A DNA stretch of 64,000 nt, taken from the NCBI GenBank assembly GCA_017427185.1, contig JAFRTJ010000063.1, positions 1-64,000 on the forward strand, given 5' to 3'. The notes under the pieces were generated by a model. That model searched no databases. It was not told the origin of the DNA and worked only from the letters and a program-made list of their open reading frames with translations. Both the position numbers and the translations under genes were made by a program. Of this stretch, positions 1-64,000 are shown piece by piece. Position 1 is the first letter of the stretch, and every line of letters starts with the position of its first letter. The stretch comes from Bacteroidaceae bacterium (GTDB taxonomy: Bacteria; Bacteroidota; Bacteroidia; Bacteroidales; Bacteroidaceae).

Positions 1-162
1 CTACGTTCTTAGGAAAAGAGTCAACCTCTCCAGTGAAAGTAGTCAACTGTACTCAGACGAGACAGTCAACCAATTCAGTACGGGTAGACAAGTGTTAAAA
101 AACAAGGCCTAAAAAGAGTCAACCTTATTCAGGAAAAGACACCCTGCACTCGGTGTGTTGGG

Positions 163-326
163 AAGCGTAACAGCGTAACATTTGCAAAATTCATTATGAC
201 AGCGATACATGTATTATTTATTTATATTATATATATAATAAAATTTTATTATATATATAATATAAAATTTTATCTCCCTATATTTTGAAAATCGGAAATG
301 TTACGTTGTTACGCTGTTACGCTTTG
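163..326. repeat. Inverted repeat of GCGTAACA units around a 46-bp A/T palindrome
   Basis: The left arm (163-183) holds two tandem GCGTAACA units. The right arm (296-326) holds the same units inverted, with one additional near-copy, so it is three units long. Between them, 221-266 is a perfect 46-bp palindrome made only of A and T, centred between 243 and 244 on AAAA/TTTT. The whole could extrude as a cruciform or form a hairpin in RNA. No gene overlaps it. Whether it is a replication or binding site, a relic of a mobile element, or a recombination barrier cannot be told from sequence alone. Confidence 0.8.
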
Positions 327-365
327 TATGGTTCCTGCCTATTCTTCCTAGGACATTAACGTGTT

Positions 366-411
366 GATAAAAGAAAAAGAAGAGGATATGTCACTGCGCA
401 CATCCTCTTCT
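366..411 (-). terminator. Rho-independent terminator of the FadL-type gene
   Basis: Read on the minus strand, the arms at 402-411 and 378-387 pair over 10 bases (AGAAGAGGAT) and the stem extends toward the loop with one unpaired base. A T-rich stretch follows at 377 down to about 366. It lies 38 bases beyond the stop codon of the porin gene. Confidence 0.75.
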
Positions 412-448
412 CCTATGTTGTAAGCCCTCGATTAAGAGGGGGAATGAC

Positions 449-1888
449 TTAGAGGTCCAGATTGAAACCAATGCCGAAGGTGTGGTTCTTTCGACTGTAA
501 AGGTCAGTCTTGGGACCAACGGCAGTGGGGGTGGTAACCTCACGATCATTATAGAAGGTACACATGTAGCCGAGGTCGATGCTGAGGCGATTGGTGGCAT
601 TGATGCGCAGACCACCACCTATCATGTTGTTCGACAGGTTGAACGAGAGGTCGTTCATGAAGGCATCACCAAGGCCGTAGCGAGTAGTCTCCCAAGAGGC
701 AGAAACGGTCATGAGCTTGCAGATGTCATATTCAGCACCCAAGATGAACTCGTGAGTGTTGTGGTCGATGAGCTTCTGCTTGTCGGCATACTTCTTGGAA
801 GCCTTGTCGAAGAACTGGTGGTAAGCTGCATCGATACGTACCTTTTCAATGGGGGAATACTCTACGCCAAAAGCCAAGAGGGCAGGAACGTCCTCACGTA
901 CTTTTGCTCCGTCCTCAAACTGTCCAAGAATACCTGCAGCCTGGGCTTTCACCTCGTCGCTAGCGATGTCGATCTCACTCTTGTTCTTGAGGTTTATCTT
1001 AGTGGGTGCCTCATACTTCGCAGACACGTTCCAATGCTCATTAATCTTCCAGTCCATGCCAACGATGGGAGCAACGCCAAAACCAGTCTGGTCGCAGTTC
1101 AACTCGATGCCATAATTGTTGAGGGCTGCTATGCCGTTCTCAATCTGAGCAGCGGGAAGGCTGTAGCTGATGGAAGGATTGACAGCACCATTGTAATTAC
1201 AGCTTGCATAGACGCCACGAAGGCCAAGGAAACCTGAGAGATTGTCGAGGAACTTGTAAGTTCCGCCCAACTGCAGACCGAAGTAGTAGGAGCGACCCTT
1301 CATGAAGCTGTTGATGGAATAGCCCCTGAACTGACCTGTTGCCGCCATCGGTTCTGCCTGAGCAGCTGGAATGCCCTGTGCGATGAGACCTTGTGTCAGA
1401 AGGGCCTGCAGGACTCCAGGTGTCTGCATCTTCTGCATGATCACTCCTGAATAGGCTGCCTCGAAGGAACCCAATCCCTTGTCGAACTCGCACTTGCCGC
1501 CGCCACCTGTGACAGCGAAGTGAGCTGAAAGGCTCCACTTTTCCTTATTGAAAGAAAGGGTGAAGGAGGGAACAACGGGAGCAATTGCCTCACCCTCGAA
1601 GCGATGCTTCTGGTCGCGATTCTCAGTATTGTACTGGAAGAGAGGGAAGGTGGTTTCGATGTTACGCTGCTGGAAAGCCGTCTGGCTGTTGAGGCTCAGG
1701 TGCCATCCCTCTGTGAGGAAAGCGCCGCCAGCAGGGTTGGTGTATATGCTTGTCAAGTCAATCTTGCCTTCCTGAGCAAAGTTGCGCACGAAGGCTGCGT
1801 TCTGATTAGTGTTGGTCAAAAGACCGCCAGCAAAAACACTTGCTGCCACGAAAGAAAAGGCAGCTGCAAAAGTAATTCTCTTTTTCAT
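449..1888 (-). CDS. FadL/OMPP1/TodX-family outer-membrane porin
   Basis: A 479-residue outer-membrane beta-barrel of the OMPP1/FadL/TodX family, which moves hydrophobic compounds such as long-chain fatty acids across the outer membrane. The start at 1888 gives a clean signal peptide (MKKRITFAAAFSFVAASVFA); the frame stays open further upstream but that part overlaps the promoter at 1930-1961. The mature N-terminus carries the family hallmark of an Asn/Ala-rich plug segment with IYTNPAGGAFL at about residues 48-58, and the C-terminus ends in aromatic barrel strands (TFGIGFNLDL). The length matches the family. The gene has its own promoter and terminator, so it is probably monocistronic. The real substrate is unknown. 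Confidence 0.88.
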   Translation of the reverse strand: MKKRITFAAAFSFVAASVFAGGLLTNTNQNAAFVRNFAQEGKIDLTSIYTNPAGGAFLTEGWHLSLNSQTAFQQRNIETTFPLFQYNTENRDQKHRFEGEAIAPVVPSFTLSFNKEKWSLSAHFAVTGGGGKCEFDKGLGSFEAAYSGVIMQKMQTPGVLQALLTQGLIAQGIPAAQAEPMAATGQFRGYSINSFMKGRSYYFGLQLGGTYKFLDNLSGFLGLRGVYASCNYNGAVNPSISYSLPAAQIENGIAALNNYGIELNCDQTGFGVAPIVGMDWKINEHWNVSAKYEAPTKINLKNKSEIDIASDEVKAQAAGILGQFEDGAKVREDVPALLAFGVEYSPIEKVRIDAAYHQFFDKASKKYADKQKLIDHNTHEFILGAEYDICKLMTVSASWETTRYGLGDAFMNDLSFNLSNNMIGGGLRINATNRLSIDLGYMCTFYNDREVTTPTAVGPKTDLYSRKNHTFGIGFNLDL

Positions 1889-1929
1889 CTTTATTATAAA
1901 TTGAGATAACATCTTATTCAAAACGGGGG

Positions 1930-1961
1930 CAAAGGTAACAAATACGAATGAATTGTGCAAA
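1930..1961 (-). promoter_or_regulatory. Bacteroidetes-type promoter of the FadL-type gene
   Basis: On the minus strand, TTTG (1958-1961) is followed after exactly 20 bases by TACCTTTG (1930-1937), matching the Bacteroides -33/-7 consensus. The start codon at 1888 follows 41 bases later. Confidence 0.75.
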
Positions 1962-2024
1962 TTTCTATCATGAAAATGCACAAAAATAACCCATTATGTG
2001 CAAAATCTCAACAAAAACTGATGA

Positions 2025-4259
2025 TTATCGAACCAGCACTTTGCGGCTACGACCTCCCTGGCGTGCAATATAGACGCCTGGTCGAAGGCCCTCTCGAGTG
2101 GAACCCACTAGCGTTCCATCCAGCGTGAAGAAACGAACTGGTCCATCCGCAGTCTCGTCCAAAGGAACATCCTCGACAGGAGTGAGCGAGCCATGAAAGA
2201 TACGGTTCCAGGAAGCGACTCCGATAGTACGCAGGTAAGGGGCGAAAACTGCATCCTCCTGATCCGTATCGGCTGCTTGCCAAACAAACCAGACAGGCTT
2301 GCGGCCATGTGGCTCTGATTCATCATCGCCAAAACGACGAAGACCAATTCGAAGTCCAAACTCTTGGCGGTTGTCGAACCAGTTATGCCATTGCATGCCA
2401 TCAATGCCCGTGAGTCGCTTTACTTTCTTCCACGCCCAACAGGCACCTGCAGCCTGATTGGTAAGCTGAGTGGCGGAATAGTCAGGCGAATTGGTTCCGT
2501 TCTCGCTCAGGAAGAGGATGCGCTTGGTCTCCCCACGATAGAGGTTCGCAGGAGTCAGAACCCATGCATTGACAACCTCGAGGTTCTTGAACGTGCAGTA
2601 AGGACTCGACATGGCATAGGTGCTGCTGGTATCGTCTTTCCAGAAGCAGGGTTTTGTCAGGTCCTGAGGATAGGGATGATAGGCAACACCCCACCAGAAA
2701 TCGCCTTCACACACTGAATACTTGCGAGTAATCTCGAGCATGTTCTTACTGTTGTAGCCTGCTCCATCGCTGTTCTGAGTCCAACTGTGGGTGTAGGAGC
2801 CCAATACGGCAGCATTCTGGTCATATTGGCGGACGATGTTATAGACGAGACGCATGCTCTTGACATAGGTGTCGAGATAGATGTTAACAGGTTGGGCGCC
2901 CATGTTTGTCCACTCAGAACCCATATCCACCTCGTTGTGCATAATCCAGTGATTGATGCGTCCATAAGTGGCGCTCTTGTAGCGGTTTGCCAGGTAGTTG
3001 ATGATGGCAGCATAGGTATTGACGCCCTCTGGAGTAGTCATGTTGGGCATCGTGTAGTAGCCTGCGCTGTATTCTGGATGGCAAAGTGCCTTGGTGGTCC
3101 AGGTGTCAGGACTGGTGGGAGTGAAGAGCAGGATGGCACTGGTGACTATTCCACGTTTGTAACACTCCTTGAACGTGTTGTCGTAATTGGCGATGCTGCT
3201 CATATTTATATAATAGGTCTTACCGCCAAATTTATATTCCTCCGCATTGCCAAACTGCCCTGGCGTTGTGCTGATGATCTGATTGCAGACCACGTTGATG
3301 GTGACGCTTTGTATGCCCAAGTCGTCCAGATCGCTCAGGAATGCGTTCATGAAGAAACCTCCCAACCCCTTCTTGCCTTTGAGCGGCATCTCGCGTGGGC
3401 TTGCCTTAGCCTTCACTTCATCAGCATAGTGCGCATGAGAGGCCAGAACGGGTGTCTCCCCGCTGGCATCCACAATGGCCCACTTTGAGAGCAGGCGGTC
3501 ATAGCGGAAACCACGTCGAGAGGCGTTACGCAGGACTTGAATAGAGAAATGCTCATCGGAAATGTCTTCTGACCATTCGAATTCTGTGTCCTCCGTCACA
3601 TCGCCATAAGGAGTGATCTCCACCAGCTTGTACTGTCCCCCTGCGGGCACCGTCCCTTGAATGGTGATGGTAGAGCTTGACACGTCAACATTGTCGACAC
3701 TGCAGGGATAACTCTTTTCCAAGTATTCTGCCAAGTGCAGATTGAGGTTCTGCTTGCGCAGGTATGCCGCACGGTCCTCATCCGTACCCGTAGAAATGAT
3801 CACATTGCGGATAGAGATGGTCTTGCCGCTTTGGGTACCCAAATCAAAACGCATGTTCTGACCTGATTTACCCCAACCGAAATCCACCTTGGAGGAATAG
3901 AGATTGACCTGATGTTCTTTCCATACAGAGGTAGCCTCGAGAGCACCAAAACTGCGCGCGCGCGACTCTGCATAGTTGTTCCCAAAATAGATGCGGAAGT
4001 CATTGATCCCTGTCGGACTCAGGTACTCGAAGGAAAGCATGAACTCGTCATCAGCCAACGAACGGGTCAAGGCAGAAAGATAGACGTAAGGGTCAACGCC
4101 AGAGGTGGTAAACTTATAGGTACCTGTATTGGAATCGTAACTGTAGCTCATCTGATTGATTCCGCCGCGGTTAAAGGACAGGTTGATTGGATTCGCAATA
4201 GCCATGAGGGGAGCCGCAAGCATTATCAGCATCACTATTTTCAGAATTCTCTTCATCAT
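2025..4259 (-). CDS. DUF5722 secreted glycosidase-like protein with T9SS sorting tail
   Basis: A 744-residue secreted protein. After a signal peptide (MMKRILKIVMLIMLAAPLMA) comes a jelly-roll-like region (about 30-160), a linker, then a DUF5722 module (about 290-660) that reads like a clan GH-A TIM barrel. HNEVD places Glu443 after Asn, as for an acid/base residue, and LSENG places Glu586 as a candidate nucleophile. The tail (about 690-744; LDGTLVG, GLRPGVYIARQGG, basic end) resembles a T9SS C-terminal sorting domain, which implies export to the cell surface. It starts 48 bases after the GH106 gene on the same strand, so the two probably share an mRNA and a substrate. An upstream ATG at 4274 is possible but would put five polar residues before the signal. 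Enzymatic activity is inferred. Confidence 0.78.
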   Translation of the reverse strand: MMKRILKIVMLIMLAAPLMAIANPINLSFNRGGINQMSYSYDSNTGTYKFTTSGVDPYVYLSALTRSLADDEFMLSFEYLSPTGINDFRIYFGNNYAESRARSFGALEATSVWKEHQVNLYSSKVDFGWGKSGQNMRFDLGTQSGKTISIRNVIISTGTDEDRAAYLRKQNLNLHLAEYLEKSYPCSVDNVDVSSSTITIQGTVPAGGQYKLVEITPYGDVTEDTEFEWSEDISDEHFSIQVLRNASRRGFRYDRLLSKWAIVDASGETPVLASHAHYADEVKAKASPREMPLKGKKGLGGFFMNAFLSDLDDLGIQSVTINVVCNQIISTTPGQFGNAEEYKFGGKTYYINMSSIANYDNTFKECYKRGIVTSAILLFTPTSPDTWTTKALCHPEYSAGYYTMPNMTTPEGVNTYAAIINYLANRYKSATYGRINHWIMHNEVDMGSEWTNMGAQPVNIYLDTYVKSMRLVYNIVRQYDQNAAVLGSYTHSWTQNSDGAGYNSKNMLEITRKYSVCEGDFWWGVAYHPYPQDLTKPCFWKDDTSSTYAMSSPYCTFKNLEVVNAWVLTPANLYRGETKRILFLSENGTNSPDYSATQLTNQAAGACWAWKKVKRLTGIDGMQWHNWFDNRQEFGLRIGLRRFGDDESEPHGRKPVWFVWQAADTDQEDAVFAPYLRTIGVASWNRIFHGSLTPVEDVPLDETADGPVRFFTLDGTLVGSTREGLRPGVYIARQGGRSRKVLVR

Positions 4260-4307
4260 ATCATCATTTTTCAATTTATGTCAGATTGACACATCTTCCG
4301 CCTAAAA

Positions 4308-7300
4308 TCATTTCTCGACCACCAAACGGACGGGACCCCAAAGGCCACTGTCACGCAAGGGTGAATTGCCATTGGGACCTGCCAGAACCCACGTCTTGCG
4401 GTCAGTCTCTGGCTGACGCGCATCGTAAGACAGACGGTTGAACCAAGTGCTGGTGACCTCGATGACGATTTGATTGTCGCCCTTCTGCAACGCGTCAGTG
4501 ATGTCGCACTCAAAAGGCTGAGCCCACAGGGTTGCTATCTCCTGGCCATTGACGTGAACCACAGCTATCTCTTCCACATTGCCCAAAGAAAGCATATAGC
4601 GGGCACGGCGAATCTTCTTCTCTACATGAAGATTGGTCTCATAGGTTGCAGTGCCGCTGAAAGCACGTCCTTCCTCTGAGAGGTCGAGGTCCTTCCAAGG
4701 CTTGAGAGTTTTCGTTTCGACTGGTCTCTCAATACCCCACCCCATAGGGAATGTCAGCTTCCAAGGTTCCGTAAGTTCACGTTCTTCCTGAACGATCCAA
4801 TCGTGAACCTTCTGCTTCTTTCCATCGTGATTGAAGACAACAAACAGACACTCGCCACGCTCCAAGTCGAGAGAAAGGCGTGTACGACCATTCTCTTCCT
4901 TGGAGGCAACAGGTTCCGCCGTTCCAAGGATGGGATTCCACACTTCCACACGACCTGTACAGCGGAAAGAAAGTTCGCCATGAAAATCCTTTTCCTCTTC
5001 AGGGCAGATGAAATACCAATCAGCTCCGCCTGTCTTGCGATGAAGCCATCGCGCTCCTGTCACTTCCACATCAGGAGCCACACCAAGCTCCGCGAGAGCC
5101 TCTTCCAAACGTTTGCCTGAGATGACTTTCCCTTCGCCCGTATGCCCTCCCCACAAAGCGGAAACGGCAGCATGGAAACGTCGCTGCTGGCCCTCGTTGT
5201 CAGCCAACGTGGCAGGATTCAGAGGCGCATCGCCAACAAGAACACCACCCTCGCGAACCAAAGCAAGGAGGCGCTCGACCGTCTCAGGAAGCATACGCTC
5301 ACAGTTCTTCAGGTACATAACATCATACTGGATGCCATCTGGAGTAACCCACTTGCCATCACGCACTTTCACGCGTGTCAGCAAGGCGTCTGTATTGCAA
5401 TAGTCGAAGCGATAACCTGATGGGAAAGGCTGAAGTTGATCTGGTTTCTGCTGAATCTCATCGCCCAGGAACCAAAGGACACTGCTCACTGGCAATCCTC
5501 GCTCAAGCAGATAGGTGCAGCGGGCCAGATAAGTCGTGAAGGTTGGCATGTGACGCCACCAAGTCTGTTTCCTCAAGAAAGGAGTTCCTATACCACCGCC
5601 AAAGGTCGTGCCTGGACAATATTTGTCAGGGTCAGGGTTGTGGGTATAGGTATGGAATATCAGATGGGAAACGCCCTCCACCAGATTCTGGTTGGCAACC
5701 TCACGCAACATAGAGAGATGCTCATCCCAAGTGAGGACGAAACTGGTGAAAGATTCAGCCGACACGCGAGGCTTTCCATAGAGATGGGCAGCCGAGGCAG
5801 TAGGATAAATAGGCTTAAAGTTGTGGTTCGCCAGGCAATGATGGAAGGGCTGCCAAAACTCGCACATGGGGACATCAGCATTCTTGTAATACTCCATGCA
5901 GTCGGCGGGGAAGATGTCACCAGCAGCCGTCTCGTAAGAAGCAGTCAGACCGGCACGACGGGCATTTTCTGCCATGCGGCCATAGAAGTTGTTCACGAAA
6001 AGGTCATTCTGAGTCATGCGCCAGTCGCATAGGAACTCGCTGGTGCGCTCATGGTCATCGATGACATAACCAAACAAAGCTGGAATCCACGTCTTCAGCT
6101 CATATCCGCTGACGCGCTGAAACTCCTCTGGCATTCGGCGAGTCCATGTCTGAGACCTGCATTCCCAACTGTCCATCAGCATGTTGTGGAGCAATCCCTT
6201 CAGCGGACCTTCATTCAGGCGACCCACGTAACTGTTGAACTGGAAGTCGACATACTCTGTGTCAAACTTATTCACTTCCCATCCTGTGGCCTCTGCAGGG
6301 GCAGGACCGTTACGTTGGCCCGTATTGACATGACCTATTCTCAGGATGGTCCACTTGCCTGCAGGAGCGTCCCAAATCAACGTGTTGTCTGGAGAAAGTT
6401 GACGTGTCAAGTCGCGAATGTCAACACGTTGCACGAAGGCTGCCTTGCTTTGCTTGGGATGCTCTGCCTCACGATCAATGCTGCGCGAGGTCCAGCCAGC
6501 CTCTCCCTCCCAATTGTTCTTGCGGGCTGCAGAATAAAGCCTCAGCGAAGAGACGTTCATGTCATGCTCATTGGTGATCTCCAGACGGAAACGTCGAGCC
6601 TTACACTCGTCCAGCGCGAAGGTCATTGGATAGTCAGTGTCCTGCCAATTGGCCATAGGCATGTCTGTTTCCAGAAGTTTCCTCGCCCCATCTGCTGTCA
6701 GCGCCTCCATCTTGACGTGAATGGCAGGATCCACACCAAACTCGTGGTTGAACCTGTCGATGGGATTGAACTCCAGGCTCCTCACGACAGTTTCCTCAGG
6801 CAAAGTGATGTCGATGGTGTAAGGATGACCTTTCGTGGTGGGTTTCAACTGGAAGCTCCTCTGCAAATTACCATTGAGACATAGCTCCCACTCCTTCTGG
6901 TGGTCGCTGGCAGTCACCTTTTCTGTGCGCAGGAAAGTTCCTGTGTCGCCTTCTGGTGTAGGGAAAACGAGGACCATCAGATCCTGATAGTCACGCCAGT
7001 CCTGCATCTCCTTGACAGGAAGATTCACTTTGACTTGCTTTCCACCTTCTACATCCGTACGCGTATACGTCAGGTTCCGCATGGCCTGCTCAGGTTTGAT
7101 CCAGGGACCTCCGCTCATGGCCCATCCTGGGCATGTCTGGATGGTGAATCGAAGCCCCAGTCGGTTGGCTTCCTCAGCTGTCTGTCTCACCAGCGATTCC
7201 CACTTGGGACTCAGGCACTCGATATGTTCTTCCGTGCCAGGCCAGTCAGCAGGATTGCCTTGCTGACCATGAAAGAACTGGACGCCAGCAAAACCAGCCT

Positions 7301-7529
7301 CAGCAATTGCTTTCAAGTCAGCCGTGATGCCTTTGCTGCCCACACTCCCATTCAAGAAATGGAACCACGTCTCTGGATAGTAACTCTTCGTGGGGCGCTC
7401 AAACATTTTCCTGTCCCACTCCCCAAAAGGCCTGCGCAACTCACCGCTGTCTGGCACAGCATTGACCACTTGAGCCCCAGCCCCCAAACTTATCGCTATC
7501 AGGGCAGATAAAAGAACTGACTTTTTCAT
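4308..7529 (-). CDS. GH106-type alpha-L-rhamnosidase, exported
   Basis: A 1073-residue exported glycoside hydrolase resembling family GH106 alpha-L-rhamnosidases, which release terminal rhamnose from plant pectins and similar glycans. A signal peptide (MKKSVLLSALIAISLGAGAQ) precedes the family's N-terminal signature (SYYPETWFHFLNGSVGSKG, then LKAIAEAGFAGVQFF). A large barrel-containing body follows, and a C-terminal beta-sandwich of galactose-binding type (about 955-1065; VHVNGQEIATLWAQPF). The length is typical for GH106. Its ATG overlaps the stop of the upstream HAD phosphatase gene (ATGA, 7526-7529), indicating translational coupling; the DUF5722 gene follows. No lipobox and no T9SS tail are seen, so a periplasmic location is likely. 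The catalytic glutamates were not assigned. Confidence 0.85.
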   Translation of the reverse strand: MKKSVLLSALIAISLGAGAQVVNAVPDSGELRRPFGEWDRKMFERPTKSYYPETWFHFLNGSVGSKGITADLKAIAEAGFAGVQFFHGQQGNPADWPGTEEHIECLSPKWESLVRQTAEEANRLGLRFTIQTCPGWAMSGGPWIKPEQAMRNLTYTRTDVEGGKQVKVNLPVKEMQDWRDYQDLMVLVFPTPEGDTGTFLRTEKVTASDHQKEWELCLNGNLQRSFQLKPTTKGHPYTIDITLPEETVVRSLEFNPIDRFNHEFGVDPAIHVKMEALTADGARKLLETDMPMANWQDTDYPMTFALDECKARRFRLEITNEHDMNVSSLRLYSAARKNNWEGEAGWTSRSIDREAEHPKQSKAAFVQRVDIRDLTRQLSPDNTLIWDAPAGKWTILRIGHVNTGQRNGPAPAEATGWEVNKFDTEYVDFQFNSYVGRLNEGPLKGLLHNMLMDSWECRSQTWTRRMPEEFQRVSGYELKTWIPALFGYVIDDHERTSEFLCDWRMTQNDLFVNNFYGRMAENARRAGLTASYETAAGDIFPADCMEYYKNADVPMCEFWQPFHHCLANHNFKPIYPTASAAHLYGKPRVSAESFTSFVLTWDEHLSMLREVANQNLVEGVSHLIFHTYTHNPDPDKYCPGTTFGGGIGTPFLRKQTWWRHMPTFTTYLARCTYLLERGLPVSSVLWFLGDEIQQKPDQLQPFPSGYRFDYCNTDALLTRVKVRDGKWVTPDGIQYDVMYLKNCERMLPETVERLLALVREGGVLVGDAPLNPATLADNEGQQRRFHAAVSALWGGHTGEGKVISGKRLEEALAELGVAPDVEVTGARWLHRKTGGADWYFICPEEEKDFHGELSFRCTGRVEVWNPILGTAEPVASKEENGRTRLSLDLERGECLFVVFNHDGKKQKVHDWIVQEERELTEPWKLTFPMGWGIERPVETKTLKPWKDLDLSEEGRAFSGTATYETNLHVEKKIRRARYMLSLGNVEEIAVVHVNGQEIATLWAQPFECDITDALQKGDNQIVIEVTSTWFNRLSYDARQPETDRKTWVLAGPNGNSPLRDSGLWGPVRLVVEK

Positions 7530-8179
7530 GTATCTTGAATTATATGTATGATATCTTTTGGCTGATCAATGAAACATGTGGCACCTGCCTGCTCCAGCAC
7601 ACAACGGTCGCGAAAGCCCCAGAGGACGCTGATGCAGGGAAGACCTGAGTTGCGGGCCGTCTGGACATCGACTTCAGAATCCCCCACATAGACAGCCTCA
7701 TCAGCACGAACGCCCAATTCCTTCAAGGCCTGGCTTACCATATCAGGGGCTGGCTTACGCTTCAGTTCAGGACGTTCACCAATGGCCACCTCGATCACAT
7801 CTTCGAACCAGGTATGGTAGAGTTGGTCCACCCCTGCCTGCAGTTTGTTGCTCACCACAGCCATGCGTACTCCCATCTGATGAAGCGCCTGGAGAGTTTC
7901 CTGAATACCTGGATAAAGATGGGTGTGATCCTGGGAATGGTGCAGATAATAGGCACGGAATGCTGCGAAACATTCCTCGAAACGCGGGTTCGCAACACCT
8001 GAAGGGACAGCACGCCTCATCAGCATGCCTACCCCGTTACCCACGAACTGACGCACTTCATCGAGTCGACGCTCAGGCATTCCACACGTCCTCAACGCAT
8101 GATTCACGGCATCCGACAAGTCCTGCAACGTGTCCAGCAAAGTGCCATCAAGGTCCCAAATCACGGTTCCATATCTCAT
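7526..8179 (-). CDS. HAD-family phosphatase, phosphoglycolate phosphatase-like
   Basis: A 217-residue cytoplasmic HAD hydrolase of the Gph/PGP type. Motif I is DLDGTLLDT near the N-terminus with the nucleophilic Asp, motif II is VSNK in the middle, and motif IV is VGDSEVDV. A helical cap lies between motifs I and II, as in subclass I enzymes. Family members act on phosphoglycolate, sugar phosphates or nucleotides, and sequence does not fix the substrate. It is the first gene of an apparent operon with the GH106 and DUF5722 genes, and its stop overlaps the GH106 start by four bases. A -7 box at 8200-8207 precedes it. The coupling to secreted glycosidases is unusual for a housekeeping phosphatase. 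Confidence 0.85.
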   Translation of the reverse strand: MRYGTVIWDLDGTLLDTLQDLSDAVNHALRTCGMPERRLDEVRQFVGNGVGMLMRRAVPSGVANPRFEECFAAFRAYYLHHSQDHTHLYPGIQETLQALHQMGVRMAVVSNKLQAGVDQLYHTWFEDVIEVAIGERPELKRKPAPDMVSQALKELGVRADEAVYVGDSEVDVQTARNSGLPCISVLWGFRDRCVLEQAGATCFIDQPKDIIHIIQDT

Positions 8180-8199
8180 CTTTTTCGTCTATTTTGCCT

Positions 8200-8207
8200 C
8201 AAATTTA
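8200..8207 (-). promoter_or_regulatory. -7 box for the phosphatase/GH106/DUF5722 operon
   Basis: TAAATTTG on the minus strand, 20 bases before the start codon at 8179. No clear TTTG lies at the expected upstream distance. It is divergent from the box at 8263-8270. Confidence 0.5.
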
Positions 8208-8262
8208 CACTTTTTTTATGACTTTCCCATCCAATCACACACAAAAACAGACAAAAAAGACG

Positions 8263-8270
8263 TAACTTTG
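8263..8270 (+). promoter_or_regulatory. -7 box for the propeller-protein gene
   Basis: TAACTTTG, 18 bases before the ATG at 8289, matching the TAnnTTTG consensus. It supports the chosen start, since the longer open frame begins upstream of this box. Confidence 0.55.
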
Positions 8271-8288
8271 GGAGCGAAACAACGTTTT

Positions 8289-9863
8289 ATGAAGATGAAA
8301 AAGACCTATCTGATACTGGCTTTTATGGTATGCTGCCATTCCCAAGCACAAGTTTTCAACTCACCAGATGATATTTGTACAACCCAAAAGGGTTGGGACA
8401 TTTATACGGCAGGAACCTATCGCTATGGCCCTTCCTTCATGTATTATGAGGACGGAGAAATCGATGGATGGTTTGCTGCCAGCGGAGGAACGTATGGCAA
8501 GAGATACTATCGAGGCACCCAATCACCTGTTAGAATAGGGGATTACAACACGGTGGGGCAAGTCTTCACAGCCAACGAGGATTTCTATCGTGTCAGCATA
8601 TGTTGCCCCACTTGGAACAGCAGCAATGAGACGGTAACCATTTCCGTTTACGCATGGGAACGCACCTATACACGAACCATCCGTTCCACCCCTCTTTACA
8701 CGAAAAATATCAAGATGACGGACAACATGTGGATCGACGGCTTCTATAGCAATGAGGCAGAGACTGACACCTCTATCCGTTTCCCCGCCGGACGATACCT
8801 GTGGGTACTCTCAAACCCCAGTTCCACGGCAGGCGTATGGCACTATTCAGAGAAAGCAAATGGGGTATCCACGATTGCATACGAGAACGGCAACCAGATA
8901 AACGGCTCCTTCTATATGATTACTCAAGAGCCTGGAAGCAGCATATACTGGGACTGCCCCACTTATCAGCACAGCAATGATGGCGGCAAGACGTGGTCCA
9001 CTGAGAGAATTGCCCTGTTGCCTACGCAAGGCTCACGCGATGAGCTATCGGCCTGCGACCCAGGGGTAATCCGCTTTGGTGGCTATTACTACTTAGGATA
9101 CACCAGCACAGAGAACCAGGCAGGAGTGGACAATCATCTCTACATGGCTCGAAGCACCTCTCCCACAGGGCCGTGGGAGAAATGGAATGGTTCAGGATGG
9201 GGTGGAAGGAACCCTCAACCCATTGTCACTTATACTGACAACCACGAGAAATGGGGATGTGGAGAACCCAGCATGGTGATTGTCGACAATGTCCTGTACC
9301 TCTATTACACCTGGGAAAACGGCATCGTCACCACCCGCCTCGCTACTGCCCCAGCCGACGATGAGAACTGGCCAGCATCCCTGAAATATGTGGGCACAGT
9401 AATCAGCAAATCCAATTATTCCGCTTCTGACCATTGCGACATCAAATACATTGATGACATCCAGTGTTTCGTGGCGATGCATACCTCATCGAGAATGTCA
9501 ACTTCGGCTTACATCAACGTATGGATTTCTCGCAATGGCAAGAACTTCACACATCTGGGAAAACTCAGCGGACCCACCCAGAAAGGACTCCACAACCTAG
9601 GACTTTCAGGCGATGAGATGGGACACATGCAACTGAGCAAGCCCCAGTTCGTGGCCTATGCTTACGGCCTCGATTCCTGGGGAAAATGGAACACCTACCT
9701 GCAGCCACTCGATTTCAGAGAGGAATTGATTACCCTGATTCGCAATGCCCAGACGGATCCCAACCTCGACGAAGAGGCCCGCTATAACCTGCAAGGCATC
9801 AGGATTCCCCACTCTGCTTCAGGCATCTATATCAAAGGAAGAAAAAAATACTTCAGACCCTAG
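8289..9863 (+). CDS. Secreted GH43-like beta-propeller protein with short T9SS-like tail
   Basis: A 524-residue exported protein. A signal peptide (MKMKKTYLILAFMVCCHSQAQ) is followed by a beta-sandwich-like region (about 20-220) and then repeats typical of five-bladed propellers of the GH43/GH32 kind: CDPGVIRFGGYYYLGYTS, HLYMARSTSPTGPWEKW, GEPSMVIVDNVLYLYYTW, and DHCDIKYIDDIQCFVAM. The C-terminus (YNLQGIRIPHSASGIYI, then a basic end) is a minimal version of the T9SS sorting motif common in Prevotella. No full set of GH43 catalytic acids could be assigned, so it may be an enzyme or a glycan-binding protein. The start is placed downstream of the -7 box at 8263. It is transcribed away from the GH106 operon and may act on the same glycan. 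Confidence 0.7.
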   Translation: MKMKKTYLILAFMVCCHSQAQVFNSPDDICTTQKGWDIYTAGTYRYGPSFMYYEDGEIDGWFAASGGTYGKRYYRGTQSPVRIGDYNTVGQVFTANEDFYRVSICCPTWNSSNETVTISVYAWERTYTRTIRSTPLYTKNIKMTDNMWIDGFYSNEAETDTSIRFPAGRYLWVLSNPSSTAGVWHYSEKANGVSTIAYENGNQINGSFYMITQEPGSSIYWDCPTYQHSNDGGKTWSTERIALLPTQGSRDELSACDPGVIRFGGYYYLGYTSTENQAGVDNHLYMARSTSPTGPWEKWNGSGWGGRNPQPIVTYTDNHEKWGCGEPSMVIVDNVLYLYYTWENGIVTTRLATAPADDENWPASLKYVGTVISKSNYSASDHCDIKYIDDIQCFVAMHTSSRMSTSAYINVWISRNGKNFTHLGKLSGPTQKGLHNLGLSGDEMGHMQLSKPQFVAYAYGLDSWGKWNTYLQPLDFREELITLIRNAQTDPNLDEEARYNLQGIRIPHSASGIYIKGRKKYFRP

Positions 9864-9933
9864 CCAAGAAGCCACTTTTCAGGCAACTTCACTCCTCGAG
9901 ACGCTCCCTTTTGGTTAAACTGTGTTAAACATG

Positions 9934-9956
9934 GGTACTATGTGATACAAAGTACC
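9934..9956. promoter_or_regulatory. Candidate PadR operator
   Basis: Inverted repeat GGTACT (9934-9939) and AGTACC (9951-9956), separated by 11 bases. It sits just upstream of the -7 box at 9968-9975, where RNA polymerase must bind. Two GTTAAAC words (9914-9920 and 9924-9930), one helical turn apart, lie next to it. Autoregulation by the PadR protein encoded downstream is the natural reading, but it is inferred. Confidence 0.45.
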
Positions 9957-9967
9957 ATAGTTTTGCA

Positions 9968-9975
9968 TACATTTG
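9968..9975 (+). promoter_or_regulatory. -7 box for the padR/pspC operon
   Basis: TACATTTG, 29 bases before the ATG at 10005. Confidence 0.55.
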
Positions 9976-10004
9976 CAGCAGCAAATCGATAAAACGAGAA
10001 AGCT

Positions 10005-10346
10005 ATGAATGTAGAAAACACCAAATCACAAATGCGAAAGGGCATGCTCGAGTATTGCATCCTGCTGTTGCTCAACAAGCGTGCCTGCTATGCCAACGAC
10101 ATCATCTCCAAGCTGAAAGCCGCAGAGATGATTGTCGTCGAGGGAACCCTCTATCCGCTTCTCACTCGTCTCAAGAACGACAATCTTCTCAAGTACGAAT
10201 GGCAAGAGAGCACCCAAGGACCTCCACGCAAATATTACGCCCTCACAACTGATGGCGAGGAAGCTCTGAGACAATTGGACAACAGCTGGAACGAGATAGC
10301 TAAAACAGTAACCATCCTTCAAACAAAAAGATTAGAAATACAATGA
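10005..10346 (+). CDS. PadR-family transcriptional regulator
   Basis: A 113-residue winged-helix repressor of the PadR family, cytoplasmic and DNA-binding. The family pattern is clear: a first helix with MLEYCILLLL, the recognition region with EGTLYPLLTRLKNDNLL, and the wing with GPPRKYYALTTDGEEAL. It belongs to the short PadR type that lacks a long C-terminal dimerisation domain. It is translationally coupled to the PspC-domain gene (ATGA, 10343-10346), a pairing common in Bacteroidetes, and the two are probably one response unit for envelope stress or membrane-active compounds. An inverted repeat upstream (9934-9956) may be its own operator. The ligand is unknown. Confidence 0.92.
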   Translation: MNVENTKSQMRKGMLEYCILLLLNKRACYANDIISKLKAAEMIVVEGTLYPLLTRLKNDNLLKYEWQESTQGPPRKYYALTTDGEEALRQLDNSWNEIAKTVTILQTKRLEIQ

Positions 10347-11575
10347 AAAAGAATATCACCATCAATCTCTTTGGTACCCTCTACAACATCGACGAGGATG
10401 CATATCAGTTGCTCGACAACTATCTGCAGAGCATGAAGAACTATTTCAGTCGCCAGCTCAATGGCGACGAGATAGCTGACGACATCGAGCACCGTGTGGC
10501 TGAGCTCCTGTGGGAATACAAGGAGAAGGGTATCGAAGCTGTCAGCATAGACATCATCAAGGAGATTATCGGCAAAATAGGTAATCCTTCAGAGATCGAC
10601 ACGAACAATGGCAACGAGCAACCTGACCAGCAGAGCCAATCTTTTGCCAGCGAAGAGCAGGGTGCTGGTAGTGGGCAGAGAAGCAACTCAGGCCAATCCG
10701 CAGGGGAAGCCTTTCAGAACTTTGCCCACGAGGCAGGCCGCAGCGCCAACAACGCGTTCCACAAAGCCGCCAATCACTTCGCTGGTCGCCATCTCTATCG
10801 CGACCCCAACGACAAATTGCTGGGAGGCGTCTGCTCAGGAATCGCCAATTACCTGGGCATCTGCGATCCCATCTGGATACGTCTGGCGTTCATCCTGCTG
10901 GCTCTCTTCTCGCGCCTGCTCATGCTCCCCATTTACCTGATTCTGTGGATTGTGGTCCCTCTGGCCCAAACCCCAGAGGATCGATTGCGCATGAAGGGCG
11001 AGAAAGTGAATCCTGACACGCTCAACGCGCAAGTCATCAGCGAGAGTGAGCAGCAAGAAAAGGGAACATACAATCCCAGCACAGCAAGCCACAGCGGCTG
11101 CCTGCGAATCATCTTTGGATGCATTCTCGCCTTCCTGCTCCTGCCCCTGATTGCCCTTCTGTTTTTCATCATCTTCGCCTTCGTGGCAGTCTTGGGAATG
11201 AGCTTAGGATTGATAGGAAACCTCCCTGGCTTCTTTGGGTTCACGTCTACAAGCCTAGGCGAATTCTTTTCCAACTTAGCCAGTATTTTTGCTGGTCACG
11301 AATGGTTCATCTGGGTAGGCCTGCTATTTGCAGTATACGCCATTTACGTCCCTGTCTACTTCATCGTTCGCGCCATCCGCAGCGGCGACAGGCCACTCTC
11401 CAGCACTCAAATCGTTTCCTACATCATCAGCTGGCTCTTCGCCCTCGTTGTCACAGTCTTCGTCTGCTTCTACGGATGGAACAGCCAGAAGAACTCCCAC
11501 AATGGATACTATCATCCCACAAGCATCGAGCAGCCCACTCATTATGAGCCCAATTACAACATAGGAGAACTGTAG
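10343..11575 (+). CDS. PspC-domain multi-spanning membrane protein
   Basis: A 410-residue inner-membrane protein. Residues 1-85 form a soluble region (NITINLFGTLYNIDEDAYQ, IEHRVAELL) seen N-terminal to PspC domains in Bacteroidetes. After a low-complexity Gln/Ser/Gly linker (about 90-150), the PspC domain occupies about 152-210 (DKLLGGVCSGIANYLGI, then a hydrophobic hairpin). At least four further membrane segments follow between about 250 and 385. PspC proteins take part in phage-shock-type membrane stress responses. The start codon overlaps the padR stop, so both are made from one mRNA. No other Psp partner is present nearby. Confidence 0.87.
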   Translation: MKKNITINLFGTLYNIDEDAYQLLDNYLQSMKNYFSRQLNGDEIADDIEHRVAELLWEYKEKGIEAVSIDIIKEIIGKIGNPSEIDTNNGNEQPDQQSQSFASEEQGAGSGQRSNSGQSAGEAFQNFAHEAGRSANNAFHKAANHFAGRHLYRDPNDKLLGGVCSGIANYLGICDPIWIRLAFILLALFSRLLMLPIYLILWIVVPLAQTPEDRLRMKGEKVNPDTLNAQVISESEQQEKGTYNPSTASHSGCLRIIFGCILAFLLLPLIALLFFIIFAFVAVLGMSLGLIGNLPGFFGFTSTSLGEFFSNLASIFAGHEWFIWVGLLFAVYAIYVPVYFIVRAIRSGDRPLSSTQIVSYIISWLFALVVTVFVCFYGWNSQKNSHNGYYHPTSIEQPTHYEPNYNIGEL

Positions 11576-11602
11576 GAAACAAGCGACACGTCGAAACCAG
11601 AA

Positions 11603-11662
11603 AGACAACGTGTTGAAATGGCAAAGACAACGTGTTGAAACCGCCAACTCAACACGTTGTCT
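11603..11662. repeat. CAACGTGTTG hairpin repeat, copy A
   Basis: AGACAACGTGTTGAAA occurs twice in tandem (11603-11618 and 11625-11640), followed by an inverted copy (11649-11662). The second direct copy and the inverted copy form a perfect 14-bp stem with a 10-base loop. A related cluster lies at 35099-35174, so this is a dispersed intergenic family. Confidence 0.85.
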
Positions 11663-11667
11663 TTTTC
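11625..11667 (+). terminator. Terminator-like hairpin after the pspC gene
   Basis: A perfect 14-bp stem (11625-11638 with 11649-11662) is followed by TTTTCCC. It lies 50 bases beyond the PspC stop and is built from the dispersed repeat, so that element may double as a terminator. Confidence 0.6.
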
Positions 11668-11732
11668 CCTTCGACCAGTGGCGTCTGGAAGACTTTCTCA
11701 AACAGGTCTGAGAGGAAAGCAAACTGACACAG

Positions 11733-11768
11733 GAAAGGCCGCTCTCGTGAACGGCCTTTCTGCATTTT
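11733..11768. terminator. Second hairpin between convergent genes
   Basis: GAAAGGCCG (11733-11741) pairs perfectly with CGGCCTTTC (11752-11760) around a 10-base loop; GCATTTT follows on the plus strand. It may close transcription from both sides of the convergent pspC and Gfo/Idh/MocA genes. The T-run is weak on either strand. Confidence 0.45.
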
Positions 11769-11820
11769 CCACATTAAAAGAGAAGAGGGCAAACTATAAG
11801 GCTCGCCCTACAGAAGCCAC

Positions 11821-13404
11821 TTATTTCTTGGCTGCCTTCTTGGCTGCCTTTGCCTTCTCCTTGTCGTATTTCTCCCAGAGTTTCTTCTTGACGACAAGAG
11901 CCTTCTGAGCCTCTGTGCTGGCTTTGGCTGCTGCCTCAGCTTCAGCCTCATCTGCAGGGCTGGCATAAGCGTGGCGATAGCCTTGCTGCTTGTCCCAATA
12001 TCCACGAGTGAAATCAGGGAAAGCAACGCTTGCACAATTGTTGTCCATACTGAGAGCTCCCAGCTCAGCAAGCGAGCACCATTCTGCCAGATCGTAAACA
12101 TCCATATCGAGTGGCAAGCCATTCTGGAGACAGTAAACAAGGCGGCTGTCCATGATGAAGTCCATACCTCCATGTCCCATCTCACGGCCTAACTCGCCGT
12201 ATTTGGCAAGAATGGGGTGATAAAACTTTTTGACCAAAGCGTCGTACTCAGATTGAGGAAGGAAGGAATGAGTCGTCAGATTGTCCAACTGAGGTTTCAC
12301 TCCGCTGGCAGAAAGCTGAGCCTTGTCCAATGCGATGCGAGGCTCTGGATACTTGGTTGCATAGCCTTTCGTACCCGTCAGTTTGAACAAGCGGTTGTAG
12401 GGCTGGGGAGTCATGACGTTGTGCTGAATCTCGACTACTTTTCCCTGGGCAGTACGCATGAGAGTAGTCGTCTGGTCACCATTGCGGAAATTTTTACATT
12501 CTTTGCCTGTCTTTTTCTTCATGTAGTCAGCACCAATGAAGCTCTTGGTATCCATCGCAACCAGTGTGGTGAAACGGTCGCCACGATGGATGTTCATACA
12601 CTGGGCAACAGGGCCCAATCCATGCGTGGCATACACGTCGCCACGATTTTCCGCATTGTACTTCATGCGCCATCCCAACTTCTCAGGATCCGTCCCATCA
12701 GGATTCTTCCAGTATGCTTCCCAGAAGTCCGACAGGTTGTGGATGTAAGCGCCTTCCGCACGGATGACCTCGCCAAAGACTCCATTCTGAGCCATGTTCA
12801 GGGCGTTCATCTCGTAATAATCATAGCAGCAGTTCTCGAGAATCATGCAATGCTTGCGAGTCTTCTCAGAGAGGTCAATCAGTTCCCAGCATTGCTCCAG
12901 GTTCATGGCAGATGGAACCTCGATGGCCGTATGCTTGCCATTCTCGAGGGCACACTTTGCAACAGGGAAATGATGGTCCCAATCCGTGGCGACATACACG
13001 AGGTCGATGTCAGATCGCTGGCAGAGTTCGACGTAGCCTTTCTCACCACTGTAGATGGCTGCCGGGGCAAGCCCCTGGTCACGCAAATATTTTTGACAAG
13101 CTTCAGCACGTTCCGCCTCGTAATCACAAAGAGCAACCACTTGCACACCAGGAATGTGGGCAAAACGATTGACTGCACCAGGGCCACGCATTCCCAAACC
13201 CACGAAGCCGACACGAACAGTAGGCAGCTTGGGGGCTGTCAGGCCCAGCACACTCTGCTGACCAGCAGGACGCTTGGGAGTGTCCAGTACGATAGTTCCC
13301 TTGTCCCAATGCCACTTGGTGGTTGGGCTAAGACTTTGAGCCACGGCCACGACATTCATGCAAAGCATCAGAGCGGTGGCAGATAAGATGTTTTTTAGTC
13401 GCAT
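11821..13404 (-). CDS. Exported Gfo/Idh/MocA-family protein, GH109-like
   Basis: A 527-residue protein with a signal peptide (MRLKNILSATALMLCMNVVAVAQ) and an N-terminal Rossmann fold (about 60-180; VRVGFVGLGMRGPGAVNRF, then VVALCDYEAERAE) binding NAD(P). The middle (EVPSAMNLEQCWELIDLSEK) and the substrate domain match Gfo/Idh/MocA proteins, and the exported long form resembles family GH109, whose founders are NAD-dependent alpha-N-acetylgalactosaminidases. Many relatives are not proven glycosidases, so the substrate is open. The C-terminus ends in an unusual Ala/Lys-rich helical tail of about 45 residues. A start upstream of 13404 is unlikely because a -7 box lies at 13433-13440. The gene is convergent with pspC and divergent from rlmN. 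Confidence 0.82.
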   Translation of the reverse strand: MRLKNILSATALMLCMNVVAVAQSLSPTTKWHWDKGTIVLDTPKRPAGQQSVLGLTAPKLPTVRVGFVGLGMRGPGAVNRFAHIPGVQVVALCDYEAERAEACQKYLRDQGLAPAAIYSGEKGYVELCQRSDIDLVYVATDWDHHFPVAKCALENGKHTAIEVPSAMNLEQCWELIDLSEKTRKHCMILENCCYDYYEMNALNMAQNGVFGEVIRAEGAYIHNLSDFWEAYWKNPDGTDPEKLGWRMKYNAENRGDVYATHGLGPVAQCMNIHRGDRFTTLVAMDTKSFIGADYMKKKTGKECKNFRNGDQTTTLMRTAQGKVVEIQHNVMTPQPYNRLFKLTGTKGYATKYPEPRIALDKAQLSASGVKPQLDNLTTHSFLPQSEYDALVKKFYHPILAKYGELGREMGHGGMDFIMDSRLVYCLQNGLPLDMDVYDLAEWCSLAELGALSMDNNCASVAFPDFTRGYWDKQQGYRHAYASPADEAEAEAAAKASTEAQKALVVKKKLWEKYDKEKAKAAKKAAKK

Positions 13405-13432
13405 AAGAAATAGTTTTAATTGAAATGTGCCA

Positions 13433-13440
13433 CAAAGATA
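13433..13440 (-). promoter_or_regulatory. -7 box for the Gfo/Idh/MocA gene
   Basis: TATCTTTG on the minus strand, 28 bases before the start codon at 13404, a perfect TAnnTTTG match. Confidence 0.6.
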
Positions 13441-13538
13441 ATGCAAGTCTTGCAGATAAAGAACACAAAGAATGTGAATAAACCTTAAATCAGATTCAAG
13501 TAGTCCATCCGCAGAAGGGAAAATCATATTAAATAATG

Positions 13539-13546
13539 TATCTTTG
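13539..13546 (+). promoter_or_regulatory. -7 box upstream of rlmN
   Basis: TATCTTTG followed by TAC. It overlaps an upstream in-frame ATG at 13536 and so favours translation starting at 13572. It probably drives rlmN and the genes behind it. Confidence 0.65.
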
Positions 13547-13571
13547 TACGTTAAAAGTAAAGCAGGTCACC

Positions 13572-14621
13572 ATGCTGGAAGGAAACAAGACCCCTTTGTT
13601 GGGCATGACATTGGATGAATTGAGGAAGGCAGCCACAGAAGTCGGCTTGCCTGCCTTCACTGGTTCCCAACTGGCAGACTGGATCTACAGGCACCAGGCG
13701 GACAGCATGGAAGAAATGACCAACATCTCGAAGAAGAGCCTCTCCAAGCTGCAGGAACAATTCACGCTGGGGAAGATGCCCCACTCGCTGGCACAACGCA
13801 GCAAGGACGGCACAGTGAAATACCTGTTCCCCACCCTGGACGGCCAGCGGGTGGAATCGGTCTACATCCCTGATGGCGACAGGGGGACTCTTTGCGTGAG
13901 CTGCCAGGTGGGATGCCGCATGGGATGCCACTTCTGCATGACAGGACGGCAGGGATTCCAAGGGAATCTGACTGCCACAGACATCCTGAACCAGATCTAC
14001 TCGCTGCCAGAGCGGGACAGCCTGACGAACGTGGTCTTCATGGGTCAGGGCGAACCTCTCGACAACCTGGACGCTGTCATGAGAGCCGCCCAGCTGCTCA
14101 TGGCGGACTACGGGCTGGCGTGGAGCCCCAAGCGGATAACCGTCTCCACAGTAGGCATAAGGAAGAACCTGTCGCGCTTCCTGGAAGAAAGCCCCTGCCA
14201 CCTTGCCATCAGCCTCCACAATCCCTTCCCTGAGCAACGGTTGGAAATGATGCCTGCTGAGAATGGCTACAGCCTGCGGGAATTCATCCCCTTGCTCAAG
14301 CAGCAAGACTGGTCCCACCAACGAAGGCTGAGCTTCGAGTACATTGTCTTCGAAGGGCTGAATGACACGGAAGCCCATGCCAAAGAACTGGTCAGGCTGC
14401 TTGCTCCCATGGAATGCAGAGTGAACCTGATACGTTTTCACCAGATTCCAGACACTCCCTATCACGGGACTTCTGAAAGCAAAATGACCTGGCTGCGCGA
14501 CTATCTGACCCACCATGGGGTAACGACGACCATTCGAGCCAGTCGAGGCGAAGACATCTTTGCCGCATGCGGAATGCTCAACACAGCAGAAAAGAAGAAA
14601 CAAAATACAGCATTGGTATGA
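13572..14621 (+). CDS. rlmN: 23S rRNA (adenine-2503-C2)-methyltransferase RlmN
   Basis: A 349-residue radical-SAM enzyme that methylates C2 of adenine 2503 in 23S rRNA, and usually A37 of some tRNAs. The iron-sulfur motif is CRMGCHFCMTG. An N-terminal helical domain with FTGSQLADWIYRH, VVFMGQGEPLDNLD, ISLHNPFPEQR and a C-terminal GEDIFAACGML holding the methyl-carrying cysteine complete the family pattern. The start at 13572 is chosen because an upstream ATG at 13536 sits in the promoter. The stop overlaps the next start by four bases (ATGA, 14618-14621). The gene is visibly richer in G and C than those at 18-22 kb. Confidence 0.96.
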   Translation: MLEGNKTPLLGMTLDELRKAATEVGLPAFTGSQLADWIYRHQADSMEEMTNISKKSLSKLQEQFTLGKMPHSLAQRSKDGTVKYLFPTLDGQRVESVYIPDGDRGTLCVSCQVGCRMGCHFCMTGRQGFQGNLTATDILNQIYSLPERDSLTNVVFMGQGEPLDNLDAVMRAAQLLMADYGLAWSPKRITVSTVGIRKNLSRFLEESPCHLAISLHNPFPEQRLEMMPAENGYSLREFIPLLKQQDWSHQRRLSFEYIVFEGLNDTEAHAKELVRLLAPMECRVNLIRFHQIPDTPYHGTSESKMTWLRDYLTHHGVTTTIRASRGEDIFAACGMLNTAEKKKQNTALV

Positions 14622-15670
14622 AAAAGACAATCCCTATCCTAATCATCCTTGCAACAATGATCCTATCCGGCTGCAAGAAGGGAATGATATTCCCCATCGC
14701 CAGCGGTCGACCTTATGAGGTACTGGTGGTGATGGACACAAAGACTTGGGAGGCACCCACAGGAAGGGCACTCTTCAACGTTCTGGACACAGACGTTCCA
14801 GGATTGCCCCAAAGCGAGCGCTCGTTCCACATCTCTCAGATTGAGCCTCAACACTTCAGCGCCAACCTGAACATCTTCAGGAATATCATCCAAGTGAACA
14901 TCGATGGCAAGCAGTTCACCCAGACACGAATGAAATTCATGCGCGACAAGTATGCCATGGATCAAATCGTGCTGACCATCAACAGTCCTTCCGACAAAGA
15001 CTTCCAAGATTTCTGCAAGGCTCACAGTCAGGACATCGTCGATTTCCTGACCAAAATGGAAATGAACCGTCTGGTGAAGGAACTGGAAAAGGAATACTCG
15101 AAATGCACATACGATCTGGCATGGGAAATCTTCAACTGCAGGATTCATGTGCCCAAAGAACTGGCCAGCTACAAGAAAGGAGAGAATTTCCTGTGGACAA
15201 GCAACAACACAGCAACGGGCATGGAGAACATCTGCATGTACAGCTACCCCTACGAAGGCCCAGAAACCTTCAACAAGGAATACATCCTGCACAAGCGAGA
15301 CAGCGTGATGGAAAAGAATCTGCCAGGCGAAAAGCCTGGCATGTACATGCAGACCGACACCTTGTGCACCATGATAAAACCCATCGTGGTTCATGGCATG
15401 TATGCAATGGAGACTCGAGGCCTCTGGATCATGAAAGATGACTGCATGGGTGGACCTTTCGTGAGCCACAGCCGCGTGGATACGGAGGCAAACAAAGTCC
15501 TCGTCGTGGAAGGATTCGTCTATGCGCCAGAGAAGATGAAACGAGGCCTGATGCGACGTTTGGAAGGCTCCCTCTACACTCTGATGCTGCCAGAGGAGCA
15601 AGACAACATGTCGGTAGTAATCACACCTGGCATCGACGAGGAAGTTAACCCTGCCCCTCACAAGAGATGA
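14618..15670 (+). CDS. DUF4837-family lipoprotein
   Basis: A 350-residue predicted lipoprotein: signal peptide and lipobox (ILATMILSGC) with Cys19 as the lipidation site. The body matches the DUF4837 family of Bacteroidetes (ASGRPYEVLVVMDTKTWE, then a segment rich in FNVLDTDVPGLPQSE). No biochemical function is known for the family. It is translationally coupled to rlmN and followed by pdxA after 55 bases, an order often seen in Bacteroidales. A role in the envelope is inferred only from its lipoprotein nature. Confidence 0.88.
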   Translation: MKKTIPILIILATMILSGCKKGMIFPIASGRPYEVLVVMDTKTWEAPTGRALFNVLDTDVPGLPQSERSFHISQIEPQHFSANLNIFRNIIQVNIDGKQFTQTRMKFMRDKYAMDQIVLTINSPSDKDFQDFCKAHSQDIVDFLTKMEMNRLVKELEKEYSKCTYDLAWEIFNCRIHVPKELASYKKGENFLWTSNNTATGMENICMYSYPYEGPETFNKEYILHKRDSVMEKNLPGEKPGMYMQTDTLCTMIKPIVVHGMYAMETRGLWIMKDDCMGGPFVSHSRVDTEANKVLVVEGFVYAPEKMKRGLMRRLEGSLYTLMLPEEQDNMSVVITPGIDEEVNPAPHKR

Positions 15671-15725
15671 GAGAAAAGACAAGAAACGACAAGAAACGAC
15701 ACAAATACAAGAAAAAAACATACGA

Positions 15726-16775
15726 ATGGAGAAACAGAAAATAGGAATCACACACGGCGACACAAATGGCGTGGGCTATGAAGTGATCCTGAAAGCCTTT
15801 GAGGATCCCACCATGCTGGAACTCTGCACACCCATCGTGTATGGAAATTCCAAGATAGCGGCCTACCATAGGAAGGCGATGGAACTGACAACCAACTACA
15901 GGACCATCCAGAGAGCAGACGAAGCGATGCACGATAAACTGAACCTGGTGGAATGCATCAACGAGGAAGTTAAAATAGATTTGGGTCAAGAGACTCCCGA
16001 GAGCATCCTTTCCGCCAAAAAGAGTCTCGATGCAGGAATTGAAGACCTGGCAAAAGGGAAAATCGACGCATTGGTGGTGAATCCCCTTAACCCAGAGAAA
16101 TCCTTGGGAACAAACAGCCAAACGGAATACATCCTGTCCAAGATGGGACGAGAAGGAACACCTCTCACCATCTTGTTGAACGATGACCTGCGCATCGCTC
16201 TGGCAACCACCCACCTACCTATCAGCGAGGTGGCCGGCAAGATTACAAAGGAACTGATACTGGAGCGAATCCGCCAACTGAACATGAGCCTGAAACGCGA
16301 TTTCAAGTTCACTCAGCCACGCATTGCCGTACTGGCTCTGAATCCCCAACCCAACGAGGAAGAAGAGAATGCCATAAAGCCTGCCCTGGAGGATGCCAAC
16401 ACAGAACGGATCAATGCATACGGCCCCTTCAATGCTGGCGAATTCTTTGGCGAGGGCGCCTATCGCTATTATGATGCTGTCTTGGCAATGTATGACGAAC
16501 AAGGCAAGACGCCATTTAAGGTTGTCTCGAAAGACGAAGGCGTCATCTATGTCGCCAACCTCCCCTATATCTGCACGTGCCCAAGTCAAAACTCACAATA
16601 CGATATCGCAGGGAAGGGTGTGGCTGAAGTCCTCTCTTTTAACCATGCCATCTTCTCAGCGATAGACATTCACAGGAACCGTGCTTTTTATGACCAATCT
16701 CACGAGAATCCCCTACCCAAACTCTATCAAGACAAACGAGAAGATCCAAAGAAAAGCATTTTCAATGTAGAATAA
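15726..16775 (+). CDS. pdxA: 4-hydroxythreonine-4-phosphate dehydrogenase PdxA
   Basis: A 349-residue cytoplasmic enzyme of pyridoxal phosphate synthesis; it oxidises 4-phosphohydroxy-L-threonine, and the product condenses with deoxyxylulose phosphate by PdxJ. Family features are the start IGITHGDTNGVGYEVILKAF, LVVNPLNPE in the substrate region, the metal-binding histidine in ATTHLPISEVAGKIT, LALNPQPNE, and NGEFFGEGAYRYY-like residues near 240-255. The length is normal. It is in the plus-strand run behind the DUF4837 gene and ahead of the sigma-54 activator gene; pdxJ is not in the window. Confidence 0.94.
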   Translation: MEKQKIGITHGDTNGVGYEVILKAFEDPTMLELCTPIVYGNSKIAAYHRKAMELTTNYRTIQRADEAMHDKLNLVECINEEVKIDLGQETPESILSAKKSLDAGIEDLAKGKIDALVVNPLNPEKSLGTNSQTEYILSKMGREGTPLTILLNDDLRIALATTHLPISEVAGKITKELILERIRQLNMSLKRDFKFTQPRIAVLALNPQPNEEEENAIKPALEDANTERINAYGPFNAGEFFGEGAYRYYDAVLAMYDEQGKTPFKVVSKDEGVIYVANLPYICTCPSQNSQYDIAGKGVAEVLSFNHAIFSAIDIHRNRAFYDQSHENPLPKLYQDKREDPKKSIFNVE

Positions 16776-16825
16776 AGAATAAAGGCAACAAACAAACCAG
16801 TTGTTTTGCCAAGGAAAAAGAAACA

Positions 16826-18097
16826 ATGAAGAAGTTTGACTTACAGGAGATCAAAAACCGATATGGCATCGTGGGCCGTGATGAAGGACTGAATACAGCC
16901 ATAAGCACTGCCATACAGGTTGCCAGCACCAATCTCTCTGTCCTCATCCAAGGTGAGAGTGGTGTCGGCAAGGAAGCCATTCCACGTATCATCCATGACA
17001 ACAGCCAAAGAAGAAGCAAGAAATACTTAGCCATCAACTGTGGATCTATCCCTGAGGGAACCATCGATAGCGAACTTTTCGGACATGAGAAAGGCGCTTA
17101 TACGGGTGCCATAGGAGAGCGAGAGGGATACTTTGGCGCAGCAAATGGCGGCACCCTTTTCCTGGACGAGGTGGGAGAACTGCCATTGAGCACGCAAGCG
17201 CGTTTGCTTCGCGTATTGGAGTCAGGAGAATACATTCGAGTGGGAAGCAATGAGCCAAGGAAAACGGATGTCAGAATCGTGGCGGCCACCAATGTGGACA
17301 TTCCTATCGCCATTCGAGAAGGACGTTTCCGCGAAGACCTCTATTATCGTTTGTGCACCATCAACATCAAAATGCCTCCCTTGAGGGAACGAGGAGGAGA
17401 CTCTGTATTGATTTTCAAGAAATTCGCGCTGGATACTGCCGCTGAATACCACATGCTGGAGCCCATACGATTAACACCAGAGGGTGAAGAGGTCGTGAGG
17501 AGTTACAAATGGCCAGGCAATATCCGCCAGCTCAAGAATATTGTGGAGCAGATGAGCATACTCTGTCAAGATCGTGCCATAACCCCTGCAGATCTGGAAA
17601 AATATGGAGTTGTACCCAATTTGGATGAGACAACCGGCATCAGCCGATTCTATGGGTCAGATTACCGTCGAGGTGCAAATTTCGAAAGCAATCTGCAGTT
17701 CTTCATTCAGTCTGTGGTAGAGCTGAGAAAAGAAGTGGAGGAATTAAAGACTCGCCTGAATGCTGCCAAAATGGAGCTGCCCAAGACAGTCACTACCATC
17801 CAGCCAATCTCAAATTCCATGTCTGACAGGCCACAAGTGGAAACTGCACAGGAATATCATGTTGTAATCCCTCAGGATGCCACCAAGAATGCCCATGTCC
17901 CTATGGCAGAGGAGATAACGGCTGAAGAGGCAGAAGAAGTGGAAGACGAGAACCTGAACATCTTCGACATGGAGAAGCGCAACATTATCAAGGCTCTCGA
18001 GCGCAATCGATACCGCAGGAAACTGGCTGCCAAAGAACTAGGAATCAGCGAGAGGACCCTATACAGAAAAATCAGGGATTATGGAATTGAAGACTAA
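16826..18097 (+). CDS. Sigma-54-dependent transcriptional activator, no receiver domain
   Basis: A 423-residue enhancer-binding protein. The AAA+ domain starts almost at the N-terminus: Walker A GESGVGKE at 43-50, the sigma-54 contact loop GAYTGA at 90-95, Walker B GGTLFLDEVGELP, and the R-finger region FREDLYYRLCTINI. After a variable acidic linker (about 270-370) a Fis-type helix-turn-helix ends the protein (NRYRRKLAAKELGISERTLYRKI). It lacks any N-terminal receiver or sensor domain, so control is by partners or by expression. The last 17 bases overlap lptE, suggesting shared expression. RpoN itself is not in the window and the targets are unknown. Confidence 0.93.
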   Translation: MKKFDLQEIKNRYGIVGRDEGLNTAISTAIQVASTNLSVLIQGESGVGKEAIPRIIHDNSQRRSKKYLAINCGSIPEGTIDSELFGHEKGAYTGAIGEREGYFGAANGGTLFLDEVGELPLSTQARLLRVLESGEYIRVGSNEPRKTDVRIVAATNVDIPIAIREGRFREDLYYRLCTINIKMPPLRERGGDSVLIFKKFALDTAAEYHMLEPIRLTPEGEEVVRSYKWPGNIRQLKNIVEQMSILCQDRAITPADLEKYGVVPNLDETTGISRFYGSDYRRGANFESNLQFFIQSVVELRKEVEELKTRLNAAKMELPKTVTTIQPISNSMSDRPQVETAQEYHVVIPQDATKNAHVPMAEEITAEEAEEVEDENLNIFDMEKRNIIKALERNRYRRKLAAKELGISERTLYRKIRDYGIED

Positions 18098-18608
18098 ACA
18101 TAAGCGTCTCCTCGTGGGATGGATGTTTTGTTGCAGCATCCTCCTGACGGCATGCTCCATCAGTTATAGATTCAATGGAGCAAGCATCGACTATGAGAAG
18201 ACCAAAACCATCCAGATAGACAATTTCCCCATCCGAAGTGCTTACGTTTGGGCTCCCATGCAAAGCATCTTCCAGAACAAGTTGACAGACATATTTGCCT
18301 CACAAACAAAGCTTAAACAAGTAAAAAGAAACGGAGACCTGCAGCTTGCTGGAGAAATCACAGGCTTCGACCAATACAACAAAGGAATCTCCAGCAGTGG
18401 TTACAGTAGTCAAGTCCAATTGAAAATGACAGTGAACGTTCGTTTTGTGAACAACAAGAAGCATACGGAAGACTTCGAAAGGCAATTCACCGCCACCGCT
18501 GATTACGACGCCACCCAACAGTTGACAAGCGTTCAAGAGGAATTGGTAACTCAGATGACAAAAGACATTACTGACCAAATCTTCAATGCCACTGTAGCAA
18601 ACTGGTAA
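18081..18608 (+). CDS. lptE: LptE-family lipoprotein
   Basis: A 175-residue outer-membrane lipoprotein of the Bacteroidetes LptE family, which partners LptD to insert lipopolysaccharide in the outer leaflet. The lipobox is ILLTAC, followed by SISYRFNGASIDYEKTKTI, the characteristic start. The body contains LQLAGEITGFDQYNKGIS and a beta-rich stretch with basic residues. It overlaps the sigma-54 activator gene by 17 bases and is followed after 17 bases by a conserved TPR-like gene. No lptD is in the window. Confidence 0.88.
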   Translation: MELKTKHKRLLVGWMFCCSILLTACSISYRFNGASIDYEKTKTIQIDNFPIRSAYVWAPMQSIFQNKLTDIFASQTKLKQVKRNGDLQLAGEITGFDQYNKGISSSGYSSQVQLKMTVNVRFVNNKKHTEDFERQFTATADYDATQQLTSVQEELVTQMTKDITDQIFNATVANW

Positions 18609-18625
18609 AGGAAAACAAACGAATT

Positions 18626-19357
18626 ATGCAGAGACACCTGATAGACTACATCCGCAGACCTGATTATCTGGATCTTCAGGCAATGGCACAACTGAGAGAA
18701 CTTGTAGAGAAATATCCCTATTTCCATGCTGCACGTATCCTGCTGCTCAGAGCTCTATACCAGCTGCATGACCCATCCTTTGACTCAGAACTGAAAAAAA
18801 CAGCCATTCTGATTCCCAACAGAGATACACTCTTTTTCCTCTTTGAAGAAAAGAAATACCAGCCTCAAAAGAATGCCCTCAGGTCTCTTGCCGATAAAGA
18901 ACGCGAAAACGAGGGACAAGACAGAACAGGAAGTCTCATTGATAATTTCTTAGGAACACTTCCTGAAGAAAAGCCTAGCAAAAGGAACCATCCTATAGAA
19001 CCTACCGTAGATTATCTGGGGTACCTGATGCAAACCATGCAGCAAACACCTCAGGAGGATTCAACCATGAATGGGGGAAATCTCATCGATGAATTCCTGA
19101 ATAACGAGAAGGGAAAAATTGTGCTCAAGGATGAAACCAAGGAACCTCTGCAAAAACCAAAAGTAATGGGGGAAAATGATGCAGATAATGAATTTTTCAC
19201 TGAAACTTTGGCTCAAATTTACATAAAACAAGGCAAATTTGAGCAGGCAATTGAAATTATCAAGCGATTATCCTTGAAATATCCAAAAAAAAATCGTTAC
19301 TTTGCAGACCAAATCCGATTTATGGAGAAAATTATCATTAATAACAAGAACAAATAA
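18626..19357 (+). CDS. Conserved protein with C-terminal TPR-like motif
   Basis: A 243-residue cytoplasmic protein with no signal peptide or membrane segment. The N-terminal half is helical (YIRRPDYLDLQAMAQLRELV, then YPYFHAARILLLRALYQL) and the middle is polar and low in complexity. The C-terminus reads as one tetratricopeptide-like helix pair (LAQIYIKQGKFEQAIEIIKR). It is found next to lptE and secG in related genomes, but no function is established. It lies 17 bases behind lptE and 10 bases before secG, so it belongs to the same operon. Confidence 0.8.
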   Translation: MQRHLIDYIRRPDYLDLQAMAQLRELVEKYPYFHAARILLLRALYQLHDPSFDSELKKTAILIPNRDTLFFLFEEKKYQPQKNALRSLADKERENEGQDRTGSLIDNFLGTLPEEKPSKRNHPIEPTVDYLGYLMQTMQQTPQEDSTMNGGNLIDEFLNNEKGKIVLKDETKEPLQKPKVMGENDADNEFFTETLAQIYIKQGKFEQAIEIIKRLSLKYPKKNRYFADQIRFMEKIIINNKNK

Positions 19358-19367
19358 AACTATAAAA

Positions 19368-19748
19368 ATGTACACTTCAATCGTAATTCTAGTAGTCCTG
19401 GTATCTGTCCTAATGTGCCTAATTGTACTTATCCAAGAGTCAAAAGGTGGAGGTCTGGCAGCAGACTATTCAAACAACAATCAGATTTTGGGAGCTCCTA
19501 AAACAACCAACTTCATCGAGAAGTTCACTTGGGGTCTGGCTATCGCAATGGTCTTCCTGAGTGTAATCAGCGTTGCTTTCTTGCCTAAGGTTGGCAGCAA
19601 TGGTTCTGTCATCATGCAACAGGCAACTGAGCAGAAGGCTATCAATCCCAACAACATGCCTGGCATGACCCAGCCTTCAGCTACTGAGAATGCTCCTGCT
19701 ACGGATGCGCAGGAAGCACCTGCCCCTGAGGCAACTCCAGCTGAATAA
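19368..19748 (+). CDS. secG: Preprotein translocase subunit SecG
   Basis: A 126-residue inner-membrane protein of the SecYEG channel. Two membrane helices (about 3-24 and 53-74) flank the conserved loop LIQESKGGGLAADYSN. The tail after residue 80 is rich in Ala, Pro, Thr and Glu and is longer than in E. coli, as usual in Bacteroidetes. The start at 19368 is chosen because it begins directly with the first helix; an upstream in-frame ATG lies inside the preceding gene. Confidence 0.93.
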   Translation: MYTSIVILVVLVSVLMCLIVLIQESKGGGLAADYSNNNQILGAPKTTNFIEKFTWGLAIAMVFLSVISVAFLPKVGSNGSVIMQQATEQKAINPNNMPGMTQPSATENAPATDAQEAPAPEATPAE

Positions 19749-19765
19749 GAGACTTACATCTGAGT

Positions 19766-20620
19766 ATGGACTGCGTACTGATTGCAGACAGCGGTTCTAC
19801 CAAAACGGATTGGATCTTAGTATCCAAAGAGAATGGTACAAAAGAGATTCACAGCACAGGCATCAATCCTGTGCGCGATTCTCGAGGTACCATTCTGAGT
19901 ATATTAGAGGATGAACTCAAACCACAAATCCCTCATACTCCCAACATAAGAGAGATACATTTCTATGGGGCAGGCTGCACCCCCCCCTTCTGCAAAACTG
20001 TAGAAGAATGCCTCTTAGAAACATTTCCACAAGTGGAAATCTCTGTTGATAGCGACCTGCTTGGAGCAGCCAGAGCATTATGTGGCCACAACCAAGGGAT
20101 TGCATGCATCCTAGGGACGGGATCCAACAGTTGCCTCTACGATGGAGAGAAGATCGTAAGTAACGTATCTCCTCTTGGATTCATTCTGGGAGACGAAGGA
20201 AGTGGAGCTGTATTGGGGAGAACCTTAGTGGGTGACATCTTGAAAGGAATGCTAGGAGCCTCAATACGTGAAGAATTCTTACAGGAATACGAACTCACAC
20301 CCTCTCTTATTATAGATAAGGTATATAGAGGAACTCAACCAAACAGATTCCTCGCTTCATTTGTTCCTTTCATTGAGAAACACAGAAATATGAGTGGTAT
20401 CCACAATCTGCTGATTTCATCTTTCCGAAGTTTCCTTTCTCGTAATATTGCTCAATATGGTCGACTTGATTTACCTCTGAACTTTGTGGGAAGCATCGCG
20501 CATATCTATGAAGAAGAATTGCAGGAATCTATCAGGTTAGAAGGAATGATTATGGGAAAGATTCTGCAAAAACCAATTGCAGAGATAGCAAATTTCCATA
20601 TAAAACCCGGAAAAAAGTAG
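19766..20620 (+). CDS. BadF/BadG-type ATPase, N-acetylglucosamine kinase-like
   Basis: A 284-residue protein of the ASKHA fold, BadF/BadG/BcrA/BcrD ATPase family, which includes eukaryote-like N-acetylglucosamine kinases. The phosphate 1 motif is LIADSGSTKTDW at residues 5-16, the phosphate 2 region is ACILGTGSNSCLYDG, and GFILGDEGSGAVLGR is the typical substrate-side segment. It is cytosolic. Phosphorylation of GlcNAc or a related amino sugar, for example from cell-wall recycling, is the likely role, but the substrate cannot be assigned. It follows secG after 17 bases, and a stand-alone promoter begins soon after its stop. Confidence 0.85.
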   Translation: MDCVLIADSGSTKTDWILVSKENGTKEIHSTGINPVRDSRGTILSILEDELKPQIPHTPNIREIHFYGAGCTPPFCKTVEECLLETFPQVEISVDSDLLGAARALCGHNQGIACILGTGSNSCLYDGEKIVSNVSPLGFILGDEGSGAVLGRTLVGDILKGMLGASIREEFLQEYELTPSLIIDKVYRGTQPNRFLASFVPFIEKHRNMSGIHNLLISSFRSFLSRNIAQYGRLDLPLNFVGSIAHIYEEELQESIRLEGMIMGKILQKPIAEIANFHIKPGKK

Positions 20621-20644
20621 ACAAAAAGGAAGAAAAGTCAAAAT

Positions 20645-20689
20645 ATGTTATAAAACATAGGAAAATATTTGTTCCATGTAATAAAACAT
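20645..20689 (+). promoter_or_regulatory. Paired operator-like 14-mers at an orphan promoter
   Basis: ATGTTATAAAACAT (20645-20658) and ATGTAATAAAACAT (20676-20689) differ at one base. Each carries the inverted ends ATGT and ACAT. They lie 31 bp apart, about three helical turns, one just upstream of the -33 element and the other between -33 and -7, the arrangement expected for cooperative binding by a repressor. Confidence 0.55.
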
Positions 20690-20699
20690 CTTAAATTTG
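20668..20699 (+). promoter_or_regulatory. Orphan Bacteroidetes-type promoter
   Basis: TTTG (20668-20671), 20 bases, then TAAATTTG (20692-20699). This is a complete match to the consensus, yet no plus-strand protein gene follows before the convergent engB gene. Confidence 0.7.
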
Positions 20700-20705
20700 C
20701 ACTCG

Positions 20706-20800
20706 TTATCCTGAAAACAATCTTTTTACCTTAAACAAAAAACTAATACCTAAAAGAAATTGAATAAGGGACGCTGGGAAGCGTTCCCTTATTCGTTTTG
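20706..20800 (+). ncRNA. Candidate small RNA, about 95 nt
   Basis: Bounded by a full promoter (20668-20699) and a strong hairpin with a short T-run (20762-20799). The transcript would be A-rich and largely unstructured at its 5' end, with a terminator stem at its 3' end. It contains no meaningful open frame. Its 3' end is antisense to the last codons of engB. No known RNA family was recognised. Confidence 0.45.
20762..20799 (+). terminator. Hairpin terminator between sRNA candidate and engB
   Basis: GAATAAGGGA at 20762-20771 pairs with TCCCTTATTC at 20785-20794, and CGC/GCG extends the stem with one bulged base. TTTT follows at 20796-20799. The stem overlaps the engB stop codon (20789-20791) and could serve both strands. 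Confidence 0.65.
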
Positions 20801-21394
20801 CAGAGTTGCATTTATTTTCTCGATGTAATCAAGAATATCCTCCTTGCCCAATTTGCTCTCAGCACTTGTAATAAAATAAGGAGGAAGCACTTCCCATTGT
20901 TCCTCCAGCACCTGCAGATATCTCTTAACATTAAGATTCAATGAACTGCGGGATAGTTTATCTGCTTTAGTGAAGACAATGCTGAAGGGGATTTCATTAT
21001 TTCCCAAGAATTCTATGAAATCCAAATCATTCTTCTGCGGTTTATGACGAGAATCAATAAGCAGAAAAAGATTCGCCATCTGCTCACGCATAAGAATATA
21101 GCCAGTAATCATCTTTCTCAAATTCTCTGTTTCCGTCTTACTCCTGCGAGCAAAACCATAGCCGGGAAGATCCACCAAATACCATTGCTTGTTAACCAAG
21201 AAGTGATTGATGAGCAAGGTCTTTCCTGGAGTAGCACTGGTCTTTGCCAGTTTAGAATGATTTGTCAACATGTTTATCAGACTGGATTTCCCAACATTAC
21301 TCCTCCCAATAAAAGCATACTCAGGAAAAGGGGATTGAGGGCACTGATCCACACGGGCACTACTGATGACAAATTCAGCCGTTTTTATTTGCAT
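20789..21394 (-). CDS. engB: Ribosome-biogenesis GTPase EngB (YsxC/YihA)
   Basis: A 201-residue cytoplasmic GTPase needed for assembly of the large ribosomal subunit and cell division. All G motifs are visible: G1 GRSNVGKSS at 30-38, G3 DLPGYGFA, G4 TKADKLS and G5 TSAESKLG. Length and layout fit the family. It starts 17 bases behind the DUF3078 gene and is probably co-transcribed with it from 22751. Its end overlaps a hairpin shared with the sRNA candidate on the other strand. Confidence 0.96.
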
Positions 21395-21411
21395 AATGAT
21401 AAAATGTTAAT

Positions 21412-22734
21412 TTAGAAAGAGTAGTTCATACTAATACTCAAAGACTCCCTCATCATCAAATAGTTTCCATGATCATTCTTGTAATTTCGGTTACTATCGT
21501 CGAATTTGGGGAAGACATACAAGTTAGCACTCATATATTTGTTGACAGAAAAAGCAAAAGTGTTTTCCCATTGAATATTAGTATAATGCAAATTGCTAGC
21601 CCAAAATATTTTACTAGTCCACGTCACCTGGTTACAAATCCTCCAAGTAGTCTGCAAGGTTGCGGTAGGACCAAACTTGTGATAAGAATGATGACCTGGA
21701 CGCACACTGTACCTTTGCACTAAACTCTCACGCTGAACATAACGTAACTGATAGGCCAAAGGGGACAAGTTGACAGCGCCACTGTATCTTTTCTTCTTCC
21801 CCCAATTGAAGGAATAGCCAATACCTGGTCCGACGGTCACATCCAATGGGGAAAGGACATCTGTGATTACATTCATCGAGTTTGCTGCATAGGCAGGAAC
21901 AATAGAGGTAGACATGCGCACCTGCATCGTATACCTCAGTGTCTTTACAATGGAATAACCTACATTGGTCGTATACGTAACTGCATTGGTATTTGGTTGG
22001 AATACACGACGTTTATCATTCTTATTGGTACGAAAACCCAAACGTGCATCTAGATTGTTGGTCCAAATAATTTTCTTTTTATTGTCATAATTGAGATTCA
22101 GCGACAATACACTTGTTCCAGAGATATGATTATCAACTCCCTGAAACCAATGGTCTGTTGCATAGTTTTGAGTGAACTGCATGGAGGCACTTCCAGAGAA
22201 CCTGAAAAAATTGGGGCGACGTGTTATAACCGTCACCATTTCATCCACATCAGCACTTAAATTTGGTTCAATTACCTTTTCTGAAAGGTTATTACTTGTC
22301 TGAATGGCTGTTGTGGTAATATCTTCACGAATTGTGCCTTGACCTTTAATCTGACCTTCTGTTTGACTGACCAACCAAGGATTTGCAGTATACAGACGAG
22401 CCAACGAATGGTTTACAGCTCGATATAGTTTTGTTCGTTCGCTAATATGTGCAGTATCTTCAAGAGCAAAGAACTGGTGAATAGATGATGTATAAAAAGT
22501 CCCAGGAACCATCAGACGGTAAAAATACGCATCTGGAGCAGGAGTCACATTCAAAGCATCCAGAGAATCACGCAACACCGCCAAAGAGTCCAAAGCACGA
22601 CTATATTTTTTCAGCAATGCAGACGTATCAACAGGTGCTATATCATTCTGTACAACTCCAGCCTTATTTTGCGACATCATAGATGTTGACATCCATAAAA
22701 AGAAAGCAAACAGTAAGGTGTGGCGTAACTTCAT
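21412..22734 (-). CDS. DUF3078-family outer-membrane protein
   Basis: A 440-residue exported protein. After the signal peptide (ends near SMMSQ) comes a coiled-coil-prone segment (about 35-60), a linker, and then the DUF3078 beta-rich region (about 175-440) with alternating aromatic strands (NHISGTSVLSLNLNYDNKKK, TNNLDARLGFRTNK). The C-terminal residue pattern MRESLSISMNYSF resembles the last strand of an outer-membrane barrel. The function of the family is unknown. A good promoter box precedes it at 22751-22758, and engB follows in the same operon. Confidence 0.82.
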   Translation of the reverse strand: MKLRHTLLFAFFLWMSTSMMSQNKAGVVQNDIAPVDTSALLKKYSRALDSLAVLRDSLDALNVTPAPDAYFYRLMVPGTFYTSSIHQFFALEDTAHISERTKLYRAVNHSLARLYTANPWLVSQTEGQIKGQGTIREDITTTAIQTSNNLSEKVIEPNLSADVDEMVTVITRRPNFFRFSGSASMQFTQNYATDHWFQGVDNHISGTSVLSLNLNYDNKKKIIWTNNLDARLGFRTNKNDKRRVFQPNTNAVTYTTNVGYSIVKTLRYTMQVRMSTSIVPAYAANSMNVITDVLSPLDVTVGPGIGYSFNWGKKKRYSGAVNLSPLAYQLRYVQRESLVQRYSVRPGHHSYHKFGPTATLQTTWRICNQVTWTSKIFWASNLHYTNIQWENTFAFSVNKYMSANLYVFPKFDDSNRNYKNDHGNYLMMRESLSISMNYSF

Positions 22735-22750
22735 ATTATCTAATTTTCAG

Positions 22751-22758
22751 CAAAGATA
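22751..22758 (-). promoter_or_regulatory. -7 box for the DUF3078/engB operon
   Basis: TATCTTTG on the minus strand, 16 bases before the start codon at 22734. Confidence 0.65.
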
Positions 22759-22803
22759 GACATTTTTCAGGGCAAAAAAGACAAAGTCTATAAAGTTTTT
22801 TTG

Positions 22804-22811
22804 TATTTTTG
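22804..22811 (+). promoter_or_regulatory. Candidate -7 box of yidC with a 210-base leader
   Basis: TATTTTTG followed by C. It lies 213 bases before the yidC start, an unusually long leader that contains two short open frames (22852-22902 and 22866-22979). No TTTG sits at the ideal upstream spacing. Confidence 0.45.
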
Positions 22812-22865
22812 CATTTTAATATGGGAATTATATAATTTTATCTGCATAATCATGGCAAAAAACGA

Positions 22866-22979
22866 ATGCAAATCCACAATTGCAGAATACGTTTCTTCGT
22901 AGTCTTCACAGAAAAAGACGCTGATGGCCCTCATCATGTAACCTCACAATGTGACAGAAAACAGAAGCCCCTAATTTAA
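22866..22979 (+). CDS. Possible 37-residue leader peptide upstream of yidC
   Basis: ATG to TAA encoding 37 residues beginning MQIHNCRIRFFVVF and ending QKPLI. It overlaps an alternative 16-codon frame at 22852-22902 that starts MAKNECK. It lies in the yidC leader. No homologue is recalled, so this is offered only because the leader is long; it may be non-coding. Confidence 0.15.
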   Translation: MQIHNCRIRFFVVFTEKDADGPHHVTSQCDRKQKPLI

Positions 22980-23024
22980 GGAATATAGTTAACAAAACAT
23001 AGAGAATAAAACAAATAATAGAAT

Positions 23025-24899
23025 ATGGACAAAAATACAGTAACAGGTTTTCTTCTTATTATCCTAGTAATCATAGGATTCAGTTGGTACAGTCGCCCCT
23101 CTCAAGAGGAACTGCAACAAATGGCAAAGCAGGATAGTATCGCTGCTGTCGAAATGCGAAAAGCAGAATTAAAAAGTCAAGAGGAAGAGATACAAGTTGA
23201 AAAGGAAAGGATTGAACAGGCTACAGACAGCTCAGCACTCTTCTTCTCACAAAGAAGCGGATCAGGACAAGATGTTGTTTTGCAAAACAGCAAAGTAAAA
23301 GTAGCGATCTCCACTCAGGGGGGAACTATACAAAGCGCACAAATCAAAGGATACAAGAGCCGTAACCACGAGGGAGACGTCATTCTGATGAACCGCAAGG
23401 ATGCACAGATGGCATTCTCCTTCGAGGGAAAGCAGGAGAACATCGTTACCTCCGATTACTTTTTCAGGCCTGAGAATCAGACAGACAGCAGCGTTACCAT
23501 GATGCTGGACCAACCCGGCAAGTATATCGCTATCTCCTACAGACTAAGGCCCAATACTTACATGGTTGATATCCATATTACAACCGGTGGCATGAGCGGG
23601 TTATTCTCACCCAGCATGAAGACGATGAACGTAAGCTGGACCGACCGTATCATGCAGCAGGAGAAAGGATACGACTTCGAGAATCGGTACAGCAGTCTGA
23701 CGTATAAGCGTGCAGGTAAAGGCACTAAGAACCTGAGCGAGACACGCAATGACACGAAAACTCCTGAGCAACCGCTGGATTGGGTGGCATTCAAGAACCA
23801 GTTCTTCAGTGCTGTGCTCATTGCACCACAGGACTTCACGGATGCACAACTCTCGAGCGCGCAGGAAGAGGATAAGAAGAGCGGTTTCCTGAAAACATAC
23901 GAAGCTGACCTGAAGACCTTCTTTGACCCATCTGGTGCACAGCCTACACACCTGCAGATGTATCTTGGTCCCAACGATTTCCACATGCTTAAGGACCACG
24001 ACAAGCAGAGCCTGGCCGATAAGGACCTCGAACTGGAAGACCTTGTATATCTGGGATGGCCTATCGTGCGTTGGATAAACAGATGGTTCATCATCTACCT
24101 CTTTGACTGGCTCAAGGGCTTCGGCCTGCACATGGGTCTGGTACTGCTGCTCCTTACTGTTATTGTGAAGGCCCTGGTATATCCAACTACGAAGAAGAGC
24201 TTCATGAGCAGTGCCAAGATGCGCGTCCTGAAACCCCAGATTGACGAACTCAGCAAGAAATATCCCAAGCAGGAGGATGCCATGAAGAAACAGCAGGAGA
24301 TGATGCAGATCTACAGCCAGTATGGCGTGAGTCCGATGGGAGGTTGTCTGCCTATGCTCATACAGACGCCTATCTGGATAGCCCTTTTCAACTTCGTGCC
24401 CAATGCAATTGAACTGCGCGGACAGAGCTTCCTATGGGCTGACGATTTAAGCGCCTACGATGACGTGATACGATGGGGCAAGGATATATGGCTCATTGGT
24501 AACCACCTGAGCATCTTCTGCATCCTCTTCAGCCTTACAAACATCGTAAACACTTGGATAAGTATGCGCCAGCAACAGAATCAATTCTCTGGCGAGCAGG
24601 CTCAACAGATGAAAATGATGCAGTATATGATGTACTTCATGCCAATCATGTTCTTCTTTGTCTTCAACAACTACAGCTCAGGCTTGAGCTACTATTATTT
24701 CCTTTCCGGTCTTTTAAACATCTTAATGATGTGGTACCTACGTCGTTCCACTGACGACAAAAAATTGCTGGAACGTCTAGAGGCATATAAGGCTCAGCAT
24801 AAGAATAATCCCAAGAAAGTATCTGGCATGGCGGCACGACTGGAAGCTTTGCAGAAACAAGCACAGATGATGGAAGAACAACGTCGCAAACAGAAATAA
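23025..24899 (+). CDS. yidC: Membrane protein insertase YidC
   Basis: A 624-residue inner-membrane insertase that places Sec-dependent and Sec-independent proteins in the membrane. An N-terminal anchor (VTGFLLIILVIIGFSWY) is followed by the large periplasmic beta-sandwich domain (about 70-345) and the conserved five-helix insertase core from about 355 (GWPIVRWINRWFIIYLFDWL, MGGCLPMLIQTPIWIALF). The C-terminus is basic (MMEEQRRKQK), as expected for ribosome contact. In many Bacteroidales pyrG precedes yidC; here that gene is absent and a long leader takes its place. An S9 peptidase gene follows after 16 bases. Confidence 0.97.
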   Translation: MDKNTVTGFLLIILVIIGFSWYSRPSQEELQQMAKQDSIAAVEMRKAELKSQEEEIQVEKERIEQATDSSALFFSQRSGSGQDVVLQNSKVKVAISTQGGTIQSAQIKGYKSRNHEGDVILMNRKDAQMAFSFEGKQENIVTSDYFFRPENQTDSSVTMMLDQPGKYIAISYRLRPNTYMVDIHITTGGMSGLFSPSMKTMNVSWTDRIMQQEKGYDFENRYSSLTYKRAGKGTKNLSETRNDTKTPEQPLDWVAFKNQFFSAVLIAPQDFTDAQLSSAQEEDKKSGFLKTYEADLKTFFDPSGAQPTHLQMYLGPNDFHMLKDHDKQSLADKDLELEDLVYLGWPIVRWINRWFIIYLFDWLKGFGLHMGLVLLLLTVIVKALVYPTTKKSFMSSAKMRVLKPQIDELSKKYPKQEDAMKKQQEMMQIYSQYGVSPMGGCLPMLIQTPIWIALFNFVPNAIELRGQSFLWADDLSAYDDVIRWGKDIWLIGNHLSIFCILFSLTNIVNTWISMRQQQNQFSGEQAQQMKMMQYMMYFMPIMFFFVFNNYSSGLSYYYFLSGLLNILMMWYLRRSTDDKKLLERLEAYKAQHKNNPKKVSGMAARLEALQKQAQMMEEQRRKQK

Positions 24900-24915
24900 G
24901 TAAGAAAAAAGAGAG

Positions 24916-27150
24916 ATGAATCTAAGGTCTAGAATTCTTTGTACCACTGCACTCATGGCTACATTGACAGTGATTCCTTCTTGCACTGAGAAAACTGAAG
25001 AAGGTCCCTTCATTGGACGCAATGAAATCACTCTACAGAGCGACACACTAACTCCCGAAGCTTTGTGGGCAATGGGACGTATTGGCACCTATTCTGCCTC
25101 ACCTGATGGCAGACGAGTTGTTTATCAGGTAACCTACTACAGCGTAGCAGAGAATCGTAGTCACACTGTACTCTACATGATGAATGCAGATGGCTCAGAA
25201 CAAAAAATGCTAACCACTACTGCAAGAAACGAGAGTGACCCCGCATGGATCAGTAATGAAAGAATTGCCTTCCTGACCGACGGAGAGGTATGGAGCATGG
25301 ACACCAACGGTAAAGGTCGCAAACAGCTGACCCAGACCGACGGTTCTGTAGATGGATTCCTCTTCTCGCCTGATGGTAAGAAAGTCATTCTCATCAAGAG
25401 CGTGCCTTATCACGACATCATTCAGGAACGTCCTGCTGACCTTCCAAAGAGCACGGGCCGTGTGATTACCGACCTGATGTACCGCCATTGGGATCATTAT
25501 GTGGAAAGTATCCCTCACCCCTTTGTTCTCGACCTTGCTAGTGGCGAGGAATTCGACATTCTGGAAGGCTACCCTTATGAATGCCCAATGGAACCCTTTG
25601 GCGGCATCGAACAACTGGCTTGGAGTCCCGATTCTAAGAAGATTGCCTTTACTTGCCGCTGCCTGACAGGTATAAATTATAGCATCTCTACCGATAGCGA
25701 CATCTTCCTGTACGATGTGGAGAGTGGCGACATGAACAAGACAAAGAACCTTTGCAAGAGCTGCTGCGAGTTCGACGTAGTGCCTGACGGAGGGTTTGTA
25801 AATAGTCCTGACAATATCTGCAATCCCACAAAGACATTAAAGAACCAGTTCATCAATACCAACTTGAAGAATTACAACGTAGGCTATGACCTCAATCCAA
25901 AATTCTCACCCGACGGATGCTACGTGGCTTGGTTGTCGATGGAGCGCGACGGTTATGAGGCTGACCGCCAGCGCCTGTGCATTTATGACTTGAGCCAGAT
26001 GTCGAAGGAACCAACTGCCGACTCAAAGGCATACGTCACAGAGTCGTTCGACTCGAATGTTGATGACTTCTGTTGGGCACCAGACTCGCGCACTTTATAT
26101 TTCATAGGTGTTTGGCACGCTACTGTTAATCTCTATCGGACAAACATAGAAGGAGAAGTGACACGCCTCTCTGAATGCCTAGCAGATTTTGGTTCTTTGC
26201 AAATGCTCAACGAGAAACAGCTCTTGATGGAACGACATGACATGATGCATCCCGCTGACCTATATACCGTTACTCCTGGCAATGATGCAACTTCTACAAC
26301 GATGACTCAACTTACCAACGAAAACGAAAATATCCTATCACAACTGGCTCCCGCATCATGCGAGGCACATTGGGTGAAGACAACTGACGGACAGGACATG
26401 CTCTATTGGGTCATATTGCCTCCACATTTCGACAAAAACAAGAAATACCCCACCCTTCTTTTCTGCGAAGGTGGTCCCCAAAGTCCTGTAAGCCAATTCT
26501 GGAGCTACCGATGGAACTTCTTCATCATGGCATCGCAAGGGTATGTCATCATTGCACCCAACCGACGTGGTCTGCCAGGCTTCGGACAGGAATGGCTTGA
26601 GGAAATCAGTGGCGACTGGACGGGCCAGTGCATGAAAGACTACATGACAGCCATTGACGATGCATGCCAACAACTTCCATACGTTGACAGCAACCATTTG
26701 GGGGCTGTTGGCGCATCCTTTGGCGGCTTCTCTGTATACTATTTAGCTGGTCATCATGAAGGACGCTTCAAGTGCTTCATTTCTCACGACGGTGCGTTCA
26801 ACCTTGAGGCCATGTACACTGAGACGGAGGAGAACTGGTTCTCCAATTGGGAGTACGACGATGCCTATTGGAACAAGGATCGTACGGCTAACGCTAGCAA
26901 GACTTATGAGAACTCTCCTCATCGTTTTGTCGATAAGTGGGATACTCCCATCCTCTGCATTCACGGTGAAAAGGACTATCGCATCAACGCCACCCAGGGG
27001 ATGTCAGCTTTCAATGCAGCCCGCATGAAAGGCATTCCTGCTGAACTGCTGCTTTACCCTGACGAGAACCATTGGGTACTGAAACCCCAAAATGGTATTC
27101 TCTGGCAGCGCACCTTTTTCCAGTGGCTCGACCGTTGGCTAAAAGAATAA
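24916..27150 (+). CDS. S9-family serine peptidase, DPP5-like lipoprotein
   Basis: A 744-residue predicted lipoprotein (lipobox VIPSC, Cys23) with an N-terminal WD40/PD40-type beta-propeller (about 45-440; SASPDGRRVVYQV, LFSPDGKKVILI, FSPDGCYVAWLS) and a C-terminal alpha/beta-hydrolase domain. The nucleophile is Ser601 in GASFGGFS, and the acid and histidine lie in HGEKDYRI and DENHWVLKP. It most resembles dipeptidyl peptidase 5 of Porphyromonas, which removes dipeptides from peptide N-termini in the periplasm. It sits between yidC and an MFS carrier gene, which suggests periplasmic peptide digestion followed by uptake. The exact specificity is inferred. Confidence 0.88.
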   Translation: MNLRSRILCTTALMATLTVIPSCTEKTEEGPFIGRNEITLQSDTLTPEALWAMGRIGTYSASPDGRRVVYQVTYYSVAENRSHTVLYMMNADGSEQKMLTTTARNESDPAWISNERIAFLTDGEVWSMDTNGKGRKQLTQTDGSVDGFLFSPDGKKVILIKSVPYHDIIQERPADLPKSTGRVITDLMYRHWDHYVESIPHPFVLDLASGEEFDILEGYPYECPMEPFGGIEQLAWSPDSKKIAFTCRCLTGINYSISTDSDIFLYDVESGDMNKTKNLCKSCCEFDVVPDGGFVNSPDNICNPTKTLKNQFINTNLKNYNVGYDLNPKFSPDGCYVAWLSMERDGYEADRQRLCIYDLSQMSKEPTADSKAYVTESFDSNVDDFCWAPDSRTLYFIGVWHATVNLYRTNIEGEVTRLSECLADFGSLQMLNEKQLLMERHDMMHPADLYTVTPGNDATSTTMTQLTNENENILSQLAPASCEAHWVKTTDGQDMLYWVILPPHFDKNKKYPTLLFCEGGPQSPVSQFWSYRWNFFIMASQGYVIIAPNRRGLPGFGQEWLEEISGDWTGQCMKDYMTAIDDACQQLPYVDSNHLGAVGASFGGFSVYYLAGHHEGRFKCFISHDGAFNLEAMYTETEENWFSNWEYDDAYWNKDRTANASKTYENSPHRFVDKWDTPILCIHGEKDYRINATQGMSAFNAARMKGIPAELLLYPDENHWVLKPQNGILWQRTFFQWLDRWLKE

Positions 27151-27186
27151 TCCATTAGATATATAAACCCCATTAAATTCATAAAA

Positions 27187-28806
27187 ATGACTATTCAAAA
27201 AACTCTTCGCGATAGCGCTGGTATGCGCTGGACTGCCTTACTACTATTGGCATTAGCCATGTTTTGCAGTTATATCTTCATGGACATCCTCTCCCCTATC
27301 AAGGATTTGATGCAGGAAACACGCGGCTGGGACTCTACCTCGTTTGGCCGCATGCAAGGTTCCGAGGTGTTCCTCAACGTGTGGGCCTTTTTCCTTATTT
27401 TTGCAGGCATCATCCTCGACAAGATGGGCGTCCGCTTCACCGCCGTTCTCTCAGCTATTGTCATGCTCGTCGGCGCCATCATCAAATGGTACGCTGTCAG
27501 TGAAACCTTCATGGGCAGTGGACTCGAGACATGGTTCAACAGTCATCTCAACTGGGCTCCGCTGTTCGGACAGGAATGGCTCGACATCCTGCCCTTTGCT
27601 GATGGCATGCCCGCATCGGCCAAGTTTGCGGCCTGCGGCTTCATGATATTCGGGTGTGGCTGCGAGATGGCAGGCATCACCGTGAGTCGCGGAATCGTGA
27701 AGTGGTTCAAGGGGCGTGAAATGGCGTTAGCCATGGGAAGTGAGATGGCACTAGCCCGTCTGGGCGTAGCCACCTGCATGATCTTTTCGCCCTTCTTTGC
27801 CCGTCTGGGTGGCCATGTCAGCGTCACCCGTTCCGTGGCCTTCGGTGTGGTGCTCATGTGCATCGCTCTCATCATGACCATTGTCTATTTCTTCATGGAC
27901 AAGAAACTCGATGCCCAGACTGGTGAGGCTGAGGAGAAGGACGATCCCTTTAAGGTCTCCGACATCGGCAAGATTCTCTCCGACTCGGGCTTCTGGATCG
28001 TGGCCTTGCTCTGCGTGCTCTATTATTCAGCAATATTCCCCTTCCAAAAGTATGCCGTCAACATGCTGCAGTGCAACCTCACTCTGACACCTCCTAATGC
28101 AGATACATTTTGGGCTGGTGACAGCGTAACTATTATCCAGTATGTCATCATGCTTGTTGTGGCAGCTGCTGGTTTTGCCAGCAATTTCCAGAAAAGAAAC
28201 AACATGAAATATGGTCTGTTGACCATCTCTATCATAGCCCTTATTACCTATTGTTATATGGGTTACATGCGTCAGTCTGCAGAGAGCATCTTTGCAGTAT
28301 TCCCTCTTTTAGCTGTGCTCATTACCCCCATCTTGGGTAGCTATCTCGATCATCATGGCAAGGCTGCATCCATGCTGGTGCTCGGCTCATTGCTGCTCAT
28401 CGCCTGCCACCTCACTTTTGCTTTCGTACTACCTGCTTTCAAGGGAAGTGCTGTGGGAGGAATCATTATTGCCTACGCCACAATCCTGGTGCTTGGCGCC
28501 TCCTTCTCCCTGGTACCTGCTTCGTTATGGCCCAGTGTACCTAAATTGGTGGATGCCAAGGTCATCGGATCGGCCTATGCCCTTATCTTCTGGATCCAGA
28601 ATATCGGCCTATGGCTTTTCCCCTTGCTCATTGGTAAAGTGCTTGATAAGACGAACCCTGACGTAACCGACCCTACCCAATTTAATTACACAGCTCCTCT
28701 CATCATGCTCGCCAGCTTAGGCGTTGCTGCTTTCTTCCTAGGACTCGTTCTGAAAGTTATTGACAAGAAGAAAGGACTAGGACTAGAAGAACCTAACATT
28801 AAATAG
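27187..28806 (+). CDS. MFS transporter, MFSD1-like
   Basis: A 539-residue inner-membrane carrier with about 12 membrane helices and a charged central loop (about 235-260, AQTGEAEEKDDPFK). The segment between helices 2 and 3 (AGIILDKMGVRFTAVLSAI) matches the MFS signature, and the late half shows LGASFSLVPASLWPSVPKLVD, a motif shared with the MFSD1 type of animal lysosomal carriers, which move dipeptides. It lies 36 bases behind the S9 dipeptidase-like gene, so di- or tripeptide import is a reasonable hypothesis. Substrate and direction are not shown by the sequence. Confidence 0.83.
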   Translation: MTIQKTLRDSAGMRWTALLLLALAMFCSYIFMDILSPIKDLMQETRGWDSTSFGRMQGSEVFLNVWAFFLIFAGIILDKMGVRFTAVLSAIVMLVGAIIKWYAVSETFMGSGLETWFNSHLNWAPLFGQEWLDILPFADGMPASAKFAACGFMIFGCGCEMAGITVSRGIVKWFKGREMALAMGSEMALARLGVATCMIFSPFFARLGGHVSVTRSVAFGVVLMCIALIMTIVYFFMDKKLDAQTGEAEEKDDPFKVSDIGKILSDSGFWIVALLCVLYYSAIFPFQKYAVNMLQCNLTLTPPNADTFWAGDSVTIIQYVIMLVVAAAGFASNFQKRNNMKYGLLTISIIALITYCYMGYMRQSAESIFAVFPLLAVLITPILGSYLDHHGKAASMLVLGSLLLIACHLTFAFVLPAFKGSAVGGIIIAYATILVLGASFSLVPASLWPSVPKLVDAKVIGSAYALIFWIQNIGLWLFPLLIGKVLDKTNPDVTDPTQFNYTAPLIMLASLGVAAFFLGLVLKVIDKKKGLGLEEPNIK

Positions 28807-28872
28807 AACTCGCCAAACTAAACTCTAAAGAAAGGAAATTGGCACTGCATAACAATCAAATTTGTCCTAAAA

Positions 28873-29499
28873 ATGTATATAATAGGAATCGCTGGAGGTA
28901 CAGGTTCTGGCAAAACGACTGTAGTGAAGAAAATTATTGAGACCTTACCGACAGATAAGGTTGCTATTATTCCGCAAGACTCATATTACAACGACACAAC
29001 GCATCTCACTTTGGACGAGCGTCGACATATTAATTTCGATCATCCTGATGCGTTTGATTGGGACTTGCTGACTTCTCAGATTCAGGATTTACGAAACGGG
29101 AAAGCCATCGAGCAACCGACCTACAGTTACATCATTTCCAACCGTCTCCCTGAAACCATTCACATAGAACCCTGTGAAGTAATCATCATCGAGGGTATCA
29201 TGGCACTTTGGAAAAAGGAACTTCGCGATTTGATGGACTTGAAAATTTTTGTGGATACTGATTCAGATGAGCGTCTTATCCGTGTAATTCAGCGTGACAC
29301 CATTGAGCGTGGCCGTACCACTCAAATGGTTATAGATCGGTATCTTGAGATTCTGAAACCTATGCATGAAGAATTTATCGAACCAACCAAACGTTATGCG
29401 GACCTAATTGTTCCACTTGGGGGAAACAACACAAGAGCAGTCGACATCATGCGTACCTATATCATCCACAGAATCAAACCTGGATTCATTGCACAGTAA
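28873..29499 (+). CDS. udk: Uridine kinase
   Basis: A 208-residue cytoplasmic P-loop kinase that phosphorylates uridine and cytidine to the monophosphates in pyrimidine salvage. Walker A is GGTGSGKT at residues 8-15. The nucleoside-binding region is PQDSYYNDTTHL and FDHPDAFDWDLL, followed by YSYIISNR and the lid IQRDTIERGRT. The length equals the family norm. Its 3' end overlaps the proposed TTG start of the transglycosylase gene by 11 bases. Confidence 0.96.
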   Translation: MYIIGIAGGTGSGKTTVVKKIIETLPTDKVAIIPQDSYYNDTTHLTLDERRHINFDHPDAFDWDLLTSQIQDLRNGKAIEQPTYSYIISNRLPETIHIEPCEVIIIEGIMALWKKELRDLMDLKIFVDTDSDERLIRVIQRDTIERGRTTQMVIDRYLEILKPMHEEFIEPTKRYADLIVPLGGNNTRAVDIMRTYIIHRIKPGFIAQ

Positions 29500-30664
29500 C
29501 CTCTCATCAGGAATCGTAAGTCTGATAGCAACATGCTTTCTCATGCTGATGTCATGTCAGCAGGAGAAAAGTCACACACCTTCAAGCATGTTCAGTGAAG
29601 CAGAGGAAGATACCTCTGGCATATATGATTTGCCCCAAATTCAGGCAGAAGGTCTTTTGGTAGCTGCCACATTGAGCGGTCCTGACACTTATTATGAAAT
29701 GAGGGGTAAAGAATTTGGCCTCCAGTTTGAGATGGCCGAAGAATTCGCCTCTCATATTGGGGCACGCCTGAATATGGAGATTGCACCAGACACAGCCACA
29801 CTTTACGAGATGCTGCAAAATGGTATAATAGAATTGATAGCGCTGCAATTGGGTCCAGACAGCATGTGGGTCACACGTGAAGATTCCCCCATTCTAACAG
29901 AGAAGCTCCAAAAATGGTGGGATCCCAAGCGTCCTGGCAAAATCCTTAATAAGGAAAAAAAGCAACACAACATACGCCGGAGGATACGTCCCAAGATGGC
30001 TGACCCTATGCATGGCATCATTTCACAATTCGATGACCTTTTTGTCCGCTATTCCAGTACGGCAGGTTGGGATTGGAGATTGCTAGCTGCGCAATGCTAT
30101 CAAGAATCCGGATTTGACCCACAAGCTGTATCATGGGCAGGAGCACAAGGCTTGATGCAAATCATGCCTGCTACAGCACGTCAGCTTGGTTTGTCTGCCA
30201 ACAAGGTTTTCGATCCAGAACAGAACATTGCCGCAGGAGCACGATATATCAGGAAACTCCAAAGTACCTTTTCTGACATACCAGACCCCAACGAGCGTAT
30301 TTGTTTTATTCTGGCAGCCTATAATGGAGGGAGTCATCATGTACGGGACGCAATGTCACTAACCCGAAAACATGGAGGGAACGACAAAGTGTGGAATGAT
30401 GTCGCACCCTACATCCTACATTTGGCTGAGCCCAAATGGTACAACGATCCTGTAGTCAAGAATGGATATCTCCGAGGTAGTGAAACTGAAGAGTATGTGC
30501 GAAGCATAATGCAACGTTGGAAGGACTATCGTGGCAGTGCTCGAGCATCCTCGTCTGGCAGCACACCCGCCCCTGCCCATAAGAGCCTACAGAATGGAGA
30601 ATATCAGTCTCAAGTAAAGAGTGCAAAAGACTTTCTGGAAGAAAAAGGCACCGAAATCCGTTAA
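29489..30664 (+). CDS. MltF-like lytic transglycosylase lipoprotein
   Basis: A 391-residue cell-wall enzyme that cuts peptidoglycan strands with formation of 1,6-anhydro-muramic ends. A TTG start at 29489, inside the end of udk, gives a full lipoprotein signal ending in the lipobox FLMLMSC; the upstream ATG at 29408 would add 27 polar residues, and the next ATGs would leave too short a signal. Residues about 50-125 resemble a solute-binding lobe, shorter than the two-lobed module of E. coli MltF. The SLT domain (about 185-340) has the catalytic Glu206 in YQESGFDP, then GAQGLMQIMPATA and AAYNGG. The C-terminal 45 residues are Ser/Gly/Lys-rich. TTG as the true start is an inference. Confidence 0.85.
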   Translation: MHSNLSSGIVSLIATCFLMLMSCQQEKSHTPSSMFSEAEEDTSGIYDLPQIQAEGLLVAATLSGPDTYYEMRGKEFGLQFEMAEEFASHIGARLNMEIAPDTATLYEMLQNGIIELIALQLGPDSMWVTREDSPILTEKLQKWWDPKRPGKILNKEKKQHNIRRRIRPKMADPMHGIISQFDDLFVRYSSTAGWDWRLLAAQCYQESGFDPQAVSWAGAQGLMQIMPATARQLGLSANKVFDPEQNIAAGARYIRKLQSTFSDIPDPNERICFILAAYNGGSHHVRDAMSLTRKHGGNDKVWNDVAPYILHLAEPKWYNDPVVKNGYLRGSETEEYVRSIMQRWKDYRGSARASSSGSTPAPAHKSLQNGEYQSQVKSAKDFLEEKGTEIR

Positions 30665-30705
30665 AAAGTATTAAACGTCACATCAAGATGATGCAACGAA
30701 AGAAA

Positions 30706-30721
30706 TATTTTTGTAATATTG
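30706..30721 (+). promoter_or_regulatory. Promoter region of the 30755 gene
   Basis: TATTTTTG (30706-30713) is immediately followed by a near-match TAATATTG (30714-30721). Either could be the -7 box; the ATG follows at 30755. Confidence 0.5.
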
Positions 30722-30754
30722 CATTGAAATTTACGTTTTAAAAGTAATAAGCAT

Positions 30755-31558
30755 ATGAAAAAAATTACACTCGCATTGATGGCTGTAACAGCCATGTGTA
30801 CGCAAACATTTGCTCAAACAACAAGAAATTTCTACACCAGTAGTCTTAAACTCAACGTTGAGGCCATCGAGGCAGCAACCCAGCCCGTTCAGATCAATCG
30901 TACTCTGTTCGCTGGTTATAACACCATTTGCCTGCCCATGAGCCTTTCTGGTGAACAGCTTCAGTCTGCAGCTCCCGAAGTTCAGATTGAACGTTTGGCT
31001 GCAGTTCGTCAAGAAGGATCTACCCTCTACATGTATTTTTTGGATTGCACCAATGAGGGCATTGAGGCAGGCAAGCCCTACCTTATCTTCTCTCCCAAGA
31101 CTCAGACTCTGAAGGCTCTGAGCACCAATTCTGCAGGTATCAATACAGACCTGAAGAATGTCACAATGTCTGATGGCAAGGGTAACCAAGTTACTTTCGG
31201 AAGCAGTTGGGAAAGCCTCCAGGTTGAAGGCCGCTATGGTATCCCTGCTCAGCAGGATGCATACATACTGGAGAGTATTCTGGTTCGTACCGAAGGCGAC
31301 AAGACATTCCTGCCCACTCGTTGCGGTTTCACTTGGGACAGCAAGACTACCACTGCCACTGCACTGGAGATTAAGCATGTATCCAATATTGCTGGTATTG
31401 AGACAAGCATCGAGAAGTTGCAGGCAGCCGATGCAACTGTCGACGTTTACAACACTCAAGGCTCTTTAATCAAGAAACAGGTCAATATCAACTCTGCCCT
31501 TCAGTCTTTGCCTCGCGGCATTTATGTTATCGGTGGAGAGAAGGTTGCTGTTAAGTAA
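30755..31558 (+). CDS. Secreted protein with T9SS-type C-terminal domain, function unknown
   Basis: A 267-residue exported protein with a signal peptide (MKKITLALMAVTAMCTQTFAQ). The body starts with TLFAGYNTICLPMSLSGEQL, a pattern repeated in many large Prevotella surface proteins, and includes GKPYLIFSPKTQ. The last 40 residues (VDVYNTQGSLIKKQVNIN, then LPRGIYVIGGEKVAVK) match T9SS sorting domains, so it is likely secreted through the outer membrane and attached to the surface. No enzymatic motif is seen. It has its own promoter and a strong terminator and appears to be a single-gene unit. Confidence 0.8.
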   Translation: MKKITLALMAVTAMCTQTFAQTTRNFYTSSLKLNVEAIEAATQPVQINRTLFAGYNTICLPMSLSGEQLQSAAPEVQIERLAAVRQEGSTLYMYFLDCTNEGIEAGKPYLIFSPKTQTLKALSTNSAGINTDLKNVTMSDGKGNQVTFGSSWESLQVEGRYGIPAQQDAYILESILVRTEGDKTFLPTRCGFTWDSKTTTATALEIKHVSNIAGIETSIEKLQAADATVDVYNTQGSLIKKQVNINSALQSLPRGIYVIGGEKVAVK

Positions 31559-31585
31559 ACGATTCCTTATAACAAATCTTATAGA

Positions 31586-31619
31586 AGAGGGCACTTTTCC
31601 AAGTGTCCTCTTTCTTTTT
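31586..31619 (+). terminator. Rho-independent terminator of the 30755 gene
   Basis: An 11-bp stem (31586-31596 with 31601-31611, one G-U pair) with the loop TTCC is followed by TTCTTTTT. Confidence 0.85.
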
Positions 31620-31637
31620 GCAACCAAGTTGCAAAAA
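31615..31637. promoter_or_regulatory. Perfect palindrome over the metal-ATPase promoter
   Basis: TTTTTGCAAC (31615-31624) and GTTGCAAAAA (31628-31637) form 10-bp perfect arms around CAA. It lies nine bases upstream of the -7 box of the P-type ATPase gene and covers the region where the -33 contact would be. An operator for a metal-sensing repressor is the likely role. Confidence 0.5.
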
Positions 31638-31645
31638 ACTTATCG

Positions 31646-31653
31646 TACCTTTG
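31646..31653 (+). promoter_or_regulatory. -7 box for the P-type ATPase gene
   Basis: TACCTTTG followed by C, 36 bases before the ATG at 31690. It lies downstream of an in-frame ATG at 31603, which therefore is not the start. Confidence 0.65.
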
Positions 31654-31689
31654 CAGCAGCAAAACAGAAAAGGAAGAAACGCATACATT

Positions 31690-33621
31690 ATGGCACACGA
31701 ACATCATCATCACGAGCATGGGCACGAAGAGGGAACGAGTAGAAAGATTCTGCTCATTTTGGGAACAGTCATTCTTTTGGTTATTGCTGTTCTGATTGAA
31801 AAGTACTTCACCCTCCCTACCTGGCAATTGCTATTTATCTATCTCGTACCCTATCTGGTGATAGGATTCAACGTTCTGCGAGAAGCTGCTGAGGAAGCTT
31901 TTGAAGGTCACCTTTTCAACGAGAATTTCCTTATGTCAATTGCCACCATTGGTGCTCTATGCATTGGATTCCTCCCAGGAGCAGAGACTCAGTTCCCTGA
32001 GGCTGTATTTGTGATGCTATTCTTTCAGGTGGGTGAGCTCTTCGAAGAATACGCAGAAGGAAAAAGTCGGGAAAGTATCTCTCATCTAATGGACATTCGC
32101 CCAGATACAGCTTTCGTGGAACGTGATGGAAATGTCATGGAAGTCAACCCGGCAGATATCCGAGTAGGCGAAACCATCATCATCAAACCTGGCGAAAAAG
32201 TCCCCTTGGATGGTGTTATTACAGAAGGTTCCACCTCCCTCAACACTCTTGCTTTGACAGGTGAAAGTATGCCACGCGACCTGACGTGTGGCGATGAAGT
32301 CATTTCCGGATGCATCAATTTGACAGGCTTAATTCGTATACGTACCACAAAGAGTTATGGCGAGAGTACTGTATCCAGAATCATCCGCCTGGTAGAGGAT
32401 GCTGATGAGCACAAGTCTAAAAGTGAGAATTTCATCACCAAGTTTGCACGAATCTACACACCCGTTGTCGTCTTTGTCGCCATCGCATTAGCCATCCTTC
32501 CCCCTCTTTTCTTGAATGGAACCTTCATGCAGAACTTCCCTACCTGGCTCTATCGGGCTTTGATGTTCCTCATCGTATCTTGCCCCTGCGCTCTGGTCAT
32601 CTCCGTACCACTCACTTTTTTGGGAGGAATAGGTGGTGCTTCCCGCAATGGTATTCTGATAAAAGGAAGCAACTACATGGAGACTTTGGCACATTTGGAT
32701 ACTGTGGTCTTCGATAAGACAGGAACACTTACCCATGGACAATTCGCTGTTGAAGCCGTACATCCCAACATCGAGAATGAACATCAGCTTCTGCATCTGG
32801 CTGCCCATGTTGAACATTTCACCACCCATCCTATTGGAGCAGCTTTGAGGGATGCTTTCCCTGATGAAGCCACCGACGGCTGTGTCACTACTGATGTGGA
32901 AGAAATAGCTGGCCAAGGCATTAGAGCCAAGGTTAACGGTAAAGTCGTATGCGTGGGAAACACTAAGATGATGGATACTGAAGGAGCCAAATGGCACACC
33001 TGTGCCCACGATGTGGGGACTGTCATCCACATATCCATCGATGGAACGTATGCAGGTCATATCATCATCAACGACAAGATAAAGGAAGATAGTGCCGTAG
33101 CCATAGCAGAGCTGAAAGAACTGGGCATCAGGAAGACCGTAATGCTTACGGGTGACCGTAAGGAAGTGGGACTGGATGTGGCTCAAAGGCTCCATCTCGA
33201 CGAGGTCTATGCAGAACTTCTGCCCGACGAGAAAGTCCAGCATGTGAACCAACTCTTACAAGAGAAAAAACAAGACGCCAGCCTGGCTTTCGTGGGAGAT
33301 GGCATCAACGATGCCCCAGCCTTGGCATGCGCGGATGTAGGTATCGCAATGGGAGGATTGGGGTCTGATGCTGCCATCGAAGCTGCAGATGTAGTCCTGA
33401 TGAACGACAATCCCCTAAAGATTGCTACCGCCATACGTATAGCACGTCACACAATCCGCATCGCACGTCAAAATATCTGGTTTGCCATTGGAGTAAAGAT
33501 TGCTGTGCTCCTGCTCGCAACTTTTGGTCTCGCCACCATGGGAATGGCTGTATTTGCAGACGTAGGCGTGACAGTTTTGGCCGTATTCAACGCCATGCGT
33601 TCCCTACGCAATCCGAAATGA
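31690..33621 (+). CDS. Zinc/cadmium/lead-type P1B ATPase
   Basis: A 643-residue inner-membrane pump that exports soft divalent metals. The N-terminus is a histidine-rich strip (MAHEHHHHEHGHEEG) in place of a CxxC metal-binding domain. Membrane helices then lead to the metal-binding CPC (Cys298 and Cys300 in SCPCALVISVP). The phosphorylated Asp342 lies in FDKTGTLTHG, followed by VGDGINDAPAL. The last two helices carry the Lys (IGVKIAVLLL) and Asp (VFADVGVTVLA) that mark the ZntA-like zinc/cadmium/lead subgroup. The start at 31690 follows the promoter box. A palindrome at 31615-31637 probably controls expression; no regulator gene is adjacent. Confidence 0.92.
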   Translation: MAHEHHHHEHGHEEGTSRKILLILGTVILLVIAVLIEKYFTLPTWQLLFIYLVPYLVIGFNVLREAAEEAFEGHLFNENFLMSIATIGALCIGFLPGAETQFPEAVFVMLFFQVGELFEEYAEGKSRESISHLMDIRPDTAFVERDGNVMEVNPADIRVGETIIIKPGEKVPLDGVITEGSTSLNTLALTGESMPRDLTCGDEVISGCINLTGLIRIRTTKSYGESTVSRIIRLVEDADEHKSKSENFITKFARIYTPVVVFVAIALAILPPLFLNGTFMQNFPTWLYRALMFLIVSCPCALVISVPLTFLGGIGGASRNGILIKGSNYMETLAHLDTVVFDKTGTLTHGQFAVEAVHPNIENEHQLLHLAAHVEHFTTHPIGAALRDAFPDEATDGCVTTDVEEIAGQGIRAKVNGKVVCVGNTKMMDTEGAKWHTCAHDVGTVIHISIDGTYAGHIIINDKIKEDSAVAIAELKELGIRKTVMLTGDRKEVGLDVAQRLHLDEVYAELLPDEKVQHVNQLLQEKKQDASLAFVGDGINDAPALACADVGIAMGGLGSDAAIEAADVVLMNDNPLKIATAIRIARHTIRIARQNIWFAIGVKIAVLLLATFGLATMGMAVFADVGVTVLAVFNAMRSLRNPK

Positions 33622-33648
33622 CATTTTATCCAATGGTGCCACTCCTGA

Positions 33649-34956
33649 CTAATTCTCGAACTTTATCCAATCAACTTGAAAGAGATTCTCCGCTTCGCTT
33701 TTCTCGTCAAAACATAACCATAGTGCGTGTACACCCGAGACAGATTCTTTCAGTTCACAAGTAAGTTCCGTCCAATCTTGCCCAGCAGGGACATCAACCA
33801 CCCCAAACGAGCCGTGAAAGTGATGATCCAAGATGGCACGGATGTGTCCTCCACTTTCTGACTTGACACGAAAAGTCATCTTCTTCGTCCCGTTTCCAAA
33901 ATTCAAATACTTGTAGACGACACGGTCACCCCCATGACATTTACTGAGAACTTCTCGATGAATATCCTCCGTCCACTCGATGCGGACATTACCATGCAGC
34001 AAGCAAGCCCTGGCAGCATCCAGTTTGTCGAATGCTGAGAGAGGGTTCAATGCCCCTTGGGTAGTCATCTCCACCTCAGGAATCGTACCGTCATTGAGGA
34101 AATGGATTGGTTCAATACAAGCCTTCCGCATCGTGTTGCTGTTGTGGGTCGAACGATGATAGAGCACATACCACTGATTGCCAAACTTCACTACTGAACC
34201 ATGATTGTTCCAGTTACCAGGATCACATCCCGTATTGTCGATGATAATACCCTTGTATTCATAAGGTCCCATCGGATGGCGACTCATGCTATATCCTATG
34301 CAGCAAGCCTCATCCCTACGGGTCACATCCGTATAGACATAATAGTACCAGCCGTTGCGTTTGAACACGAAACCACCCTCATGGAATCCATGCTCCTGTT
34401 CCGTCAGGATACCATCCTTGATGCTCCCCATGTCAAGAGTCTTCATGTCAGCATTCATCTTTGCTCCTTTCGCAGAAAACTGGCCCCAGAAATAATAGGC
34501 CTGACCATCATCGTCCACAAACACATTGGGATCGATGCCTGAGATGCCTTCTATCTTCGTTCCATAACGAAAAGGACCTGCAGGGGAAACACTTGTAGCA
34601 ACGCCCTCACTTCCATCCGATGTGTCGTAATATAGATAGTATGTGCCATTCCTATACATCATGTCAGGTGCATAGAGAGGACCATCGGAATAGCTCACCT
34701 CGTCATTCTCTCCTTTCGAGGAGAACCGATTGAGGTATAGTGTCCAATCTTTCAGGTTTGAACTGGAGAGCACATGATAATCAGTACTACAATAAGTGGT
34801 AGGCACCTTATCCAAAGAACCATAGACGTACAAGCGGCCGTCCTTGTCCACCCGGCCTGTAGGATCAGCGATGTAGACCCCCATTGGCGAGATAGGATTC
34901 TGACTGAAGAGAGTACTGGCAACAGCCAATATCAGCAGAGAAGAAAAAACTCTCAT
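33649..34956 (-). CDS. GH43 glycoside hydrolase with C-terminal CBM6-like domain
   Basis: A 435-residue exported enzyme of family GH43, typically an arabinofuranosidase or beta-xylosidase. A signal peptide (MRVFSSLLILAVASTLFSQ) precedes the five-bladed propeller (about 25-300). The three catalytic carboxylates are in the expected contexts: the base Asp in YIADPTGRV, the pKa-tuning Asp in GIDPNVFVDDDG and the acid Glu in FHEGGFVFKRNGWYYY. A CBM6-like beta-sandwich follows (about 310-435; KYLNFGNGTKKMTFRV, ending LFQVDWIKFEN). The start at 34956 is preferred over 34974 because it gives the more regular signal peptide. It has its own promoter (35006-35037). It ends 27 bases from the convergent P-type ATPase gene, with no clear terminator between. 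Confidence 0.88.
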   Translation of the reverse strand: MRVFSSLLILAVASTLFSQNPISPMGVYIADPTGRVDKDGRLYVYGSLDKVPTTYCSTDYHVLSSSNLKDWTLYLNRFSSKGENDEVSYSDGPLYAPDMMYRNGTYYLYYDTSDGSEGVATSVSPAGPFRYGTKIEGISGIDPNVFVDDDGQAYYFWGQFSAKGAKMNADMKTLDMGSIKDGILTEQEHGFHEGGFVFKRNGWYYYVYTDVTRRDEACCIGYSMSRHPMGPYEYKGIIIDNTGCDPGNWNNHGSVVKFGNQWYVLYHRSTHNSNTMRKACIEPIHFLNDGTIPEVEMTTQGALNPLSAFDKLDAARACLLHGNVRIEWTEDIHREVLSKCHGGDRVVYKYLNFGNGTKKMTFRVKSESGGHIRAILDHHFHGSFGVVDVPAGQDWTELTCELKESVSGVHALWLCFDEKSEAENLFQVDWIKFEN

Positions 34957-35005
34957 AGCAAATGTTTTTATCATACTGGCAATTCCTTTTTAGGGTTTTC
35001 AGAAA

Positions 35006-35037
35006 CAAAAATAGCAAATTGAAACGAGATAGCCAAA
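35006..35037 (-). promoter_or_regulatory. Bacteroidetes-type promoter of the GH43 gene
   Basis: On the minus strand TTTG (35034-35037), 20 bases, then TATTTTTG (35006-35013). The start codon at 34956 is 49 bases downstream. Confidence 0.7.
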
Positions 35038-35098
35038 CAATCTACTGGCAAAGTCAACCTGAACAGGTTTTTATTTGCCTTACAATGCTATGTGGACG

Positions 35099-35174
35099 CA
35101 ACGTGTTGAAACGGCAAAGACAACGTGTTGTGTTCGCGATTTCAACGTGTTGAGTTTGCCGCTTCAACACGTTG
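35099..35174. repeat. CAACGTGTTG hairpin repeat, copy B
   Basis: CAACGTGTTG occurs at 35099-35108, 35121-35130 and 35143-35152, and inverted at 35165-35174. The outer arms 35099-35118 and 35155-35174 are complementary over 20 bases with one mismatch, enclosing the two inner copies. The spacing of the direct copies is a regular 22 bases. It is related to the cluster at 11603-11662. Confidence 0.85.
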
Positions 35175-35430
35175 TGTTTTCAAGATGAATATGAAGGAGG
35201 GTTGAGAAGGTTCAATTTCGTCAAAATATTTCCGCTATCTTACATATGGATTCCCGTACTGGATTTTCCTGTCAGTTTGCCTCTATGCCAGCAATGTTAC
35301 CCTTCCTGCCGGGCGGGTTCTGACATCTAAAGTAACTGATCCACAATGCCGGTTTCGATGCCCCACACGCCTGAAAATCCAAATCTACAGGAGACAGGCA
35401 ATCCATATAATCATCTGTCATCTTGAAATT

Positions 35431-36375
35431 TCAGTTTCCCAAATCCTTCCTGTCCCTGATATCCACATCAGCCACAAGGGAGAAGTCGCGGAACTGACTG
35501 GTAACATCGAATGTGCCTGGAAGTTCCCACCCAAAGTTCATCCCTTGGATACTGAAATCATCCACAGTAGAGTCTGTTAAGAAACCATTCTCATGTAAAG
35601 ATTTTATCGCATCATTTATAGCCGCCTTCACATCGACTTTCGCCTTGTGCCATTTGTGGTCATTGAAATTGATTTTTCCAAAGACATCCTTACCTGCCAA
35701 CTGATGGATATAGGTACTGGTTCCCAAATCCCAATGAGTGGATGCGTTGGCCAGAAGACCGCCTGAACCACGATTGTCGAAGCATCCCATTCCCAGCCAC
35801 AAAGCTTTTCCATAATCGGACGAAGCAGAATTTGTATTGCGGACATACAGATAGCCTAGACATTGAGCTGCGTGAATGGAAGTGTCGTAACTGGTTCCCA
35901 TCCGATTGAGGCAACGCACGATACGCAAGCTGTAGGAGAACGTAACCGTGTTGGCTTTCCCCACAGGCAGAGATCCGAAATCCGTCTCGACAAGGAAGTT
36001 AATCCAAGGCTGGCTCGACGAAGTGCGATGCTTCTTGTAAACCTTGCTGGCATCCACGCGCATGGTGAAGTTTCCCTTCTCATCGCGAGCAAAAAGGAAA
36101 GAATCGTCGGCATACGTGATGCCATAATCCGTCTGAATGGGATTCTCCCCTGAAAGCTTTGTGGCAAAATCCCAGGAGCAAAGCCGCCAAACGGGGTGCT
36201 TGTTGTTGTCGTCGAATCGTAGAGTATCAATCTTCACCCCCACTCCATTCACAGGCTGTGGAGCCAAGAGAGCCACACCATCCTGCATCGCAGGGTCGGC
36301 ATACAGTTGGAATCCGTCAGCGTGTGAGAAAGCTGGAACAAGAAGCAAAAGAAACGCAAAAATCATCTTTTTCAT
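35431..36375 (-). CDS. Exported protein of unknown function
   Basis: A 314-residue protein with a clear signal peptide (MKKMIFAFLLLLVPAFSHA). The mature part looks beta-rich (FQLYADPAMQDGVALLAPQP, VWRLCSWDFATKLSGE, ANTVTFSYSLRIVRCLNRMG), with patterns that recall a concanavalin-like jelly roll as in polysaccharide lyases or lectins, but no family can be named with confidence. There is no lipobox and no T9SS tail. The start at 36375 (or 36381) follows a -7 box at 36403. It lies near the GH43 gene on the same strand, but 474 bases and a promoter separate them. Confidence 0.7.
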   Translation of the reverse strand: MKKMIFAFLLLLVPAFSHADGFQLYADPAMQDGVALLAPQPVNGVGVKIDTLRFDDNNKHPVWRLCSWDFATKLSGENPIQTDYGITYADDSFLFARDEKGNFTMRVDASKVYKKHRTSSSQPWINFLVETDFGSLPVGKANTVTFSYSLRIVRCLNRMGTSYDTSIHAAQCLGYLYVRNTNSASSDYGKALWLGMGCFDNRGSGGLLANASTHWDLGTSTYIHQLAGKDVFGKINFNDHKWHKAKVDVKAAINDAIKSLHENGFLTDSTVDDFSIQGMNFGWELPGTFDVTSQFRDFSLVADVDIRDRKDLGN

Positions 36376-36402
36376 GCTCATCACAAGAAGGAAGTCACGC
36401 TT

Positions 36403-36410
36403 CAAAGTTA
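36403..36410 (-). promoter_or_regulatory. -7 box for the 36375 gene
   Basis: TAACTTTG on the minus strand, 27 bases before the start codon at 36375. It favours that start over an upstream ATG at 36429. Confidence 0.55.
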
Positions 36411-36481
36411 ACAATTTATTTGCAAACAAATGTTCATTTTAGCTGATAAATGTTACAAAAGGTTGGATTTTGCCTGTCCCA

Positions 36482-36513
36482 TTTGCGAATACAATAATAT
36501 TGTATTATCTTTG
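36482..36513 (+). promoter_or_regulatory. Bacteroidetes-type promoter of purM
   Basis: TTTG (36482-36485), 20 bases, then TATCTTTG (36506-36513), with the ATG 23 bases later. It probably drives purM and the following translation and lipid A genes. Confidence 0.75.
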
Positions 36514-36536
36514 CAGACCAAATATCAATCTACGAG

Positions 36537-37703
36537 ATGGACAACCAACGATACATGATGCGCGGAGTGAGCGCTGCAAAGGAAGACGTGCACAACGCCA
36601 TCAAGAACATAGACAAAGGCATTTACCCTCAGGCCTTCTGCAAAATCATTCCAGACATCCTGGGGGGCGACCCAGAATATTGCAACATCATGCATGCCGA
36701 CGGAGCTGGTACAAAAAGCAGTCTGGCCTACATGTACTGGAAAGAGACTGGTGACTTAAGCGTATGGAAAGGCATTGCCCAGGATGCGCTTATCATGAAC
36801 ACGGACGACCTGCTTTGCGTGGGTGCCGTAGACAACATTCTGGTAAGCAGCACCATCGGACGAAACAAGATGCTTATCCCAGGAGAAGTGATTTCTGCCA
36901 TCATCAATGGGACAGACGAACTCCTGCAGCAAATGCGCGACATGGGCATAGGCATCTATGCCACTGGCGGCGAGACAGCAGATGTGGGCGATCTGGTTCG
37001 CACTATCATCGTGGACAGTACCGTCACCTGCCGCATGAAACGCAGCGATGTGATAGACAACGCCAACATCCGCCCAGGCGACGTGATAGTCGGACTTTCT
37101 TCTTGCGGGCAGGCCACCTATGAGACTGAATATAACGGTGGTATGGGCAGCAACGGACTGACGAGTGCCCGTCATGATGTGTTCAACAAATACTTGGCTG
37201 AAAAATATCCTGAGAGCTACGACAAGGCTGTGCCAGAAGAACTTGTCTACAGCGGTTCATATAAACTGACCGACAAGGTGGAGGGCTCTCCCATCAATGC
37301 AGGCAAACTTGTACTCTCCCCCACTCGTACCTACGCTCCTGTGGTAAAGAAACTGTTGGATGAACTTCGCCCCAAGATTCACGGTATGGTCCACTGTACA
37401 GGTGGTGCACAGACGAAAGTGCTGCACTTTGTGGGCGACAACTGCCGTGTCATCAAAGATAACATGTTCCCCGTTCCCCCTCTCTTCAAGACCATCATCA
37501 AGGAGAGCGGAACAGACTATGCTGAGGCTTATAAGGTCTTCAACATGGGACACCGTCTGGAAGTTTATCTCTCACCCGAAGATGCAGAGAAGGTTATCGA
37601 GATCAGCAAGAGTTTCAACATTGACGCTCAGGTAATCGGCCGCATCGAGGAAGGAAAGAAGAGTCTGCTCATTCAAAGTGAATTCGGAAAGTTTGAGTAT
37701 TAG
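36537..37703 (+). CDS. purM: Phosphoribosylformylglycinamidine cyclo-ligase PurM
   Basis: A 388-residue cytoplasmic enzyme of purine synthesis that closes the imidazole ring of AIR using ATP. It follows the AIR synthase pattern: a Lys/Gly-rich start with MMRGVSAAKEDV, then HADGAGTKSSLAYMYW, MNTDDLLCVGAVDN, GIGIYATGGETADVGD and DVIVGLSSCGQATYE. The Bacteroidetes form is somewhat longer than the E. coli enzyme (345 residues), as here. A 33-residue membrane peptide gene and prfA follow. Confidence 0.93.
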   Translation: MDNQRYMMRGVSAAKEDVHNAIKNIDKGIYPQAFCKIIPDILGGDPEYCNIMHADGAGTKSSLAYMYWKETGDLSVWKGIAQDALIMNTDDLLCVGAVDNILVSSTIGRNKMLIPGEVISAIINGTDELLQQMRDMGIGIYATGGETADVGDLVRTIIVDSTVTCRMKRSDVIDNANIRPGDVIVGLSSCGQATYETEYNGGMGSNGLTSARHDVFNKYLAEKYPESYDKAVPEELVYSGSYKLTDKVEGSPINAGKLVLSPTRTYAPVVKKLLDELRPKIHGMVHCTGGAQTKVLHFVGDNCRVIKDNMFPVPPLFKTIIKESGTDYAEAYKVFNMGHRLEVYLSPEDAEKVIEISKSFNIDAQVIGRIEEGKKSLLIQSEFGKFEY

Positions 37704-37795
37704 ACCTCTCCTCCTCCCGTAAAAGAGAAAGAAGTAATGAGAGAAAGAAACCGCAGGAAGAAACATTTAATCAAGAAATAAGGACGAAAGAAGTT

Positions 37796-37897
37796 ATGGA
37801 ATACATATTTTTAGCAGCACTTCTCGTCATCATGTTCTTTGCATGGCGTCAGTTCTACCTCACACACAAGAAAAAGAACAAACATGGCAGAAAGTAA
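37796..37897 (+). CDS. 33-residue single-pass membrane peptide
   Basis: ATG to TAA encodes one hydrophobic helix (YIFLAALLVIMFFAW) followed by a strongly basic tail ([12 protein letters not shown]). The stop lies inside prfA, overlapping it by 14 bases, which suggests translational coupling. The inside-positive pattern fits an inner-membrane peptide with a cytoplasmic tail. No family is recognised and the small size makes chance possible, but the clean helix-plus-basic-tail layout and tight packing argue for a real gene. Confidence 0.5.
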   Translation: MEYIFLAALLVIMFFAWRQFYLTHKKKNKHGRK

Positions 37898-38996
37898 TCA
37901 CCTGTTGGATAAACTCGACGGACTCGTGAGCCGCTTCGAGGAAGTCAGCACGCTCATCACTGACCCGTCCGTCATTGCCGACCAGAAGCGATACGTCAAG
38001 CTTACAAAGGAATATAAGGACCTGGGTAAAATTGTTGCTGCCCGAAAAGAATACATCGGTTGCCTGCAAAATATCGAGGATGCAAAGGAGATGATGGCGA
38101 TAGAAGATGATCCTGAGACGAAAGACATCCTACGACAGGAGTTGGCTGAAAGCGAGAAACGCATCCCTGAACTGGAGGAAGAAATAAAGCTGATGCTCGT
38201 TCCTGCCGACCCTGAGGACGACAAGAATGTCATCATGGAGATTCGTGGAGGCACAGGAGGCGACGAGGCAGCTTTGTTTGCAGGTGACCTCTTCCGCATG
38301 TACTCGAAGTTTATCGAAATGAAAGGCTGGAAGATGGCTGTCAGCAGTTTCAATGAAGGGACTGCCGGAGGTTACAAGGAAATCATCTTTAGCGTAACAG
38401 GAGATGGTGTCTATGGTATCCTGAAATACGAATCTGGCGTTCATCGTGTTCAACGTGTTCCTGTCACAGAAACTCAAGGACGTGTACATACCTCTGCCGC
38501 AACAGTCGCCGTCCTGCCTGAGGCAGAAGAATTTGATGTGGAAATTAACGAAGGGGCAATCAAGTGGGACACGTTCCGCTCGAGCGGTGCTGGAGGACAG
38601 AATGTCAACAAGGTGGAATCGGGTGTCCGTGCCCGTTACGTGTGGAGAAATCCATTCACTAACCAAGACGAAGAAATCCTGGTAGAATGTACTGAGACAC
38701 GCGACCAGCCCAAAAACAAGGAGCGCGCTCTGGCTCGCCTGCGTACCTTTATCTATGACAAGGAACATCAGAAATATTTGGACGACATCGCCTCGAAGCG
38801 CAAGACGATGGTCTCGACAGGTGACCGCTCAGCAAAAATCCGCACATACAACTATCCGCAAGGCCGCATCACAGACCATCGTATCGGTTACACCATCTAT
38901 AATCTGCCATCCTTCATGGACGGCAATATCCAGGACTGCATCGACCATCTCATTGTGGCAGAGAATGCAGAACGAATGAAGGAGAGTGAATTGTAA
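37884..38996 (+). CDS. prfA: Peptide chain release factor 1
   Basis: A 370-residue class I release factor that reads UAG and UAA stop codons and releases the peptide. The catalytic GGQ lies in [14 protein letters not shown], followed by the Bacteroidetes-type stretch [19 protein letters not shown] and [14 protein letters not shown]. The N-terminal helical domain (about 1-100) and codon-recognition region are complete. The start at 37884 ([11 protein letters not shown]) is preferred to an in-frame ATG at 37839, which lies inside the small membrane gene. pyrF follows after 44 bases. Confidence 0.95.
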
Positions 38997-39040
38997 AAGT
39001 ATCATCTCATCACATGATGAGGGCAAACAAGAATCAAGGA

Positions 39041-39856
39041 ATGACAAGAAAAGAACTATTTGAGAATATAAAAAGGAAGAAAAGCTTCCTATGTGTTGGT
39101 TTAGATACCGACCTGAAGAAGATACCTGAGCATCTGCTGAAAGAAGAAGACCCCATATTTGCCTTCAACAAGGCCATCATCGATTCCACAGCCCCTTATT
39201 GTGTAGCATACAAGCCGAACTTGGCATTCTACGAGGCTTTTGGCGTGAAGGGTATCATAGCCTTCGAGAAAACTGTAAAATATATCAAGGCCAACTATCC
39301 TGACCAATTTATCGTGGCAGACGCCAAGCGTGGAGATATTGGCAATACAAGCAAGATGTACGCACGAACCTTTTTTGGAGAATATGATGTTGACGCTCTG
39401 ACAGTCGCTCCCTATATGGGAGAAGATAGCGTAACACCTTTTCTGGAAGGTTACGAGGGAAAATGGGTTATCCTCTTAGCCTTGACCAGCAACAAAGGTT
39501 CCTATGACTTCCAACTCACCGAAAGCAAGGATGGCGAGCGTTTATTTGAGAAAGTCATTCTCAGGAGTCAACAATGGGGCAATGATGAGAACATGATGTA
39601 TGTTGTAGGTGCCACGCGTGGCGAGATGTTTCAGGATATCCGCAAGGTTGCCCCCAAAGCATTTCTTCTCGTGCCAGGTATAGGTGCTCAAGGTGGCAGT
39701 CTCGAAGAAGTTTGCAAATACGGAATGATAGAAGATTGTGGTCTGCTTGTCAACAGCAGTCGTGCTATTATCTATGCCGACAAGACAGAAAACTATGCCG
39801 ATGTTGCCGCTGAAAAGGCAAAAGAGGTACAGAAGCAGATGGAATCACTTTTATAA
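39041..39856 (+). CDS. pyrF: Orotidine 5'-phosphate decarboxylase, subfamily 2
   Basis: A 271-residue cytoplasmic TIM-barrel enzyme that makes UMP from OMP. The subfamily 2 signatures are [28 protein letters not shown] and the catalytic [15 protein letters not shown], with VPGIGAQGG near the phosphate site. The start at 39041 begins at [10 protein letters not shown], the usual N-terminus; an ATG at 39014 would add nine residues. It lies between prfA and lpxD in one run. Confidence 0.95.
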
Positions 39857-39873
39857 AAGGGAATAGAAACAAA

Positions 39874-40938
39874 ATGGAATTCAGTGCAGAAATGATAGCA
39901 AGCCTGATAGGTGGAACCATCATCGGTGACCCTGAGGCAAAAGTAAACAATTTTGCGAAAATTGAGGAAGGAGATGCAGGATGCATCAGTTTTCTGGCAA
40001 ACGACAAGTATGAGCACTATATCTATGAAACAAAAAGTAGTGTCGTTCTTGTCAACAACAATTTTGAGCCGAAACAAGAAATAAAAGCAACGTTGATAAA
40101 GGTCCCTGATGCAAGAGAAGCAGTTGCCAAATTGTTGCAGTTTTACGAAAGCATGAAGCCGAAACGCTCAGGTATCAGCGAACTTGCATTCATCGACTCA
40201 ACTGCCAAAATAGGCACGGATTGCTATATTGGACCCTTTGTTGCCATTGCAGAAGGGGTAGAGATTGGTGACGGATGTATCCTCCATCCACATGTGACAA
40301 TCGGCAAAAATGCAGCAATAGGGAACAACACAGAAATTTACAGTAATGCTGTCGTATATCACGACTGCAAAGTAGGCAACAACTGTATTCTTCATGCCGG
40401 ATGCGTTATTGGAGCTGACGGTTTTGGGTTCCAACCTACAGAAAAAGGATACGAAAAAATACCGCAAATAGGTATTGCTATCATTGAAGACGACGTCGAG
40501 ATTGGGGCAAACACATGTATCGATCGTGCAGTAATGGGAGCAACTATTGTGCACAAAGGTGTTAAACTTGATAATCTGGTTCAGATCGCTCATAACAATG
40601 AAATTGGCAGCCACACAGTAATGTCTGCTCAGGTTGGCATTGCTGGCAGCACAAAAGTAGGTGAATGGTGTATGTTCGGTGGCCAAGTGGGCATTGCTGG
40701 ACACGCCACCATCGCAAGCCGTACGATGGCAGGTGCTCAAGCAGGCATCCCCAACAGCGTGAAAAAAGAAGGGATGGCCATTCAAGGAACTCCTGCCATC
40801 GAAGGTCACAATTTCTGGAAATCCAGTGCTGTTTTCAAGAAACTTCCTGAAATGTGGGCAGAAATGAACCAAATGAAGAAGGAAATCAAAGCGCTGAAAG
40901 AACAAATAGAACTGGAGAAGGCTAAAACCGAACTCTAA
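39874..40938 (+). CDS. lpxD: UDP-3-O-acylglucosamine N-acyltransferase LpxD
   Basis: A 354-residue cytoplasmic acyltransferase, third enzyme of lipid A synthesis; it adds a hydroxyacyl chain to the 2-amino group of UDP-3-O-acyl-glucosamine. An N-terminal uridine-binding domain (about 1-100) precedes a left-handed beta-helix of hexapeptide repeats ([33 protein letters not shown]). The catalytic His is in [12 protein letters not shown]-terminal coiled coil (about 315-354) ends the protein. It is 37 bases before lpxC-fabZ. Confidence 0.96.
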
Positions 40939-40975
40939 TCATTAATATATGTAAAAGCAACGACATAACTCAAAT

Positions 40976-42361
40976 ATGCTGAAACAAAATACAATCAACG
41001 GAAGTTTCTCGCTTTTTGGCAAGGGATTGCACACAGGGCTTAGTCTGACCATCACATTCAATCCGGCACCTGAGAATCATGGATATAAAATCCAACGAAT
41101 CGATCTCCCAGACATGCCCAAGATAGATGCTATTGCAGAGAATGTGGTAGACACACAACGAGGAACAGTTCTGGCTGCAGGAGATGTGCGATGCAGTACT
41201 GTGGAACATGCTATGGCTGCCCTGTATGCCTTAGGCGTGGATAATGTGCTCATCCAAGTAAACGGTCCGGAGTTTCCAATTTTGGACGGAAGTGCTGCAC
41301 TATATGTAAAAGAAATTCAACGCGTCGGCTTGAAGGAACAAAATGCTCCCAAAGACTTTTATGTGATATCGCATAAGATGGAATTCCGCGATGACAAGAC
41401 TAACGCATGCATCACTCTGCTCCCAGATGAGCAGTTCTCCATCACCAGCATGATTTCCTTCAACAGTAAAATACTGAATAGCCAGTTCGCGACTTTGGAT
41501 AACATGGAGGACTTCCCTGAAGAAATTGCATCTGCGCGAACTTTCGTATTCGTTCGGGAAATAGAACCCCTGTTGACAGCTGGCCTTATAAAAGGAGGCA
41601 ATTTGGATAATGCAATTGTCATCTACGAGAAGCAGACGAGTCAGGAGAACTTGGACAAGCTGTGCGAACTGACCAACGCAGAGAAACACGATGCTAACGA
41701 ACTGGGGTATATCCAGCATAAACCTCTTGTGTGGGAAAATGAACCTGCACGCCATAAACTGCTTGATATCATTGGAGATATGGCTCTGATAGGACGGCCC
41801 ATCAAGGGTAGAATCATTGCAACCCGTCCTGGACACACCATTAACAATAAGTTTGCACGTATGATGCGCAAGGAAATCAGGAAACACGATGTGCAAGCTC
41901 CCACCTACAACCCTGACAAGGAACCTATCATGGACAACAATCGTATCCGCGAATTGCTTCCACATCGTTATCCCATGCAACTTGTTGACAAAGTAATCTC
42001 CATAGGAGCTAACAGTATCGTAGCAGTAAAGAATGTGACGGGCAACGAAGAATTTTTCCAGGGGCATTTCCCCAATGAACCCATAATGCCTGGTGTCCTG
42101 CAAATAGAAGCTATGGCTCAAACTGGAGGCTTGCTGGTTTTGAACACGTTGGAGGAGCCCGAACGATGGAGCACATACTTCCTGCGAATCGACAACGTGA
42201 AGTTCCGTCAGAAAGTAGTACCTGGTGACACACTCATCTTCAAGGTGGAAATGATCACCCCTATTCGTCACGGAATCAGTAGCATGAAAGGATATGCTTT
42301 TGTGGGTGAGAATTGCGTAACGGAGGCTACCTTCACTGCCCAAATGACTAAAAACAAATAA
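40976..42361 (+). CDS. lpxC-fabZ: Bifunctional LpxC deacetylase / FabZ dehydratase
   Basis: A 461-residue fusion. The N-terminal part (about 1-300) is LpxC, the zinc deacetylase that commits UDP-acyl-GlcNAc to lipid A: the zinc His is in STVEHAMAAL, and the second site HKLLDIIGDMALIG supplies His and Asp. The C-terminal part (about 315-461) is FabZ, which dehydrates 3-hydroxyacyl-ACP in fatty acid synthesis, with the catalytic His in LLPHRYPMQLVDK and FFQGHFPNEPIMPGVLQIEA. The fusion is characteristic of Bacteroidetes and links lipid A and fatty acid supply. lpxD precedes and lpxA follows. Confidence 0.97.
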   Translation: MLKQNTINGSFSLFGKGLHTGLSLTITFNPAPENHGYKIQRIDLPDMPKIDAIAENVVDTQRGTVLAAGDVRCSTVEHAMAALYALGVDNVLIQVNGPEFPILDGSAALYVKEIQRVGLKEQNAPKDFYVISHKMEFRDDKTNACITLLPDEQFSITSMISFNSKILNSQFATLDNMEDFPEEIASARTFVFVREIEPLLTAGLIKGGNLDNAIVIYEKQTSQENLDKLCELTNAEKHDANELGYIQHKPLVWENEPARHKLLDIIGDMALIGRPIKGRIIATRPGHTINNKFARMMRKEIRKHDVQAPTYNPDKEPIMDNNRIRELLPHRYPMQLVDKVISIGANSIVAVKNVTGNEEFFQGHFPNEPIMPGVLQIEAMAQTGGLLVLNTLEEPERWSTYFLRIDNVKFRQKVVPGDTLIFKVEMITPIRHGISSMKGYAFVGENCVTEATFTAQMTKNK

Positions 42362-42375
42362 TCAAAGAAAGAAAT

Positions 42376-43155
42376 ATGAGCAAAATAAGTCCTTTAGCCC
42401 ACATCCATCCAGATGCAATCATCGGCGAGAACTGTGAAATAGGTCCTTTCTGCTATATAGACAAGGGCGTAGTGATCGGAGACGACAACACCCTAATGAA
42501 TAGTGTAACCATTCTATATGGCGCACGTATCGGAAAAGGAAACATCTTCTTCCCTGGCGCTGTTATCAGTGCAATTCCTCAAGACCTGAAATTCCAAGGC
42601 GAAGATACCATAGCAGAAATTGGCGACAACAATAAAATCCGCGAAAATGTAACTATCAATCGCGGAACTGCTGCACAAGGACGTACGCATGTGGGAAGTG
42701 GGAATCTGTTGATGGAAAGTGTTCACGTTGCTCACGATGCCTATGTGGGTAACGCTTGCATCATCGGCAATGGGACAAAGTTGGCTGGTGAGATTGTTAT
42801 TGATGACAACGCAATACTTAGTGCCAACGTCCTAATGCACCAGTTCTGTCGAGTGGGCGGATACACGATGGTGGGCGGAGGAACCCGATTCAGTCAAGAC
42901 ATTTTGCCATTCAGCCTGACAGCTCGTGACCCTGCAGCTTATTGTGGGCTTAACGTTGTGGGACTTCACAGAAGAGGTTTTGACCGCAACATCATTGACA
43001 ACATCCACAAGACATATCAAATCATTATGCAAGGGACTGGCAGAATGAACGATCTACTTCAGCGAGTAGAAAACGAGATTCCAATGAGCAAGGAGATACA
43101 ATACATTTTAGACTTCATACGTTCAAGTAAACGTGGCTTTATTCGTGAAAGATGA
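42376..43155 (+). CDS. lpxA: UDP-N-acetylglucosamine acyltransferase LpxA
   Basis: A 259-residue cytoplasmic enzyme that starts lipid A synthesis by adding a hydroxyacyl chain to UDP-GlcNAc. Hexapeptide repeats run from residue 5 (PLAHIHPDAIIGENCEIG) to about 180; the catalytic His is in VHVAHDAYVGNACI. A helical C-terminus (about 195-259) closes the fold. The gene overlaps the next one by four bases (ATGA, 43152-43155). Confidence 0.96.
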   Translation: MSKISPLAHIHPDAIIGENCEIGPFCYIDKGVVIGDDNTLMNSVTILYGARIGKGNIFFPGAVISAIPQDLKFQGEDTIAEIGDNNKIRENVTINRGTAAQGRTHVGSGNLLMESVHVAHDAYVGNACIIGNGTKLAGEIVIDDNAILSANVLMHQFCRVGGYTMVGGGTRFSQDILPFSLTARDPAAYCGLNVVGLHRRGFDRNIIDNIHKTYQIIMQGTGRMNDLLQRVENEIPMSKEIQYILDFIRSSKRGFIRER

Positions 43156-43676
43156 CACAAAAGATAACCTTATTTAGCCAAGAAGTCGAAGACTTCGTAA
43201 TAGAAATCAAAATTGATGCAGACGCTACTTTCTACGATCTTCATAAGCTTATTCAGAAAGCATGCAATTTTGAGGAGCAAGATAACCAGCGATTCATGAT
43301 TTGCAATGAAGACTGGAAGATAGAACGGAACATTCTTCTGAAGGATAATGAAGACACGGGGATCGACGAGGACTTGTACTTGATGAGAGAAACTACCCTT
43401 AAGGAGTTCCTCGAAGAAGAAGGACAACGGCTAGCATATTTGTTTGATGCCGAAGGCAAGAGGTTTCTCATGATGGAATTAACGGAAAACATTTTTGGTC
43501 ATCCGCAAACAGAACCCATTGTTTCTCGCAGGCATGGAACTGCGCCCCAACAAACACTAATTGAAGAAGACGTCATCCCTACTGAAACAAATAGTGAGAT
43601 AGATGAAAATTTCTATGGAGACGACGGTTTCGAAGAAGACGAAATAGACTTGGAAGGATTCGAGATCAACGAATAG
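43152..43676 (+). CDS. pRiA4b ORF-3-like protein
   Basis: A 174-residue acidic cytoplasmic protein resembling the plasmid pRiA4b ORF-3 family: [19 protein letters not shown], then [17 protein letters not shown]. The C-terminal 60 residues are highly acidic ([15 protein letters not shown]). The biochemical role of the family is not known. It is translationally coupled to lpxA and lies 28 bases before miaA. In spite of the family name nothing here points to a plasmid or mobile origin. Confidence 0.75.
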
Positions 43677-43704
43677 TCATCACAAGGAAAGAGGGAGAGT
43701 AAGG

Positions 43705-44598
43705 ATGACGCTGTTTGTGTTATTAGGACCAACTGCAGTAGGAAAAACTGAACTTTCCATACAGTTAGCGGAGTTTCTAGCAAGTCCTATCATCAATTGC
43801 GACAGCAGACAGTTTTTCCGAGAACTGCAAATTGGCACAGCTCCTCCAACTTCTAAAGAGATGGAAAGAGTTAAGCACTACTTTGTAGGTACTCTTGGAC
43901 TGCAAGACTACTACAGTGCAGCACAATACGAACAAGAAGCCTTGCAACTTATCAACAAGCTTTCTGAAACCCACCAAAATCTACTCTTATCTGGAGGAAG
44001 TATGATGTACATTGATGCTGTGTGTAAAGGAATCGACGACATTCCTACCATAGATGCAGAAACAAGACAATTCATGCATAAAAGATTAGAAAATGAGGGA
44101 TTGGATGTTCTATTGCAAGAACTAAAAATAGTAGATCCGAAATACTATGAATTAGTAGACAGAAAGAATCATAAACGCGTTGTTCATGCATTGGAAATAT
44201 ATTACTCATCAGGTAAAAATTTTTCATCATTCAGAACCAGCATCAGGAAGAAACGTCCATTCCGTATCGTGAAGATTGGACTTAGGCGTGAACGAGCCGA
44301 TCTATTTGATCGAATCAACCGACGGGTAGATCAAATGATGAAAAACGGATTGTTGGACGAAGCAAAAAGACTCTACCCATACCGCATGGAAAACTCATTG
44401 AATACCGTGGGCTACAAAGAACTCTTCAATTATCTGGATGGGGAATGGGACTTGGCGACTGCAGTGGAACGAATAAAGAAAAACACTCGCGTCTACGCAA
44501 AAAAACAGATGACATGGTTTCAAAAAGACAAGGAAATAATCTGGTTCCATCCAAATGAATATACAGAAATAGAAAATTTTGTAGCCAAGAGCATGTAA
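43705..44598 (+). CDS. miaA: tRNA dimethylallyltransferase MiaA
   Basis: A 297-residue enzyme that adds a dimethylallyl group to N6 of adenosine 37 in tRNAs reading U-initial codons. The P-loop GPTAVGKT is at residues 8-15. The tRNA-handling motifs [12 protein letters not shown] and [12 protein letters not shown], and [20 protein letters not shown] with [14 protein letters not shown], are all present. The length is normal. A -7 box appears just behind its stop for the PBP1A gene. Confidence 0.96.
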
Positions 44599-44614
44599 TA
44601 TAAAAAAGTTTTGC

Positions 44615-44622
44615 TATTTTTG
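44615..44622 (+). promoter_or_regulatory. Candidate -7 box for the PBP1A gene
   Basis: TATTTTTG, 30 bases before the ATG at 44653. It overlaps an upstream in-frame ATG at 44611 and so favours the downstream start. Confidence 0.5.
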
Positions 44623-44652
44623 TATCAGAAAAAAAAACATGCAACACACTTC

Positions 44653-47106
44653 ATGATATTCAAAACATGTTGGAGTAAAACCAAGGGATTTTTCAAGAAA
44701 ATATTCGGAGGGCCTTGGTATAAAAGAATATTGGTATGGATTGTCACCTTTATAGTTGCGACGATACTGTTCCTGTTAGCTGTAGATAACAATTTCCTCA
44801 ATTTGTTTGGGAAGTCCCCAGGTTTCAATGATATCGTGAATCCAGAAGTTAATGAAGCTTCGGAAATCTACAGTGCAGACAGTGTACTACTAGGCAGATA
44901 TTTCAGTCAAAACAGAACTCCTGTTACATACCAAGACATTTCACCCATTCTAATCACGACATTGGTGGACACTGAGGACGAACGTTTTTACATACATCAC
45001 GGTATTGACGTGATAGGACTTTTTTCCGCTGCAAAGGACATATTCCGAGGAGAGGCTCGTGGCGGAAGCACTATTACGCAGCAATTAGCCAAAAATCTCT
45101 TCCGAGTTCGAACACAATACTCCACAGGACTTTTGGGAAGGACTCCTGGATTGAAACTATTCATAATGAAAATCAAAGAATGGATTGTCGCATTAAAATT
45201 AGAATCAGTTTTCACCAAGGAGGAAATCCTGACAATGTATTTCAACACCGTAGATTTCGGCAATAATTCATTCGGTATCAAGACGGCTGCCAGAACATAT
45301 TTCAGCACAACTCCAGACAAACTTACTTACGAGCAGTCTGCCACCTTGATAGGACTCTTGAAAGCGACCAACAGCTACAATCCCCGCCTTCATCCCGAAA
45401 ACAGCCGCCTGCGGCGCAATACTGTGTTGGACCTGGTATACCAACATAATGATATCATCATAAATGGGAAACAAGCATCCAAAGCACAACTGGATTCCAT
45501 AAAAAACATTCCCGTCAAAGCGGACAACAAGGCAACGGAAAGCAGCTACGATGGTATCGCGCCATATTTCCGAGAAGCACTGGTAAACTACATTTACAGA
45601 CTCTGTGAAGAAAAACTGATAAAAGGATACGACAGTGCCAACAAACTTGACCTCTATGCTGATGGACTAAAAATCTACACTTCTCTGGATACACGCTTAC
45701 AAAGATATGCTGAGGAAGCAGTAAATCAACAGATGCAGGTGCTACAACAACGATTTAATGAACATTGGGGGAACAATGCCCCATGGCGCGACAGACAATA
45801 TAGGGAGATTCCAAATTTCATAGAAAACCTTACAAAGAAAACACAAGAATACAAATATCTGACAAGCAAATTCCCAGACAATCAAGATTCTGTGAATTAC
45901 TATCTGAATTTACCCCATACGGTAGAGTTGTTTACCTATGATGGAACCATTGAAAAGGAACTTAGCACTATAGACTCCATTCAATACATGACACGATTCA
46001 TGCATTGTGGCTTTGTGGCTATCGAGCCAGACACCCGACAAGTCAAAGCATGGGTGGGCGACATCAACTTCAATTCATGGAAATACGACAAAGTGTTAGC
46101 AAAGAGACAACCAGGTTCCACCTTCAAACTTTTCGTCTATACCGAAGCAATGAACCAAGGGTTGACCCCTTGCGATCGACGCTTGGATGGATTCGTTGCT
46201 TACAAGGATACCATCAATGGAAAAATCTCCATTTGGGCTCCTCATAATGCCAACGGATATTTTACAGGAGCCACTTTACCCCTTAAAAGTGCCTTTGCGC
46301 AAAGCATAAACAGCGTAGCAGTGAAGATAGGAATGGAAGTAGGAATTCCCAACATAGTCAAAACTGCCTATGCGATGGGAATAGAATCCCCTCTCGTAGA
46401 AACGAAATCAATATGCTTGGGAAGCAGTGATGTAAGTCTGTTTGAGTTGACAAATAGTTACTGCACTGTAATCGACGACGGGAAGTACAACATGCCAATT
46501 ATGGTCACTCGCATCGAAGACCGCAAGGGCAAAGTAATCTATCAGGCTAAAATTAAAGAAAAACAAGCAATCCCCTATCGCTCTGCATATTTGATGCAAA
46601 CCATGTTGGAAGCTGGATTGACAAGTCGAGGAGGAACCTCCGCTGCTCTATGGCGATTCATACGGCCATTCAGCGACACAGATTTCGGAGGAAAGACAGG
46701 AACCAGCAACAACCACTCCGATGCCTGGTTTATAGGCGTTACTCCAAAACTGGTTGGAGGTGCATGGGTAGGAGGCGAGTACCGAAGCATCCATTTTCGA
46801 ACCGGCGAATTAGGTCAGGGAAGCCGCACGGCTTTACCAATTTTTGGGAATTTTATAGAAAATGTCTTGAAGGACCAACGATTTCAGAAATACCATGAGA
46901 AATTTCCCCCTGCAAAAGGACTGGATGCATCCTTGTGGAACTGTTCAGGCTATTATGCCTTGCCTGACACACTTGAAGAGGATTCCGTTTACAGCAACAC
47001 GCTGATCTTTGGTCCAACCGAGGATACTGAAGACGATTCAGAAACAGATATTTCAGAGCAACCAATAGAAGATGTTCCTTCAGAGGAACCTAGGGAGGGA
47101 GAATGA
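44653..47106 (+). CDS. Class A penicillin-binding protein (PBP1A type)
   Basis: An 817-residue bifunctional peptidoglycan synthase anchored in the inner membrane by one N-terminal helix (WIVTFIVATILFLLAV). The glycosyltransferase GT51 domain (about 80-260) contains EDERFYIHHGID with the catalytic Glu and GGSTITQQLAKNL. The transpeptidase domain (about 400-740) has SxxK in PGSTFKLF, the SxN-type SINSVAVKIG, and KTG in GGKTGTSNNHSDAWF. The acidic C-terminus is disordered. The start at 44653 follows a -7 box. The stop overlaps the helicase start by four bases (47103-47106). Confidence 0.93.
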   Translation: MIFKTCWSKTKGFFKKIFGGPWYKRILVWIVTFIVATILFLLAVDNNFLNLFGKSPGFNDIVNPEVNEASEIYSADSVLLGRYFSQNRTPVTYQDISPILITTLVDTEDERFYIHHGIDVIGLFSAAKDIFRGEARGGSTITQQLAKNLFRVRTQYSTGLLGRTPGLKLFIMKIKEWIVALKLESVFTKEEILTMYFNTVDFGNNSFGIKTAARTYFSTTPDKLTYEQSATLIGLLKATNSYNPRLHPENSRLRRNTVLDLVYQHNDIIINGKQASKAQLDSIKNIPVKADNKATESSYDGIAPYFREALVNYIYRLCEEKLIKGYDSANKLDLYADGLKIYTSLDTRLQRYAEEAVNQQMQVLQQRFNEHWGNNAPWRDRQYREIPNFIENLTKKTQEYKYLTSKFPDNQDSVNYYLNLPHTVELFTYDGTIEKELSTIDSIQYMTRFMHCGFVAIEPDTRQVKAWVGDINFNSWKYDKVLAKRQPGSTFKLFVYTEAMNQGLTPCDRRLDGFVAYKDTINGKISIWAPHNANGYFTGATLPLKSAFAQSINSVAVKIGMEVGIPNIVKTAYAMGIESPLVETKSICLGSSDVSLFELTNSYCTVIDDGKYNMPIMVTRIEDRKGKVIYQAKIKEKQAIPYRSAYLMQTMLEAGLTSRGGTSAALWRFIRPFSDTDFGGKTGTSNNHSDAWFIGVTPKLVGGAWVGGEYRSIHFRTGELGQGSRTALPIFGNFIENVLKDQRFQKYHEKFPPAKGLDASLWNCSGYYALPDTLEEDSVYSNTLIFGPTEDTEDDSETDISEQPIEDVPSEEPREGE

Positions 47107-49115
47107 AAGAAAATATCAACATCTCATCTCCAGAGTTTCAAAATGCTCTCTCGCTGATCAAGTTCACTCACCAGTCTCTCTTCCTCACAGGAAAGGCAGG
47201 CACAGGGAAAAGCACTTTCTTGCGTTATATCCGATCGGAAATAAAAAAGAAAAGTGTCGTCTTGGCTCCGACTGGAATTGCAGCAATCAATGCAGAAGGA
47301 AGCACTCTGCACAGTTTTTTCAAGTTACCATTTCATCCACTCCTCTTAGATGATCCAAGATTCTCAGTCCGCCGTATCCGAGATTTTCTGAAATACAAGA
47401 AGAGTCAGATAAAACTGCTCCAAGAAGTGGATCTCATCATTATTGATGAAATTTCAATGGTAAGGGCAGATGTCATTGATTTCATTGACCGGATACTGAG
47501 AGTATATTGCCACAATATGCGGGAACCGTTTGGAGGCAAACAGCTGTTGCTGATAGGTGATGTGTTCCAGTTGGAACCAGTTGTAAAAGCTGATGAGAGA
47601 GAAATATTGAGCAAATTCTATCCCAATCCCTATTTCTTCTCGGCGCAGGTGTTCAAACAGATGAAGCTGGTCAGCATTGAACTGAAGAAAGTATTCCGCC
47701 AGAAGGATGCAGGCTTCATTGCAGCCTTGGATCATATCCGGCAAAACAAAATTACCGACTTGGAACTTAACTTGCTCAATAGCCGATACAGAGAGGATAG
47801 TGAGATTCCCAGACAAGAGGTTGAAGGGCTCAACATCGTACTAGCGACACGAAGGGACAACGTGGACTATGTCAACCAAACCGAACTGGACAAACTTCCA
47901 GGGAACACAATTCTGCTGAAAGGTGTTATCTCGGGAGATTTCCCAGAGTCATCACTCCCCACCCTGCTCCAACTCGAATTGAAAGAGAATGCACAGATCA
48001 TTTTCATCAAAAACGATCCTGATCACAGATGGGTAAATGGAACGTTAGGCACCGTCTCCAATATCAATCCAGAAAAGGAATCCATAGAAGTTATCACGGA
48101 AGATGGCGAGATTGTCAACGTAAACAAGGAACGATGGAGTAATGTGCGATATACCTACAACGAGAAGGAGAAAAAAATCGAAGAAGAGGAATTGGGAACC
48201 TTCACCCAATTCCCCATCCGACTCGCATGGGCCATTACAATCCACAAAAGTCAAGGCTTGACATTTCAGAATGTAACAATCGACTTCACAGGAGGGACCT
48301 TTGCTGGCGGACAAGCTTACGTAGCCCTGAGTCGCTGTACCAGTTTGAAAGGAATTACACTAAAGAAAAAGATTGCGCGATCCGACATCTTTGTCCGTCC
48401 CGAAATCATAGAATTTGCAGGACGATTCAATGATCAGCAAGATCTTCAGAGAGCTCTCATGACAGCAAAGGCGGACATCGAGTACCAAGCTTGTGCAAAA
48501 GCATTTGATCAGGGAGACATGGCAGCATGTCTGGAACATTTCTTCATCGCCATCCATACCCGATATGATATTGAGAAACCTACTGCCAAACGCCTGATCA
48601 GAAAGAAACTGAACATCTTCAAACATTTGCGTGAGCAGCAAGAGCAGATGAAACGGCAATTGGATGCCCAGAATGAGCGACTGCAAAAATATGCCACTGA
48701 ATATTACACGATGGGGAACGAGTGCCTGACGCAAGCTCATTCTCCCAAAGCTGCCATCGCAAATTACACCAAAGCCATAGAACTTTCTCCAACCTATGTG
48801 GATGCCCTAGTTAGGCGCGGCCTGACATATTTCGAAGAGAAACAAACGGACGAAGCATTGCATGATTTAAACCAAGCCGTCCAGCTGTCACCTCGATCCT
48901 TTAAGGCAATTTACAATCGCGGAAAAGTATTCATGGCAAAAAGATTATATGATGAGGCAGCCAGCGACTTCGTCAGAGCCACCAGCCTGAACACGGAACA
49001 TGCTCAGGCTCACAAACTTGCCGGAGATGCCTTTTCTGCCTTGGGAAAGGAAGATACAGCCGCCATATATTGGGAAATGGCCGAGCAATTGAGAGACAAA
49101 AAAAAGAGAAGATGA
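47103..49115 (+). CDS. Pif1-type helicase with C-terminal TPR domain
   Basis: A 670-residue cytoplasmic SF1B helicase. Walker A is GKAGTGKST at 30-38, the DEAD-like motif is IIDEISMVRAD, then GDVFQLEPV, and the last motifs are WAITIHKSQGLTF and YVALSRC. The helicase region ends near 440. A helical, partly coiled-coil stretch and three TPR units (about 540-670; YTKAIELSPTYVDALVRRG, DLNQAVQLSPRSFKAIYNRG) follow, which points to a protein-binding role. The combination is found in Bacteroidetes, but its job is not established. It is translationally coupled to the PBP1A gene and forms the end of the housekeeping run. Confidence 0.9.
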   Translation: MKENINISSPEFQNALSLIKFTHQSLFLTGKAGTGKSTFLRYIRSEIKKKSVVLAPTGIAAINAEGSTLHSFFKLPFHPLLLDDPRFSVRRIRDFLKYKKSQIKLLQEVDLIIIDEISMVRADVIDFIDRILRVYCHNMREPFGGKQLLLIGDVFQLEPVVKADEREILSKFYPNPYFFSAQVFKQMKLVSIELKKVFRQKDAGFIAALDHIRQNKITDLELNLLNSRYREDSEIPRQEVEGLNIVLATRRDNVDYVNQTELDKLPGNTILLKGVISGDFPESSLPTLLQLELKENAQIIFIKNDPDHRWVNGTLGTVSNINPEKESIEVITEDGEIVNVNKERWSNVRYTYNEKEKKIEEEELGTFTQFPIRLAWAITIHKSQGLTFQNVTIDFTGGTFAGGQAYVALSRCTSLKGITLKKKIARSDIFVRPEIIEFAGRFNDQQDLQRALMTAKADIEYQACAKAFDQGDMAACLEHFFIAIHTRYDIEKPTAKRLIRKKLNIFKHLREQQEQMKRQLDAQNERLQKYATEYYTMGNECLTQAHSPKAAIANYTKAIELSPTYVDALVRRGLTYFEEKQTDEALHDLNQAVQLSPRSFKAIYNRGKVFMAKRLYDEAASDFVRATSLNTEHAQAHKLAGDAFSALGKEDTAAIYWEMAEQLRDKKKRR

Positions 49116-49357
49116 ATTTTTGGAAAAATTGGACGTAATTAACACATTTTGATGAAATGAACCTGTCTTCCCGAACAGTATTCAACCATTTTTAAACCAT
49201 TTTTTGTTAATTTACCTTAAATTCCCAATTCTTGAGAAAAAAGCATACCACTTGTTTTATAAAAAAAACGTAAATTTGCTAAGTATAAAATGTACAAAGC
49301 AGCGAATTTGCAAGAACAAACAACAATTAACATAACATCAACAAAAAACTCTAATTT
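49116..49357. other. Promoter region of the FAS1/SusCD locus
   Basis: 242 bases, A/T-rich, with no gene. A -7 box lies at 49271-49278. No clear terminator for the helicase gene was seen. Confidence 0.5.
49271..49278 (+). promoter_or_regulatory. -7 box of the FAS1/SusCD locus
   Basis: TAAATTTG followed by C, 79 bases before the ATG at 49358, giving a leader of about 70 bases. The -33 element is weak. Confidence 0.55.
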
Positions 49358-52348
49358 ATGCGTATGAGAAACCGTTTAAGCAAATGGAGCAGGAAGACCA
49401 CGAAGATGGTGGCCCTGTTGGCAGCTTGCGGACTTTTGTATGCTTGCAAGGACGAGTACCTACTGGACGACGAAAAGCCCAGTTGGCTTAATTCTAGCGT
49501 ATACGAGAGTCTGCAGCAGCGCGGCAATTTCAACACGTATTTGAGATTGCTGGGTGACAAGGATGTCAATCCTGAAAACGTTCGTCCGCTTACAGACGTT
49601 TTGAGCCGTACCGGTTCCAAGACAGTTTTTGTGGCTAACGATGATGCTTGGGAGGCATTCTTCAAGAGCAACGCACAGTTGCCAGAGAAAGATCCCTGGC
49701 ACACTGCAACAAGTTACGAGAATCTGAGTGTGTCTCAAAAGAAACTTTTGATTCATACCAGTATGCTCAACAACGCTATTGTAATGGAGAATTTGGCCAG
49801 CAGCCAAGGAAGTGGCAGCAACAGGCCAGTTCGTGGAGAGTACATGCGTCGTTACACCGACGTAGAGGCAACTGATACAGTTACCTATGTTGCTCCCGCT
49901 GACCTCCCTCACAGCTACAACCCCACCGACAAAGATTTCTGGTGGAGATTCCGTGAGGAGAATGGTGGTAAAGGTATTTATGTAGTGAAAGACTCTACCT
50001 TGACCATGATGCTGCATTTCACCAGTGAGCACATGACCAAGAACACCGTAACCGATGATGACTTCGCAAAATTTATGGGTCGCGAGCGCGTAACAAGCGA
50101 CGTACATATTTATGACGCTAAGTTGATCGAGAAGGATGGTGTTTGCGAGAATGGTTATGTAAACGTAACAGAAAAACCCTTGCGTCCTTTAGCTAACATG
50201 GCAGAAGTAATTCGCAGCAATGGTAGGACAAAGATCTTCAGCCACATGCTGGATCGTTATTGTGCTCCTTATTATTGCTCAGCTATTACCAGAGCTTACA
50301 AGATCCTGCATCCTGAATTTGAGGATTCTATCTTTACCTGGAGATACTATTCCGACAACAGCTTCGGTCATCGTGCCAACAAGACTCAGCCGAACGGCAA
50401 TCCCTACACGGGTGATGATACTGGTGCCAACATCTTCTTGAAGTTCGACCCAGGATGGAACGGATACTATGACGAGTTGGGCGTACAGCAGGATATGGCT
50501 ACCATGTTCGTACCCAGCGACGAGGCTATGTGGACCTACTTCGAGAGCGGTGGTGGTTTGCAGCTCATCGAAACCTATGGTGACCCCACAATTGAGTACA
50601 ATGGTGACTACGAGAAACTTTATGAGAACATCGACCAGATTCCCATCAGTACTCTGACCAGTTTGATTAACGTAATCATGTGCCGCAGTTTCGTTGGCTC
50701 TGTTCCCAGCAAGATGACCAAGCTTCGCGACGATGCTCAGGAGCAATTGTTCTACGCTGAGGATATCGACAAGATTGACACCTGCTTGCTGGCTTGTAAT
50801 GGAGCTGTTTATATCATGGACGACATCTATGGTCCTGCAGACTACACCTCTGTTACATCACCTGCTTATATCAGTAAGACCAACCTGGTTATGAAGTGGG
50901 CTATTTATAATGGTAGTGATTCTGGTACAGACTACATGGGTTTGAACTACTATGCTTACCTGAAGGCTATGCAGAGTGAGTTCACATTCTTCCTCCCCAG
51001 TGACCAGGCTTTGAATTATTATTACGATCCTACTTCTTTCAAAAGTACTCAAAAACGTTTGATCCAATTCTCTTACAAAAACCAAGCATTCCCCATCGTA
51101 ACAAGATGTATCAACTACAATCCCACAACGGGTGAGATTGGCCGTGCGTTTACGGGTGCTGGTGCATCTATCTCACAAAGTGAGACTACCAACCGTCTGA
51201 AGGATATGTTGGAGAGCCACACTATCGTACACGATGGCACCAATCCAATCCACGGCGAGGATGTATATTTCTTGACAAAGAATGGTTCTGCAGTAAAGGT
51301 TGAACGTGACGAGAATGGTTCTGTCATCAACGTAAAGGGTGGTTTCCAGTTGGAGAACGAGAGAGAAGGCATCTTCTCTGAAGAACCAGGTGTAGACATC
51401 TGTAACGTGACAAAGCCTTTCGACAATTTGAAGAATGGACAGACCTACATTCTGGATGCTCCCATTATTCCTACCAGCCGAAGCGTCTACAGCATCCTGA
51501 CTCAAGAAGAAGGATGGAGCGAGGTCGGCGAAGAGCAGTGGGAAGAGGAATGCCCCTATTCCGAGTTCTACAAATTGTGTGAGACCAATGATGAAATCGT
51601 TAGAGCATGCGGTTTGGTTGACGAGACCAACCTCAGCACTTCCGAGCAGCGTTCCGCACAAAAGAAGTTTGACATTTTCGTAGCAGGTGACCAATATAAT
51701 AAGATGTATGGTCTCGACTATGACGTGCAATTCTTCAACAACTACCGCTATACATTGTTTGTACCCACAAACGAAGCTATCAAGAATGCTATTGCTGCCG
51801 GTCTTCCTACTTGGGAGGATATTGAGGCAGACTATGAGAGCTGTGCAAAAGACAGCGTATCTGACGAGTTGATTAACTCCGAGGATAGTATTCGTCTTCA
51901 GGCAAAGATCACGTACCTTGTTAATTTTGTACGCTACCATTTCGCCGACAACTCTGTATTCGCCGACAACAGTGTACTGGCAGAGAATGAAATGGTAACC
52001 TCAAGTTACGACAAGGAACTGGGCCTCTTCTGCAAGGTACATGTTGACCGCATCAAGGAAGGTGGCGAGACCATTTTGCGTGTACGCGATGATAATGGAG
52101 GTAACATGATGAACATCATCGGCGAGAAGAACATTCTGGCTCGTGATGTTGTATGTTCTGATACTCCTATCAATCAGCCTATGTCAACCAGTAGCCGTAG
52201 AATTACCCTGGATGCTTCCAGTTCGGCTGTAATTCACCAGATCGGTGGTATTCTGAACCACACAGAGTTGGTGAATGGCCGTCATGATAGCACATGGGCA
52301 AGCACGGCGTCAGCTAAGAAATACTTAAAGAGATACGCTATTCAATAA
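49358..52348 (+). CDS. Multi-domain FAS1 (fasciclin) surface lipoprotein, first copy
   Basis: A 996-residue predicted lipoprotein (lipobox LLYAC, signal from the MVALLAACG stretch). At least three, perhaps four, FAS1-like units can be read from their recurring cores: TVFVANDDAWEAFF (about 90), ATMFVPSDEAMWTYF (about 385), FTFFLPSDQALNYYY (about 545) and YTLFVPTNEAIKNAI (about 803). FAS1 domains mediate adhesion or binding. Its place directly before a SusC/SusD pair (11 bases to susC) suggests that it works with them on the cell surface, perhaps as a SusE/F-like binding protein or an extracellular lid, but the ligand is unknown. Codon use is strongly biased, as in highly expressed genes. Confidence 0.83.
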   Translation: MRMRNRLSKWSRKTTKMVALLAACGLLYACKDEYLLDDEKPSWLNSSVYESLQQRGNFNTYLRLLGDKDVNPENVRPLTDVLSRTGSKTVFVANDDAWEAFFKSNAQLPEKDPWHTATSYENLSVSQKKLLIHTSMLNNAIVMENLASSQGSGSNRPVRGEYMRRYTDVEATDTVTYVAPADLPHSYNPTDKDFWWRFREENGGKGIYVVKDSTLTMMLHFTSEHMTKNTVTDDDFAKFMGRERVTSDVHIYDAKLIEKDGVCENGYVNVTEKPLRPLANMAEVIRSNGRTKIFSHMLDRYCAPYYCSAITRAYKILHPEFEDSIFTWRYYSDNSFGHRANKTQPNGNPYTGDDTGANIFLKFDPGWNGYYDELGVQQDMATMFVPSDEAMWTYFESGGGLQLIETYGDPTIEYNGDYEKLYENIDQIPISTLTSLINVIMCRSFVGSVPSKMTKLRDDAQEQLFYAEDIDKIDTCLLACNGAVYIMDDIYGPADYTSVTSPAYISKTNLVMKWAIYNGSDSGTDYMGLNYYAYLKAMQSEFTFFLPSDQALNYYYDPTSFKSTQKRLIQFSYKNQAFPIVTRCINYNPTTGEIGRAFTGAGASISQSETTNRLKDMLESHTIVHDGTNPIHGEDVYFLTKNGSAVKVERDENGSVINVKGGFQLENEREGIFSEEPGVDICNVTKPFDNLKNGQTYILDAPIIPTSRSVYSILTQEEGWSEVGEEQWEEECPYSEFYKLCETNDEIVRACGLVDETNLSTSEQRSAQKKFDIFVAGDQYNKMYGLDYDVQFFNNYRYTLFVPTNEAIKNAIAAGLPTWEDIEADYESCAKDSVSDELINSEDSIRLQAKITYLVNFVRYHFADNSVFADNSVLAENEMVTSSYDKELGLFCKVHVDRIKEGGETILRVRDDNGGNMMNIIGEKNILARDVVCSDTPINQPMSTSSRRITLDASSSAVIHQIGGILNHTELVNGRHDSTWASTASAKKYLKRYAIQ

Positions 52349-52359
52349 TATTTCCTACC

Positions 52360-55300
52360 ATGAACAAGATTATTAAGCTTTTACTGCTTTGGGTTGTTGC
52401 CGCTATGGCACTCCCCGTGAGCGCTCAGCAACGGCGTATCTCCGGTACCGTATCGGATGATATTGACGTCATCATTGGCGCCAACGTCGTAGAAAAGGAT
52501 AAGAATAACCGTATTGTCAGCCAGACCATCACGGATATGAATGGTAATTTCACCATGAATATCAAGGATCCAAACAATACGTTGGAAATTTCTTATATCG
52601 GTTATAAAAAATTCTCTCAGAAACTGTCAGGCAAGACAGTCTACAAGGTTACCTTGCAGGACAACACCAAAACCATCAAGGAAGTAACCGTACAGGGTAA
52701 GAAGAATGCTCCCACCACAGGTCTGGAGATTCCTGCCCGCGAGTATGCAGGTGCTGTCCAGAAGTTCAGCATGGACGATGTGGAAGGTTTAGCATTCGAG
52801 TCCGTTGACCAGGCTCTGCAAGGACAGATCGCAGGTTTGGATATCGTGCCCAACTCTGGTAACCTGGGTTCCGGTACTACCATGCGTCTGCGTGGTACCA
52901 GCACAATTAACGGTAATGCTCAGCCTCTGATCGTTGTTAATGACCACATCTTCGAATTGCCTGAAGATGCTCAGGACATCAACTTCGAGACAATGGATAA
53001 CGAGGAGCAGTTCTCTACCCTGCTGAACGTGAACCCCGAGGACATCGAGAGTATCACCGTTCTGAAGGATGCTGCAACTGCTGCCAAGTGGGGTATCAGA
53101 GGTTCAAACGGTGTAATCGAAATCAAGTTGCGCCGTGGTCACCGTGGTCCCACCAACGTTGTCTTCAACTACAAGTTCAGCGGCACATGGCAGCCCGATG
53201 GTTACAAGATGCTCAATGGTGACGGTTATACCATGATGTTGAAGGAAGCTTACTTCAATCCTCACCAGAGACACATCAGCCTCCCCGAGTTGGACTACAA
53301 CCAAGAATTGCCCTACATCTACAACCACTTCAGCCACAACACTGATTGGGTTGACGCTGTAAAGCAGTTCGGTAAGGAGCACAAGTACTACATCACAATG
53401 TCTGGTGGTGGTGAGAAAGCAACCTTCCGAATCAGTGCCGGTTACGACATGAGCTCCGGTTCTATCATTGGCCAGCATCTCGATCGTTTCACCACAGCTA
53501 CCGCTTTGGACTATTGGGTAAGTGACCGTATCAAGTTCAGTTCAAACATCAACTTGACCTTCACTACTAATAAAAAGAATTATGGTAACGACATCCTGGC
53601 CCGTGCTTACAAGGCAATGCCCAACATGAGCATCTACGAGTTCGATGCACAGGGTAATCCTACCGGTGACTACTTCAACATGCTGCCTCTCGCAGCCAAC
53701 TACGGTACCTCAAGTTCCTCTTCCAAGAACAACGATGGAACCATGACTTCCTACAACCTGAACGACATGTTCTTCAACGGCAACCCTGTTGCACGTGCAA
53801 TGAAGGCTTGGAACAAGGAGAAGCAATACAACCTGACTCCTCAGTTCAGCGTAGAGTACAAGTTGCTGGGTAAGGACGATGAGCACCATCGTTTGAACTA
53901 CGTAGGTGATGTTCAGTTGGATATCTTCAACACCAGTAGCGATGAGTATGCTCCCAGCGAGCTGAAGACCATGGCCTGGGTTTGGGGTGGCGACCATGCA
54001 ACCAACCTCGGCAGCAACGAGCGTAACTACGTATCTAATTCCGAGTACAAGTCACTCCAGTTCTCTACTCGTCATGACTTGCGCTACTATTCAGCATTTG
54101 CCAACAAGGATCACAGCCTGAGCGGTTTGGCTCGATTCGAGATGACCAGTGGTACCAGTAGCCACCAATCATTAGGTTTGTGGAACGTACCCGACGGCAT
54201 CACCGATCCTACCGTAGTAGCCCTGCTGCGTGCAGCAAGTGCCACAAACAACGAATGGCGCAGCCAGAGTTTCTTCGAGCAGGTACACTACTCTTACAAG
54301 AGCAAGTATTCATTGGACGCTTCTCTGCGTACTGATGGTAGCACCAGTTTCGGTAAGGGTCACAAGTACGGAACCTTCCCCTCTGTCGGTGGACGTTGGA
54401 ATATCAGCGACGAAAACTTCATGCAGTGGAGCAAACCCGTCATCAGCATGTTGGCCTTCCGTCCCACATGGGGTATCACGGGTAACACCGGTGGTGGTGG
54501 TTACAACCAATACAACAAGTATGCTACAGCCGGCTACTACAATGGCCACACTGTTGTACAGCCCGAGAACCTTTCTCTGACAGAGATTCGTTGGGAGAAG
54601 ACAAAGCAGTGGAACCTCGGTTTCAACCTGGGTATGTTCGACGACCTGTTCAACGTAGAGTTTGAGGTTTACAACAAGAAGACCACAGACCTGCTGATGG
54701 ACAACCTCCGCATCCCCAGCGCCAACGGTTTCAGCTATCTGAGCAAGGTTAACGCCGGTACCCTGCGCAACAAGGGTTGGGAGTTGAACGCCAGCACAGC
54801 TAAGATCTGCAAGGTGGGCAAATTCTCCATGAAGCTGCGTGGCAACATCGCACAGAACTTCAACGAGGTTGAGGAGATGAATCCTCTGATTCTCGAGGCT
54901 CTGAACGGTAGCGACACCTATCAGCCTGAAAACCTGAAATACAACCAGCGTGTACAGATTGGCAACGCCTTGGGTTCCATCTACGGTCTGCGCTACTTGG
55001 GTGTTTACAGGTACGACTACGACCACAACGGCTACACCACAGCCTCCATCGCTTCTTACGGCTATGCAGAGTCTGGTACTACAGGTTACGCCGCTAACTC
55101 AGATGGTAGCATCAACTACAACGAGCCCATCAACACAGCTGCAGCTGCAGCCCGCCGTGGTGAAGTCAACACCTGCCCCATCGCTTACGATGCTGATGGC
55201 AACATGCTGACCGACGCAAAGGGTATTCCTTTGCCAATGTACTACTGCTACAACGAGAGCTATCGCTATCAGTTCCAGGGTGGTGACGCCATCTACGAGG

Positions 55301-55860
55301 ATGTCAACCACGATGGTCAGATCGACCGCTACGATATGGTTTATCTGGGCAACTCTAACCCCAAGTGCAATGGTGGTTTCGGTTTCCAACTCTTCTACGA
55401 GAAATTCTCTTTGAACACAGGTTTCAACTTCCGTATGGGTAACAAGATTGTGAACTTGGCTCGTATGAACTACGAGAGCATGTTGAACAACAACAACCAG
55501 AGTTTTGCTACCACATGGCGTTGGCGTAAGAATGGCGACGAGACAGTTATTCCACGTGCATTGAGCAACGTGAATGGCTACAACAGCTACAACTCTCTGC
55601 CCAGCGACCGCTACGTTGAGGATGGTAACTATCTGCGTTTGCAGTACGTTCAGTTGAGTTACGACTTCGATGCCAAGAAACTGAAGAAGTATGGTATCCG
55701 CAACCTGAAGCTGTTCGCATCTCTGAACAACCTTTGGGTATGGACCAAGTACACCGGTGTTGACCCCGATGTATCTCCTCAGGGATTCGCAGTTTGTACG
55801 GATAACAGCCGTACTCCTCGTACGAAGTCATTCACATGTAGTATTAACCTTGGCTTCTAA
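52360..55860 (+). CDS. SusC/RagA-family TonB-dependent transporter, first copy
   Basis: A 1166-residue outer-membrane transporter. Signal peptide (about 1-22), then a carboxypeptidase-D-like domain (25-105; RISGTVSDDIDVIIGANVVE), a plug (about 125-250; QALQGQIAGLDIVPNSGN, MRLRGTSTINGNAQPLIVV, TVLKDAATAAKWGIRGSNGV) and a 22-strand barrel to the C-terminus (KSFTCSINLGF). SusC proteins import glycans or peptides with a SusD lid using TonB energy. It sits between the FAS1 gene and the susD gene with 11-base gaps. The imported substrate is not evident, since no enzyme or regulator gene is next to it in the window. Confidence 0.94.
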   Translation: MNKIIKLLLLWVVAAMALPVSAQQRRISGTVSDDIDVIIGANVVEKDKNNRIVSQTITDMNGNFTMNIKDPNNTLEISYIGYKKFSQKLSGKTVYKVTLQDNTKTIKEVTVQGKKNAPTTGLEIPAREYAGAVQKFSMDDVEGLAFESVDQALQGQIAGLDIVPNSGNLGSGTTMRLRGTSTINGNAQPLIVVNDHIFELPEDAQDINFETMDNEEQFSTLLNVNPEDIESITVLKDAATAAKWGIRGSNGVIEIKLRRGHRGPTNVVFNYKFSGTWQPDGYKMLNGDGYTMMLKEAYFNPHQRHISLPELDYNQELPYIYNHFSHNTDWVDAVKQFGKEHKYYITMSGGGEKATFRISAGYDMSSGSIIGQHLDRFTTATALDYWVSDRIKFSSNINLTFTTNKKNYGNDILARAYKAMPNMSIYEFDAQGNPTGDYFNMLPLAANYGTSSSSSKNNDGTMTSYNLNDMFFNGNPVARAMKAWNKEKQYNLTPQFSVEYKLLGKDDEHHRLNYVGDVQLDIFNTSSDEYAPSELKTMAWVWGGDHATNLGSNERNYVSNSEYKSLQFSTRHDLRYYSAFANKDHSLSGLARFEMTSGTSSHQSLGLWNVPDGITDPTVVALLRAASATNNEWRSQSFFEQVHYSYKSKYSLDASLRTDGSTSFGKGHKYGTFPSVGGRWNISDENFMQWSKPVISMLAFRPTWGITGNTGGGGYNQYNKYATAGYYNGHTVVQPENLSLTEIRWEKTKQWNLGFNLGMFDDLFNVEFEVYNKKTTDLLMDNLRIPSANGFSYLSKVNAGTLRNKGWELNASTAKICKVGKFSMKLRGNIAQNFNEVEEMNPLILEALNGSDTYQPENLKYNQRVQIGNALGSIYGLRYLGVYRYDYDHNGYTTASIASYGYAESGTTGYAANSDGSINYNEPINTAAAAARRGEVNTCPIAYDADGNMLTDAKGIPLPMYYCYNESYRYQFQGGDAIYEDVNHDGQIDRYDMVYLGNSNPKCNGGFGFQLFYEKFSLNTGFNFRMGNKIVNLARMNYESMLNNNNQSFATTWRWRKNGDETVIPRALSNVNGYNSYNSLPSDRYVEDGNYLRLQYVQLSYDFDAKKLKKYGIRNLKLFASLNNLWVWTKYTGVDPDVSPQGFAVCTDNSRTPRTKSFTCSINLGF

Positions 55861-55871
55861 AACTGGATACA

Positions 55872-57755
55872 ATGAAAATAAAGAATTTATATAAATCAGC
55901 CTGCCTGTTAGGCTTGATAGCCTTAGGCACTACCTCTTGCGAGGATTGGTTGACACTGTACCCCCAGGATCGTGTAGTAGAAGAGAACTTCTGGGAAGAC
56001 AAGAACGACTTGGAGGGTGTGCGCTATGCTGCATACAAGTCCATGTGCGGTACCATAAGGAACTTCGCAGTCTGGGGTGATTTGAGATCAGATACCTATG
56101 TGCTGAATCCCGTCGACCACAGCGACCAGGGATCACGTGACACCTACGACGAGATCATGAAGGCTATGCCCGACTCCAGCATGACCATATTTGACTGGAG
56201 CGGTGTGTATACTACTATTAATTATTGTAATAAGGTACTCCAGCATGGCGCCGAAGTATTGGAGAAAGACAAGCAGTTCACCACTTCCGAGTGGTTGCAG
56301 ATGCGTGCCGAGATCACCGGTCTCCGCGCCCTGAACTATTTCTATCTGCTTCGCGCCTTCAAGGATATACCTTATACAACTAAGGTGATCAACAAGGATG
56401 TGGAAGTTGAAACCTTCGGTCTGACGAACCAGTTGGACGTGCTCGACTCCATCATCCTGGATGTTGAGAAGGTAAAGGGCCAGGCCCGCAACCGCTTCAC
56501 CAACCCCTACGACACCAAAGGTCTGATTACCAACAGTGCCCTGTACGCAATGCTGGCAGACATGTACCTGTGGCGTGCTTCTCTCCACGAAGGCCGTGGC
56601 CTTGCTGAGGACACCATTGCTACAGATACGGGACTGGTGGCACACTCTGTAAGAGGTGACTACCAACTGGCTGTAGACTATGCAGACCAGGCATTGTATG
56701 CCCTGAATTACCAGAGCGAGCAAAGCAACCAGAACTATGGTACCCAGATTGCCATGAAGCAGAACTATGGTCTAACCTACTGCGACATGATCAGCAACCG
56801 TTTCGAGGAGCAGAACCTGGTTACTGGTGGATATGCAACTCTCTATGCACAGAATAGGATTTTCAATTCCGGCAACAGCGACGAGAGCATCTTCGAGATT
56901 CAGTTCAGCGGTAGTGACAACCGCAAGAATCCCGCAGTTCATCACCTCTATGGCTACTCCAACGGTACCCACCTGGCAGTCAGCGATTATGCCATCTCTG
57001 CTTGCTACAACGGTAACGCAGACGCCATGAAGTACGACAGCCGCCTTTGGGTAAGCTACCAGAACCAGATGAGAGGCGAGAGCGCTACCCTGCAGGGCTA
57101 CTACTGCTTGAAGTACAAGTATCCTGATATCCGCATCAGCGAGGACAGCCAGAAGCAAATCTCTGCTGAGATAGTGAGCAGCTCCGACTACGTCAACTGG
57201 ATCATCTATCGTATGACAGGCGTCATGCTGATCAAGGCCGAAGCATTGGCTTGCTTGGGTGGTGCCGACAACAACAAGAAATGCCAGCAAATCGTCAATG
57301 CCATCCACCGTCGCTCCTACTGCGACCTGAAGAACGGCAACGTTCCTGACACAGACGTGACCTCAACCTCTTCCAACACCGTCGGCAATGCAGTCAGCAT
57401 GGGTTCCGACTACGTGAAGCTGGTAATGAACGAGCGTCAGATTGAGTTGTTGGGCGAAGGTCAGCGCTGGTTCGACCTGGTTCGTTTCGCAGAGCGCAAG
57501 GCAGGTGGTATGAATGGTACCGTCGACGAGCGCGAGTGGACCGAAGAGCAGCCCATTGGTAGCGGTTTCGCAGGTGTGACACTGATGGTAGACACCTACC
57601 TGAAGAACACCTACAGCAGCCTCTACACAACCCTGAAGAATCGTATGAAGAACCGTTACGGTCTCTACTGCCCCATCTACTACATGGAGGTTAAGGCCAG
57701 CAATGGTGAGATTCAACAGAACCCTGTTTGGAATAAATCTAAGTATGATAACTAG
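55872..57755 (+). CDS. RagB/SusD-family surface lipoprotein, first copy
   Basis: A 627-residue lipoprotein (lipobox GTTSC, then EDWLTLYPQDRVVEENFW, the typical SusD start). The helical TPR-type scaffold and substrate loops follow; RALNYFYLLRAFKDIPYTT near 155-175 and the late NERQIELLGEGQRWFDLVRF are hallmark segments. It caps the SusC barrel encoded 11 bases upstream. Length and arrangement are normal. A small hairpin (57767-57786) lies behind its stop. Confidence 0.94.
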   Translation: MKIKNLYKSACLLGLIALGTTSCEDWLTLYPQDRVVEENFWEDKNDLEGVRYAAYKSMCGTIRNFAVWGDLRSDTYVLNPVDHSDQGSRDTYDEIMKAMPDSSMTIFDWSGVYTTINYCNKVLQHGAEVLEKDKQFTTSEWLQMRAEITGLRALNYFYLLRAFKDIPYTTKVINKDVEVETFGLTNQLDVLDSIILDVEKVKGQARNRFTNPYDTKGLITNSALYAMLADMYLWRASLHEGRGLAEDTIATDTGLVAHSVRGDYQLAVDYADQALYALNYQSEQSNQNYGTQIAMKQNYGLTYCDMISNRFEEQNLVTGGYATLYAQNRIFNSGNSDESIFEIQFSGSDNRKNPAVHHLYGYSNGTHLAVSDYAISACYNGNADAMKYDSRLWVSYQNQMRGESATLQGYYCLKYKYPDIRISEDSQKQISAEIVSSSDYVNWIIYRMTGVMLIKAEALACLGGADNNKKCQQIVNAIHRRSYCDLKNGNVPDTDVTSTSSNTVGNAVSMGSDYVKLVMNERQIELLGEGQRWFDLVRFAERKAGGMNGTVDEREWTEEQPIGSGFAGVTLMVDTYLKNTYSSLYTTLKNRMKNRYGLYCPIYYMEVKASNGEIQQNPVWNKSKYDN

Positions 57756-57766
57756 TCTGTAAATTT

Positions 57767-57786
57767 ACCTGGGGAGTCTGCCAGGT
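57767..57786 (+). promoter_or_regulatory. Small intercistronic hairpin
   Basis: ACCTGG (57767-57772) pairs with CCAGGT (57781-57786) around an 8-base loop, with no T-run. It sits in the 96-base gap between susD and the second FAS1 gene and could tune mRNA stability or partial termination. Confidence 0.3.
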
Positions 57787-57851
57787 CCCAACAACCGGAA
57801 GCAGGTTCCCAATAGGAAAGAAAAAGATTAGATAAATAAAATACAAAAACA

Positions 57852-59768
57852 ATGGCTAAACATAAAATAAACAAGTATATCGGAGCATTCGCACTGGGAG
57901 CTGTCATCATGGCAATCCCCAGTTGCTCTGACACCTGGGATTCTCACTACGGAACCGTTAATGAGGAGAGTGAGATAGCAACCCAGACTTTGTGGGAGCA
58001 AATCCAAAGCAATCCCAATTTGAGCCGTTTTGCTACCATTGCTCAGAGGGCCAAGTACTACAGGGATGAGACTCACCCCATAGCAACTTATACTTTCGCA
58101 GACATTCTGAAGAGCAATCGGGTCACCACCGTATGGGCACCCGAGAACGACTGCTTCACCGATGCCGAGTATAACACATGGCTCGAGAGATGTGAGACAG
58201 ACGGCTATAACGTACAGCAGCAATTGCTGGGCAACCACATTGCTCTCTGGCGTCACGTGCTCAGTGGCGACAGTATTGACACACTGAAGATGATCAACAG
58301 CAAGAACCTGATCTTCGACCGCAAGGCCAGAACTCTTCAGGGACGTCCCATTCATCTTGCCAACATCAAGGCAACGAACGGTACATTGCATACGATTACT
58401 GGCGGCACGACACCCTTCGACTGGAACTTCTACGAGTACATCAAGTTTGCCGGCACGCTGCCCGTCTTCCGCGACTACATCCTGAGCAAGGATACCACCT
58501 ACTTCGTTCCAGGCTCTTCTATCGAAGGCTTGCCCGACGAGAACGGTAACCCCACGTATGTCGACAGCGTTTACTACACCTCTAACCAGCTGTTCCGCTC
58601 CAGGTCTTATCTGCCCCCCAACAATTCCGATCTCTGGATGATGGCAGACGAAGGCTTCGGCGCAAATCTGGAAGCAGAGGACTCCATGTTCATCATGCTC
58701 CTTCCCACCGATGCCGCTTGGGCAGAGGCAAAGGAGAAGTTGTCGCAGTACTACATTTACTCTCCCATCTATTCCGACAAGCAGAAGGGTAACAACAACT
58801 CGCCCAACCAGACCGAGGAAGGCGATCCCGACTCTCTGCAGAAGATGAGCCTCGAGATGGATTTGATCTCACCCCTGGTGTTCAACATCCACAAGCAGCC
58901 CAAGATCGGCGGCCAGAAGACAGGTACTCCCTGGACCATGGAATATTTCATAGAGACCAAGGGTGCCGAGGCAGAATACCTGCTCAACACGTACGGAGAC
59001 ACCCTCCGCGCAACCGACCTGTGGGACCAGACAACTCTCTTCAACGGAAAGGTGTTTGAGATGAGTAATGGCTACGGATACGAGATCGAGCACTGGAACT
59101 TCCCCAGCCACTTCTACAAACCCGACGTAGAGGTTGAGATGACAGGTAGCGTATTCTACAACTACGCCAACAACTACACAGGTACTGCCAGAAGACAGAC
59201 CTTCAGCAACGCAGCCTACGCAGATGTTGTAGCACAGCATGGTAAGGTCAGCCGCAACGACTTCTACGTAATGGGTCCTCAGGGAACCGGTACGAACCCC
59301 AAGGGTGAAGTCAAGCTGAGGGGTAACTTCAACGAGGCTTACGTGCCCGATGCAGAAGTTATGAGTGGAACCTACGACCTCTATCTGGTCATGGTACCCT
59401 ACTATTACATCCAGATCGCTGGTGGTGACACCCTGATCACAGACACCTTGGCCAACAAGATCAACCTGCAGATCAGCTACAACAATGGTGTTGCCCGCGA
59501 CGCAACTTCCAACCGTGTAACGGTAACCTACGATGGTGTAAACGTTGATACATTGCTGTGTATCCCCGATTTCACCTTCCCCTACTCTTACAAGAACCTG
59601 CGTCACAGCTATCCCACTCTGATCATCCAGGGTGCTCCCACGTCTTCGGAAATCCGTTCCGGTAAATATACACGTACCTTGTGTATCGACCGTATCATCC
59701 TGAGGAGCAAGGAGAACCAGTCAACCATAGAAATCGACCCTAATGACACAGCAGACAATGAAAACTAG
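57852..59768 (+). CDS. FAS1 (fasciclin) surface lipoprotein, second copy
   Basis: A 638-residue predicted lipoprotein (lipobox MAIPSC, Cys near residue 24). Two FAS1-like cores are visible: VTTVWAPENDCFTDAEYN (about 93) and MFIMLLPTDAAWAEAKEKL (about 280). The last 200 residues are beta-rich (EVEMTGSVFYNYANNYTG, KINLQISYNN) and end in a sandwich-like domain with CIDRIILRSKE. It differs from the first copy in length and order, so it is a diverged paralogue. Its stop lies within the following susC gene (59758-59768), so the two are coupled. Confidence 0.83.
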   Translation: MAKHKINKYIGAFALGAVIMAIPSCSDTWDSHYGTVNEESEIATQTLWEQIQSNPNLSRFATIAQRAKYYRDETHPIATYTFADILKSNRVTTVWAPENDCFTDAEYNTWLERCETDGYNVQQQLLGNHIALWRHVLSGDSIDTLKMINSKNLIFDRKARTLQGRPIHLANIKATNGTLHTITGGTTPFDWNFYEYIKFAGTLPVFRDYILSKDTTYFVPGSSIEGLPDENGNPTYVDSVYYTSNQLFRSRSYLPPNNSDLWMMADEGFGANLEAEDSMFIMLLPTDAAWAEAKEKLSQYYIYSPIYSDKQKGNNNSPNQTEEGDPDSLQKMSLEMDLISPLVFNIHKQPKIGGQKTGTPWTMEYFIETKGAEAEYLLNTYGDTLRATDLWDQTTLFNGKVFEMSNGYGYEIEHWNFPSHFYKPDVEVEMTGSVFYNYANNYTGTARRQTFSNAAYADVVAQHGKVSRNDFYVMGPQGTGTNPKGEVKLRGNFNEAYVPDAEVMSGTYDLYLVMVPYYYIQIAGGDTLITDTLANKINLQISYNNGVARDATSNRVTVTYDGVNVDTLLCIPDFTFPYSYKNLRHSYPTLIIQGAPTSSEIRSGKYTRTLCIDRIILRSKENQSTIEIDPNDTADNEN

Positions 59769-62700
59769 AATCAGCAATATATTCATGCGCAAGACCTTCT
59801 GTACAGGTCTGTGCTTCATGGTGCTTTCCGGCTTTAGCATCACCAATGCGGTGGCTCAAGACGTGGAAGAAGAAGACTACGAAGAAGAAGTTGCCGTACG
59901 CCGCATTCCGAAGAAGAAAACGGAAAAGCAATATGAGATGAAGACCGTCAAGGGCGTCATCATCGACGATGCCACTGGCGAGCCTATGGGTGGTGTTCGT
60001 GTACAAGCCCTCAGCCTGGAGGCTTATTCCACTCTGACCGAGGAGGATGGTACCTACACCCTGGATATCCCCACCTTCTCAGACGTTCTCTACGTTTACG
60101 CTGAAGGCTACAATCCCTTGCAGATCGCTGTAAAGGAAGGCAAGGCAGACGGTAAGTTGATGACGACTCATTTCAGCCCTTACTATCAGGACGGAACGAC
60201 CATCACCTCTACCCGTACGGCTACGATTAACGAGAGCTCAAGTGTAGGTATCGAGACCGATATCCAGAACCTGCTCTCAGGTGATATCCATACCATCAGC
60301 CGCAGCGGCATTCCCGGTATGGGTGCTTACATGACCATCCGTGGTGTGAACTCAATCAACGCCAACGCCCAGCCTCTGATCATCCTGGACGGCAACATGA
60401 TTGACCCACAGTATGACCGCACTACTCTGCACGAGGGTTTCTACAATGACCTGCTGACTGCATTGGATCCCGAGACCATCGAGAGCGTACAGGTTCTCAA
60501 GAACGGTACCGCACTCTATGGCGCAAAGGGTGGCAACGGTGTGATCATCATCAACACCAAGCGTGGCAAGAGCATGGCTACCAAGATCGGTGTCCGCATC
60601 TTCGGTGGTGTCGAACTGACCCCCAAGAAGCTGGATGTCATGAACGGCGACCAGTACACCCTCTATCTCAATGATATGGTTAGTACCATCAAGAACATGA
60701 ACGTCAGCTCTCTGAGCAGCTATCGTTTCCTCGACAAGAGTCCCGGCAACTATTACCGCAACGTGTACAACAACAACACCGACTGGCAGAAGGACATGTA
60801 CGACAATGCATTCACCCAGAACTACAAGATCAACGTAGAGGGTGGTGATGACATCGGTATGTATGCCCTGTCACTGGGTTACACCAAGAGCGAGAGCACA
60901 GGTGTCGGAACCGACATGAACCGCTTGAACCTGCGCTTCAACACCGACATCAAGGTGTTCAGCAAGGTGACTACAGGTTTGGATATTGCCTACAACCAGA
61001 CAAGCTACAATATCCTCGACACCGGATGGAGCGAGAACTACGACATGCAGAACGTTGGTTCCACCAATGTGCTGGGTCTTATCCAGGCTCCCTTCATCAG
61101 CCCCTACTCTTACTATTACGACGAGTTCTCCACAGCTCCCCTCTCACCAGACCGTCTGGCTCTCTCCAAGGAGTATGCCGGTAAGTATGCCGCATCCACC
61201 TACAACTGGGTTCAGAATCCCTTCTGCTTCTCCAGCGACTTGGGTATCAACGAGGCTCAGCGCAATCCCTACTGGATTCTCGAGAATGGCAAGGGAAGCA
61301 ACAAGAACTATGCTCAGCTGACTCAGATTCACCTAAACGTGAGTCCCAAGTACCAGATCAACAAGAATCTGTACATCAGCGACCGCTTCAACTTCACCAT
61401 GACCCGTAACAACGAGAAGTACTTCCTCCCCATCAATGGTACCACCCCGTACTATCTGACCGACCTCGGAAGCATCACTTCTGTACTGAAGACCCAGTTC
61501 GCTAAGGAGACCACCATGAACAATGACCTGCAGATCGGTTGGGGCAACAACTATGGTGCCCACACCATCAAGGCATACGGTGGCTGGCGTTACAACAACT
61601 ACTCATACAGCTTCAACTACATGAGAGGTTACAACAACGAGAACGATAAGCTGCCCAACCTGAGCAAGGATATGCAGTACATCAACTACGGCGGTACCAA
61701 CGACAACTGGATCGACATGGCATACTACGTAGATGCCAACTACAACTACAAGAACCGCTACTTCGCAGACTTCACCGTCAGCAGCCAGGCAGGCAGCCGT
61801 TTCGGCGACGACACCAAGGATGGTTTCCAACTGGGTGGCGTAAGCTGGGGCGTATTCCCCTCTCTGCAACTCGGTTGGTTGATCAGCAGCGAGAACTGGT
61901 TCAAGCTCAAGGGTATCGACTATCTGAAGCTGACCGCCGGTGTTGACCAGAGCGGTAACGATGACCTCGACTACTATGCAGCCCGTACCTATTGGGAAAG
62001 CCAGCAGGTAACAGAGAACACCGTAGGTCTGTATCTGAAGAACATCGAGAACAGTACCATCCAGTGGGAGACCACTACCAAGTACAACATCGCTCTCGAG
62101 GGTAACTTCCTCAACAACCGCCTCTATGCCGGTGTCGACCTCTTCTGGCACAAGACAGACAATCTGCTGACCGTGAAGGATCTGAGCTACATCTCCGGTA
62201 TGACCAACTACTGGACCAACGAAGGCCAGTTGAAGAACAAAGGTTTCGAGTTCCACGCAAACGCAGCTCTCATCAACAAGAAGAACTGGCACTGGGAACT
62301 CGGTGCAAGCCTGGGTCACTACAACAACAAGCTCACCAAGCTGCCTCAGACCATCGACAACACCATCAAGTTCTACACCATCAATGCTGACGGTACCCAG
62401 AGTGCAAGTCCCTACACCACTCTCAACGGCTACACATCCAGCATCTACGGAAAGGACAACGTGCTGACCGCTGTCGGTTATGCAGTAGGCAGTTTCTACG
62501 GATGGCAGACAAAGGGCATCTTCGCCAACGAGGCAGAAGCCAGCAAGGCTGGTGCTCTGGGTTACCTGAAGTATCCCACCGGACTGGCTGAGGATCCCTA
62601 CCGCAACTTCCAGAGTGGCGACGTTCACTTCGTAGACCAGAATGGCGACGGCGTGATTGACGATTCCGACAAGGTAGTCATCGGCAATCCCAACCCCGAC

Positions 62701-63192
62701 ATCTATGGCAACATCTTCACGGCTCTCACCTGGAAAGACCTCCGTCTGGACGTCAACTTCAAATACTCGCTGGGCAACGACATCTACAACTATCAGCGCA
62801 GTATCCTCGAGGGTGCCAACACCACCTACAACCAGACCACAGCCGTATTGCGTCGCTGGACCTACGATGGCCAGAAGACCGATATGCCAAAGGCATGCTA
62901 CACCAACAGCGACGACTGGCGCAACAACGAGCGCATGTCTGACCGCTGGATCGAGGACGGCAGCTACCTGAAGCTGAAGAACGTACGCTTGACCTACACT
63001 GTTCCCTACCGCAACGACTGGTTGCAGGGCTTGAAGTTCTGGGGCGAGGCCAACAACCTTGTCACCCTGACCAAGTACTTGGGCACAGATCCTGAAATGA
63101 GCAGCAAGAACAGTCCTCTCTACCAGGGAATCGACAATGGTTTGCTGCCCTACGGCCGCAGCTTCAACATAGGTGTTTCTATCAACTTGTAA
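59758..63192 (+). CDS. SusC/RagA-family TonB-dependent transporter, second copy
   Basis: A 1144-residue outer-membrane transporter. A signal region (MKTRISNIFMRKTFCTGLCF) is followed by an acidic/basic linker (DVEEEDYEEEV, IPKKKTEKQ), a carboxypeptidase-like domain (about 63-135; KGVIIDDATGEPMGGVRV), the plug (ESSSVGIETDIQNLLSGD, MTIRGVNSINANAQPLIIL, ESVQVLKNGTALYGAKGG) and the barrel to the end (GRSFNIGVSINL). The start at 59758 is chosen because it overlaps the FAS1 stop; ATGs at 59743 and 59785 are alternatives. The extra linker after the signal distinguishes it from the first copy. Confidence 0.93.
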   Translation: MKTRISNIFMRKTFCTGLCFMVLSGFSITNAVAQDVEEEDYEEEVAVRRIPKKKTEKQYEMKTVKGVIIDDATGEPMGGVRVQALSLEAYSTLTEEDGTYTLDIPTFSDVLYVYAEGYNPLQIAVKEGKADGKLMTTHFSPYYQDGTTITSTRTATINESSSVGIETDIQNLLSGDIHTISRSGIPGMGAYMTIRGVNSINANAQPLIILDGNMIDPQYDRTTLHEGFYNDLLTALDPETIESVQVLKNGTALYGAKGGNGVIIINTKRGKSMATKIGVRIFGGVELTPKKLDVMNGDQYTLYLNDMVSTIKNMNVSSLSSYRFLDKSPGNYYRNVYNNNTDWQKDMYDNAFTQNYKINVEGGDDIGMYALSLGYTKSESTGVGTDMNRLNLRFNTDIKVFSKVTTGLDIAYNQTSYNILDTGWSENYDMQNVGSTNVLGLIQAPFISPYSYYYDEFSTAPLSPDRLALSKEYAGKYAASTYNWVQNPFCFSSDLGINEAQRNPYWILENGKGSNKNYAQLTQIHLNVSPKYQINKNLYISDRFNFTMTRNNEKYFLPINGTTPYYLTDLGSITSVLKTQFAKETTMNNDLQIGWGNNYGAHTIKAYGGWRYNNYSYSFNYMRGYNNENDKLPNLSKDMQYINYGGTNDNWIDMAYYVDANYNYKNRYFADFTVSSQAGSRFGDDTKDGFQLGGVSWGVFPSLQLGWLISSENWFKLKGIDYLKLTAGVDQSGNDDLDYYAARTYWESQQVTENTVGLYLKNIENSTIQWETTTKYNIALEGNFLNNRLYAGVDLFWHKTDNLLTVKDLSYISGMTNYWTNEGQLKNKGFEFHANAALINKKNWHWELGASLGHYNNKLTKLPQTIDNTIKFYTINADGTQSASPYTTLNGYTSSIYGKDNVLTAVGYAVGSFYGWQTKGIFANEAEASKAGALGYLKYPTGLAEDPYRNFQSGDVHFVDQNGDGVIDDSDKVVIGNPNPDIYGNIFTALTWKDLRLDVNFKYSLGNDIYNYQRSILEGANTTYNQTTAVLRRWTYDGQKTDMPKACYTNSDDWRNNERMSDRWIEDGSYLKLKNVRLTYTVPYRNDWLQGLKFWGEANNLVTLTKYLGTDPEMSSKNSPLYQGIDNGLLPYGRSFNIGVSINL

Positions 63193-63216
63193 AAAAACAT
63201 AAAGATATACACGGAT

Positions 63217-64000
63217 ATGAAAAGAAAATCCATTATCAGTCTGCTTATCTTCAGCATGGGTCTCGGCATGATGACCACTTCATGCGAGGATATGCTGTCA
63301 CCCGACAGCGAGCGCCATTCCTACACCGTGGCCCAGGATACCCTCTACTCCTACTGGGGAATCCTGAAGTCACTGCAGAATGTGGCCGAGCGCTACGTCA
63401 TCCTGGGTGAGTGCCGTGCGGATCTGGTCGGCGGCACAAGCTTCGTCAGCGATACCATCAACGCTATCCTGAACTTCGGACAGAACGGTTATGCTGAGAA
63501 AATCAAAGATGGTAGCTGCCGCTATCTCAAGGCAAGCGACTATTACCACATCATCAACAGTTGCAACAGCTACATCGCACGCTGCGACACCATCCGCACC
63601 ACAGGTACCCTCCAGCCCTACATGCTGAAGGAGTACGCACAGGTGGAAGCCATTCGTGCATGGACCTATCTGCAGTTGGTACAGGTCTACGGCAAGGTTC
63701 CCTTCTATCTGGAGCCTATGCTTACCACCGACGATATCAATGCATTCATGAACGATCCCAACCATCCGACTGTCACTACCGAAAATCTGGTTGACAAGCT
63801 GGGCGAGCGCCTGGAGGCAATGTGCAGGGTAGAGAAGATCTACGGTTATCCTCAATACGAGAACTATGGTAGAACACGTACCGTATGCCACAGCACCAAG
63901 TGCATGTTCCCCACCTATCTGGTATTGGGCGACCTCTATCTTGCCAAGGGCGACCCCGCTTCTTGCGCAAAGGCAGCACAGTGCTACTATGACTACATCA
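63217..64000 (+). CDS. RagB/SusD-family surface lipoprotein, second copy, cut by window end
   Basis: The frame opens at ATG 63217 and stays open to the last base, so 261 codons of the N-terminal part are seen. The signal peptide (MKRKSIISLLIFSMGLGMM) ends in the lipobox TTSC, followed by EDMLSPDSERHS. The SusD signature EAIRAWTYLQLVQVYGKVPF appears near residues 147-166, and a TPR-like LVLGDLYLAKGDPAS near the end. It lies 24 bases behind the second susC. The remainder lies beyond the window. Confidence 0.9.
   Translation, partial: MKRKSIISLLIFSMGLGMMTTSCEDMLSPDSERHSYTVAQDTLYSYWGILKSLQNVAERYVILGECRADLVGGTSFVSDTINAILNFGQNGYAEKIKDGSCRYLKASDYYHIINSCNSYIARCDTIRTTGTLQPYMLKEYAQVEAIRAWTYLQLVQVYGKVPFYLEPMLTTDDINAFMNDPNHPTVTTENLVDKLGERLEAMCRVEKIYGYPQYENYGRTRTVCHSTKCMFPTYLVLGDLYLAKGDPASCAKAAQCYYDYI

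Follow-up and report, generated by a model that had tools for sequence, protein, structure and literature searches.

A conserved operon of two SusCD pairs and FAS1 lipoproteins in Bacteroidales, a candidate outer-membrane import machine

The 64,000-nucleotide stretch of Bacteroidaceae DNA analysed here (the window) contains at 49358-64000, all on the plus strand, six open frames in the order FAS1a-SusCa-SusDa-FAS1b-SusCb-SusDb, an order that is conserved across the genus and recurs in other genera. On balance, we favor the explanation that these genes encode a single, vertically inherited SusCD-type machine for import across the outer membrane, which belongs to the core equipment of these bacteria, unlike a strain-variable polysaccharide utilization locus (PUL), and whose cargo is most likely oligosaccharides. 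In the usual picture of SusCD systems there is one transporter pair for each glycan locus; unlike this, the conserved operon joins two SusCDs with three FAS1 lipoproteins. FAS1 domains, familiar chiefly from adhesion, would also gain a role in nutrient uptake that can be tested. The original prediction of a poorly described surface uptake machine is thus supported, and we found no paper in the open literature describing a FAS1/double-SusCD operon.

Following an upstream gap of 242 bp, the operon opens with FAS1a (49358..52348), a 996-aa lipoprotein (Cys30; Pfam Fasciclin 2.3e-12), SusCa (52360..55860), a TonB-dependent transporter of 1166 aa, and SusDa (55872..57755), a SusD-family lipoprotein of 627 aa (PF07980 1.4e-21, PF14322 1e-12). 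A 96-bp gap (57756..57851), the site occupied by FAS1c in 15/20 relatives, precedes FAS1b (57852..59768), a 638-aa lipoprotein (Cys25; Pfam Fasciclin 2e-5), SusCb (59743..63192), a TonB-dependent transporter of 1149 aa, and SusDb (from 63217), a 756-aa SusD-family lipoprotein (PF07980 2.6e-10 for the full protein). The successive spacings are 11, 11, 96, -26 and 24 bp, with the start of SusCb lying within FAS1b. The expected order and tight packing of two complete sets are therefore borne out, but not their completeness: SusDb runs past the window edge at 64000 to contig base 65487 (G000:C24 63217-65487; also read as L013:3218-5488), so that the second set is whole only beyond the window. Extending past 64000, as had been suggested for finding more modules or enzymes, revealed no third module: the genes after SusDb are convergent with it, including one of the phage Rha/KilAC type and one of unknown kind, and the contig stops at 68811. 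MiaA, PBP1A and Pif1 are the upstream neighbors in the window. An Rfam scan of the window gave no match, and in scans of 49050-64000 promoter counts equaled the shuffled mean and terminators were fewer than the shuffled mean.

SusCa and SusCb score 662.9 and 552.3 bits against TIGR04056 (cut-off 368), and both contain the plug domain (PF07715), preceded in SusCa by an N-terminal carboxypeptidase-like domain. SusDa (77.8 bits) and full-length SusDb (40.9 bits), each adjoining a SusC, are above the PF07980 cut-off. The Fasciclin profile (Pfam cut-off 22 bits) is matched by FAS1a (47.6), FAS1b (25.2) and FAS1c (45.2 in L132), and by 16 of 17 aligned FAS1a orthologs. The view that these are multi-domain proteins finds mixed support: Pfam makes a single domain call for each of FAS1a and FAS1b, but motifs that we picked by eye after reading the sequences suggest that FAS1a (motif positions 89, 382, 543 and 798) probably has four FAS1 units and FAS1b probably two, followed by a C-terminal domain of unknown fold. 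A profile search with FAS1b reached TGFBI/periostin at 2.6e-12 with two matched stretches. AlphaFold2, run with three near-identical sequences each, gave unusable models (pLDDT 27.6 for FAS1b and 28.2 for FAS1a). As anticipated, the two sets have diverged: the SusCs share 26% identity across 568 aa, the SusDs 23% across 259 aa, and BLASTP finds no significant match between FAS1a and FAS1b. By their sequences, the sets are old paralogs. A recent tandem duplication is ruled out by the low identity.

The gene order is kept in 20/20 genus loci, hand-picked from genomes with a FAS1b match and mostly with long flanks (FAS1a lies beyond the retrieved stretch in one, and SusDb is split into two ORFs in L058), which indicates that the FAS1-SusCD linkage is not a matter of chance. 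FAS1b itself is matched in 110/121 genus genomes. The additional FAS1 lipoproteins in the 15 loci mentioned above, one or two FAS1c proteins of ~700 aa, lie between SusDa and FAS1b, and the seven-gene operon was recovered in 12 of 17 other-genus loci retrieved around FAS1c matches, representing seven genera. Accordingly, the ancestral machine probably comprised seven genes including FAS1c. Thus, the six genes of the two predicted FAS1-SusC-SusD modules stand, but the unit is most likely a single seven-gene operon; nor is FAS1 unlinked to SusCD elsewhere, the linkage being strong both in the genus and in other genera. Three same-genus loci have a divergent form of the operon (with SusDb past the retrieved edge in two of them), and several other loci share upstream neighbors with the window, namely MiaA and Pif1 (L055), Pif1 (L134) and PBP1A (L060, L132).

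If the import reading is correct, the operon products would form a complex in which two distinct SusC barrels with SusD lids take in oligomers using TonB energy, the oligosaccharides being released by enzymes encoded at other loci. The gene numbers per genome, with full or nearly full copy counts for 16 genomes and GH43 counts serving as a proxy for all CAZymes, are consistent with such a division of labor; two other scans, which scored some 9 and 6 candidates in each genome, give capped counts. The window genome (G000) has four SusC in total, two of them in the operon, versus 19 GH43 matches; G031 has two, both within the divergent form of the operon, and 16 GH43; together with G112, G085 and G106, these genomes have SusC totals of 2-4 alongside 15-19 GH43 matches. 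In several genomes, between half and the whole of the SusC complement comes from the operon; in relatives drawing most or all of their SusC from it, it may be a main food gate rather than a specialized one, and it offers an obvious starting point for studying how gut Bacteroidales with few PULs obtain nutrients. A parallel is offered by the T9SS-based rumen Bacteroidales ‘Candidatus Paraporphyromonas polyenzymogenes’, whose genome is reported, in the available part of its description, to be devoid of PULs (PMC5831590): both are saccharolytic with CAZymes not organized around SusCD, but a conserved FAS1-SusCD operon remains in the bacteria studied here. The available part of that text makes no mention of fasciclin or FAS1 (PMC5831590).

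The window species has no in-operon FAS1c (three forward-frame translations of the 96-bp gap show no remnant), but ~18 distinct FAS1c copies lie elsewhere in its genome; a listing of 20 includes one fragment, and among the 19 near-full-length matches C59 and C67 are identical sequences on two contigs and C40:26297 has a stop codon. The in-operon gene is absent in 6/21 genomes, all within the clade with expanded dispersed FAS1c, with two losses on the tree, and the dispersed paralogs probably stand in for it. The core operon occurs in 101/111 FAS1c-positive versus 0/10 FAS1c-negative genomes; the ten FAS1c-positive genomes in which it was not detected are perhaps incomplete MAGs. These dispersed genes raise the prospect, which we consider doubtful, of the operon being a shared importer to which FAS1c proteins, as exchangeable adaptors encoded with local glycosidases or giant exported proteins but with no SusCD of their own, deliver different polymers. 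An equally tentative elaboration holds that the family left the operon and multiplied, one importer now serving many SusCD-less glycan loci; if true, this would replace the one-locus-one-transporter PUL design genome-wide. Such a scheme would fit the ~18 copies in a genome with four SusC and the finding that they and the operon-borne FAS1c belong to one family, most dispersed genus copies forming one clade beside the operon copies of G077, G067 and G113. It would also fit their settings: several copies in the window species adjoin glycosidases or giant exported proteins, and the 53 immediate neighbors include GH127 (twice), GH92, GH43, GH97, GH20, Melibiase, CotH (four) and laminin-G (five). 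Export is predicted, by a crude predictor, for 38/53 neighbors versus 68/130 distant genes (p=0.02), and one FAS1c group has kept its giant partner in five genomes. Against it, most partners are not conserved (a homologous neighbor in 13/57 reciprocal-best FAS1c pairs versus 65/1379 other pairs), several copies sit among housekeeping genes (L079, L081; L129, L131, L138), and no strongly variable ligand region is evident in the FAS1c sequences. Moreover, the inverse relation of FAS1c and SusC counts (rho -0.68 in 14 FAS1c-bearing genomes) vanishes in all 16 (rho -0.14), and the low-SusC, high-FAS1c state is confined to one clade and hence counts as a single event.

Returning to the cargo of the proposed import machine, the original prediction that no glycosidase, sigma factor or sensor lies beside the operon is correct within the window, where a GH43 gene lies ~14 kb upstream (C24:34081-34899). 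In contrast to a classical PUL, with its CAZymes co-localized with SusCD, neither the window's operon nor any of 32 further ones (20 genus, 12 other-genus) has a CAZyme inside it, and in the window no sigma/anti-sigma, hybrid two-component or SusR-type regulator lies alongside. However, a GH2 beta-galactosidase is the next downstream gene in 12/20 relatives, and in L024, whose FAS1b is 95% identical to that of the window; it is convergent with the operon and not co-transcribed in 4 of these 12, nowhere near it in 7/20, and not found on the window's contig. The suggestion that the nutrient may not be a glycan is weakened because of this adjacency and because genomes rich in GH43 possess hardly any SusC, or none, outside the operon, though the cargo is unproven either way.

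RagAB, a SusCD-type peptide importer with no glycosidases in its operon, provides the model for a non-sugar cargo, with the FAS1 proteins binding protein ligands of a peptide or glycopeptide importer. The enzyme-free interior of the operon at every locus read, the presence of RagA among the solved SusC relatives, and a DPPIV-type peptidase gene downstream in one clade (beyond the operon and three other genes) speak for this idea, which we nevertheless judge unlikely: in relatives, the enzyme encoded next to the operon is a beta-galactosidase, and the best solved match of both SusCs is the dextran utilisome SusC (8AA4; 1.4e-92 versus 1.3e-35 for RagA with SusCa, and 1.9e-71 versus 1.4e-45 with SusCb), although cargo cannot be read from overall SusC resemblance. 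The operon also differs from RagAB in containing FAS1 lipoproteins and two SusCD pairs. In Bacteroides thetaiotaomicron, the utilisomes for levan and dextran, as far as described in the available part of the report, likewise combine a SusCD core with additional surface lipoproteins (PMC7618045), a likeness in gene content. The operon departs from that description in having FAS1 lipoproteins in place of a glycan-binding protein and a glycoside hydrolase, and two different SusCD pairs with no enzyme inside (PMC7618045).

The FAS1 lipoproteins could instead serve in adhesion or in the matrix, sharing no more than their expression with two SusCD pairs of the ordinary sort. Their solved relatives by profile matches include periostin and TGFBI, both with roles in adhesion, and dispersed FAS1c genes adjoin those of giant, probably surface-exposed proteins. 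We give this little credence, since the fixed seven-gene order in at least eight genera exceeds what co-expression needs and the FAS1 genes are interleaved among the SusCD genes; unlike periostin and TGFBI, these are bacterial lipoproteins within a SusCD operon, with further uncharacterized domains. An ordinary PUL stripped of its enzymes or regulator in the window species, to which the GH2 gene downstream in relatives might point, is very improbable, being largely refuted by the wide conservation of an operon whose interior, in the 20 genus and 12 other-genus loci, contains neither an enzyme nor a hybrid sensor nor sigma/anti-sigma genes.

In weighing the import-machine reading, we counted in its favor the conserved order, the co-occurrence of FAS1c with the core, low SusC with many GH43, GH2 adjacency and the dextran SusC match, and against it the adhesive reputation of FAS1, the inconstant adjacency and co-transcription of GH2, and the ten core-negative FAS1c genomes. 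Among minor observations, NCBIfam assigned no family to five of the giant proteins, so that the reading of their C-termini as T9SS tails stays at the level of a motif resemblance. No FAS1c was found in the viral contigs searched. The 66-ORF FAS1c set includes fragments, one gene twice (L016, L075) and one as two halves (L077); invertible promoters (14-bp inverted repeats) were found upstream of 0/65 FAS1c versus 4/346 other genes, and a Bacteroides-type promoter pattern is present in 16/65 FAS1c upstream regions versus 59/346 of those of other genes.

The six genes of the operon, FAS1a, SusCa, SusDa, FAS1b, SusCb and SusDb, lie in that order as open frames on the forward strand at window positions 49358-63999, with successive intergenic gaps of 11, 11, 96, -26 and 24 bp; SusDb extends beyond the window edge to base 65487 of its contig, C24. 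Domain searches recovered two SusC, two SusD and two Fasciclin proteins, bearing out the original prediction of two FAS1-SusC-SusD sets. Between the sets, SusC and SusD are just 23-26% identical, and FAS1a and FAS1b showed no significant alignment. The operon is preceded by miaA and by genes for a PBP1A-type protein and a Pif1-type helicase. Downstream, on the opposite strand, a gene for an 840-aa protein, without a match in a Pfam search, is followed by a phage Rha/KilAC-type gene before the contig ends at 68811. In L013, the stretch carrying the operon's end, these two genes come directly after it (L013:5632-8778), the 840-aa product bearing a long Ser/Asn/Pro-rich repeat. They are likely an insertion; the counterpart spot in L024, a locus with a FAS1b 95% identical to the window's, holds GH2, which there follows the operon. 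Among open PMC papers, the passages of PMC10199937 on fasciclin, SusC and SusD describe no such operon, and nothing was found for SusCD with 'FAS1 domain'; within that open literature the operon is undescribed.

A FAS1b match is present in 110 of 121 genus genomes, and all 20 loci fetched from these retain the order SusCa-SusDa-FAS1b-SusCb-SusDb, with FAS1a ahead of SusCa in 19 and the remaining stretch ending before its position. In 15 of the 20, the interval between SusDa and FAS1b is occupied by one (11 loci) or two (4 loci) genes for proteins of ~700-760 aa. This further family, FAS1c, comprises, in the in-operon copies examined in detail, lipoproteins with an N-terminal FAS1 domain that, after the lipid Cys, open with C-x-E-x-(V/I)-D-x-S and close with the conserved tail KE(V/I)(Y/F)DNPxxxED(I/V)W. 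The core, called from a strong FAS1b or SusCa match, is present in 101 of 111 FAS1c-positive genomes versus 0 of 10 FAS1c-negative ones; the ten positive genomes in which no core was detected are MAGs, 62-89% complete.

Across the family sample (~4 candidates scored per genome), FAS1c profile matches occur in 169 of 251 genomes and 16 of 30 genera. Among 17 other-genus stretches around such matches, 12, from seven genera, carry FAS1a-SusCa-SusDa-FAS1c-FAS1b-SusCb-SusDb in the same order; the other five have FAS1c singly or in tandem. As this order recurs in seven other genera, the ancestral operon most likely had seven genes, with the window's being a six-gene derivative. A divergent version, with SusC ~43-46% identical to SusCa, occurs in three same-genus stretches, G031:C4, G112:C3 and G096:C7 (L144-L146), the last gene lying past the fetched edge in two. 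G096 has it alongside the main operon; G031 and G112 have no FAS1c at E 1e-60.

SusC/SusD systems drive import by TonB beneath a SusD lid, and from this homology the transport step here would be the same. The top solved match of both SusCa and SusCb is 8AA4, the dextran utilisome. According to passages of PMC7618045, additional lipoproteins dock onto SusC loops in that complex; by analogy, the FAS1 lipoproteins would occupy comparable docking places. A GH2 beta-galactosidase, assigned by similarity to the L024 gene and confirmed by Pfam in two cases, is the first gene of at least 100 aa past SusDb in 12 of 20 relatives, co-directional in 8 (one clade) and convergent in 4; it lies one gene farther downstream in G065 and is not at the downstream spot in 7. 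DUF6057, PD40 and DPPIV-type genes follow it in the scanned loci of the co-directional clade. At L152:3716-9000, past the operon and GH2 in one clade, come DUF6057, PD40 and one more gene, the last being DPPIV-type in L167. Because the genomes are GH-rich and SusC-poor and GH2 is a neighbour, we infer an oligosaccharide cargo, peptides being a possible alternative.

Profile searches count four SusC and four SusD in the window genome, and the operon supplies two of each. In 16 genomes, each at least 90% complete, FAS1c/SusC/GH43 counts are 20/4/19 (G000, the window genome), 11/5/10 (G065), 2/8/21 (G109), 1/9/24 (G043), 3/14/20 (G096), 1/12/24 (G016), 8/5/14 (G067), 8/5/12 (G077), 20/6/21 (G079), 8/3/15 (G085), 7/8/12 (G113), 8/3/18 (G106), 7/4/12 (G032), 1/8/11 (G066), 0/2/16 (G031, where the divergent operon supplies both SusC) and 0/3/19 (G112). 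Across the 14 FAS1c-bearing genomes, those with more FAS1c tend to have fewer SusC (rho -0.68, p 0.008), with no such relation across all 16 (rho -0.14, p 0.59). Among the matches listed for 121 genomes, fewer than six SusC occur in 29/43 genomes with at least five FAS1c, 18/68 with 1-4 and 8/10 with none. Genomes low in SusC and high in FAS1c group in a single clade, and thus represent one evolutionary event rather than independent evidence.

All near-full-length FAS1c matches of the window genome lie away from the operon. They number 19, of which 18 are distinct and one contains a stop codon, and share 35-51% identity with the five in-operon copies used for comparison. These ~18 lipoproteins of ~700 aa, spread across L014-L022 and L075-L084 (e.g. 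L018:8992-11106, L022:10008-12149), share a SARYVF-type motif in their N-terminal part, and their C-terminal tail is nearly invariant. On a 101-protein FAS1c tree the 'dispersed' label takes 8 changes versus 28.5 in shuffles, and a single clade (support 94) unites 54 dispersed copies from the genus; its neighbours are operon copies of G113, G077 and G067 plus one dispersed copy. A core SusCb tree covering 21 genomes of the genus places the six that lack in-operon FAS1c, as two losses, all within a nine-genome clade with expanded FAS1c. Clusters of FAS1a- and FAS1c-like genes (L112:4749-9294, G065) and of FAS1a-, FAS1c- and FAS1b-like genes (L127:3959-8338 plus upstream, G106) had no adjoining SusC/SusD in the gene chains inspected.

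In 58 stretches, 52 of 66 FAS1c ORFs have a neighbour on the same strand no more than 250 bp away. One pair of FAS1c genes, on contig C41 of G079, is close to a partial SusC that sits at the end of the contig. Pfam on 53 immediate neighbours gave GH127 (two), GH92, GH43, GH97, GH20, Melibiase, CotH (four) and laminin-G (five), as well as RNA polymerase, CbiC and RmlD. The neighbour link is real in some cases and missing in most: a homologous neighbour is common to both members in just 13 of 57 reciprocal-best FAS1c pairs, and one FAS1c group keeps a giant partner in five genomes. These giants, ~1620-1720 aa and probably exported, lie directly upstream of orthologous FAS1c (L017:9807-14708, L108, L117, L123, L095); the three scanned (L017, L108, L117) have no NCBIfam match. 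Of 15 distinct neighbours of at least 1300 aa, 12 are BLAST-related to another. Several of these long neighbours have tails resembling T9SS sorting signals, for which no NCBIfam model gave support. Inverted repeats, recognized by eye as hairpins between giant gene and FAS1c in L014, L017 and L078, are possibly terminators or mRNA stabilisers.
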